A stretch of DNA of 35,757 bases from a virus, in the IMG/VR virus record IMGVR_UViG_3300030101_001076, positions 1 through 35,757 of that record, one strand, 5' to 3'. Under the pieces are notes generated by a model, which saw only the letters and a program-made list of their open reading frames with translations, was not told the DNA's origin and made no database searches. The position numbers and the translations under genes were made by a program. Positions within the stretch are counted from its first letter, which is position 1. Every line of letters begins with the position of its first letter. Shown here in pieces: positions 1 to 35,757 of the stretch.

Positions 1-51
1 TTCAGCATTTTCTACTCCTGATGCTCCAGAGGATGACGATTCACTTCCCAT
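1..51 (-). CDS. 5' fragment (17 codons) of the disordered protein completed at 35029-35706
   Basis: This is the duplicate of the first 17 codons of the 225-residue protein at the right end. It starts at the ATG whose complement is at 49-51 and runs off the left edge. An AAGGAG ribosome-binding site lies just upstream on the minus strand (about 57-62). It is not a separate gene. Read through the circular junction, it shows that the small terminase gene (203-634) is transcribed directly into this gene and then the large terminase. Confidence 0.9.
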   Translation of the reverse strand, partial: MGSESSSSGASGVENAE

Positions 52-102
52 ATGATTCTCCTTAAAATACTTTTTTAGAGTAGAATTTTTTTTTGATACT
101 TA
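1..102. repeat. Left copy of 102-bp terminal direct repeat (circular closure)
   Basis: Bases 1-102 match 35656-35757 at the same offset throughout, except position 99 (c here, t at 35754). The repeat crosses the start of the gene at 35029-35706 and its ribosome-binding site. It therefore reflects a circular or terminally redundant molecule cut at an arbitrary point inside a gene. It may be an assembly overlap or a true direct terminal repeat, and the sequence alone does not decide which. The mismatch suggests a population variant or an end error. Confidence 0.95.
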
Positions 103-202
103 ACATTCACAAGTCTTTCATGTGTGTGGTTTACCCGTTATACACTATCACGCCAGTTTTCCAAGGTACTTATGTGTGTAACGCTATACATCATGGGGCC
201 CC

Positions 203-634
203 TCAGTCTACGTTAAAATTTATGTTTACAGCTGTGTTCGCTTGTCTAGGAGCATCTACACGCATGCCAGCTCTATCCATCAGGTCTTTACTTGCTTCCA
301 ATCGTATGTACGAGGACTTAGCAGTCAGTAGTTCTCTCATAGTTGCCAATGCTTGTGTCGCATCCCATCCCAGAGTCATCATGCTTAACTTCTGTCTGTA
401 CTCTATAACATGTTGTTTTACAATGGTTTTGTACGCCCATGCTTTATTTCTACCTAACCTCTTGCTTGCTTCTGTTGGGTTGCAACCATCATGCAACATC
501 ATGTGTACTAATTCAGCTTGTGCATCAGTTATTTCACTCATTGGTCGTAACGTCTTTGCATTACTCTCAATCTCATTCATGGGTACTTTGCTTCTGCTGT
601 ATCGTTCTTGTTGTATTATGTCTGCTTTGGTCAT
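203..634 (-). CDS. terS: Terminase small subunit (TerS), probable
   Basis: Likely the DNA-recognition subunit of the packaging motor, which binds phage DNA and loads the large terminase. The 143-residue protein has a helix-turn-helix-like stretch around residues 48-75 (NPTEASKRLGRNKAWAYKTI). A helical segment ending in SSYIRLEASKDLMDRAGMR (about 107-125) follows, and small terminases often carry this type of C-terminal pattern. It is the first gene of the late transcript. Across the circular junction it is followed by a disordered protein and then TerL, the usual place for TerS. The ATG has only a weak ribosome-binding site (ACGGA), which sits inside a small hairpin. A long open frame on the opposite strand here is only its antisense shadow. 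Confidence 0.75.
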   Translation of the reverse strand: MTKADIIQQERYSRSKVPMNEIESNAKTLRPMSEITDAQAELVHMMLHDGCNPTEASKRLGRNKAWAYKTIVKQHVIEYRQKLSMMTLGWDATQALATMRELLTAKSSYIRLEASKDLMDRAGMRVDAPRQANTAVNINFNVD

Positions 635-636
635 AT

Positions 637-658
637 CCGTAGAATCATCAGGTTACGG
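637..658 (-). promoter_or_regulatory. Leader hairpin over the terS ribosome-binding site
   Basis: On the minus strand CCGTA (658-654) and TACGG (641-637) form a 5-bp stem with a 12-base loop. It ends two bases before the terS start codon. The 3' arm contains the only Shine-Dalgarno-like bases, so the hairpin could limit terS translation. The stem is short, so this is a suggestion only. Confidence 0.35.
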
Positions 659-662
659 AATG

Positions 663-692
663 ATAATACACTCAAGCCATTTGAGTTGTCAA
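663..692 (-). promoter_or_regulatory. Late promoter with an embedded 6-5-6 operator dyad
   Basis: On the minus strand a perfect -35 TTGACA (692-687) is followed by an 18-bp spacer and a -10 TATTAT (668-663). That predicts a start near 656 and a leader of about 22 bases before terS. The spacer holds a perfect dyad, ACTCAA-N5-TTGAGT (670-686), which fills all but one base between the two hexamers. A sigma-70-type host polymerase would use the promoter, in keeping with the lack of a phage RNA polymerase. The dyad position suits a repressor or a spacer-distorting activator. The bound protein is unknown. Confidence 0.7.
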
Positions 693-699
693 TGCACAG

Positions 700-1020
700 G
701 TGCTAACCATTTGTTTTTGTTGGAGCTTTTCCAGCTCTATTCGCTAAGGAGTAAACTCCTAACCTCATCGACACGAAGGTGTGTCGACCCAGTCGGGTAA
801 CGATCTGGGCTAGATTCGCATTCCAGTCCGTTTTTCATATTCCCTTAGCAATAAACTACATTCTAGTCAGCTTGGCAGCTTCCTTACATTCCGTTTATTT
901 CAGTATACAGAACATGCATCGTACATATGAAAAGCCGTTGCTTCAAGGCTCAACAAACTTGCTAAGTTTGATCAAGGCTAATTGTGTCGGCAGAGCCGAC
1001 TTCATCATCATCATGTCTTT
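700..1020. other. Hairpin-dense noncoding region upstream of the late promoter
   Basis: No convincing gene is seen here. Inverted repeats lie almost end to end: 723-737 (GAGCT/AGCTC), 747-760 (AGGAG/CTCCT), 768-787 (TCGACAC/GTGTCGA), 788-809 (CCCAG/CTGGG), 933-950 (AGCC/GGCT with inner TTG/CAA), 954-970 (CAAACTT/AAGTTTG) and 986-1000 (GTCGGC/GCCGAC). The third and fourth abut exactly. Very short minus-strand frames exist (for example about 33 codons near 745-850) but none has a well-placed ribosome-binding site. It could be a structured RNA, a long leader, or a site for packaging or replication initiation. The transcribed strand is unknown. Confidence 0.5.
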
Positions 1021-1209
1021 CTATGTTAACCTCCAGTTTGGCTGACCTTTTTGGAACCTGTCAACCACCCCCCAATAAATTGGGGTAGCTAAAGCTCTAC
1101 ATTCCACTAATCTTACTCCTCCCGTTGGTCGTCTGACAAAGATAAGATTAGCTTCATTTCGGTGGTAAAGATGACAGAACCCAAGCGGTAAGCAATAGGG
1201 CAGAGCCAT
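1021..1209 (-). CDS. Hypothetical 62-residue protein, uncertain
   Basis: The reading is protein-like (RRPTGGVRLVECRAL in the middle, QPNWRLT at the end), and it resembles, from memory, small basic proteins of marine phages. If real, it is the most upstream minus-strand gene, lying before the late promoter at 692. Against it, no Shine-Dalgarno sequence precedes the ATG at 1209. Its DNA also contains two inverted repeats: 1070-1085 (CCCCAAT/ATTGGGG) and 1107-1115 with 1143-1151 (CTAATCTTA/TAAGATTAG). The region could therefore be structured RNA instead. Confidence 0.4.
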   Translation of the reverse strand: MALPYCLPLGFCHLYHRNEANLIFVRRPTGGVRLVECRALATPIYWGVVDRFQKGQPNWRLT

Positions 1210-1276
1210 AACTAGAAAATCATGCTGATGATCTTCTTTTTATTAATTAACTTAACTGAAACAAAGGAGCTATATT
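1210..1276. promoter_or_regulatory. AT-rich divergent spacer before the early + strand genes
   Basis: This is the gap between the leftmost minus-strand frame and the first plus-strand gene. It contains a small dyad ATCAT-N4-ATGAT followed by CTTCTTTTTATTAATTAAC, then the AAAGGAG ribosome-binding site of the 63-residue gene. A promoter is expected here or further upstream, but I see no clean -35/-10 pair. Confidence 0.35.
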
Positions 1277-1468
1277 ATGACACAGTTAAATTTATTTACA
1301 TTCAAATCAGTAGAGCCAGAGTCAGACATTGAGAAATTGGCTGGCATGGTTCAGATTGATACAGTTGATATGGACATTATCGACTTGGATATACAAACAG
1401 CAGAAGAGACTGGTGACTGGCAGAGATTGAGCCAGTTGCTTGAGATTAAAAAATCAATTGTAGAATAG
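1277..1468 (+). CDS. Hypothetical small acidic protein (63 aa)
   Basis: Not recognised. It is a short acidic protein with no membrane segment, predicted mainly helical in its second half (DWQRLSQLLEIKKSIVE). A strong AAAGGAG site precedes the ATG by a good distance. It is the first plus-strand gene after the divergent region and is followed after 9 bases by the 222-residue gene, which has its own AGGAGG site. It is probably the first gene of an early operon. Small early phage proteins of this kind often act on host proteins, but nothing here shows that. Confidence 0.7.
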   Translation: MTQLNLFTFKSVEPESDIEKLAGMVQIDTVDMDIIDLDIQTAEETGDWQRLSQLLEIKKSIVE

Positions 1469-1477
1469 GAGGAACAT

Positions 1478-2146
1478 ATGACTAAATTGACAACACTACA
1501 GGACTTAGTTCAGATTCGTGACGAGCTCAATGAGAAACTTGATCTTATTGAGCAAAAACGTATTGAGAATGAGAAACAGAATGAAGCAATAACAACGGAG
1601 ATGTTAGATGAAATCGCTAAACAATTTTTACCAAAACCTAATACCAACAAGGCTTTTGAGGACAAGCTGGTCGCAGTTCTCATCTCACTTGTCAACTTAT
1701 TTGGTGACGACAGTAACGAAGTTATCATCCAAGCCAAACTTGGAGACCAAGTCACAAGGATGTTTGAGAAGATGGCAGACAATGTTCTCAACCAAGGTCA
1801 ATCACTCAAGAAAGAACTCAAGACCTTGCAACGACAGGATGTCGGTATTGAGATCACTCAGAACCAAGTTGAAGACAAGGTTGAGCAGATCAACAAGATG
1901 CGATACCAATACAGCATACTCAATTGGTGCTTCAAGGTTTGCAGAGATAAGTTCAGACCTCAAGTCAAGGGCATCACAGGTATCGACTTTGGTCAGTACA
2001 CAATGCTCAAGGATATGCCTAAGGTTGTTCACAAGATCAAACAAGGCAAGAAGTTAACTATCGATACTCTTGTCAATGATCGTGACTTATTCATGGACAT
2101 CAGTAATCAAGAGGGCATCGTTGAAATGCCTGAGGATTTACAGTAA
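1478..2146 (+). CDS. Hypothetical helical protein (222 aa), early operon
   Basis: Not recognised. The N-terminus (about residues 1-50) is charged and coiled-coil-like, and a second coiled-coil-like stretch spans about 100-145. The remainder mixes helices with a few aromatic residues (YSILNWCFKVCRDKF, about 145-160). There is no signal peptide or membrane segment. An AGGAGG site lies just before the ATG. It sits second in the early transcript and is followed by a spacer with a hairpin at 2162-2181. A structural or DNA-associated role is possible, but nothing in the sequence decides it. Confidence 0.8.
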   Translation: MTKLTTLQDLVQIRDELNEKLDLIEQKRIENEKQNEAITTEMLDEIAKQFLPKPNTNKAFEDKLVAVLISLVNLFGDDSNEVIIQAKLGDQVTRMFEKMADNVLNQGQSLKKELKTLQRQDVGIEITQNQVEDKVEQINKMRYQYSILNWCFKVCRDKFRPQVKGITGIDFGQYTMLKDMPKVVHKIKQGKKLTIDTLVNDRDLFMDISNQEGIVEMPEDLQ

Positions 2147-2161
2147 CTTCATCAACATTGG

Positions 2162-2181
2162 GAGAGCCAGAGATGGTTCTC
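2162..2181 (+). other. Short intergenic hairpin (8-bp stem, GAGA loop)
   Basis: GAGAGCCA (2162-2169) pairs with TGGTTCTC (2174-2181) with one G-U pair around a four-base loop. No T-run follows, so it is not a terminator. It may act as an mRNA processing or stability element between the 222- and 62-residue genes. Confidence 0.45.
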
Positions 2182-2202
2182 TCAAATTAATTAGAGGATA
2201 CC

Positions 2203-2391
2203 ATGGATATAAAGACTAAAAAAAGATTACTTGATTTAAAACGAGATAAACTTTTACATGACAAAGCTCTCAAGAAATATCAAAAGTCTGTAGATGCAGG
2301 TAATATGTATGACCTAAGAATAGTACACTACATAAAGAAAACGCTTGTATCAATAGAGTCGGACATCAAAAGACTTGAGAGTACTACATAG
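2203..2391 (+). CDS. Hypothetical basic helical protein (62 aa)
   Basis: Not recognised. It is lysine-rich with a helical, coiled-coil-like N-terminal half (KTKKRLLDLKRDKLLHDKAL) and a second helix near the C-terminus (VSIESDIKRLES). The ribosome-binding site is a moderate TAGAGGA. It lies between two intergenic hairpins (2162-2181 and 2394-2424) in the early plus-strand run. It may be a small DNA- or protein-binding factor. Confidence 0.65.
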   Translation: MDIKTKKRLLDLKRDKLLHDKALKKYQKSVDAGNMYDLRIVHYIKKTLVSIESDIKRLESTT

Positions 2392-2393
2392 AG

Positions 2394-2424
2394 GGGAGGG
2401 CAAAAGGAACCACCTTGCCCTTCC
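2394..2424 (+). other. Intergenic hairpin (10-bp stem)
   Basis: GGGAGGGCAA (2394-2403) pairs with TTGCCCTTCC (2415-2424), with one G-U pair and an 11-base loop. There is no T-run after it, so it is not a classical terminator. It lies immediately after the stop codon of the 62-residue gene and before the zinc-ribbon gene. RNA processing or a regulatory role is possible. Confidence 0.5.
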
Positions 2425-2460
2425 ATCCTCCAGGAAATATTGCCTCAGAAAGGATTTATT

Positions 2461-2664
2461 ATGTCACAAGAAATATTACAATGCCCAGCATGCAAACAAC
2501 ACAGCCTCAGAGATATGACTAATCATGAAATCGATCAATGGTACTGTGTACTATGCTTACTGCATATCAAAAAGCCAAAGAAAACTGGTAATGGTAGAGC
2601 AGTTCACAAACAATATCCAAAAAAAGTTTACAATAGGGGTGGCAGATGTTTTTTTATTTACTAG
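2461..2664 (+). CDS. Small zinc-ribbon protein (67 aa)
   Basis: Two CxxC knuckles (C8/C11 and C29/C32) about 17 residues apart make a typical zinc ribbon, followed by a lysine/arginine-rich tail. Such proteins usually bind nucleic acid or protein. I choose the ATG at 2461, seven codons inside the longest frame, because AAAGGA sits just before it. The gene overlaps the start of the next gene (2646) by 19 bases, so the two are likely co-translated. Specific function is unknown. Confidence 0.7.
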   Translation: MSQEILQCPACKQHSLRDMTNHEIDQWYCVLCLLHIKKPKKTGNGRAVHKQYPKKVYNRGGRCFFIY

Positions 2665-2930
2665 CTGGTTTCATATCAGCATGTGCAATACTCTTTTTAC
2701 TTGCAAAATTAGGCATGAAAAGAGTTCTAAACTATGACATCATTGTCGATATAGTATCGACTCTGGCTCTCATATTTATGTTTGCTGGCACATTTGCTGG
2801 CATGATGGCTGGTGTCATAGGTGGTGCAATCATATCCATTGTTCTATTTATTCTAAAGAAAACAATAGGTTACGAGAAGCCAGTAAGAAAAGGATTCAAA
2901 GTACATTGGGAATATGTTCCACCAAAGTAA
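2646..2930 (+). CDS. Small three-segment membrane protein (94 aa)
   Basis: Three hydrophobic stretches are visible at about residues 2-20, 32-52 and 54-72. The last two are rich in Gly, Ala and Met (FAGTFAGMMAGVIGGAI). The tail is polar (KPVRKGFKVHWEYVPPK). It is probably an inner-membrane protein. Holin-like shape is noted, but it lies among early genes, far from the lysis genes at 10-11 kb, so an early role at the host membrane is as likely. A GGGGTGG sequence precedes the ATG. It is the last gene before the hairpin-rich 2931-3300 stretch. Confidence 0.7.
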   Translation: MFFYLLAGFISACAILFLLAKLGMKRVLNYDIIVDIVSTLALIFMFAGTFAGMMAGVIGGAIISIVLFILKKTIGYEKPVRKGFKVHWEYVPPK

Positions 2931-3260
2931 CTTTGATAGTGTCATGTTTGGGGCAAAACTTCCAAGGCAGTAATACTCTACAGCCTATCCCTAGTTTGAG
3001 GTCTTGCAAGCTACTCAGATGAGCGAAGTTTAGACACGAATACATCTATATAAGTTGTCATTAAGTATACTTTAGATGTCTAATTACACGGTAGCATATG
3101 CGTGGTGAGAATCCCTAAGGTTATGTGAAAGTAGAAAGCAATTCTCTAGAAGCAACATCTAATAAATGGCGAGGATAAAACTTTCTATGAGTGTGCCTGA
3201 TGCAGATACCAAGTCGACATGGTGGCAAGTCTGCAACAGAGGCTAGACCTGATGCCTCAG
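2931..3260 (+). ncRNA. Candidate structured noncoding RNA or long 3' UTR
   Basis: About 330 bases with no supportable gene lead straight into a strong terminator hairpin. Complementary segments include the 10-bp palindrome AAGTATACTT near 3064-3073, CACG/CGTG near 3088-3106, GAGAAT/ATTCTC near 3108-3146, TAGAAAG (about 3132) with CTTTCTA (about 3180), ACCA/TGGT inside GCAGA/TCTGC near 3203-3236, and GAGGC/GCCTC near 3239-3258. No known riboswitch or ribozyme core was recognised. It is either an independent small RNA or the long 3' end of the early transcript. No clean promoter was found at its 5' side. Confidence 0.5.
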
Positions 3261-3300
3261 TACCCTTTGGTTTACATAATGTGAGCCAGAGGGTATTTTT
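3261..3300 (+). terminator. Strong intrinsic terminator upstream of ssb
   Basis: A 15-bp stem (3261-3275 with 3281-3295, including three G-U pairs) around a five-base ATAAT loop is followed by TTTTT at 3296-3300. This is a textbook rho-independent terminator reading on the plus strand. It closes the transcript from the first early genes and leaves ssb to a separate promoter or to read-through. Confidence 0.85.
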
Positions 3301-3358
3301 ATGAGTGGAGCAGTTGTTGCTCTTAATTTTAATCATACACAACGTAAAGGAGAAAAGT

Positions 3359-3775
3359 ATGAATTTTGCTCAAATCACTATATCAGGTAATGTTGGTCAA
3401 GCACCAGAGATCAAAGAGATCAATGGTACAAAGGTGGCTAACTTTTCTGTAGCAGTCAACGAATCTTACAACACTAAAGCTGGTGAGAAAGTTGAGAAGA
3501 CACATTGGTATCCTATCGAAGCATGGGATGGTTCACAAGGCAAAGGTCTTGTATCCAATGTCATTGAGAAGTATCTTACAGTCGGTACAACAGTACTTGT
3601 TCAGGGTATGCCAATGATTGAAACCTATGAGAAAGATGGAGAGAAGCGTAAAGCCTTCAAGATCAAACTTGCTGGTACTGGTTCTACATTCCGTCTTACT
3701 GGTGGAGCTAAGAAAGATTCATCCACAGTCGGTGATGCACCAAAGGTTGAAGATACCGATGAGGTACCATTCTAA
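3359..3775 (+). CDS. ssb: Single-stranded DNA-binding protein
   Basis: An OB-fold SSB that coats single-stranded DNA during replication and recombination. The N-terminus (FAQITISGNVGQAPEIKEIN, then VANFSVAVNESYN) is the typical SSB start. The 138-residue protein has an acidic linker and ends in DEVPF, a good match to the SSB C-terminal tip that recruits partner proteins. I choose the ATG at 3359, after AAAGGAGAAAAGT, over an upstream in-frame ATG that would add an unlikely hydrophobic leader. The gene lies alone between two intrinsic terminators, so it is probably a single-gene transcription unit. It likely works with the annealing protein and exonuclease at 7.7-9.2 kb. Confidence 0.95.
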   Translation: MNFAQITISGNVGQAPEIKEINGTKVANFSVAVNESYNTKAGEKVEKTHWYPIEAWDGSQGKGLVSNVIEKYLTVGTTVLVQGMPMIETYEKDGEKRKAFKIKLAGTGSTFRLTGGAKKDSSTVGDAPKVEDTDEVPF

Positions 3776-3801
3776 CTAAGACAACTAGGTCTAGTTAAAC
3801 T

Positions 3802-3844
3802 AAGGGAGTAGCCGAGTCTAGGACTGGGAGCTATTCCCTTTTTT
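3802..3844 (+). terminator. Intrinsic terminator after ssb
   Basis: AAGGGAGTAGC (3802-3812) pairs with GCTATTCCCTT (3830-3840), with one G-U pair. The loop itself holds a small AGTC/GACT hairpin. Six T residues follow the C-run (3839-3844). This ends the ssb transcript. Confidence 0.85.
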
Positions 3845-3847
3845 ACT

Positions 3848-3888
3848 GATGAGGGGTGCAATCCTCTTTCATTTCAATCCCCCTCATC
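3848..3888 (+). promoter_or_regulatory. 9-bp hairpin in leader of the 93-aa gene
   Basis: GATGAGGGG (3848-3856) is perfectly complementary to CCCCTCATC (3880-3888). A competing smaller hairpin uses GAGG/CCTC (3851-3866) with the loop GGTGCAAT. The same eight-base loop, also closed by a GAG/CTC stem, occurs at 7384-7397 ahead of another plus-strand gene. It lies between the ssb terminator and the next ribosome-binding site. A two-state leader switch is possible but unproven. Confidence 0.5.
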
Positions 3889-3910
3889 GCCACAAAAACA
3901 GGAGTATCTT

Positions 3911-4192
3911 ATGATTGTAAGTGACAAAAAGAACAGACTCATCAAAGTTATATTGATGGACAACAAGAACACCATTGAAAGTTTTGACTTTGATGAAGAC
4001 TATCCATCAGACATGGAACAACGTATTGAATGGTTCACAACTGATGACCAGACAGACAAAGAATCAATGGCCTATCACATTGGTTACAAACATGGCATGA
4101 ATAAGGCAGTACAAGTCTTATGCCATCTCAACAATAAACACCTGGACTCACAACTCAAAAGCTATGAGGTGACGTATGAGCCGAGGGATTAA
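3911..4192 (+). CDS. Hypothetical acidic protein (93 aa)
   Basis: Not recognised. It is an acidic protein beginning with a short beta-rich part and containing an aspartate-rich segment (ESFDFDEDYPSDMEQRI). A helical GYKHGMNKAVQVLCHL stretch lies near the end. An AGGAG site precedes the ATG. It starts a dense run of small plus-strand genes (3911-5043) with overlaps or very short gaps leading to the ParB-like gene. Its 3' end overlaps the 41-residue gene by 17 bases. Confidence 0.65.
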   Translation: MIVSDKKNRLIKVILMDNKNTIESFDFDEDYPSDMEQRIEWFTTDDQTDKESMAYHIGYKHGMNKAVQVLCHLNNKHLDSQLKSYEVTYEPRD

Positions 4193-4301
4193 AAAAAGAA
4201 AAGGCTCTGAGATAGTATCAATGAGCCGAAAGCATATAAAAAAGAATAAAAAACTAGCATCCAAAAGGAGGAGAAAATGGAGCTATTGCCTCAACAAATA
4301 A
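4176..4301 (+). CDS. Hypothetical very basic peptide (41 aa)
   Basis: A lysine/arginine-rich peptide (GIKKRKGSEIVSMSRKHIKK, then SKRRRKW) of 41 residues. A GAGGTGAC site lies just ahead of the ATG. It overlaps the end of the 93-residue gene by 17 bases and the start of the DUF2958-like gene by 26. The AGGAGG site of that gene lies inside it. It could be translated as a coupling peptide or bind nucleic acid. Its high charge may also simply reflect A-rich DNA, so confidence is modest. Confidence 0.45.
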   Translation: MSRGIKKRKGSEIVSMSRKHIKKNKKLASKRRRKWSYCLNK

Positions 4302-4606
4302 AGAATAAATTAAAAGAAAATCATATCGCCACAATGAACGATGATACAATTAGACACAAACCAGTTGTTAAATACTTTACACCATTCGGTGCTGCAACAT
4401 GGCTCATCTCAGAGATCGATGATGAGAACATGATGTTTGGCCTCTGTGATCTTGGTCATGGATTCCCTGAACTTGGCTATGTGCATCTACAAGATCTTAT
4501 GTCACTAAAGCCAAATTGTGAGAGGGATTTGTATTTTCAACCTAAGTATACTATTTCACAGTATGCTGATAAATCTAGACAGAAAGGAAGAATCGTCTAT
4601 GAGTAA
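4277..4606 (+). CDS. DUF2958-like protein (109 aa)
   Basis: The pattern VVKYFTPFGAATWLISEID, then FGLCDLGHGFPELGYVHLQDL, matches DUF2958, a family of small proteins common on plasmids and phages and of unknown function. The family typically has this TP...TWL...E...FGL...PELGY layout. AAAAGGAGGAGAAA gives a very strong ribosome-binding site. It sits in the compact run of small genes before parB and overlaps the following gene by 8 bases. Confidence 0.65.
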   Translation: MELLPQQIKNKLKENHIATMNDDTIRHKPVVKYFTPFGAATWLISEIDDENMMFGLCDLGHGFPELGYVHLQDLMSLKPNCERDLYFQPKYTISQYADKSRQKGRIVYE

Positions 4607-4835
4607 AATAAAATTATTAGCTAAAGACATTACCTATGCAAGAGAAGCTATAGCTATCTATCAAAAGTCATGTGTCAGCCACAGTTTTAAACATCAAGAC
4701 ATGACACTATTGAAAGAGCTTGATAGTATGAAGTATTGGATTGAAGAAATTGAAAAGAAAGAACAGCAACTGTTCAAGCTTCTTGCAGATAAAAAATTAT
4801 TGGACAAGCCAAAGGAGGACAAAGATGTGGCATAG
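4599..4835 (+). CDS. Hypothetical coiled-coil protein (78 aa)
   Basis: Mostly helical, with a charged coiled-coil-like second half (KYWIEEIEKKEQQLFKLLAD) and a lysine/aspartate-rich tail. I choose the ATG at 4599 because GAAAGGAAG lies before it; the longer frame begins inside the previous gene without support. It overlaps its upstream neighbour by 8 bases and its downstream neighbour by 11. Function is not recognised. Confidence 0.6.
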   Translation: MSKIKLLAKDITYAREAIAIYQKSCVSHSFKHQDMTLLKELDSMKYWIEEIEKKEQQLFKLLADKKLLDKPKEDKDVA

Positions 4836-5043
4836 AATCAAAGAGTTTCATTTTCTCAATCGCAAAGCATCATGGATTGGATGGTTTGTGGTTGTTCATC
4901 TAATCCAATCAGCTGTCATTTTATTTCTAATGATGGCTATGGGTATCAATCCGACACTTGTTGTATCAGTTATTGCAGCTCCTCTATGGATTGCAGTTGC
5001 TTTTGCCAGCAAGTTTATAACGGATAAAATTGTAACTAACTAA
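4825..5043 (+). CDS. Small two-segment membrane protein (72 aa)
   Basis: Two hydrophobic stretches at about residues 17-38 and 44-62 are preceded by a short basic N-terminus (MWHRIKEFHFLNRK). This predicts an inner-membrane hairpin protein. The start at 4825 is supported by AAAGGAGG. It sits directly before parB. Early phage membrane proteins of this size may tether replication or alter the host membrane, but no family was recognised. Confidence 0.6.
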   Translation: MWHRIKEFHFLNRKASWIGWFVVVHLIQSAVILFLMMAMGINPTLVVSVIAAPLWIAVAFASKFITDKIVTN

Positions 5044-5055
5044 CAGGAGGATAAT

Positions 5056-6621
5056 TTGAAAATACCTTTAAATCAACTCAAGCCTGATCCTAACAATATC
5101 AGAAAGGTAAAGGCTAACAATCTTGATGCACTTATTGCCTCAATACAAAGTCGTGACTTACTACACAACCTTGTCGTCAAGAAGAATGGCACAGGTTATA
5201 TCATCATCGATGGCAACAGAAGATTCAAAGCACTACAAGAAATACATGGTGCAGAATCTATTGAGCCAGTAGAGTGTAAAGTCATTGATGAACATGACAG
5301 AGAAGTTGGCTTACATGCTAACATGATGAGAGAAGGCATGCATCCACTTGATGAGTCTGATGTAATCTTCAAACTATGCGAAGATGGAACAGAAGACTTT
5401 GATTCTATCGCCAAACGATTTGGTCAAACTGGTAAGTGGGTACAACAGAGAGTCGCATTGTCTGAACTCATACCAGCAGTCAAGAAAGCATTTCGTAACT
5501 GTGAGATGAATCTTGGTACAGCCTCTTTGTTTACAAGACTAAACAAGACACAGCAGTCAGAGTTGTTCAAATCATGTGAAGGTGATTATGACTATCGTGA
5601 TATCAAGTGGCAGATTGACAATGCTCAAGTCATGAAAGACAAAGTGATCATTCCAACAAACCACAAGCTTTACAAAGATATTGAGTTTGAGGGTGATCTG
5701 TTTTCAGACAGACAGTATGTTGCTAATGTAGATCAACTACAAAAGCTACAGATGGAGTATGTAGAAGACAAGATTGCTTATTGGTCTAAGAGGTTTGAGA
5801 AAGTTCACTACCTCGAGGACACACCAGTCTATGAAGCTACCAACATAGTCAAGCATCTAACCAAAGACTTTGACAAAAAGACTTACAAAGATGCTGATTT
5901 ACAGATTACTGTACACTATGACTGGAGGCGTGGTGAGTTCTACATGCAGAAGTGGTTGGACAAGCGTAAGGCTAGTGCAGCTGAGATTGAAGCAGTAGAG
6001 AATGGTGAAGTACCAGAACTTACACTTGCTGATATGTCTAATCCACAACACCAAGAGATGATACAAATGCATTTTGGTGCTTTGAGAAATGCTATCTACA
6101 ATCAGCACAAACCAGAGCCTCAGTATATGCTTGGTTATTTTTGTGGTTTACTTTTTACACCTTACTCAAATATTTCAGCAGAACCAGTTACTCCTTCATT
6201 TGAAAATGGCTTGAACAAACCAAGTAATCTTTTCGAGAATGAGTTACATGAAATTAAAGTAGCACTTGCTAGTTGGGTAGAACAAAACCCAGGATTACCA
6301 AGAGCCAGCTTTTTCATTGGTAAGGGTTATCAGTATTGTTGTCGTGCATTGTATGTCAGATCAATTGTTTCATCTACAGAAGGTGAGACAAATGAAATGA
6401 ATGAGCTTATGTACAAATCAAAGCTAGACAAGAACTGGTTTCAGCCAGACTACAACTGGATCAAGAAGTACAAAACTACACAGTTATACATGTTATGTAA
6501 TGAACTGAAGATTAAATACTCTGAGAGAGATAAGAAAGGTGATCTTGTAGAAAAGATTGTTGCTTCTATCAGAGATGGTAAGTCTTACGATCCTATTGAG
6601 TTACTCAAGAATGTGAAGTAA
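5056..6621 (+). CDS. ParB-like DNA-binding protein with C-terminal SAP-like motif
   Basis: The N-terminus carries the ParB/Spo0J core. It has an opening LNQLKPDPNNIR, a DGNRRFKAL motif (residues 52-60) equivalent to the GxRR nucleotide-binding motif, and ANMMREGMHPLDES (88-101) equivalent to the ENxQRxxL motif. A helix-turn-helix follows (about 113-137, SIAKRFGQTGKWVQQRVALS). The long middle is unassigned. The last 50 residues look like a SAP DNA-binding motif (LYMLCNELKIKYSERDKKGD, then LVEKI). In other systems such cores bind CTP and slide on DNA. Here it could control transcription, replication or segregation. At 521 aa it is longer than usual ParB proteins (about 280-350). The start is TTG after AGGAGG at 5046. 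It ends 2 bases before the convergent resolvase gene. Confidence 0.8.
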   Translation: MKIPLNQLKPDPNNIRKVKANNLDALIASIQSRDLLHNLVVKKNGTGYIIIDGNRRFKALQEIHGAESIEPVECKVIDEHDREVGLHANMMREGMHPLDESDVIFKLCEDGTEDFDSIAKRFGQTGKWVQQRVALSELIPAVKKAFRNCEMNLGTASLFTRLNKTQQSELFKSCEGDYDYRDIKWQIDNAQVMKDKVIIPTNHKLYKDIEFEGDLFSDRQYVANVDQLQKLQMEYVEDKIAYWSKRFEKVHYLEDTPVYEATNIVKHLTKDFDKKTYKDADLQITVHYDWRRGEFYMQKWLDKRKASAAEIEAVENGEVPELTLADMSNPQHQEMIQMHFGALRNAIYNQHKPEPQYMLGYFCGLLFTPYSNISAEPVTPSFENGLNKPSNLFENELHEIKVALASWVEQNPGLPRASFFIGKGYQYCCRALYVRSIVSSTEGETNEMNELMYKSKLDKNWFQPDYNWIKKYKTTQLYMLCNELKIKYSERDKKGDLVEKIVASIRDGKSYDPIELLKNVK

Positions 6622-6623
6622 AA

Positions 6624-7103
6624 CTATTGATACTTGCTGAAGTTCATCCCCCAATAAGCTATGAGGGATGCTTCGGCAAGACCATCATATGTCTTTAACT
6701 GCCAAAGATGTGAGCCTTGTGGCATCAACTCAGATGCTCTTTTACGGGTAGCATCTTTATCACTTGTGCAGTTAAGATCACTTTTCCATTTACGAGGCAC
6801 AACTTCTGTATATGGTAAACCTATTGCCACAAGCATGCCAAGATATATACCATATCCCATGCCTGTTGCAAATGTACTAGCTAAACCTTGTTGTGGCATA
6901 GCTTGTTGTTTTTCTATAAACACATGCTCTGGTTTTTGATCTGCTAAGATACTGTTAAGACTCCACATATCTAGGAATCTTTTTTGTTTCTTACCTATGT
7001 TTACTCTAAACACAGGTGCTTTCTCAGCTTGAATATACTTTGAGTCTGAATGAATGAAGCTAACTGCTCCATTTAGTCCAGGATCAATGCCACATACTAT
7101 CAT
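6624..7103 (-). CDS. RuvC-like Holliday junction resolvase
   Basis: An RNase H-fold nuclease expected to cut branched recombination or replication intermediates before packaging. It opens with MIVCGIDPGLNGA (D7), followed by VFIEKQQAM (E64) and the C-terminal TYDGLAEASLIAYWG (D140, E144). These are the usual acidic positions of RuvC-type enzymes. At 159 residues it has normal length. Its ATG follows GGAGGTTCGTA and overlaps the end of the XRE gene by 20 bases, so the two are co-transcribed. It is one of only two minus-strand genes inside the plus-strand early region. Confidence 0.88.
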   Translation of the reverse strand: MIVCGIDPGLNGAVSFIHSDSKYIQAEKAPVFRVNIGKKQKRFLDMWSLNSILADQKPEHVFIEKQQAMPQQGLASTFATGMGYGIYLGMLVAIGLPYTEVVPRKWKSDLNCTSDKDATRKRASELMPQGSHLWQLKTYDGLAEASLIAYWGMNFSKYQ

Positions 7104-7314
7104 TACGAACCTCCAGTTTTAGTTTGCAACCAAGGGCCTCAGCCCAACAATACAAATTAAAAGCTGTTGGCTTTCGATTTCCAGTTTCCCACTTAGCAAC
7201 TAGACCAGTCGCACATCCTATACGATCATCTAGTGCAGCTTGTGGTAGACCTAGCTGGTATCTTCGTTTCTTTAACTGAGTAACAAGATCGTCAGCATAT
7301 CTCTTTTCAGTCAT
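7084..7314 (-). CDS. XRE-family helix-turn-helix regulator (76 aa)
   Basis: A compact Cro/CI-type DNA-binding protein. Residues about 12-62 form the HTH_3 fold (LKKRRYQLGLPQAALDDRIG, CATGLVAKWETGNRKPTAFN, LYCWAEALG). A strand-like tail CKLKLEV follows. It is transcribed divergently from the recombination genes, from a promoter overlapping theirs, with an inverted repeat TTACAA-N14-TTGTAA between them. It is therefore a good candidate to repress both sides. It leads the two-gene unit with the resolvase. No integrase or lysogeny gene is seen, so it is more likely a timing switch than a prophage repressor. Confidence 0.85.
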   Translation of the reverse strand: MTEKRYADDLVTQLKKRRYQLGLPQAALDDRIGCATGLVAKWETGNRKPTAFNLYCWAEALGCKLKLEVRNDSMWH

Positions 7315-7328
7315 TGCACACCTCTAGC

Positions 7329-7377
7329 TTACAATAGCCAGAGGTTAGTTGTAATGTCAATAATTTTGATTTAAAAT
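7329..7377. promoter_or_regulatory. Overlapping divergent promoters with XRE operator candidate
   Basis: Plus strand: -35 TTGTAA (7349-7354), a 17-bp spacer and -10 TAAAAT (7372-7377), reading toward the recombination genes. Minus strand: perfect -35 TTGACA (7360-7355), an 18-bp spacer and -10 TATTGT (7336-7331), reading into the XRE gene. The -35 boxes abut, so one polymerase would exclude the other. The inverted repeat TTACAA (7329-7334) / TTGTAA (7349-7354) covers the minus -10 and the plus -35, an ideal place for the XRE protein to act on both. Confidence 0.65.
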
Positions 7378-7383
7378 AAATAT

Positions 7384-7397
7384 GAGGGTGCAATCTC
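7384..7397 (+). promoter_or_regulatory. 5' leader hairpin with GGTGCAAT loop
   Basis: GAG-GGTGCAAT-CTC forms a small hairpin, extendable to TATGAG/CTCATA over 7381-7400. It begins at the start site predicted from the -10 at 7372-7377. The same eight-base loop with a GAGG/CCTC stem occurs at 3851-3866. A start-proximal hairpin can stabilise mRNA, and the repeated loop suggests a recognised element. Confidence 0.45.
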
Positions 7398-7419
7398 ATA
7401 CTAGCATACGGAGGACATA

Positions 7420-7680
7420 ATGGCATTTATGACTAGGAAAACATTTGACTTTTTTACACAAAAAATAGCACCATTACTAAGACCTAATGTTGGTGATACA
7501 TTTGTGCAAGTCGTTCATGAGTACTATACTCATGGTTACATTAACAGAGCTAAGTTTGATAGACTCAGTAGTTTAAATTGGAGTGCAGTAGAGCATGAAG
7601 ATAAACATGAGCCACTTGATGAACTGAGCAACAAAGAATTGGAGGGCAGAAACTATGGCACTAAGTCAACAGCAGCTTAA
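7420..7680 (+). CDS. Hypothetical protein (86 aa), first gene of recombination operon
   Basis: Not recognised. It is a soluble, mainly helical protein (FDFFTQKIAPLLR, then TFVQVVHEYYTHGYINRAKF) with an acidic second half. A CGGAGGACATA site precedes the ATG at 7420. It is the first gene after the promoter pair at 7349-7377 and overlaps the exonuclease gene by 26 bases, so it is part of the recombination transcript. A role as accessory or inhibitor in recombination, or in blocking host nucleases, is possible from its position only. Confidence 0.7.
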   Translation: MAFMTRKTFDFFTQKIAPLLRPNVGDTFVQVVHEYYTHGYINRAKFDRLSSLNWSAVEHEDKHEPLDELSNKELEGRNYGTKSTAA

Positions 7681-8527
7681 CGCTAGAAGAAACTTTATTG
7701 GTTCAAGTGAGGCATCTATCATTGCTAATGGTAGTTACTCATCATGGTATGAACTAATAGAACAAAAACGCAATAGTCTAGAAAAAATATTTGACAAGCA
7801 AACTAGATTCTTGATGGAAGCTGGTACATTCATGGAGCCTTTTGTATTGGAAAAAGGTGAAGAGATAATGAAGATGAAGTTTCGTAATCAACAATCTGGC
7901 AAGACTGTCGATCATGGTATTGCACCAATACATTCAACCTATGATGCAATTGCAGCTGATGGTAGACCAGTAGAAGCTAAGACACATTGGCAGTTCAGAA
8001 ACATGGATGAGCTATGTGATCTGTATGCACCACAATGCCAGCATCACATTCACACATCAGCTAAAGATGGTTGCTATCTTGTTGTTTTCTTTGGTGTTAG
8101 ATGTAACTTGGAATACAGATACATTCAAAGAGATCAAGCATGGATTGATTCCTATCTTGAGCAATGTGTAAAGTTTTGGTCATGGTATCGTGATGGCGTA
8201 GAGCCAGAGGGATTTGAATTGTTACCACCAGTTGACTGGTCGGATATGGTGACTATGGATATGTCAGACTTACCTGTGTGGGATGATAAGATGGAACATG
8301 AGATGAGAGTCAATGCAAGTGATATCATTGAATCAAAGCAAGCCATCGACATTGCAGACGAAGCTAAGTCTATATTCAAACATTACATGCCAGACAATTG
8401 TCGTAAGATGACATTTGACATTGGTGGTAATCACAAAGGTCATAAGATTGTGATGACTAGATCAAAGACTACTAAAGCAATCACATTGAAACACACTTAC
8501 CCAAAAGGAGAGAAAGATGGGAACTAA
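7655..8527 (+). CDS. YqaJ-type (lambda exonuclease-like) recombination nuclease
   Basis: Expected to resect double-stranded DNA ends to give a 3' strand for annealing. The 290-residue protein carries the YqaJ layout: RNFIGSSEAS (12-21), E61 in the GTFMEPFVLEKG helix, D97 in STYDAIAADG, the core EAK (107-109) and QCQHHIHTS (127-135). These match the catalytic and Q-motif positions of the family. The last third is a helical extension. Its stop overlaps the start of the annealing protein gene by 11 bases, the classic exonuclease-annealing pair. GGAGGGCAGAAACT serves as ribosome-binding site. Confidence 0.9.
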   Translation: MALSQQQLNARRNFIGSSEASIIANGSYSSWYELIEQKRNSLEKIFDKQTRFLMEAGTFMEPFVLEKGEEIMKMKFRNQQSGKTVDHGIAPIHSTYDAIAADGRPVEAKTHWQFRNMDELCDLYAPQCQHHIHTSAKDGCYLVVFFGVRCNLEYRYIQRDQAWIDSYLEQCVKFWSWYRDGVEPEGFELLPPVDWSDMVTMDMSDLPVWDDKMEHEMRVNASDIIESKQAIDIADEAKSIFKHYMPDNCRKMTFDIGGNHKGHKIVMTRSKTTKAITLKHTYPKGEKDGN

Positions 8528-9179
8528 GAAAAACGTATATGAAACACTAGCAAAGGTAGATGTTTCTAAACATGTAGAGAAGAAAGGCGATGCTACATAC
8601 CTTTCATGGTCATGGGCTTGGGCTTTTGTAAAGAAAGAGTTTGATGATGCAACATTCGTCAAGCATACATTTACAGACAATCAGAACAATGTCTTGCCTT
8701 TTATGAGAGATTACAAAGGTAATACATATGTCCAAGTATCTGTGACAATACAAGGTCAGACAATTACTGAGGTCTTTCCTGTCATGGATAACTACATGCA
8801 AGCTATCAACTCAGAAGCAAACACTAAGTTTGGCAAGAAGAAAAGAGATGGCCAATCAAGAATACCAGACTCAACTGATGTCAACAATGCTCATCAGAGG
8901 GCATTGACTAAGTGTCTTGCATACTTTGGTCTTGGATTGAACGTCTATGCTGGTGAAGATATACCTCTCAATGATGTATTCTTCAATGATGATTCATCTA
9001 ATCAAGAAGCAGATGTCATCAAAAAGATATTCTCAGAATGTAAAGATGAGAAGTCACTCAAAGATGCATGGCACGGAAATAGTACTAAAATCAATAAGTT
9101 ATCGCAGACTTTTGTCATATCGGTTCAAGATCATTACAAATCTTGTTTATCAAAACTAAAGATAAAAAAAGCTAACTAA
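8517..9179 (+). CDS. DUF1071 / Sak-type single-strand annealing protein
   Basis: Partner of the YqaJ exonuclease. It should coat and anneal complementary single strands. Recognised from YLSWSWAWAFVKKEFDDATF (about 29-48), then YVQVSVTIQGQTITEVFPVMD (about 71-91), and NAHQRALTKCLAYFGLGLNV near 123-142 followed by YAGEDIP. These are hallmark blocks of the DUF1071 family. The C-terminal 60 residues are variable and helical, perhaps for SSB or exonuclease contact. The start at 8517 has AAAAGGAG upstream. With SSB and the resolvase it gives a full recombination set. Confidence 0.9.
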   Translation: MGTKKNVYETLAKVDVSKHVEKKGDATYLSWSWAWAFVKKEFDDATFVKHTFTDNQNNVLPFMRDYKGNTYVQVSVTIQGQTITEVFPVMDNYMQAINSEANTKFGKKKRDGQSRIPDSTDVNNAHQRALTKCLAYFGLGLNVYAGEDIPLNDVFFNDDSSNQEADVIKKIFSECKDEKSLKDAWHGNSTKINKLSQTFVISVQDHYKSCLSKLKIKKAN

Positions 9180-9185
9180 TACAAA

Positions 9186-9223
9186 AAGACTAGAGGCGAG
9201 GAGCTATCACCACCTCTAGTCTT
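9186..9223 (-). terminator. 11-bp perfect hairpin, terminator on the minus strand
   Basis: AAGACTAGAGG (9186-9196) is perfectly complementary to CCTCTAGTCTT (9213-9223) with a 16-base loop. On the minus strand the stem runs into TTTTTG, giving an intrinsic terminator. On the plus strand it is followed by CCCCC and should not terminate efficiently. It lies right after the annealing gene and would stop leftward late transcripts before they run antisense into the recombination genes. Confidence 0.65.
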
Positions 9224-9305
9224 CCCCCTACCACAGCCCTTTCAGGCAAGTGAATTTATATCATATAAAAAATTTATTTAAATTACAATAGACATTGGGG
9301 ATATT

Positions 9306-9581
9306 ATGAAAAGAAATGAAATACTAAACCAAGCAAAAGAAACTTTACTGCAAAGACAAACAGTACATGGTGATCCACACAAGACATTTACAATACTGGC
9401 AGAGATGTGGAATGTTACACCATATCAAGTTGCTATGATGCTTGCTGAACTAAAGATGATTAGAGCCAGAGCAAATCCATCAAACGATGACAATTATCTA
9501 GATGCAATAGGATATATTGCTCTAGCTTATGAACTAAAACATAACCAAAAAGAAGCTATGGTAGGAGGAAAGAATGGTTGA
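9306..9581 (+). CDS. DUF6378-like protein (91 aa)
   Basis: The layout RNEILNQAKETLLQRQTVHG, then DPHKTFTILAEMW, VAMMLAELKMIRARAN and DDNYLDAIGYIALAYEL fits DUF6378. This is a small helical phage family with a YGDP-like motif (here HGDP) and a conserved DDN...D..GY block. Function is unknown, although the motifs recall all-alpha nucleotide-binding folds. TTGGGGATATT precedes the ATG. A weak promoter is possible upstream (-10 TACAAT at 9284-9289, no good -35). It overlaps the next gene by 8 bases. Confidence 0.7.
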   Translation: MKRNEILNQAKETLLQRQTVHGDPHKTFTILAEMWNVTPYQVAMMLAELKMIRARANPSNDDNYLDAIGYIALAYELKHNQKEAMVGGKNG

Positions 9582-9723
9582 GCTTTTATTAGAAAAAGGT
9601 GATGTAAAATTAATAATGGCAACATTAGTTGTGTTGCTTGATATGAAGTATATTACGGAACCCAAGATGATTAAGAAATATAAAAAATTGCTTCAGAGGT
9701 TAAAAGAAACGACAAATCTTTAG
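9574..9723 (+). CDS. Hypothetical small protein (49 aa)
   Basis: A short protein with a hydrophobic middle (KLIMATLVVLLDM) and a basic helical end (KKYKKLLQRLKETT). Its ATG follows GTAGGAGGAAAGA and overlaps the upstream stop by 8 bases. The 3' end of the gene is one arm of the 12-bp inverted repeat at 9704-9751. Not recognised; possibly membrane-associated or amphipathic. Confidence 0.6.
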   Translation: MVELLLEKGDVKLIMATLVVLLDMKYITEPKMIKKYKKLLQRLKETTNL

Positions 9724-9751
9724 TGGAGGACACCTAGTGTTGTCGTTTCTT
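9704..9751. terminator. 12-bp perfect inverted repeat, probable minus-strand terminator
   Basis: AAGAAACGACAA (9704-9715) is perfectly complementary to TTGTCGTTTCTT (9740-9751), with a 24-base loop. The left arm lies inside the last codons of the 49-residue gene. On the minus strand the stem ends in a T-rich tract (TTTCTTTTAACC). On the plus strand no T-run follows. It is the first strong hairpin met by late transcription past the endolysin stop at 9964. Confidence 0.55.
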
Positions 9752-9796
9752 AGGTGCATATTAACTATAACTTATTATTTATAAAGGAATATTCAC

Positions 9797-9967
9797 ATGA
9801 CAGAAGAAATGTTTGAAGACGACCCTAGAGCCTTCACAGAACAAGATAACAAGAGATACATACCCAAACCTTATATGGATTTCTTTTTGGCACTAAGATA
9901 CACAGCTGATGATGACGAGATTAAAACACCAGCTGGAGTCAATGCTGATTACAGAGGATATGGCTAA
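9797..9967 (+). CDS. Hypothetical acidic protein (56 aa)
   Basis: A small acidic protein (MTEEMFEDDPRAFTEQDNKR, then YIPKPYMDFFLALRYTADDD). AAAGGA lies upstream of the ATG at 9797. It is the last plus-strand gene, and its stop codon (9965-9967) overlaps the stop of the convergent endolysin gene. Not recognised. Its acidity and aromatic content suggest a small binding protein rather than a membrane protein. Confidence 0.6.
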   Translation: MTEEMFEDDPRAFTEQDNKRYIPKPYMDFFLALRYTADDDEIKTPAGVNADYRGYG

Positions 9968-10482
9968 GATAAAAGCTCTATAGCTTGTTCTCTAGTCTTA
10001 TATGTTCTACGATCCCAACCTTTCCCAAAGGTATTATATGTTTTTAGCTTCCTATAAAACTGGCTCCTTTGAGCTGTATAGGTTTCTATAACACCTTTAA
10101 TACCAGCTGGGTACTGTGTGATTCTATTGATGGTTTTTGCTCCGATTACTCCATCAATAGAAGCACCAACAAACTGCTGAACATTACGAGCTGCTCTACT
10201 AGGGCCAGCATTAACTGCAAAATCAAAGATACACCAATCAACACCACTAGGTAAGTCATCCCCTTTGACTTTATCCCAATACTTTTTCTTGTATATGTCT
10301 TTAACATCCTCATCTGGTATGTTTCTCATCTCATCTTCGGTTACTTCTCTACCAAGATATTTTTCATAAGTATTTTTAGTTATGCCCTTATTAGTCATGC
10401 CTCCTGGGTCTTTAGGATGATTAACAAACCCACCTTCATGTTCGAGGACAAGTTCTAAACAATGATCAAAGTTTTCTTTCAT
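9964..10482 (-). CDS. GH108-type endolysin (peptidoglycan hydrolase)
   Basis: The lysis enzyme. The N-terminus LVLEHEGGFVNHPKDPGGMT followed by NKGIT (residues 11-35) is the signature of the glycosyl hydrolase 108 family, whose glutamate in the EGG motif is catalytic. The second half (GVDWCIFDFAVNAGPSRAAR and GASIDGVIGAKTINRI) matches the family's peptidoglycan-binding part. At 172 residues the length is normal. No signal peptide is seen, so export relies on the holin at 10586-10981. It is the last late gene, entered through an ATGA overlap from the 36-residue Cys4 protein. Confidence 0.93.
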   Translation of the reverse strand: MKENFDHCLELVLEHEGGFVNHPKDPGGMTNKGITKNTYEKYLGREVTEDEMRNIPDEDVKDIYKKKYWDKVKGDDLPSGVDWCIFDFAVNAGPSRAARNVQQFVGASIDGVIGAKTINRITQYPAGIKGVIETYTAQRSQFYRKLKTYNTFGKGWDRRTYKTREQAIELLS

Positions 10483-10589
10483 TTAAGCCTCAAGTTTAAT
10501 ATTACATTACACATAGGGCATTTATAAACATCTCTCACCCCAGTTTTAACAAGAGCTACTTTACACCTCTCACATAACATCGCAATCAT
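10479..10589 (-). CDS. 36-aa Cys4 zinc-ribbon peptide between holin and endolysin
   Basis: A tiny protein with CERC (C6, C9) and CPMC (C24, C27) knuckles 14 residues apart, a minimal zinc ribbon. It is joined to both neighbours by four-base ATGA overlaps: its start overlaps the holin stop (10586-10588) and its stop overlaps the endolysin start (10480-10482). The exact double overlap and the paired cysteines argue that it is real despite its length. It may bind lysis mRNA or contact another lysis protein. A second start at 10580 would remove three residues. Confidence 0.75.
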   Translation of the reverse strand: MIAMLCERCKVALVKTGVRDVYKCPMCNVILNLRLK

Positions 10590-10981
10590 TTTGTTAATCC
10601 CTTTTGCTTCTCATATGTTCTAAGTCCTCCGATTCCCAACATGCCACCGAGAACAGTTAAAAGTGTACCCATTTCAAAATTTGGCAAATCAGGTATTGTT
10701 ACACCAGCCATAGCACAACCAAATATTATAAGGTCTTTAAGGATAAAGTGGTATAGGAAAGCAATCGCACATGTCCAGCCAACTGCTGGTCGCCATCCAC
10801 CTTTAAATAAAGAACCTGATTGTGCTTCAGCTTTATTAAGTTCTATCTGAGAAAGGGCAAGTTGTTGAGCATGTTTCTCAGCCATGGTACTTAACTCAAA
10901 GGCTATTTTGTTTTTGGTGTCTTTGTCCTCAATAAATTTACCTAGCAACTTAGTTGCTGGGCCTATAAGTGCCTGTATCAT
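10586..10981 (-). CDS. Holin of the 3-TM gene-transfer-agent type
   Basis: The 131-residue protein has an N-terminal helical region, the conserved FKGGWRPAVGWTCAIAFLYHF block (about 59-79) with a WRP motif, and two further hydrophobic segments (about 82-97 and 102-120). This is the pattern of the 3-TM holin family described from gene transfer agents and many marine phages. It should form membrane lesions that let the GH108 endolysin reach the cell wall. It starts at an ATGA overlap with the 51-residue gene upstream and is coupled to the Cys4 peptide downstream. Confidence 0.85.
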   Translation of the reverse strand: MIQALIGPATKLLGKFIEDKDTKNKIAFELSTMAEKHAQQLALSQIELNKAEAQSGSLFKGGWRPAVGWTCAIAFLYHFILKDLIIFGCAMAGVTIPDLPNFEMGTLLTVLGGMLGIGGLRTYEKQKGLTK

Positions 10982-11133
10982 TTGCCAATCTGTTTCATTG
11001 CTAATTTATGTGATTCTCCAAATGACATGCCACCCATCATCTTTTTTTTCATAAAGGTAATATGCTTGCTTGTATGATGCACACTATGTCTTTTAAGTGT
11101 AGCTATTTGCCTTTTTGTGAGTTTTTTTACCAT
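10978..11133 (-). CDS. Small basic His/Met/Lys-rich protein (51 aa)
   Basis: Begins MVKKLTKRQIATLKRHSVHH and ends MSFGESHKLAMKQIGK, rich in Lys, His and Met. Similar KLTK...HSxHH...HK...VGK proteins are, from memory, widespread in marine phages, with unknown role. An ideal AAGGAGAAAAGACT precedes the ATG at 11133. Its stop overlaps the holin start (ATGA). It overlaps the end of the 64-residue gene by 7 bases. Confidence 0.75.
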   Translation of the reverse strand: MVKKLTKRQIATLKRHSVHHTSKHITFMKKKMMGGMSFGESHKLAMKQIGK

Positions 11134-11321
11134 AGTCTTTTCTCCTTATTAACTTTGACTAATTTTACAAAGCAGTCGTATTTCTGCTCAGTTTCACCGA
11201 TTTTAACAGTTTGATTATCTAAAAAAGATTTAAAATAATGAGCTGAATTAATCGATTGAAAATGTAATGTGCCAGCTGGATTACCTGACAGGTAGCACAT
11301 CAACAAAAATGCTGGCTTCAC
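11127..11321 (-). CDS. Hypothetical small protein, N-terminal hydrophobic (64 aa)
   Basis: The first about 18 residues are hydrophobic (MKPAFLLMCYLSGNPAG) and may be a short signal or anchor. They are followed by a beta-like body (TLHFQSINSAHYFKSFLDNQ) and a lysine-rich end with a central cysteine (YDCFVKLVKVNKEKR). The ATG overlaps the upstream stop (ATGA at 11318-11321). Its place among small membrane proteins before the holin suggests a lysis or envelope role, perhaps spanin-like, but no lipobox is clear. Confidence 0.6.
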   Translation of the reverse strand: MKPAFLLMCYLSGNPAGTLHFQSINSAHYFKSFLDNQTVKIGETEQKYDCFVKLVKVNKEKRLW

Positions 11322-11635
11322 TTTCCATTCCTATTCATTATGGCTGAAGCTCCCATATAAGCTCCCACAATACCAGCCCCAGAAATATAGAAAAGGTTAC
11401 TGATATCAGCAAGTGCCTGTACTCGTTCAATGTCAACAATAAACATTGCAGCAGTAAAACTACCCATGGCAATAAGACTTGCAGTAGCCATCCTTCTCTG
11501 GGCTCTTTGCTTTCTGAGGTCATGTTCTAATCTTTTAATCTCAGACATATGTGCAAATTCTTCATCACTTACTACTCCGTCATTATTAATATCATACTTA
11601 TCATATTGTGAAGATGGTTGTAACTTTTTACCCAT
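11318..11635 (-). CDS. EF-hand membrane protein (105 aa)
   Basis: A canonical EF-hand calcium loop lies at residues 15-26 (DINNDGVVSDEE; D15, N17, D19, V22 and E26 in place). A charged helix follows (KRLEHDLRKQRAQRR), then two hydrophobic segments (about 50-68 and 80-98). This gives a cytoplasmic or periplasmic calcium-binding head on a membrane hairpin. Similar proteins recur, from memory, near marine phage lysis genes. Its start overlaps the upstream gene by 8 bases. Calcium sensing in lysis or adsorption is possible but only inference. Confidence 0.75.
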   Translation of the reverse strand: MGKKLQPSSQYDKYDINNDGVVSDEEFAHMSEIKRLEHDLRKQRAQRRMATASLIAMGSFTAAMFIVDIERVQALADISNLFYISGAGIVGAYMGASAIMNRNGK

Positions 11636-12113
11636 ACCTACTCTCCTTGTACATCCAAGCTAATATTACTATAAAACCTATTACTGTAATAAATAATAGC
11701 ACCCATCCTATTATTTCCCAAATCTTTCTTATAGCTTCTTGTCTTTCATAAATATCTTTCTTTCTTTGCAGTCTTATTTCTTTTTCCATATGCAAGATTT
11801 CGTTCCATGAATTAGCTCCATAGTGAAAATTTATAAATGACTTAAGCTCTTGTCTTTGAGCCTCTAACTTTTTCTTTGCAGTAAAAGCCTCTATTGCACT
11901 AGCTTCTATCTCTTTACCTTTAAATAATTTTCTTAGTGGTGATGCAGATTTAGCTGACTTCTCTGCATTATCTATATCGCTTATGGCTCCCATCCAACGA
12001 GATAAATCCTTACCCATGGATTCTATTTCTCGACCAGCTGAAAATCCAGCTTTAATAGCACTAAAAGCCTTAGAAGCTGCTGTAATGGCTAGGCCAATGC
12101 TTGCTGGATCCAC
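11628..12113 (-). CDS. Hypothetical tail-anchored helical protein (161 aa)
   Basis: The N-terminus is small-residue rich (IGLAITAASKAFSAIKAGFS). The middle is a long charged helix (about 70-130: KKLEAQRQELKSFINFHYG, then KEIRLQRKKDIYERQEAIRK). A C-terminal membrane segment follows (about 135-155, IIGWVLLFITVIGFIVILAW). This form is seen, from memory, in several pelagiphage and cyanophage genomes without a known role. Position before the EF-hand and holin genes suggests a lysis-associated membrane protein. Confidence 0.7.
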   Translation of the reverse strand: MDPASIGLAITAASKAFSAIKAGFSAGREIESMGKDLSRWMGAISDIDNAEKSAKSASPLRKLFKGKEIEASAIEAFTAKKKLEAQRQELKSFINFHYGANSWNEILHMEKEIRLQRKKDIYERQEAIRKIWEIIGWVLLFITVIGFIVILAWMYKESRYG

Positions 12114-12114
12114 T

Positions 12115-12306
12115 TTACCTCACTAACAATCCTATTAAAAGGACAATGGTTGTACCTGCTGTGCCAATCATAATATGCTCAATGCGTTTGATACGAAGGA
12201 TAGTTTCTTTCCATCTTTCTGAACACACAGCTTCATGTGTATCTATCTGTGACTTAACTTCTGTTACTGATGGTCTAGGCATATATTCTAATATTATACC
12301 CCACAC
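12115..12306 (-). CDS. Small tail-anchored membrane protein (63 aa)
   Basis: A helical part (SVTEVKSQIDTHEAVCSERW, then KETILRIKRIE) is followed by a C-terminal membrane segment (HIMIGTAGTTIVLLIGLLV). The GTG start at 12306, overlapping the previous stop by one base and preceded by AAAGG, gives 63 residues. The ATG at 12282 (starting MPRPSV) would give 55 and fits the family's usual N-terminus but has no clear ribosome-binding site. Likely in the inner membrane, possibly an accessory lysis protein. Confidence 0.65.
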   Translation of the reverse strand: MWGIILEYMPRPSVTEVKSQIDTHEAVCSERWKETILRIKRIEHIMIGTAGTTIVLLIGLLVR

Positions 12307-12806
12307 TAGCCTTTAATCTCTTGAGCAACTATATTTGAAGCACCTAAACCATTAGCAGTACAACTATAAACAGTACCACTTGAAGCACCTTGTCTAAATG
12401 TCAATGAGTATGTAACTGCACTTGTTGTATTTGGACTATCAAGGTGCATAAAAGGTGATTTATCAGAATGATATGGATAATAACTCCCACTACCATGCAA
12501 GTTGTATATCGTCACATAATCTAATGTAGTACTTGAGCCACCTATAGTTCTATGTAATTCAACATAAGCATCAACTCTGGTAACTGCATATAAGTGTATT
12601 TCTATTGCACCTAAAATTAATATTTTATTTGATGCAGATGTAGGTGTTATAGTAACTGAAATTGCTGAATCCATATTTGAAGTATCACCAACTTGACTTA
12701 CATCAGTAAAGTTTGGTGCAGTACTTACAACTTGTAAAACAGAACCACTTGGCAAGGTAACTGCACCTTGACCACTTCCAGTAAAATTTAATTTTGTTAA
12801 TGCCAT
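12306..12806 (-). CDS. Beta-rich tail fibre / adhesin protein (166 aa), paralogue of next
   Basis: No signal or membrane segment. The whole protein is Ser/Thr/Gly-rich beta structure. The N-terminal tag (MALTKLNFTGSGQGAVTLPSG) is typical of phage fibre tips. The body shares its plan with the 176-residue neighbour: a VTITPTSASNKILI block here against VAITPSSTSSKILV there, and HLDSPNTTSAVTYSL here against FLDSPSSTSSLIYKV there. The two are likely tandem duplicates. It probably forms part of the host-recognition structure on the tail fibre. Confidence 0.7.
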   Translation of the reverse strand: MALTKLNFTGSGQGAVTLPSGSVLQVVSTAPNFTDVSQVGDTSNMDSAISVTITPTSASNKILILGAIEIHLYAVTRVDAYVELHRTIGGSSTTLDYVTIYNLHGSGSYYPYHSDKSPFMHLDSPNTTSAVTYSLTFRQGASSGTVYSCTANGLGASNIVAQEIKG

Positions 12807-13336
12807 TACCCAGCCACCTCCATAATCGTAAGTGTTGAAATACCTTTTGACCCATAATCTGCATTTGAATTGTCTCCAGTTCTATTAATATATAAAGTTC
12901 CATTTGAGTTTACCCTTACTTGAACTTTATATATAAGAGAACTTGTGCTTGAAGGGCTGTCTAAAAATGACATAGAAGAATTTCTTAATTTGTAAGTTTC
13001 ATTAGCTTGTCCAGTTAAATCCATACCAAAACTTATGTTAAATTGATTACCAGTTGCTGTAGTATTTACACCAATGTCAGTAGAATCTCTCATCAAATAA
13101 CCACTTGCATAAAGATTATTATTACTACCACCATAACTTATATGCGTAGTAACTAATATTTTAGAAGATGTGCTTGAAGGAGTAATAGCTACAGATAAAT
13201 TAGTTACATCAGTTCTTGTATCTAATGAAGATACAGTTTGCACATCTGTTAAAACAGCTTGTTTTACTTGCTTAATAAAATTGTAAGCAGTACCACTACT
13301 GTTCTGAATATTGTTTACTTTAATTATACTTGTCAT
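12806..13336 (-). CDS. Beta-rich tail fibre / adhesin protein (176 aa), paralogue of previous
   Basis: Starts with a short assembly tag (MTSIIKVNNIQNSSGTAYNF) and continues as a Ser/Thr/Asn-rich beta domain homologous by eye to the 166-residue protein downstream (shared ITPSSTSSKILV and FLDSPSSTSSLIYK blocks). Its stop overlaps the next start by one base. It is expected to be a virion surface protein that binds the host. The pair could give alternative or mixed tips. Confidence 0.7.
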   Translation of the reverse strand: MTSIIKVNNIQNSSGTAYNFIKQVKQAVLTDVQTVSSLDTRTDVTNLSVAITPSSTSSKILVTTHISYGGSNNNLYASGYLMRDSTDIGVNTTATGNQFNISFGMDLTGQANETYKLRNSSMSFLDSPSSTSSLIYKVQVRVNSNGTLYINRTGDNSNADYGSKGISTLTIMEVAG

Positions 13337-13339
13337 AGT

Positions 13340-13906
13340 TTATCCTATTAAATATCCACCAAATGAAGCATATTCTTTAATTCCACTTGAATATGCAGTT
13401 GTATATTGAAGATCATAAGTCATAGCAAATTCTTGTCCTACAGTTGCATTTACAAGAACAGTTGCTGAAGAAGAATGATATGCACTAGCACTACCCCCAG
13501 CATTATTAGGAGACCATACATCTATATAACCATAATCAACACTATCATTTGAAGTTAGATATAATGCTACTTCAGTATAATTAGTATTATTTGCTTTATA
13601 TCCAATATTAAACATTACTTGATACAATCCAGCTACTGGAACTGTAAATTTGCCAGTAGTATTATTAAAAGAATTTCCTACATTTATATCAACAGAACTA
13701 AAAACTGCAATTCTATTATTTGAATTAATTGTTAATCCATTTATTTGTTGAACAGCAGCTACATTTGATTGACCCCTTGCAAAAAATGCTGGTCTTTGTG
13801 GTGTTGTAACTCTGCCACTACTATCAACTGTCATAGCAGTATTAGTACCAGTACTATCTTTTATATTAGCGACTTCTAAGTTTGTTGCATTTATAATTCC
13901 ACTCAT
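13340..13906 (-). CDS. C1q-like fibre/adhesin protein (188 aa)
   Basis: After an N-terminal tag (MSGIINATNLEVANIKDSTG) comes a C1q/TNF-like trimeric domain: RPAFFARGQSN, then GKFTVPVAGLYQVMFNIGYK and VLVNATVGQEFAMTY. The F..P..G.Y.....  pattern is characteristic of the fold. Such domains cap trimeric phage fibres and bind surface sugars or proteins. It begins three bases before the stop of its upstream neighbour (ATGA-type overlap) and pairs in plan with the 162-residue protein. Confidence 0.72.
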   Translation of the reverse strand: MSGIINATNLEVANIKDSTGTNTAMTVDSSGRVTTPQRPAFFARGQSNVAAVQQINGLTINSNNRIAVFSSVDINVGNSFNNTTGKFTVPVAGLYQVMFNIGYKANNTNYTEVALYLTSNDSVDYGYIDVWSPNNAGGSASAYHSSSATVLVNATVGQEFAMTYDLQYTTAYSSGIKEYASFGGYLIG

Positions 13907-14391
13907 ATACTTACCCTATATCCATTAAACCAACTTCCAGCACTTCCATCAGTTACATTTATAGCACTTCCATAATTATGATAGGTGTTGATGCTTATTA
14001 TATCACCGCTTACAACTTGCATTAAAACAGAACCAAAAACTGTTGGATAAGTAGTTGAGCCAGTACCGCTTCCAACATGCTCAAAAGCAGCATAATTAGA
14101 ACCATTTTTATATATATATAAAATACCTCTTGGAGGTCTGCTAGAATAGTATAAAGCAGAACCAATCCACCAATATCCAGCAGTTGTATTTGTAATTACA
14201 ATTCTATTATTCGATAAATCCGCAATGCTGTGTGTGTCATGAAAAGCAGTACCCCATGTAACTTCTGTATTAGTATTATTTGAAATAGATTGATTGCCAC
14301 TTGGTTTATGTAATTTAAATAATGGAGTTGCTAATCCTACTGCACCACCACTTGTCTTTGGCTCTATTGTATCTACAAATATTTTAGACAA
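13903..14391 (-). CDS. C1q-like fibre/adhesin protein (162 aa)
   Basis: The N-terminus MSKIFVDTIEPKTSGGAVGL is a common trimerisation tag of marine phage fibre proteins. The body (TEVTWGTAFHDTHSIADLSN, then GYWWIGSALYYSSRP and FGSVLMQVVSGDIISINTYH) fits a C1q-like jelly-roll. The start overlaps the end of the 154-residue gene by 8 bases. Likely a receptor-binding or decoration subunit on the tail fibre. Confidence 0.7.
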   Translation of the reverse strand: MSKIFVDTIEPKTSGGAVGLATPLFKLHKPSGNQSISNNTNTEVTWGTAFHDTHSIADLSNNRIVITNTTAGYWWIGSALYYSSRPPRGILYIYKNGSNYAAFEHVGSGTGSTTYPTVFGSVLMQVVSGDIISINTYHNYGSAINVTDGSAGSWFNGYRVSI

Positions 14392-14848
14392 TTGTTAACA
14401 CTCCATTTACTGTTAAGGTTTTACCACTATCAATAGTAATATCTCCAGCAACCATTGCTCTTTCAGATGTACCTATTGTTATGTTATCTGATATCGTTGC
14501 ATCATTTATTCTTAGAGGATCACGAAACAATGTAGTGGATAGATGTGTACCTTGTACTGATCCAGTTGATGGTACACCACTAGACAAAGCACTACCCATG
14601 ACAAGTATGTAATCAATGACATCACTTGCTGATAATGTTTCTGTAAAAATAATCTGTGATCCCGATATATTAAAAGCATCTTGTGGTGCTTGTGTCACAC
14701 CATTTACTGATACAATACATTGTTCAGTTGTTCCAGGTGCGAAAGCTGCACCATTTCTAAGTAAATTAAATGTTGTAGTTGCACTTGTAGTTATGGAATC
14801 TAATTTTATAAACTCACCAGTAATATTTTCTCTACCTACATAGGGCAT
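14384..14848 (-). CDS. Fibre adaptor-type protein (154 aa)
   Basis: The N-terminal domain (MPYVGRENITG, then EQCIVSVNGVTQAPQDAFNI and SASDVIDYILVMGSAL) closely parallels the start of the 373-residue fibre protein at 15735-16856 (YINNVRQEPTEAYTVNG and NSDDIYIVYLARAL). The two share an adaptor domain. The end (GDITIDSGKTLTVNGVLTIV) is a short beta-helix-like motif also common in phage fibres. It likely docks onto the tail or links fibre parts. Confidence 0.7.
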   Translation of the reverse strand: MPYVGRENITGEFIKLDSITTSATTTFNLLRNGAAFAPGTTEQCIVSVNGVTQAPQDAFNISGSQIIFTETLSASDVIDYILVMGSALSSGVPSTGSVQGTHLSTTLFRDPLRINDATISDNITIGTSERAMVAGDITIDSGKTLTVNGVLTIV

Positions 14849-14851
14849 AAT

Positions 14852-15142
14852 TTATTCCTTTGGTTTCTCTGGAAACTTAAAATCTTTATCATTCATGCTT
14901 TTAAATTTCTTAGTTATATCTCTTAGTTCTTGTCTATATGTTTTCCATTTAGTTGGCATGGTTACATCTGAGTTTCCCATATAGTCTGTTTCAGACAATA
15001 ATGAATTTCTTTGACTTCTTAGTTCAGCCAACTCTCTATCAGCTTTTCCATCATTCCATGCTTTTTCTTCAGCATCTTTTGCTTTCTCTTCTTTCGCTGT
15101 GAATTTTATTCTTTGACCATCTAGTAATTTATATCTTGCCAT
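14852..15142 (-). CDS. Tail-fibre assembly chaperone-like protein (96 aa)
   Basis: The C-terminal half holds the pattern R..LLSETDYMGNSDVTMPTK, then WKTYRQELRDI and FPEKPKE. This is the signature of the phage tail assembly chaperone-like family found beside fibre genes. The N-terminus is charged and helical (FTAKEEKAKDAEEKAW). It probably helps folding or attachment of the fibre proteins around it. It shares its start base with the previous gene's stop. Confidence 0.75.
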   Translation of the reverse strand: MARYKLLDGQRIKFTAKEEKAKDAEEKAWNDGKADRELAELRSQRNSLLSETDYMGNSDVTMPTKWKTYRQELRDITKKFKSMNDKDFKFPEKPKE

Positions 15143-15726
15143 TATTTTATCCCAAATAATTTATATTGAATTCTAGTTATATTTCCATTTGCAGGAAAAT
15201 ATTTAATAGCACTTGCTCTAGCTAAATTATTAGCTTCAACAGTATGACAACCTCCACCAACCCATGAGCCAGAACCACCATCTTTAGATTGAGTAGTTTG
15301 AAAATTCATTACGTTAGCTACATCTGTTCTTCCATAATTATTTAAATATATTTGATGACCAAAATATTTAGTAAGTCCTGAACTATGCATAAGAATCATA
15401 AAAGCATAAGCAGAGTTAGCATTTACTTGATTATTTGTCTGATCTAATAATTTACTTTGAGTTGTATAATCACTTGTATCAAAAGAACTTTGACCCTCTC
15501 TTTTATGTTGAAGACACCAATTTGATGAACTACTGTGATCCCCTAAAGCTGTTAATTCTAAATAATAACTATCATAGCCAGTTGGTAATGTTATTTCAGT
15601 ACTTGTTACAGTTGAAGCTGAATAAACATTTGCAATTAAATCATATCCAGTACCACTAACAGTACCAGTAAAAGCAAAGGTATCTGCTAAGTTCATTGAT
15701 TCTGCTTGTATCTTACTTAGTGCCAT
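15142..15726 (-). CDS. Beta-rich fibre protein (194 aa)
   Basis: Begins MALSKIQAESMNLADTFAFT, a fibre assembly tag, then a Ser/Asn/Tyr-rich beta domain with several aromatic residues and GGSGSWVGGGCH near residue 155. The last residues (NGNITRIQYKLFGIK) make a terminal strand as in phage tip domains. The domain resembles carbohydrate- or surface-binding fibre ends in marine phages, but no named family is assigned. It overlaps the chaperone-like gene by one base. Confidence 0.7.
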   Translation of the reverse strand: MALSKIQAESMNLADTFAFTGTVSGTGYDLIANVYSASTVTSTEITLPTGYDSYYLELTALGDHSSSSNWCLQHKREGQSSFDTSDYTTQSKLLDQTNNQVNANSAYAFMILMHSSGLTKYFGHQIYLNNYGRTDVANVMNFQTTQSKDGGSGSWVGGGCHTVEANNLARASAIKYFPANGNITRIQYKLFGIK

Positions 15727-15734
15727 AATCTATC

Positions 15735-16856
15735 CTATACTGCATATACTTTTAATTTAGTTATTTGTAAATCAACATTAGCATACTGCCCACCATAAGC
15801 TGAAAAGTAAAAGTACCAACCAGTAGTGCCATCTGCTATTGCACTATCAATAGTAAAGGTTGAAGTAGCACCTGCAGATGCTGAAGTGTGCTGTATACCT
15901 GCAGTATAATTACTTGCAGCATTATTATATGAACTCATATTAGGTGGTGTTGAAGATATGTAAAGTCTATCTGCACCAGTCATACTTCTATAGTAAACAT
16001 CAACTCGATTATATCCTGCAGGTATAACAACACCATTTGTTGTTCTTATGCCATAACCAATTCCATAACCAGTTTGTGCAGTACCTGATATTCTTACTCT
16101 AATTCTATCAGAATTTACATCAGCTTGTCCACTTGAGTTATGGTTAGCATTACTTGCAGTCCAACCACCAGTATTAGAAGTTACATCACCACTACCACCA
16201 AAGTCATCACTATCAAAAAGAACAATATCAGGAGCACCTATGTTAAGATTAGTGCCATGAATAAATTCACTACCATTTGGATTTCTAAATACAACTTTAT
16301 AATCTGTTGCTACTGCAGGAAAAGTACCAGTTGTAGCAAAACTTGTGCTTTGATCGCTTGTATGTGTAAATGTTGTAGAAACTTCTGAGTTATCAGAAAC
16401 CTTACGAAGTTTAACAGAAGAATTTGAATCCATATACTGACCAGTTAATGTAACACTTTGACCACTTTGTAATCCAGTTAAACCAGTAGGTGTAAAAGAA
16501 TCTACGATAGCTTGTTTTGTTATACCACTTTGTAATTTAGCACTTGATACTGCGCCATCAGCTATTTTTGCTGAACTTATACTGCCATCAGGAGGTACAG
16601 TTGTTTGTAATGCTCTTGCTAAATAAACAATATAAATATCGTCTGAGTTAGATACAGTACCAGTTAGTGTTACTACTGTGCCATTGACAGTATAAGCTTC
16701 TGTAGGCTCTTGTCTTACATTGTTAATATATAATGCAATGTCATTAGCATTAGCTACTGCATGAGTAAGTGTAAGACTTGTACCACTTGCACCAGTTAAG
16801 TCTTGCTTTAAAAGACTTGTAAATGCTGTGTCTGCTTTATTTCCTATATATGCCAT
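15735..16856 (-). CDS. Multi-domain fibre protein (373 aa)
   Basis: Three parts are visible. First is an N-terminal adaptor (about 1-90; ADTAFTSLLKQDLTGASGTS) shared with the 154-residue protein, ending in the repeat SSAKIADGAVSSAKL. Second is an Ig-like IPT/TIG-type domain (about 118-208; PTGLTGLQSGQSVTLTGQYM and FPAVATDYKVVFRNPNG). Third is a C-terminal jelly-roll-like domain (about 215-373). It is the largest protein of the fibre island and may be the shaft or side-fibre base. Confidence 0.72.
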   Translation of the reverse strand: MAYIGNKADTAFTSLLKQDLTGASGTSLTLTHAVANANDIALYINNVRQEPTEAYTVNGTVVTLTGTVSNSDDIYIVYLARALQTTVPPDGSISSAKIADGAVSSAKLQSGITKQAIVDSFTPTGLTGLQSGQSVTLTGQYMDSNSSVKLRKVSDNSEVSTTFTHTSDQSTSFATTGTFPAVATDYKVVFRNPNGSEFIHGTNLNIGAPDIVLFDSDDFGGSGDVTSNTGGWTASNANHNSSGQADVNSDRIRVRISGTAQTGYGIGYGIRTTNGVVIPAGYNRVDVYYRSMTGADRLYISSTPPNMSSYNNAASNYTAGIQHTSASAGATSTFTIDSAIADGTTGWYFYFSAYGGQYANVDLQITKLKVYAV

Positions 16857-17530
16857 TATGTACTAATTGAATCCACTCTTGATACCCACACATCTAAACT
16901 AGATGCTGCACTTGATTGAAAAAACATTCTATCTCCATTTTGCACTACCATTTTGGCTCCACCATCTAAAAGTTGTAGAGAACTTCCAGCTGGTATAGGT
17001 GCATCTTTAATTATATAATGTACATTAGATATAGCTATAGAGTTTCCTTTACCACTATGATTAGTACAATAATAGAATAATGTTGAAGGAGTGCTATCAG
17101 TTACTTCTAATGTAATCTTTGCATTTGCCTGACCTTGTGTACCAGTTGCAGTAACGCCAGTAGTAAACCCTGAGCTATTTGCTCCATCAGCTTCTGTAGC
17201 AAAGGCAAACACATGATTGCCTGCTGATATAGTATTACTAGATACATCAAATGTATAAGTAAACCCACGATATAATGTAATAGCTGGTTTTGTCTGACCA
17301 TCTAAAACAAAATTACCACCACCATCTACTGTTACAGTAAATGCAAAATCTGATCCATAAGACAATATACTTGATGTCATAAAACATGATGCAGTTATAG
17401 AATTAGCAGATATATTTGCCATATTAATACCTATAATCGTATCGTCTGAGTTAAAATCTTGCCCACTTGGTATATCATCAGGTGTTGTACCTACACCAGT
17501 TAATATATCTCTTTCAAAATCTTGTGCCAT
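16856..17530 (-). CDS. Fibre protein with plastocyanin-like domain (224 aa)
   Basis: The middle domain (about 62-165) reads as a cupredoxin-like sandwich: LYRGFTYTFDVSSNTISAGN with H106, then TQGQANAKITLEV and LFYYCTNHSGKGNSI with C155 and H158. From memory, marine phage relatives often read HSGMG, so lysine 161 stands where the usual methionine ligand would be. The C-terminal part (DAPIPAGSSLQLLDGGAKMV) is a separate beta domain. Probably a structural adhesin; copper binding is doubtful. Confidence 0.7.
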   Translation of the reverse strand: MAQDFERDILTGVGTTPDDIPSGQDFNSDDTIIGINMANISANSITASCFMTSSILSYGSDFAFTVTVDGGGNFVLDGQTKPAITLYRGFTYTFDVSSNTISAGNHVFAFATEADGANSSGFTTGVTATGTQGQANAKITLEVTDSTPSTLFYYCTNHSGKGNSIAISNVHYIIKDAPIPAGSSLQLLDGGAKMVVQNGDRMFFQSSAASSLDVWVSRVDSIST

Positions 17531-17539
17531 AATATACTC

Positions 17540-18817
17540 CTATAACGCTACAGCCATTGCTGTTGCAAATCCTTTCGTTGAAAATGATGATGTGTCAACT
17601 GCTTCTATATTAACCCATGCATTAGTATTTCCATTATAAAATTTAAGTACATTAGATGTAGTATTGTAATATAAATCTCCTGCACTTACTGAACCTCCTG
17701 AAGGATCAGATGATAATGCACCTTGGTACACATTAGAAAATGATGTCGAACTACTTTCTGCTTGTTGTGCATAATACTTTGCAGAATATAATGTACCATC
17801 TACAGTACCAGAAGTATAAGTAGCCCAGTCTTTTGCAGAATGTTTACCAGTATTTTGACCTCTATCTATTGCACCGACTGCATAACCTTTAGCTGAATAC
17901 TCATCACCAGTATTAACATGAGTAGTTGCACTTGGGTTAGAGCCACCACCTAAAGCCCATTCTCTAGCAGAGCCAGTCACATCAGTAACACCAGTACCAC
18001 CAACAGCTTGTGCTTTAGCAGAAAAGTCTGATGTATTTGGGACAACACCATCAATTTTAGTTGCGTAGTTTTGTGCTAAAGTTGCATTGTCAGATGCGTT
18101 ATTAATTGCTGTAAGATTATTAGCTACTGTCGTAACATTACCAGCTATACCAGCAACATCACTAATAGCAGTATTTATACCAGCTACTGTATTAATATTA
18201 GTGTTATTACCAGCAACTGTCTGTACTTGTGAACTAATGCCAGCTACTGTGCTAATAGATGATGATATAGAAGCTACTGTAGCTGTATCTGATACATTTG
18301 GCCCAGCTTCTGCCACACCTGTTGTTGCATTAAATGCTAAGTATTTACCTTTTCTAATATCTTTTGTTGGTAATGTGATAGAAGCTAAATCGTCAGAATC
18401 TGGTAATGTTAATGCTCTATCATTGGCATTTTCAACTTGTTGCATTACTGCATATATTTTATCTAATTCTGTATTAAGTGATGATATATTAAATGGTCCT
18501 GATGTTGCGAAATCAGAAGTTCTAGCTATTGGAGTATCTCTAAATATTGTATAAGTAAAAGTATTATTATTTGTGTCACCTAGAGTAATACTGCCACCAG
18601 AGAAGCCATCATCAACTGCAACACCTGATACTGCAAAAGTGCCAGAGCCAGTTCCTCTGGAAAGGACAGTATCAACACCAGCTGATGTGGTTCTTATTAC
18701 TTTAATGTCATCTAATTCGAAAAAAGGAAAGTCAATTGTCAAAGGTGTAACATTGGCTGTTACAGCTTGAGTATATTGTATTCGAGCATCATTATCTGCA
18801 ATTGATATCGTAGCCAT
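17540..18817 (-). CDS. T7-type tail fibre protein
   Basis: The N-terminal about 150 residues (RIQYTQAVTANVTPLTIDFP, then DTVLSRGTGSGTF and LNTELDKIYAVMQQ) match the T7 gp17 N-terminal domain that attaches the fibre to the tail. A heptad-like repeat segment follows (about 180-260; VAGISSQVQTVAGNNTNINT), consistent with a trimeric rod. A C-terminal beta domain (VYQGALSSDPSGGSVSAGDL, then YYNTTSNVLKFYNGNTNAW) ends the protein. At 425 residues it is shorter than T7 gp17 (553), and the following small fibre genes may supply the rest. It follows the ejection proteins as in T7. Confidence 0.88.
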   Translation of the reverse strand: MATISIADNDARIQYTQAVTANVTPLTIDFPFFELDDIKVIRTTSAGVDTVLSRGTGSGTFAVSGVAVDDGFSGGSITLGDTNNNTFTYTIFRDTPIARTSDFATSGPFNISSLNTELDKIYAVMQQVENANDRALTLPDSDDLASITLPTKDIRKGKYLAFNATTGVAEAGPNVSDTATVASISSSISTVAGISSQVQTVAGNNTNINTVAGINTAISDVAGIAGNVTTVANNLTAINNASDNATLAQNYATKIDGVVPNTSDFSAKAQAVGGTGVTDVTGSAREWALGGGSNPSATTHVNTGDEYSAKGYAVGAIDRGQNTGKHSAKDWATYTSGTVDGTLYSAKYYAQQAESSSTSFSNVYQGALSSDPSGGSVSAGDLYYNTTSNVLKFYNGNTNAWVNIEAVDTSSFSTKGFATAMAVAL

Positions 18818-18852
18818 ACTTATTTATCCCTTACTTTCATACTTTTGTTAAT

Positions 18853-21800
18853 TCACAATGCATTATCACTTGGTTTAAATATTCCGTCTAATACTGGATC
18901 AAGATAGAACAAGTTACCTCCTGGCAATACAAATCTTGCACTATCAAGTGTCTTTTGATCTGCACTAAAAGTTGCTAAATCAGTTCCTACAGAACCTAAT
19001 GTTGCAATGTTACCTCCAGCTGGCCCAAATAATGCACCAGCTTTTGCACCAAAAGGCATTGGTTTTTCTGTATCACTACCTAGTAAAGGTCTTAATCCAA
19101 GTTTATAATCTGACACTTTTTCCAATGTATTGTTTACATCTGTAAACCATCCTAATGCACCACTTCTATCAACTGCATCTATAACAACATCATTGATAGT
19201 ATCTCTACTATCATCAATGCCATATTGTGCTTTTTTAATCTCATTTACAACTAAGGATAACCCAACAAGCCATGTAAGACCTTGCCAAAATGCAGCGTCT
19301 TTTTCTTGTAAACCAGCTGTAAGCAATCTAACCATAGCACCTTGTCCGTAACTTTTGAACTGAGTCATAAGAGAACCAAACTCTGTTGATGTCCATAATG
19401 CTCTGTCACCAGCTCCAGGTGTTATAATTGTTCTTTCTACAGTTTGGTTTAATGCATTTCTAAATGTTTTTCTTGCAGTAGCATCTGTCCAAAAATCTGT
19501 ATTTGGCATAAACTCACCATCTACTCTTTGGCCATGTTGTCTTATCTGTAAAGCCATTCTACTATGCATCTGCTGATCTATACCATTTGATAAGAACTTT
19601 TCTTGATCTCTTCTTGTCAGACTAGCCCAAGGTTTCATAATCTGATCTGTCATACGAAGCATTGTCGTTGTACCAGCAAACTCTTTCATTATTTGGTTCC
19701 ACCAGTTTAAACCATTGGCAATAAAGAATATACCTGTACTCTGGTTTAATCTTCTTTCCCAAGCAAACCTAGATCCAAATGTATCCCCTATATCAGCAAA
19801 TTGAGAAGCTCTTAAACCTAGTACAGCATCAGCTGCTACACCAGCTTGTTGTAGTTCTTTCTTAGTCATCTGTTTTAATATACTTCTTGATTGTTTAAAG
19901 AAGTGTGCAATACCTTTTTCGTTGGTTGCTCTTAGACCTTCCACCATCATTGGCCTTACTAAATCAGGAATACTAGATACAACTGCACCACCCATACCTA
20001 CAAGTACATTAAAAGATTTCATTGCTCTTACAAATCTACTGCTTGTTGCATGTGGGTCTTTGGAAGCTCCATATGTGCCACGAAGTCTATCTCTTAATCC
20101 TTTAATATCTCTCAAATCATTAGCTAAATTCTTTTTTAACTCTCTTCTCTTTTGTAGATTAGGTGCTTCTTTTATTAAGATTTTGTAATCATCTTCTACT
20201 GCTTTAATTAAATCAGCAATATCAATATCACCAAAAGTCCTAGTAAGCTCTATGTCCATACCCATAGTTCTTGTATGGTGACGCAACACAGATTCTATAT
20301 CATTTTCAAGAAAGTCATCAATTAGATTATCTGGTATTTCAAATGTTCTGGCTTTAGTCGATGATGCATTTGTAATCCAATCTATGTTCATAGCTTCATC
20401 AGGTAAATCATAATATGGTTTGCTTCGTGTAACCTGATCCATCATTTCATTGGCAAATGCTCTTGATGCTCTTGCATCTAATCCATATGTTCTGCCAGCC
20501 CATTGACTTACTGTAGCAATGAACTGATCTTGATTATCCATAATTTTATCTACTCTCCATATTCTAGGAAAGAATCCATCAGCAGTATTGACCATAACAC
20601 CAGCAACTCTTATCTGCTCTAGATACCCTTTAGCTTTTTGCAAGTCTTCTGTTAGCTTTGCTTTTTGTGCTGGATCTGTTGTTTTTGCTATCTTTGCTTC
20701 TAAAGATTTAATTCTTTTGCCAGCTTGTTTTTCAAATAGTTTTACTTGCTGTGCATTATCTTTAATTAAATCAAGATGCTTTTTAACTTGTGTGGCTGAT
20801 GCATTTACATAAGGTGTAGCTGAATCATTAACTGTGTCGCCATTATTTCTAACTGCTTTTGCTATTCTTGATCTAAATTCAGATTCAGTTAAATGATCTG
20901 ATTTTTTAAATACATCTTTAACTTTCTGACTTAAGACTTGATATGATCTCTGTATATCACCATCAGATGCTTGAACACCACGATAGGATAAATATTGCTC
21001 GTCTACTATATTTAAAGTTTTGACAAGACTAGGTGTGTAAGTTGTTCTAAAGGTTGTTTCTAAACTTTGATCCATCGCAAGTTTTGAATCAACTTTTTTC
21101 TGTTGCATGCCACCTAGATCAACCATCTTAGCAACTGTGTTTCTTACTAATGCATTTGGACTTTGCAATAATCTTGTTACAGGATTCCATGGTAATTTTT
21201 CTATACCAACACCAGTTTCTTTCAATGCATCCTGATCCATTGTTGCATAAGCAGTTTCTCTTGATCTTTGTGGGTTAATACCAGCACCACCTTCTTTAAA
21301 TACTTTAGTTTCTACACTTTGTATTGGACTAAAAGGTTTGCTTTTAGCAGTTGTTGTTGTCTTAGTTGTCTTGGTAGGGTCTACAGATTCAGCCCATAAA
21401 ACTGGGCCTTCATTAAAATACATTCGAGTACTGTATTTACCAAGAGCAGTAGATAGACTACCACCAATAATACCAGCAGTAAGTATAACACCAGTACTAT
21501 CAATGATATCTCTTGACTCTAGCTCTTGTGCCATAATGATTTCTTCAGGTGCAATAGCAGCTCCAGTTGTTACAAATCCACCTTTGAATCTTTCTTTAGC
21601 TTTAGCAGCTCTAAGATATCTCAATGGAGCCAGAGGTGCAAATATAGCTGGAGAAGTCAAAGAAGATAACACTTGAGGCAAAATATAATCTGTAGAAGCC
21701 AATATTTCCATGTCTTCAATATCACGTTTCATATTTTGTATTCTTTGTGCAGTTTCACCACTACTACCACTATCTTTGAATCTGTAAATGTAGCCCTCAA

Positions 21801-22041
21801 GACCAGCATCTTTTATTTGATTATCTGCAAAAGGATCGTATCCTTCTTCTACTTCATACTCCTCATCTACAAATAATCTTGTTATAGCTTCATATGGTGC
21901 AAATTGATTAAATGAAGCACTAAACACTTGTGATAATGTAGGCTCATAAGGTGAGAATGTTCTGTAAATATTGTCATTATTAATCAAGTTTACTCTTACT
22001 TGATTTTGTTGATCTATTACTTTTTTTAGTTCTGGATTCAT
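18853..22041 (-). CDS. Large internal virion (ejection) protein, gp16-like position
   Basis: A 1,062-residue, mainly helical protein with Ala/Gly-rich hydrophobic stretches (about 130-145 and 176-196: GVILTAGIIGGSLSTALG). Its place between the other ejection proteins and the tail fibre equals T7 gp16. It should be carried in the capsid and ejected to form the channel across the cell envelope. T7 gp16 has an N-terminal transglycosylase; no such motif (ES...G..GL.Q) is visible here. It overlaps the previous stop by one base. Confidence 0.8.
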   Translation of the reverse strand: MNPELKKVIDQQNQVRVNLINNDNIYRTFSPYEPTLSQVFSASFNQFAPYEAITRLFVDEEYEVEEGYDPFADNQIKDAGLEGYIYRFKDSGSSGETAQRIQNMKRDIEDMEILASTDYILPQVLSSLTSPAIFAPLAPLRYLRAAKAKERFKGGFVTTGAAIAPEEIIMAQELESRDIIDSTGVILTAGIIGGSLSTALGKYSTRMYFNEGPVLWAESVDPTKTTKTTTTAKSKPFSPIQSVETKVFKEGGAGINPQRSRETAYATMDQDALKETGVGIEKLPWNPVTRLLQSPNALVRNTVAKMVDLGGMQQKKVDSKLAMDQSLETTFRTTYTPSLVKTLNIVDEQYLSYRGVQASDGDIQRSYQVLSQKVKDVFKKSDHLTESEFRSRIAKAVRNNGDTVNDSATPYVNASATQVKKHLDLIKDNAQQVKLFEKQAGKRIKSLEAKIAKTTDPAQKAKLTEDLQKAKGYLEQIRVAGVMVNTADGFFPRIWRVDKIMDNQDQFIATVSQWAGRTYGLDARASRAFANEMMDQVTRSKPYYDLPDEAMNIDWITNASSTKARTFEIPDNLIDDFLENDIESVLRHHTRTMGMDIELTRTFGDIDIADLIKAVEDDYKILIKEAPNLQKRRELKKNLANDLRDIKGLRDRLRGTYGASKDPHATSSRFVRAMKSFNVLVGMGGAVVSSIPDLVRPMMVEGLRATNEKGIAHFFKQSRSILKQMTKKELQQAGVAADAVLGLRASQFADIGDTFGSRFAWERRLNQSTGIFFIANGLNWWNQIMKEFAGTTTMLRMTDQIMKPWASLTRRDQEKFLSNGIDQQMHSRMALQIRQHGQRVDGEFMPNTDFWTDATARKTFRNALNQTVERTIITPGAGDRALWTSTEFGSLMTQFKSYGQGAMVRLLTAGLQEKDAAFWQGLTWLVGLSLVVNEIKKAQYGIDDSRDTINDVVIDAVDRSGALGWFTDVNNTLEKVSDYKLGLRPLLGSDTEKPMPFGAKAGALFGPAGGNIATLGSVGTDLATFSADQKTLDSARFVLPGGNLFYLDPVLDGIFKPSDNAL

Positions 22042-25000
22042 TAATCGTCTTCAATAACACTTTTAGCTGCATCAGGATTCATCTTCCAAGCATTTGGATC
22101 CATACCTAATGTAAGAAGCAAAGCTCTTGCTTTGGCAATAGTATAACCATCAGGATCAATTAAATCAGAATCTTTTATAAGACCTGGAGTAAGTGCCATC
22201 ATTGTATTGTTGTAAAGATTGACTAAACCTTTTAAAAAGTTTTGATCTGACATGCCCTCATTCCAACTTCTATATAATGATTTAAGTTTAATACGATCAA
22301 GTCCTGGCATTGCTCTGTATAAAGTTGTACCAAAGTTATCATTCTTTAATTGATTCATTGCAATCTGATAGGCTTTATTTTGAGGACTATGCTTCCAATC
22401 AAAGATAAAATTATTAGATAATAAAACTTGTTTACCCCCAGGGTGTTCAACATAAATTCTATATGAAGGTCTATCACCAGCCACTTCATTAGGTACAATT
22501 TTAAAACTACGATTAGCAAATGCATTTTGAGTATCTCTATCTCTTAATGCTGGCACATTACTAAAATGCTCAAAGATATATTCATTAACGTCTGTTTCAG
22601 TAATATTTGCTATATCATTATCTACTGTCTTTTGAAACTCTGATACAGGTGGGTACATTGTTAAAACAGAAATGCCATCAGAATTCTTTTTAAGTCCAAC
22701 ATTTTCCATGACTTGTGCTAGTGTCATTGACATGGCTTGATTTAAAGCTTTATCAACACCATGCTCAATATTAATTTGATCACTCATTAAATTAAAACGA
22801 AATGATTTAAACAACCTACTTCTTAATACTGGATTAGAATTTACAGCTTCAAAGAATCCCTGACCTCTTGTTATTTCATTAAATCTTTCAAGATTAAGTC
22901 TTTGTACATCATTAACTTGTTTCTCAGGTATATCAAAAGGCAATCTAAATGCATTTTTAAAAAACTTACTCATATATCCACTTAGACTAAATACATAATC
23001 ATCACTCAGATTTTTTAATGTATTTGTAAAAACTTCATCTAAGCTCTGATTTTTGTTTGTAAACATAGATTCTATTCTTGCCATACTCTTATCTTTTTTC
23101 TTAAGATATACTCTTTCTAATGTTTCTTTTGGAACATTTAAAGTAGCAGCTATATCTAGTAACTCTGTGTCAATATCCTTTAAAATATGGTGATTAACAT
23201 AGGCTTTATCTAATCCATAATTTCCAGCAGTCACTACTAATGTTTTATAAAACCTTAATACTTGCTCATGTTTCTCTGGCTCTAATGTTGCAAAGTTTTT
23301 CATTGCAGAAACAATATTACCTTCAGGTAAAACTGTTCTGTTTTTTATCATGTACTGAATACTAGCTATCATGCTTTTTTCTGCTACTTCTGTATCAGAA
23401 CTTACAATATCTAAATCTACCTTTTGTCCATTAACAAATACTTTAGTTGGATAAAGTATATTGTTACCTAGTTTCTTTTGTGCTGCTTGTTGATTTGGTG
23501 TTGTTGATGCACCAGCTGAGTTATTATTAAAACCTTGATTTACCTCTGATACTAAATCTTTATACTGATTGTACTTTTGTGTATATTTAATGAGTGCTTC
23601 ATTATATTGAGTTTCAGTCATTACAGCAGTTGCTGAATTACCAACTAATCCAGACTTTCTGTATAAATCTAAACTATTGGCAAATACTACAGGTGGTGTA
23701 GTAAAAGACGTTCCAAACTTCATTTCATCTAATACAGGTTGCATAGCTTGTGCTTTTTCACTTTTAATAACTGCTATGTTATGCTTAACTTTATCATTTA
23801 CCCATTGCTGATAAACTCTTTTTGGTAAATTATTTCTATTAGATTCAAACCATTCATCTACTTCTTTTCTATCATCTGGGGTGGTTCCAGGGTTTGAAAG
23901 ATTGATTAATTTAAGTATGCCATCTTCTCCAAACTTGCTCTGCTCAAGTTTTTCTAAATTCTGTCTTCTTCCTGAAATAATTGATTGTAAACTTGCACCA
24001 TAGTTTGTATTACCAAACTTGGCAGTTATTTCCAAAGCAGATGGTAGAGCTGCTGGATTAGTTTCAGCATATATTGTATTTATCATTGTAAAATAATCTG
24101 ATTGTTGTTGCTGTACATCAGCTGCTTTTTTATCTTTTCTAATTCTTTCATGATAAGTTATTCTTGCGTTCATAGCATCAGCAATTACTTTTGTATCTAA
24201 TCCAGTACCAGTAAATCTTTTAATTGTATCATCAACCATTTGTCTTTGTTCATACAAAGGAACTTTAGCAATCACAGCACTATCAATAGCATTAGAACTA
24301 ACTCTTGCTTGTAAATTTGAATTGTAGGCAAAAACAATATTAGTGTATTGTGCTTCTGAAGATACGTTTTCTTTTATTAAAGCAAATGCTTCTTGCTTAT
24401 CTTGTTCAATATTTTCTAAATCATGTCCACCCAATCCACTTCTTGCATCAGCTTCATTTTGGTTTAGTGCTTCTAGAAGCTTTGATCCATTCAGTAGATT
24501 TTGTTTTCTTACACCATCTAGATGTAAGGCACTAGCTTTTCTAGTCGTTCTACTCCATGCTTCATTTACAGATGGCCCTATAGCACTCCATACTTCTGAT
24601 GGGAGTTTTGACTCTAATGCTTGCACATATTTTTGGCTATCATTAAAAACTGCAAGTTTATTATTGTCTGCCATTTTTCCTTGATGGGTATTAAAAGAAT
24701 TACTAGCCGAATCCAAGGCATCCGTTACTACTGCTGATTTATAACTTGAAATAGCAAAGTTTTTATATCTTTCAATTGCTTGTCTTTTATTAGCTTGGTT
24801 CAATATTGATGGATTAAATTGATCTAATGAAACTTGATCAAGTGGCAGTACTTTTCCATCTTTGTCTGTTCTTGCTCCAATAATCTTACCTTGTTTTTCT
24901 GCTTCAAGATATGCTGTCTTAAGTTGTGCTTGGTCTACATCTGCTGTAATATTTCCAACAATCTTTGAAAGATTCAATGTAGCATTTGCCATATCTTTGG

Positions 25001-25067
25001 CACCAGTATCAGCTATACCAATATTTTGTATATAATTTCTTCTTTGTGTTGTTCTTTTTATTGCCAT
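22041..25067 (-). CDS. Large internal virion (ejection) protein, gp15-like position
   Basis: A 1,008-residue helical, charged protein with no signal or membrane segment. The start (MAIKRTTQRRNYIQNIG) is basic. Its order relative to the 138-residue and 1,062-residue proteins equals T7 gp15, a DNA-ejection tube protein. It is longer than T7 gp15 (747). Start and stop each share one base with their neighbours, so the three ejection genes form one translational unit. Confidence 0.8.
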   Translation of the reverse strand: MAIKRTTQRRNYIQNIGIADTGAKDMANATLNLSKIVGNITADVDQAQLKTAYLEAEKQGKIIGARTDKDGKVLPLDQVSLDQFNPSILNQANKRQAIERYKNFAISSYKSAVVTDALDSASNSFNTHQGKMADNNKLAVFNDSQKYVQALESKLPSEVWSAIGPSVNEAWSRTTRKASALHLDGVRKQNLLNGSKLLEALNQNEADARSGLGGHDLENIEQDKQEAFALIKENVSSEAQYTNIVFAYNSNLQARVSSNAIDSAVIAKVPLYEQRQMVDDTIKRFTGTGLDTKVIADAMNARITYHERIRKDKKAADVQQQQSDYFTMINTIYAETNPAALPSALEITAKFGNTNYGASLQSIISGRRQNLEKLEQSKFGEDGILKLINLSNPGTTPDDRKEVDEWFESNRNNLPKRVYQQWVNDKVKHNIAVIKSEKAQAMQPVLDEMKFGTSFTTPPVVFANSLDLYRKSGLVGNSATAVMTETQYNEALIKYTQKYNQYKDLVSEVNQGFNNNSAGASTTPNQQAAQKKLGNNILYPTKVFVNGQKVDLDIVSSDTEVAEKSMIASIQYMIKNRTVLPEGNIVSAMKNFATLEPEKHEQVLRFYKTLVVTAGNYGLDKAYVNHHILKDIDTELLDIAATLNVPKETLERVYLKKKDKSMARIESMFTNKNQSLDEVFTNTLKNLSDDYVFSLSGYMSKFFKNAFRLPFDIPEKQVNDVQRLNLERFNEITRGQGFFEAVNSNPVLRSRLFKSFRFNLMSDQINIEHGVDKALNQAMSMTLAQVMENVGLKKNSDGISVLTMYPPVSEFQKTVDNDIANITETDVNEYIFEHFSNVPALRDRDTQNAFANRSFKIVPNEVAGDRPSYRIYVEHPGGKQVLLSNNFIFDWKHSPQNKAYQIAMNQLKNDNFGTTLYRAMPGLDRIKLKSLYRSWNEGMSDQNFLKGLVNLYNNTMMALTPGLIKDSDLIDPDGYTIAKARALLLTLGMDPNAWKMNPDAAKSVIEDD

Positions 25068-25483
25068 TATGTACTCATATATGCTTTAGTTCCCATTGCT
25101 ACTGCTTGACCATATCCTTGTAGTTGAGCTGCTTTACCTTTTATTCTAGAGCCAGAGGCACTAATTTTAAATTGTCTTCGTTTGGAATCACCCATAAACT
25201 TAATGGATGACAAGTCAGCACTAGCAATTTTCTTTTCTGCTCTTGTAATTGTTTGTGTTGTTGGAGATAATACACTTACTCCTGATCCAGCAGTAGTTGC
25301 AAGTATAGAAGATAACTGCTCATTTAACTGTGCAGTTCTATTAATGGCTTGTTGATCTGCTTCAATACCAGCAATGTCAGCTTGTTCCAGTTTTTGTTGT
25401 GCTTCAATCTCATATGCTTTTCTAGCTTGGTTTGCACCAGCTATAGCAATTGCAGCACTTACTCCATATCCTACGGCACCCAT
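25067..25483 (-). CDS. Small internal virion protein, gp14-like position
   Basis: 138 residues. It opens with a hydrophobic MGAVGYGVSAAIAIAGANQA and continues with a helical Gln/Ala-rich body (EAQQKLEQADIAGIEADQQA) and a basic end. This is the usual form of the small ejection protein that inserts in the outer membrane in T7-like phages (gp14, 196 residues). Location between tail tubular B and the large ejection proteins agrees. Confidence 0.8.
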   Translation of the reverse strand: MGAVGYGVSAAIAIAGANQARKAYEIEAQQKLEQADIAGIEADQQAINRTAQLNEQLSSILATTAGSGVSVLSPTTQTITRAEKKIASADLSSIKFMGDSKRRQFKISASGSRIKGKAAQLQGYGQAVAMGTKAYMST

Positions 25484-27411
25484 TATACTTCTACCTCTAA
25501 CATGACACCATTCAAAGTCAATGGTAATGGTTCATCTTGTGTTATATCCACTCTACCTAATTTACCCCACCCAAGTAAATACACTTCTTTTCTTTCTGTA
25601 ACAGTTGTTGGCTCTTGTGAAAAGTCATCTGTTACTTGTCTTATCAGTATCTTTGTTCCACCAGCTTTGACATTTAATGTAGTAACTAAATCTAATACTG
25701 CTCTTACTATTCTTCTTCTCTGACCAACAGTAACGCCATCTTGTAGTTGTGTTTCAGGTGGTAAGGTAGTGACCAAAGGGGAAAATGCTAAACCTATTTC
25801 AACGGAGGATACTGCGTCATTTAAGGTTATCTGGCCACTACCATTCGTTGTAAAAGTTCCTAATGAATAATTACCAGATTTCACTTGGACTTGTGTATTT
25901 GGCAAATGACTAACAGTCCATGTTGTTATTGGTGATCCATTAGTTTGTTGTGAAGCACTATCAAGATGATAAGTATTATCTAAAAGCTCTAATGATGTAA
26001 CAGTTGCAGAATTTATTGTTCTTTCGCATATACAAAAAATCTTTCTATTTACATTAACTATATTTTTAAACTGTCCGTTTGTTTCATATCTAACCCAACC
26101 CTGTACCTTTTCTTTTCTAATGGACATAAACACAGGTAAATGACCATCGCTATTTACTAAATATAGATAACCTTCCATTTGATCTGGTGCTTCTCTTTGT
26201 GCTTCTATTTCTACTGGAGTTCCTATTAAATGCTCAGACAATAAAGTTATAGCATCAGAATTATAGGCTTGTGAAATATCACTAAATATAAATTCTCTAA
26301 TAGCACCTTTAGACTTTGTTAAAAATGCTATAGCACCATCAAATTCTTTTGGTTGTACTGATCCACTACCAAAACTTGTTTGTCTTCTTACTGTTATTGT
26401 ACTTGGTGCAAGTGGTTTATTTTCAGATGTTGGTATAAATAGTTCTTGTTCTGAAGTAAAGATTGTTAAGAATCTAAAAGATTGTAAAGCTTTAATTTCA
26501 GATACTTGGGCTTCAGCAATTTGAATCTGTATAGAATCTGAATCTGCACCAGTACCAATATCAAAGTTTGTAAACTCACCAACTTTAGACATGAATAAAA
26601 AGTTTGGTAAATCTCTGCTACCACCAAATATTAATCTCTGGTCATGAAAAGTAACTGTTCTTGCATAACCTCTAGTACTACTAAATACTTGCTCAGCCCA
26701 ATCTACTATCGCATTTGTATTAGCCAACGATCCTGAAAGTGTAGCAGTTACAACAGTAGCACTTGTAAATGCAGTAATCTTTGCATGCCTTACTACATTA
26801 GCACTATCTACTAATCTTATATAGGTATTTACATATGATGCACTAAAAGAACTTGCACTAGCTGTAAGTGTAACGGAGCCAGATGTACCACTTGGAGTTA
26901 TTGTTGTGCTAGAAGCAACAAACTTAAAATAGGGTTGAAATTTTAGTCCATTACTTTCATCAAAATCATATGCTGAAATAGCAAAGTTTGTTGAACTTGT
27001 TCTTGTAATTTTTTGAGTTACCATATCTGGATGAGTTACATACATTGTATCTCCACTTTGAGATACAACAAGTGAACCTATCATAGATGATGTCCATGTC
27101 AGACTCGTTATAGTTTGTAATAATACAGTAGGATTTGATATATCAACTATTTTTAATGAATTTGCATAAAATAATAATATGTATGCTTCATCTTCATCAA
27201 AAATATAGGCTTCTGCCTGATAAGTTGCATTAGATAATGTTTGCAAATATCTCAGTCCAGGTCTTCTTGTAAGCCCACCTTGTGCTTTAAGTCTTACATT
27301 TCTAAGTCTAAATGCTCCATTTTTATAAGCATCAGAATCAACTCTAGATGATAAAAGAGGTGTAAGTTCTCCAGCTGAGAAATTTGTATAATATTGTCGT
27401 AATAAAGCCAA
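25483..27411 (-). CDS. Tail tubular protein B (nozzle) homologue
   Basis: The opening LRQYYTNFSAGELTPLLSSR followed by VDSDAYKNGAFRLRNVRL and GGLTRRPGLRYL is the hallmark N-terminus of podovirus nozzle / stabilisation proteins. The 642-residue protein is beta-rich, in keeping with a propeller, and is shorter than T7 gp12 (794). It should form the tail tip that holds DNA in. It follows tail tubular A with a gap of zero bases and overlaps the ejection protein gene by one. Confidence 0.9.
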   Translation of the reverse strand: MALLRQYYTNFSAGELTPLLSSRVDSDAYKNGAFRLRNVRLKAQGGLTRRPGLRYLQTLSNATYQAEAYIFDEDEAYILLFYANSLKIVDISNPTVLLQTITSLTWTSSMIGSLVVSQSGDTMYVTHPDMVTQKITRTSSTNFAISAYDFDESNGLKFQPYFKFVASSTTITPSGTSGSVTLTASASSFSASYVNTYIRLVDSANVVRHAKITAFTSATVVTATLSGSLANTNAIVDWAEQVFSSTRGYARTVTFHDQRLIFGGSRDLPNFLFMSKVGEFTNFDIGTGADSDSIQIQIAEAQVSEIKALQSFRFLTIFTSEQELFIPTSENKPLAPSTITVRRQTSFGSGSVQPKEFDGAIAFLTKSKGAIREFIFSDISQAYNSDAITLLSEHLIGTPVEIEAQREAPDQMEGYLYLVNSDGHLPVFMSIRKEKVQGWVRYETNGQFKNIVNVNRKIFCICERTINSATVTSLELLDNTYHLDSASQQTNGSPITTWTVSHLPNTQVQVKSGNYSLGTFTTNGSGQITLNDAVSSVEIGLAFSPLVTTLPPETQLQDGVTVGQRRRIVRAVLDLVTTLNVKAGGTKILIRQVTDDFSQEPTTVTERKEVYLLGWGKLGRVDITQDEPLPLTLNGVMLEVEV

Positions 27412-28038
27412 TTATGATGTTTCCCCTTCTATTCTTGCAAACAGATTAGATCCTAGTCTTACTTTAGTAAATCTATCTAAAGCGACTTGTTGAGTTGTTG
27501 TTTGCTGAGAATCTCTTGCTTTTGCCATGCGAAACTGAACATCTGCTAAACTTTGATATGATCTTGCAATATCCCCTTTCCTTATGACAGATAAGGCAAG
27601 AACATTAGCAAGTCTATAGATTACCCATAAGGTAAATGGTGGTATCCAATCTTGTGTGGCAACTCTAAAGATATAATTAAGAACAACATCATCATTGATA
27701 TCAGAGTTTATAAATATTTTGTCTTCATAGATATCATAGTTTTGAACTACTTTATCTACTGTAACAGTTTGAACTTGCACGACTTTTGGGTTTGTTGGAA
27801 GCTGATAAGCAGCATCCCACCGATCTAGTGGTGTGTCTGTAAGTCTTGCTAACTGTATTTGACCAGTAGCAAAGTTCCAGTTATGCATTGAAAGACAATC
27901 TTCAACAATATCTTCAAAGACAGTATTCATTACCAAAGCTTCATCTGTCGACTCTGTAAATGAAGAAAGTGGCTCCATACCAACCATAACCATGGCTCTT
28001 TGGGCTACCTCGATATCTGTCTTAGCTGTTGTAGGCAT
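27412..28038 (-). CDS. Tail tubular protein A (adaptor / gatekeeper) homologue
   Basis: 208 residues, close to T7 gp11 (196). Typical features are the N-terminal EVAQRAMVMVGMEPLSSFTE, the long helix VFEDIVEDCLSMHNWNFAT and the segment WDAAYQLPTNPKVVQV. It should bridge portal and nozzle. There is no strong ribosome-binding site, and the gene starts three bases after the stop of the 47-residue gene. Confidence 0.88.
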   Translation of the reverse strand: MPTTAKTDIEVAQRAMVMVGMEPLSSFTESTDEALVMNTVFEDIVEDCLSMHNWNFATGQIQLARLTDTPLDRWDAAYQLPTNPKVVQVQTVTVDKVVQNYDIYEDKIFINSDINDDVVLNYIFRVATQDWIPPFTLWVIYRLANVLALSVIRKGDIARSYQSLADVQFRMAKARDSQQTTTQQVALDRFTKVRLGSNLFARIEGETS

Positions 28039-28040
28039 TG

Positions 28041-28184
28041 TTAATAACTAGGGCTGGATGTTTTCTTTGAACCTTTATTACCCATCTTTTTCTTTTTTTT
28101 ATCTAAAACAGAATTATGTTTTTTCATGTCTTGCATACCTTTTTTATTATAAGGAAACACTTTTCCATCTCTAGTTTTTGGCAT
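28041..28184 (-). CDS. Very basic small protein (47 aa)
   Basis: Begins MPKTRDGKVFPYNKKGMQDM and continues with a lysine run and a serine-rich end. Similar MPK.RxGKxFPYxxxG proteins sit near capsid genes in many marine phages; their role is unknown. AGGGAG precedes the ATG at 28184. It overlaps the 48-residue gene by 14 bases. It may be a packaged or DNA-associated virion peptide. Confidence 0.65.
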   Translation of the reverse strand: MPKTRDGKVFPYNKKGMQDMKKHNSVLDKKKKKMGNKGSKKTSSPSY

Positions 28185-28317
28185 CTACTTTACTCCCTAA
28201 TTTTGCATCTTTACCCCATGTAACAGTATAAACTGTACCATTAACTGTTCTAGTGGATGATTGAGAGGAAGTGGCCTTTACAGCCACCTCCTTTTTAGTT
28301 ATTGGTTTTTTGGCCAT
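28171..28317 (-). CDS. Hypothetical basic small protein (48 aa)
   Basis: Lysine-rich N-terminus (MAKKPITKKEVAVKATSSQS) followed by a small beta-like part (TVNGTVYTVTWGKD). Its ATG overlaps the stop of the preceding gene (TAATG). The DNA contains a GTGGC/GCCAC inverted repeat near its start (about 28271-28287). Not recognised; its place between capsid and tail tubular genes suggests a minor virion component. Confidence 0.6.
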   Translation of the reverse strand: MAKKPITKKEVAVKATSSQSSTRTVNGTVYTVTWGKDAKLGSKVDAKN

Positions 28318-28577
28318 TATCTACTATCCGAAGTCATGCTAACAATATCAGCAAGATCAATTGCTGAGCCATCATTAGAAACTACTGTAGCTATACCAAA
28401 ACCATTACTTGCATTGATAAATATTACATCGCCAACATTCATTTCATTGACTAATGCATTGAAGTATCCAGCAGTATCGATTGTATTGAGGTTATCACCT
28501 GTTGATTTATAGTTCCAGATATGGAAGCCATTACCAGCATAAGAAACTAAACTCAATTTTGTTTGATCTAACGCCAT
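28317..28577 (-). CDS. Putative head decoration / structural protein (86 aa)
   Basis: The sequence MALDQTKLSLVSYAGNGFHI, WNYKSTGDNLNTIDTAGYFN, ALVNEMNVGDVIFI is a form often found right after capsid genes in phages, probably a head-associated or fibre-attachment protein. It is beta-rich with no membrane segment. It follows the capsid gene after 10 bases and is coupled by TAATG to the next gene. Confidence 0.7.
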   Translation of the reverse strand: MALDQTKLSLVSYAGNGFHIWNYKSTGDNLNTIDTAGYFNALVNEMNVGDVIFINASNGFGIATVVSNDGSAIDLADIVSMTSDSR

Positions 28578-28587
28578 TTTTAACCCC

Positions 28588-29427
28588 CTATTTCTTTAAC
28601 TCTAATTCAAACACACCCTCAGCATCAATAAGAACAGAGTTCATCTGCATTTTATTTAAAATAAAATAGCTGTCCTTATCGTTGTGATATTGCATGTTTG
28701 AAGAAACATCTTTACCAATCGCATGTGCTACTGCATCTTGATGATATGCAAAACATTCTATATGCGTGGTACCAGCTGCTCCAGAACCATTAGTTTGTGT
28801 TAAACCACCAAAAGGCATCCACATAAATCCGAGCCATCTTTTAGCAGTCATTCCTGTTGGATAAGGCAAGTCATTCTCTCCTACAAACTCTGCTCTTGAG
28901 AATTGATCTAATGCCATGAGTTGTGACCATTGCTCCCATCCAACAATAACAAATCTTCTTCCATCATCAGGAACGTCATTATTACCAAATTTTTCCATTA
29001 ACTCTAACGCCCAAGCTAATGTTATACCATTGGTTGTTTCATCGTGTGATGATGTGGTTGTTGTCATTTGAGCAAGTATCAACTCATCTGTTTTCCTACC
29101 TAGTGCATATGCACCAGACTGTTGTGCTACAGTCATCTCATCGTGATTAATTCTTAACTGATCTAGGTCATCAACCCATTCACCAGCAAAGAAATCCTCG
29201 ACAGTAACTGACACATTAGTGTGAGCAAGATTCATAGGTGCTATATTACCATGCCTTGCTTTAGTGGTAGCAAATCCCTTACCGATCTTCTGAAATGTGG
29301 TTTTGTTCTTAACACCATTACGAGTTCTTACTGTATTTCTCAGTTTAGAACCCATACGCTGATAAGCCATATGAACCCCAGCTTCAAACTCCTCGATAAA
29401 GGAAGTACTAATTGATGGTGTAGCCAT
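28588..29427 (-). CDS. Major capsid protein
   Basis: The HK97-fold shell protein, 279 residues, smaller than T7 gp10A (345). Typical blocks are EEFEAGVHMAYQRMGSKLRN, TVRTRNGVKNKTTFQKIGKG, EDFFAGEWVDDLDQLRINHD and GRKTDELILAQMTTTTSSHD, as in the phage_capsid_2 group. It lies directly after the scaffold gene. A very strong AAAGGAGATAGCG site precedes the ATG, suiting its need for high output. Confidence 0.92.
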   Translation of the reverse strand: MATPSISTSFIEEFEAGVHMAYQRMGSKLRNTVRTRNGVKNKTTFQKIGKGFATTKARHGNIAPMNLAHTNVSVTVEDFFAGEWVDDLDQLRINHDEMTVAQQSGAYALGRKTDELILAQMTTTTSSHDETTNGITLAWALELMEKFGNNDVPDDGRRFVIVGWEQWSQLMALDQFSRAEFVGENDLPYPTGMTAKRWLGFMWMPFGGLTQTNGSGAAGTTHIECFAYHQDAVAHAIGKDVSSNMQYHNDKDSYFILNKMQMNSVLIDAEGVFELELKK

Positions 29428-29574
29428 CGCTATCTCCTTTAAAAAAGTTTAAGTTACATTTTCATCAGTAGGTTATTCGCTTACCTCATCGTTATTGAAG
29501 TTAATCCATGCCTGGGCTTCTTGAGTTGGTTTACGAGCCTTCTATATATATAAAAACAAATTTATCTAAGATTG
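29428..29574 (-). promoter_or_regulatory. Leader between scaffold and capsid genes
   Basis: A 147-base noncoding gap, unusually long for this packed operon. On the minus strand it begins with TTAACA and an AT stretch TATATATATAG that could be a weak promoter for the capsid gene (the spacing is not ideal). A 22-codon open frame (29473-29538) reading ARKPTQEAQAWINFNNDEVS has no start codon. Extra transcription of capsid mRNA is the likely purpose. Confidence 0.35.
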
Positions 29575-30387
29575 TTAATTCACATTAGTTTTTTGTCTTG
29601 CTAATTGTGCAGATACTTGTCTTACCTTGGCAATATGTGCTGGATCACCACCATTCTTCCAATACTTTTCATCTGCAATCATAGCCTTTAGATCATCTTG
29701 AGTAACTGCTTCTTGAAACTCTGTAGTGTTAACCATATTAAATTTAGGCTGACCATTAAGCTCCATTAACTCCTCAAAGCATTTAACCATATTAGCACTA
29801 GCTGGAATGTTTGCAAAAGCATTATAGGCAGTTTCACTTAAATGACTATGAGCCCAAGTATCTACTCTTTCTAATCTTCTCTCTGCATGTTCGCCAAGAG
29901 CCTCACTCTCAACATTCCAATCAGGCCCACTTTGAGCAGAAACAGTATTATATTCAGCGATCAACTCATTGAACTCATTATTATCTAAACCATATTCATG
30001 TGCTTTATCCCTAAACCAGTCAACCATAGGATCATCTTCTTGAACTACAAGTTCTTCACCTTCTTTACTTTGAAGTTCTATTTTATAATCAGCTGGACTT
30101 ATTGGGGCGTTTTTTTCAGCTTCTTCATTAATTTCTTTAATAAGTTCTTCTTTAATCTCATCACGTCTAGTATGAAACTTTTGCTCCAAACTTTTGTAAC
30201 TTGAAGCCAATTGTTCTGGTGTTTCAAACTTAGTGTCGAGCCACTCTGGTCTTTCTTGAGTTTGTTCAGTTGTGACTTGATTTTCCTGTCCTTGAGCTTC
30301 TTGCTGAACTTCTTGGTTTTCTTGCTCAGTTGTTTCTGTATTGGTGCTTTCATTGCTGTTTGTAATTGTTTCTTGCTCATTACTCAT
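29575..30387 (-). CDS. Capsid scaffolding protein
   Basis: 270 residues. The N-terminus is very acidic and Gln/Glu/Thr-rich (SNEQETITNSNESTNTETTE). A helical, charged body contains PEWLDTKFETPEQLASSYKS, a motif usual in podovirus scaffolds, and the C-terminus turns basic (AHIAKVRQVSAQLARQKTNV), as expected for capsid contact. It lies just upstream of the capsid gene. It guides procapsid assembly and is then released. Confidence 0.88.
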   Translation of the reverse strand: MSNEQETITNSNESTNTETTEQENQEVQQEAQGQENQVTTEQTQERPEWLDTKFETPEQLASSYKSLEQKFHTRRDEIKEELIKEINEEAEKNAPISPADYKIELQSKEGEELVVQEDDPMVDWFRDKAHEYGLDNNEFNELIAEYNTVSAQSGPDWNVESEALGEHAERRLERVDTWAHSHLSETAYNAFANIPASANMVKCFEELMELNGQPKFNMVNTTEFQEAVTQDDLKAMIADEKYWKNGGDPAHIAKVRQVSAQLARQKTNVN

Positions 30388-30402
30388 TGTTTCTCCCTTT
30401 AT

Positions 30403-30672
30403 TTAGCAATCCCACTTTCTTAATGCTTTATTTATACGACTATTTGGATCATTTGCAACTTTTTTACTTGTAAGCTTTTTCTTCATACCCATCATTCTTT
30501 TACAAAATGATCTTCTTCGAGCAGCTGCCTTTGGGCTTTTCTTAGCTTCTTTTGCAGAAACTGGTCGTTTAATATTCTTCCCTTTACGCCTAAGACTAGC
30601 ACGTCCTTTGGCATTAAGTCCTCCTGATGGATTCTTTCCTTCTTTTCTTTGCCAAGCTGGAGTCTTTGCCAT
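30403..30672 (-). CDS. DUF6321-like small basic protein (89 aa)
   Basis: KTPAWQRKEGKNPSGGLNAK, GRASLRRKGKNIKRPVSAKE and KSPKAAARRRSFCKRMMGM are the typical blocks of a marine phage family (DUF6321). It is very basic, with a KALRKWDC end. Likely binds DNA or is packaged with it. It sits in a string of small basic genes between portal and scaffold. Confidence 0.75.
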   Translation of the reverse strand: MAKTPAWQRKEGKNPSGGLNAKGRASLRRKGKNIKRPVSAKEAKKSPKAAARRRSFCKRMMGMKKKLTSKKVANDPNSRINKALRKWDC

Positions 30673-30675
30673 TTT

Positions 30676-30906
30676 TTAAGTCCTCGCATAGGTTGGTTTC
30701 TTACCACCACTTGCTGGATTTGTAGATTTTTTTCTTGCTACTGCTTTTTTCTTATCACTTTTACTCATAGCTTTTGCCTTTGCTGATGGTACACATTTAG
30801 GGTATCCACGACCATCTCCCATCTTTCTACCACAAGGAGGATGTTTGCCATCTTTCTTAGTAGATATATCAACCCACTTCTCATTGAACCACTTTTTTAA
30901 ACTCAT
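30676..30906 (-). CDS. DUF5872-like small basic protein (76 aa)
   Basis: KKWFNEKWVDISTKKDGKHP, PCGRKMGDGRGYPKCVPSAK and the K/R-rich end match DUF5872, with cysteines at residues 25 and 38 that could bind metal. The family is frequent in marine phages and some algal-virus genomes and has no known role. Its ATG overlaps the previous stop (TAATG). Confidence 0.75.
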   Translation of the reverse strand: MSLKKWFNEKWVDISTKKDGKHPPCGRKMGDGRGYPKCVPSAKAKAMSKSDKKKAVARKKSTNPASGGKKPTYART

Positions 30907-31043
30907 TAAGCGTACTTACCACCCATCTTTTTATACTGCTGAACAAGTTGGCCTGATGCATATGCACTTGGCCACTTCTTTACTCTGGCTTTAACAATAG
31001 CCATTGCTCTTTTATATAATTTAGGATTTGTTGGTTTCGCCAT
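30906..31043 (-). CDS. Small basic protein (45 aa)
   Basis: MAKPTNPKLYKRAMAIVKAR, then WPSAYASGQLVQQYKKMGGK. The PSAYAS..LV..YKK.GGKY pattern recurs in small marine phage proteins, often encoded next to or fused with DUF5872. It overlaps the 90-residue gene by 23 bases and is linked to the DUF5872 gene by TAATG. Probably a DNA- or virion-associated peptide. Confidence 0.7.
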   Translation of the reverse strand: MAKPTNPKLYKRAMAIVKARVKKWPSAYASGQLVQQYKKMGGKYA

Positions 31044-31293
31044 GTTTTCTCCCCATTTCTGTTCTAGCTTTGATCATTGCAACTACCCATCTTTGTCCCT
31101 CAAAGTGTGCAAGACTTTCGATTCCCAATCCAGCACCATGTACATTATTCGTTGTAATGTTTTCAAGGTATTGGAGAAAAGACTTACCAATACCCGTAGA
31201 GAATAAAGCATGGGCTTTACTATTAAGATCAATTTCAACTTCTGTAGGATATTGCCTTCCATCTACTGACTTTACTGCTCTTTCTTTGTTCAT
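31021..31293 (-). CDS. Hypothetical protein downstream of portal (90 aa)
   Basis: A soluble alpha/beta protein (TEVEIDLNSKAHALFSTGIG, KSFLQYLENITTNN, HFEGQRWVVAMIKARTEMGR). Relatives with an EG.RW...MI.AR ending sit after portal genes in other marine podoviruses, from memory. Its ATG overlaps the portal stop (ATGA). Function unknown; possibly a head-completion or packaging accessory. Confidence 0.7.
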   Translation of the reverse strand: MNKERAVKSVDGRQYPTEVEIDLNSKAHALFSTGIGKSFLQYLENITTNNVHGAGLGIESLAHFEGQRWVVAMIKARTEMGRKHGETNKS

Positions 31294-32873
31294 CGTTGCA
31301 TACCTTGTTGGTTCATAAGTTGCATTGCCATTTCAATATTTTGCTGTACTTCGTTTTGTTTTGCAAGCAATGCTTCTTTTATACCAAACTTGGATGCTAA
31401 ATATTTAATTACTTCTTGCTGATTATATAAAGCTGGTGTTATCTCTGGCCCAAAGGTGCCAGCAACAGTTTGTTGAAATCTTACAAAGTCTGCGACATCT
31501 TGTTGATCTTGAGCCCTCAATAAAGGAGATACTGGAACTATTCTAATATTTCTACCATCAATCTGTGGAAGCTCAAGTAAACCTTGTTCTTGGTATATAG
31601 CTACCACTCTTTCAACTAACGGATGTAAAAATTCTTTTTGCATACGACCAGCTACTGCACCCATATCTCTTGCTACATCAGCAAGTCTTTCAGATACTTC
31701 TGTTGCTGATAATGGTGTTTTTGCATTTGCTCTTGTATCTAATTCATCTATAAATAATGCTTTTCTTACATTTCTTCTCATGTCTTCAAGTATGAGTTGA
31801 CCAACATCAAATCTTGCTGGACTTTGTAATGATTCTAAACTAGAGCCAGGGGATCGTGGTATAAAGGTTCCAGGTTGAATTGTTATGTTATCAGGATTAA
31901 ATACACCATCATCATCATAGACATATGCACCACCTATAGCCATTTCAGCATTTTCTAGTATAAGTTGTACTGTAAGATTTAATGTTTTAATTGCTGGCAT
32001 TGCCTGTAAAACTGGCCCTCTGCCCCACACTTCAAACCCAGACTTAGACCATCTTGTTGTAATCCAAGGAACGGAACCTCTGCCTTTTAATGTTGCTTTT
32101 TGTAAAACAGCTTTATCTGTGTCAGAAATCAAATAGTAAGTATACTCATCCTTAAATTTATCTTCACTATCATACATAGTTGCTTCAATAAGTTTTGTCT
32201 TTCTTCTTGGATCACGTTTTTGAGCAGCTTCCATTTCTTTTGTATATTTAGCATTGGGATATCGTTGCTTGACTTCAGTAATATCACACTCAGTCATCCA
32301 TCTAAACCAGCTATTAACTGTATCCATGGGGCCTGGGAGGAGGGCAAGATTAGTTGGGGGTACTGCTGTAAAATGTAGATCACCTACAAAACGACCAGAC
32401 TCAACAAGCATATTCATTGTACCAATGCCTAAATCTTGCAAGCCCTCATGGAACTCTGCATTAAAATTACTATTTCTTAATCCTTCGTGTAGTATTTCAG
32501 TTATATTATCTAATTCAGAAAGTAAGTCTTTTGTTATTTGTTCAGGAGGATACTCTGGCCCTGGCATTAATGTAAAAGCTCTACCATTGGGAGGAAAGAA
32601 TCCCAATTGTAATCTTGAGGCAAAACGAGGCAATCCAGTTACAGCTGTTTCATCAAATATATTTTGTGTTCTTCTTTCTCCAGAGAACTCACCATAGAAA
32701 CTTTCTCTTTGTGGCATCACAAAGTCATATATTTCTTCCCATATATCTGTCCAATTATGCCACTTACCTAAAGCTCTTTTGTACTGAGCCATGACTTTTT
32801 TGTAGTCATCATCGCCTTTACCACCAGCTTGACCTACTGGACTTGCATCACCAGTATATTCATCTCTAATCAT
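31290..32873 (-). CDS. Portal (head-tail connector) protein
   Basis: 527 residues, almost the length of T7 gp8 (536). Recognised from WTDIWEEIYDFVMPQRESFY near the N-terminus, the TQNIFDETAVTGLPRFASRL block (residues 69-88) and the helical C-terminus with TPLSATEVSERLADVARDMG, all typical of T7-like portals. It forms the dodecameric ring through which DNA is packaged and ejected. It is coupled by ATGA overlaps on both sides. Confidence 0.92.
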   Translation of the reverse strand: MIRDEYTGDASPVGQAGGKGDDDYKKVMAQYKRALGKWHNWTDIWEEIYDFVMPQRESFYGEFSGERRTQNIFDETAVTGLPRFASRLQLGFFPPNGRAFTLMPGPEYPPEQITKDLLSELDNITEILHEGLRNSNFNAEFHEGLQDLGIGTMNMLVESGRFVGDLHFTAVPPTNLALLPGPMDTVNSWFRWMTECDITEVKQRYPNAKYTKEMEAAQKRDPRRKTKLIEATMYDSEDKFKDEYTYYLISDTDKAVLQKATLKGRGSVPWITTRWSKSGFEVWGRGPVLQAMPAIKTLNLTVQLILENAEMAIGGAYVYDDDGVFNPDNITIQPGTFIPRSPGSSLESLQSPARFDVGQLILEDMRRNVRKALFIDELDTRANAKTPLSATEVSERLADVARDMGAVAGRMQKEFLHPLVERVVAIYQEQGLLELPQIDGRNIRIVPVSPLLRAQDQQDVADFVRFQQTVAGTFGPEITPALYNQQEVIKYLASKFGIKEALLAKQNEVQQNIEMAMQLMNQQGMQR

Positions 32874-33100
32874 TTGTTTGAATCACCCATAAATTTTCTT
32901 CTATAACCTCCGAACCCTTCCATATCTTCTCCTTGCAAAGATTTAGCTCCAAATAGGTTCGATTTTATTTTTCTCTCTCTGTCTAACCTTTGGTCTTCTT
33001 GCATTTGTTTTTCCTTTGCCAGTCTTTCTTGCTCTGCTTTTTTTTGAGCTTCTAGAGCTGGGTCTGGTGGTGGTGCCGATGGTGTTCTCAGAAAGCCCAT
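32870..33100 (-). CDS. Hypothetical Pro/charged-rich protein (76 aa)
   Basis: Begins MGFLRTPSAPPPDPALEAQK, followed by a charged helix (KAEQERLAKEKQMQEDQRLD) and a Gly-rich end. Similar MGFLxxPxxPPP proteins occur near portal genes. I choose the ATG at 33100, 12 codons inside the longest frame, because GGGAGAAGAAC precedes it. Its first half lies under the out-of-frame C-terminus of the 184-residue gene. Likely a small structural or assembly factor. Confidence 0.65.
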   Translation of the reverse strand: MGFLRTPSAPPPDPALEAQKKAEQERLAKEKQMQEDQRLDRERKIKSNLFGAKSLQGEDMEGFGGYRRKFMGDSNK

Positions 33101-33497
33101 GTTCTTCTCCCTTTTGTTTAAAAATGACTTGTCCACCTCTTTTTAGCAATTCACAATATAATTGATAAGGTGTAAGTATAAAAATATTTCTAATATTACA
33201 TAAATGCTTTATAAAACTAACACAATATAAGAGTCTTGGGAGCCAGATTGGATAAGATGTAGCTTCATATTCTATACATGTACACTCAGACATCATAAAA
33301 GCTATTAATTCATTGGCATTTTCCCCTTGTAAAGCAATAAAATTAAATCCTTGAGTTGTAAATTCAATTTTTACCCATTGATCTAGCTCTGGAAAGTACT
33401 GAACAGCAAAAGCATGACTAAATTTGGGATGTTTTTTAGTAAAAAATTTCCAAATTCCTAGATTTGGACTTTCACAAAAGCAAATTATCCATTTCAT
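32943..33497 (-). CDS. Hypothetical protein with long out-of-frame C-terminal overlap (184 aa)
   Basis: The first about 125 residues look like a real globular domain (FFTKKHPKFSHAFAVQYFPE, FNFIALQGENANELIAFMMS, NIFILTPYQLYCELLKRGGQ), known from marine phages near terminase and often ending after the GG. The last about 53 residues, from 33100 on, are read in a second frame across the next gene and are low-complexity Arg/Lys/Ser. The ATG overlaps the terL stop (ATGA). Either a stop was lost and the tail is tolerated, or the tail is used. Confidence 0.7.
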   Translation of the reverse strand: MKWIICFCESPNLGIWKFFTKKHPKFSHAFAVQYFPELDQWVKIEFTTQGFNFIALQGENANELIAFMMSECTCIEYEATSYPIWLPRLLYCVSFIKHLCNIRNIFILTPYQLYCELLKRGGQVIFKQKGEEHGLSENTIGTTTRPSSRSSKKSRARKTGKGKTNARRPKVRQREKNKIEPIWS

Positions 33498-35032
33498 AAT
33501 GCTCTTAAAGACCTTCCTCGTTTTCTAGTTCTCATTCTATCAAAAGGATTACTTACCCTCTGGACTATGGTAGGGGTTTTTGGTGTATTTAAACCAATAA
33601 CAACCTTTTTCCCCTCTCCACCCCCAAGAAAAGCGTACTGTAGGGCATCATGTATGTGGGAAAACCTATTCTTTTCTGGTTTATCTTCATACTTTTCATT
33701 ACCCATATAATAAATTCTTTTATATTGATAACCTCCCTCAAAGCCAGAGATAAGATTTGTACATGTTGGAGATATAAGTAAAGACGGATAGCCCTCTGAC
33801 ATCCTATTAATAACACCTTCTACTGCTTCTATGCGAACTGATATATCATTACTTGGAGCTGGATAAGCAGCTATACCACATGCTCTCATTATCATAAAGG
33901 GAGTATGCTCAGATGTTTGAGCCATTTGATTACCAGCTGGATCTCCAACAAACTTATAAGTTAGTTTATCCCATTCGTTCTTTGCTATTTCTTTTTTAAG
34001 ATATTCAGCAAAACGTGTAGCTCCCATATCTTTGCCAATAACCTCATGGAAAACAATCCATCGACCAGCATGTATATTCTGACAGAATATAGCACTAGGA
34101 GTTCTGCCAAAATCTAAACCAACAATTACATCTACTTCTTTCTTTGGCTCTAAAGATTCCGTAGATACATGTGTATCTTTTCTAAATGTAGGATAAACTT
34201 GTTTACCATCCATAATAGTTTGGTATTCATTCAATACATAAACTTTGACCCAACTTGGGGATTTACCCAATATAATCTTATCATAATATTGTGCTTGTAG
34301 GTTCTGTCTATTTTCAGAGTGTGGATTAGCCACATAGCCAACTAGATTGCCATTTTCATCTTTATTCTCTTGCATTGCACCAGCTTGAGAGAAAAAATTC
34401 CAATCATCAGGTTTTACCATCAGTAACTTTTCTTCTTGAGTTAGATACTCAGGTACAGGAACTTCTCCACTAACAATACCCCACCAATGAGATTCATCAG
34501 GACTATTGGTATCCATAATAACACCATACCAACTTGGGCCACCCTCTCTCATAGATGGAAAACGACCAACTCTCATTGTGCAAGCATCAACTATACTTTT
34601 TGATATTTCTCTAGCTTCATTAATCCAAACACCAGTAAGTTCTAAAGATAATAGCTTTTTTACATCTTCAGATTTATCAAGAGCCAGAAATATAACTTCA
34701 AGTTCTACTGTAGTTTCATCAGGTAAAGCAAAGCAAATATTATGAGTGTAGGGAGGACTCCAAACAAATCTGCCTAGATCATCACTAAACCAATCTCTCC
34801 AAGTCTTGATTGTTGTTGTTTTAAGTTGAGGATTTGTATTTCTAATAATAGCCCAACGACTTCTTCTTACCTTCTGATCATTAGGTTTTTGCTTAATAGC
34901 TTTCCTCATGATCTCCATGCAACAAGTAACTGATTTACCACTACCTACTGGCCCTCTGATACCACGAACAAAGGAACCATCTTTCATAAAAGATTTAGCA
35001 ACGACCCCAGGTGGTTTGTAATCCAGATTCAT
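33494..35032 (-). CDS. terL: Terminase large subunit (TerL)
   Basis: The packaging ATPase and nuclease, 512 residues. Walker A is GPVGSGKS (27-34) and Walker B with catalytic glutamate lies in GVWINEARE (134-142). The RNase H-like nuclease starts at IVGLDFGRTPSAIFCQ (D307), with D364 in FVGDPAGNQ and a late aspartate in HIHDALQYAFLGG. It threads DNA through the portal and cuts it. Start overlaps the stop of the disordered protein (ATGA). The related small subunit is across the circular junction at 203-634. Confidence 0.95.
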   Translation of the reverse strand: MNLDYKPPGVVAKSFMKDGSFVRGIRGPVGSGKSVTCCMEIMRKAIKQKPNDQKVRRSRWAIIRNTNPQLKTTTIKTWRDWFSDDLGRFVWSPPYTHNICFALPDETTVELEVIFLALDKSEDVKKLLSLELTGVWINEAREISKSIVDACTMRVGRFPSMREGGPSWYGVIMDTNSPDESHWWGIVSGEVPVPEYLTQEEKLLMVKPDDWNFFSQAGAMQENKDENGNLVGYVANPHSENRQNLQAQYYDKIILGKSPSWVKVYVLNEYQTIMDGKQVYPTFRKDTHVSTESLEPKKEVDVIVGLDFGRTPSAIFCQNIHAGRWIVFHEVIGKDMGATRFAEYLKKEIAKNEWDKLTYKFVGDPAGNQMAQTSEHTPFMIMRACGIAAYPAPSNDISVRIEAVEGVINRMSEGYPSLLISPTCTNLISGFEGGYQYKRIYYMGNEKYEDKPEKNRFSHIHDALQYAFLGGGEGKKVVIGLNTPKTPTIVQRVSNPFDRMRTRKRGRSLRAL

Positions 35033-35706
35033 CCTAGTAACAGTCTACGTCTTGCTCCACCACCTTGAGATAACAAGCCACGTCTAGCAGCTGCACTAAC
35101 ACCAGTAGTTGTACTGTCTGTTTTATTCTGTGTTTGAATTTGTGATCCAGCTGTTCCTACATTACCAGATTCAGAACCATTATCACTTCCAGCAACATCC
35201 TTTAATGCTTCGGTTGTGTATCTTTGAGTTTTTGGATCAAATGTAACTCCAGTACTTCTTCCTATTGGATCAAAAGCACTTTCACCAGAAAATCTGCCTT
35301 CCCTTACAACACCACGATATTGACCATCACGATCAAAGACTGCATTACCACCTTTACGAAGTTCACCAGCTTGTTGTCGAAAAGCCAAACTTCTTACAAA
35401 ACTCGCTGGTCTACCCAAAGGAAACATAGCCTCTCTCATGTTAAGCACAGAATTGCCACGTTTTTGTCCAGTAAAATCTTCAGTTGAAGCTCTTTCTTCT
35501 AAATCTTGAGCTAGTGATATATTACTTCTTACATCTTGTGTTGGCCTGCTAACTGGCAAAGCCATACCAGTTTCTCTCTCACTTCTTCTTGATGAGGCTT
35601 GTTGTTGGTTATAAGTATCAAAGCCCCTTTGTCTTTCTTTTTTACGTCTTTGAACTTCAGCATTTTCTACTCCTGATGCTCCAGAGGATGACGATTCACT
35701 TCCCAT
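35029..35706 (-). CDS. Hypothetical disordered protein upstream of terL (225 aa)
   Basis: Low-complexity, charged and probably mostly disordered (MGSESSSSGASGVENAEVQR; later SDNGSESGNVGTAGSQIQTQ). The C-terminus VSAAARRGLLSQGGGARRRL followed by LLG is a short basic motif seen, from memory, at the ends of other phage proteins of this position. It may aid head completion or bind the terminase. AAGGAG precedes the ATG at 35706. The first 17 codons are repeated at window positions 1-51. Confidence 0.75.
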   Translation of the reverse strand: MGSESSSSGASGVENAEVQRRKKERQRGFDTYNQQQASSRRSERETGMALPVSRPTQDVRSNISLAQDLEERASTEDFTGQKRGNSVLNMREAMFPLGRPASFVRSLAFRQQAGELRKGGNAVFDRDGQYRGVVREGRFSGESAFDPIGRSTGVTFDPKTQRYTTEALKDVAGSDNGSESGNVGTAGSQIQTQNKTDSTTTGVSAAARRGLLSQGGGARRRLLLG

Positions 35707-35757
35707 ATGATTCTCCTTAAAATACTTTTTTAGAGTAGAATTTTTTTTTGATATTTA
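35656..35757. repeat. Right copy of 102-bp terminal direct repeat
   Basis: Same 102 bases as 1-102 except position 35754 (t versus c at 99). It covers the start of the 225-residue gene, its ribosome-binding site and a nine-T run (35741-35749). Confidence 0.95.

Follow-up and report, generated by a model that had tools for sequence, protein, structure and literature searches.

A conserved element fused to the −35 box of a predicted late promoter in a family of marine phages

Organisation of the terS upstream region

The stretch of DNA analysed here (the window) is an entire IMG/VR record of 35,757 nt. As its two ends (1–104 and 35654–35757) share approximately 104 bp with one mismatch, the assembly is probably complete and circularly permuted. 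The gene for the small terminase subunit, terS (203–634, minus strand, start at 634), encodes a protein of 143 amino acids (phrog_2538, E=1.7e-6). Given the overlap of the window ends and the order of terS, then terL, in differently permuted relatives, terS was placed as the first of the late genes, heading approximately 26 kb of head, tail and lysis genes that all run in its direction.

Directly upstream of terS on the same strand lies a promoter-like sequence with a −35 hexamer TTGACA (687–692), an 18-bp spacer (669–686) and a −10 hexamer TATTAT (663–668), the start of terS being 28 nt past the −10 box. Read on the minus strand, the spacer is made up of ACTCAA (686–681), ATGGC, TTGAGT (675–670) and a single G, and thus holds a dyad ACTCAA-N5-TTGAGT with perfect arms (670–686). 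The letters and coordinates given for this TTGACA-18-TATTAT site and its dyad in the initial annotation proved to be exact. The same annotation had seen no phage RNA polymerase, which agrees with the early region, where no ORF is large enough to encode one.

The site does not stand out in the window by itself. Promoter-like sites scoring at least 11/12 were found twice, against 2.3 expected in Markov-1 sequences. Of 18-mers drawn at random from the window, 0.46% contain a dyad with 6-bp arms, and the window as a whole has 112 such dyads. On its own statistics the terS site is therefore not beyond chance; it is conservation in relatives that makes the predicted promoter certain, and the dyad gains no such certainty.

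The divergent intergenic region at 693–1276 contains many hairpins and is hypervariable, even when contigs that are approximately 95% identical are compared. Neither known RNA families nor tRNA or tmRNA genes were detected in the terS upstream region or in this intergenic region, and no other strong promoter able to serve the early genes was consistently found close to terS.

Conservation of the promoter in relatives

A total of 80 TerS and 80 TerL relatives were retrieved and 68 distinct upstream regions were aligned on the promoter, with per-position information and dyad statistics being calculated from 32 dereplicated representatives. No TerS relatives were found among bacterial genome contigs. 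Both hexamers are kept nearly everywhere among the 68 distinct relatives, at a near-fixed distance to the terS start. The −10 box is TATAAT in 35, TATACT in 23 and another sequence in 10, with TANNNT invariant in the distinct relatives. The spacing of the hexamers is 19 bp in 62 relatives, 18 bp in four (the window included), 17 bp in one and 20 bp in one. This family spacer exceeds the sigma70 optimum of 17 ± 1 bp, within which the 18 bp of the window falls.

In the 32 representatives, information is highest at T.GACA within the −35 box and at a GTG that directly precedes the box. T.GACA is invariant and the GTG invariant or nearly so, while the second base of the −35 box, usually one of those that matter most to sigma, may be T, A or G. 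Weaker conservation was seen before the −35 box, for AACAA at −25 to −19 and TTA at −14 to −12, as well as for a T located 4 bp before the −10 box.

With TTGACA/TATAAT-like hexamers at a fixed spacing conserved before terS, the site is of sigma70 type, and sequence comparison identifies it as a real, deeply conserved late promoter of a marine phage family, from which we infer its activity and its late timing. The proposal of a host-type promoter directly before the gene that heads the late genes is thus borne out by the hexamers of the 68 relatives. Boxes this close to consensus would also suit a constitutive promoter with the late switch provided by lambda Q-type antitermination through Q-type contacts in the promoter, and Q proteins are known to recognise sequences within the promoter. 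However, a terS start approximately 28 nt past the −10 box leaves no leader with a terminator before the gene, and no Q-like protein was detected among the early proteins searched, although a new one could escape such a search; this explanation is considered improbable.

The spacer dyad

The initial annotation had looked to an alignment of related upstream regions for conservation of both hexamers and of the dyad, which it took to be an operator. The hexamers are conserved but the dyad is not, an outcome that the annotation itself had named as refuting its reading. Together with its −35 box, the dyad was found only in three contigs near the window (approximately 90–97% identical over aligned stretches) and in two unrelated long contigs. 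It is already absent in L005, the TerS of which is 85% identical, as well as in L006 and every more distant relative, with both hexamers remaining in place; where the window has the dyad, L005 carries TGTTGATAGAGGGCTGTG.

Across the 32 dereplicated sequences the spacer interior is almost without information. When the best dyad of each spacer is taken, the mean is 2.56 bp, compared to 2.35 bp in shuffled sequences, and only two of the 32 spacers fall below p = 0.05, namely those of the window (0.006) and L007 (0.016). There is no second copy of the dyad in the window, where the best other matches have two mismatches and matches are fewer than expected by chance.

That a protein bound to this dyad times late transcription in the phage itself is very unlikely: its perfect 6-bp arms (p of about 0.006 for the window spacer) and its retention in the three close contigs would be in keeping with such an operator, but it is missing from the other TerS relatives, the family shows no excess of spacer dyads and the window lacks a second copy. 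The spacer dyad was rejected as a conserved operator due to its loss in relatives, the uninformative interior and the lack of excess over shuffles, and the ACTCAA/TTGAGT pair is probably a lineage-specific coincidence of sequence.

Palindromic sequences around the start site, such as CGTC-CGTA-GACG and CTC-GTA-GAG, were also considered. Their arms seem to covary, yet they are marginal against shuffles and their centres shift, and they were not retained.

An element fused to the −35 box

The conserved GTG and the −35 box together form a putative control element, detected through conservation and scans, which in the window reads TGTG-CA-TTGACA (687–698, minus strand) and has a consensus of GTGNNT[TAG]GACA, with AATGTGAATTGACA as its best form. 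A scan of all IMG/VR viral contigs with GTGNNTTGACA-N15-TRTG-TATAAT returned 41 matches, against approximately 0.6 expected by a simple estimate from base counts. All of these belong to the upstream region of this TerS family, 40 preceding its terS and one lying on a contig that ends before the gene. The full block with 19-bp-spaced boxes was found only before terS.

The two halves of the element also appear to be associated. The weaker −35 boxes TAGACA and TGGACA are always accompanied by an intact TGTGAA left half (18/18), compared to 8/50 for TTGACA; the independent clades behind this association number only about three or four. When GTGNNTNGACA was searched allowing one mismatch, no enrichment was seen over the whole window.

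Copies at head and tail genes

A 16-position profile was built from the terS sites alone and run on 17 genomes, namely 15 long relatives, the window and Hodr. This terS-only profile puts orthologous late sites at top rank in genomes of 35 kb. The element was present upstream of terS in 15 genomes. A profile site precedes the major head gene in 12 of the 17 genomes (p < 0.05), 139–168 bp before it (that of G005 lying elsewhere), and a tail-region gene in 10 of 17, 34–38 bp before it (that of G014 lying elsewhere). Several more genomes have (A/G)ATGTGAATTAAC at the tail-region gene, just above the threshold. In the window these copies are AATGTGAATTAACAAT (29571–29586, minus strand), upstream of the major head protein gene (28588–29427), and ATTGTGAATTAACAAA (18844–18859, minus strand), 35 bp upstream of a tail-region gene for 425 amino acids (17540–18817). 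For terL, portal, internal virion, the two tail tube genes and scaffold, profile sites were found in only 0–1 of the 17 genomes. Over all 17, AATGTGAAT was observed 46 times against 14.6 expected (3.2-fold), with 35 of these on the late strand.

At the head gene the element overlaps the stop codon of the preceding gene as AAT-GTG-AAT-TAA, and at the tail gene it overlaps the preceding stop codon (TGA) in another frame. As the frames differ, the element is conserved as DNA and not as protein. A −10 box 19 bp from the head and tail copies is clear only in some genomes (TAGAAT in G005, TACAAT in G009), and at the tail gene a ribosome-binding site lies between the element and the start codon; not every copy need therefore be a −35 box. 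The single promoter under a single operator that had been proposed for the whole late programme is thus too simple, since the element recurs before head and tail genes, although the idea of a shared control element stands.

The block might instead be, or include, a packaging start site (pac or cos) beside terS. Terminase sites are often near terS, and the full block with its 19-bp-spaced boxes is confined to that position, but the GTGAAT core is also present before the head, tail and xre genes and both the spacing and the −10 box are promoter-like. This alternative is regarded as highly improbable.

Three further observations concern leaders and recurrent sequences. Firstly, the relatives share a conserved leader of 120–150 nt before the major head gene (window 29425–29586, minus strand), with TACT.GAAGGCYCGTAG and later GAATAACC, which may be a structured RNA. 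Secondly, ACATAATGTGAATA followed by CC recurs on the late strand (G002:8886, G010:25587, G011:7130 and G012:5294), away from the terS, head, tail and xre sites. Thirdly, the 7-mer AAGCCAA is present in 27–39 copies per genome in G002–G015 (L218–L247), frequently within leaders or directly following stop codons; it totals 483 over the 17 genomes compared to 129 expected, with no over-representation in the window, G001 or Hodr.

The XRE protein as a candidate regulator

The initial annotation had named an XRE protein and a ParB-like protein among the possible regulators. The xre gene (7084–7314, minus strand) encodes a Cro/C2-like helix-turn-helix (HTH) protein of 76 amino acids and is present in 15/15 long relatives. 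It is the clearest transcription-factor candidate among the early genes kept in all of them; the ParB-like protein is likewise kept, at lower identity. The closest solved relatives of XRE are P22 C2 and the 434 repressor and Cro, and it weakly matches a PHROG named CII-like regulator. Its predicted fold is a four-helix HTH domain modelled with good confidence (mean pLDDT of 87.5). The xre gene overlaps one resembling a RuvC-type resolvase by eye, with no Pfam match (window 6624–7314, minus strand); the two belong to the core genes and are oriented in the late direction, opposite to the early genes around them.

The probable xre promoter in the window is TTGACA-N18-TATTGT (7331–7360, minus strand). 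In some relatives this promoter holds CAATTCACATT, which is the element in reverse. The exact sequence was found in 9/26 representative xre promoters, 43–50 bp before the start, with near matches in about two more. In one large clade it lies within the xre spacer or precedes the −35 box, frequently accompanied by another TATGTGAA, and in five genomes the xre-promoter element ranks 2–3 among some 70,000 positions. CTAG-type dyads are present in the xre spacer of several other clades, with the recognition helix of XRE nearly unchanged. Dyads of the ATACCTAG-GTAA-CTAGGTAT or ATGCCTA-GATATG-TAGGCAT type fill the xre spacer in L327, L329, L271, L294, L274, L285 and L277. A promoter whose spacer is an operator-like dyad, as predicted from sequence, is thus present in this phage family at xre and not at terS.

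XRE is a plausible regulator from its presence in 15/15 long relatives, but the element is carried by only approximately 9 to 11 of the 26 xre promoters. It is the leading candidate from sequence, with contrary evidence in other clades: as only 9/26 xre promoters hold an exact copy and CTAG dyads occur despite a near-constant recognition helix, it should be treated as a lead and not as a result.

Proposed control of late transcription

Little is known of how lytic phages that lack an RNA polymerase gene time their late genes in uncultured marine bacteria. Here, a dyad private to one lineage gives way to an element shared across the family, for which target genes, spacer length and a candidate regulator of 76 amino acids can be named.

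It is proposed that these marine podovirus-like phages, lacking an RNA polymerase of their own, would rely on the RNA polymerase and main sigma factor of the host for use of the terS promoter. A 19-bp spacer lowers the basal activity of a sigma70 promoter, and with boxes 18–20 bp apart (nearly always 19) the promoter would be weak by itself. Control would be exerted via the 12–14-bp element (AA)TGTGNNTNGACA, the right half of which is the −35 box. A sequence-specific regulator, most likely a phage-coded activator compensating for the long spacer, would bind this element and its head and tail copies and so turn on late transcription. Activation is favoured over repression due to the 19-bp spacer and the occurrence of weak −35 boxes only with the full TGTGAA half, and we infer both activation and the identity of the regulator from these features. 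The overall scheme, namely a host-sigma70 late promoter, a regulator acting on the −35-box element and its head and tail copies with XRE as leading candidate, and a coincidental dyad, is held with modest confidence as the probable one.

A more specific version is put forward tentatively. The small conserved XRE may itself be the late activator of this phage family without RNA polymerase, binding the −35-fused operator of 19-bp-spaced terminase, head and tail promoters and also controlling its own gene, which would amount to a CII-like or Mu-C-like switch in apparently lytic podovirus-like phages.

The same parts could also work with the opposite sign, with XRE as a Cro-like repressor sitting on the −35 box early in infection until it is titrated by the replicating genome and late transcription is freed. 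The element spans the whole −35 box with its centre at about −37, a position at which binding would obstruct sigma; one clade places the element within the promoter spacer of xre itself, an arrangement expected of an autorepressor; and the closest solved relatives of XRE, P22 C2 and 434 repressor/Cro, point in the same direction. However, weak −35 boxes pair with strong elements, whereas a repressor would call for the opposite pairing, and the 19-bp spacer already weakens the promoter. Repression is accordingly considered rather unlikely, and a phage-coded activator remains the preferred reading.

Comparison with known systems

The nearest named relatives by TerL are Pelagibacter phage EXVC031P Hodr (OQ414635.1) at 55% and Methylophilales phage MEP301 (MW452941.1) at 39%. 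Hodr differs from the family in having a possible 17-bp-spaced promoter without the GTG and no strong profile matches at late genes, and in MEP301 terS is located in a differently ordered cluster. MEP301 is likewise without an RNA polymerase gene (PMC8024684).

The promoter described here shares features with several known types. MerR-type promoters have spacers of 19–20 bp between good boxes, the spacer itself being a conserved dyad. The long spacer is alike, but the interior of the terS spacer is not conserved, and the conserved spacer dyad of a MerR-like spacer-operator promoter was not found at terS. The lambda CII promoters (PRE, PI and PaQ) offer the likeness of a small phage HTH protein with a site straddling the −35 box. 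CII sites are, however, direct TTGC repeats in promoters with poor boxes, and unlike a phage with lambda CII, no lysogeny genes were seen among those examined here.

The late promoters of phage Mu (Pmom, Plys, PI and PP) are activated by the C protein from a site upstream of or over the −35 element, with the boxes of Pmom being out of phase (PMC4461284). Mu C-dependent promoters have in common with the present family the use of host polymerase, the control of late genes and several late promoters with one site at or over the −35 box; here, a conserved site at the −35 box is common to the predicted terS, head and tail promoters. They differ in that Mu has non-consensus boxes and C is a Mor/C-type protein, compared to near-consensus boxes and another site sequence here. 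As none of the early proteins searched matched a Mor/C-family (C-like) activator, the promoters are not claimed to belong to the Mu C family, and the Mu late promoters are seen as the closest working analogue, which the proposed control of terS, head and tail genes would resemble.
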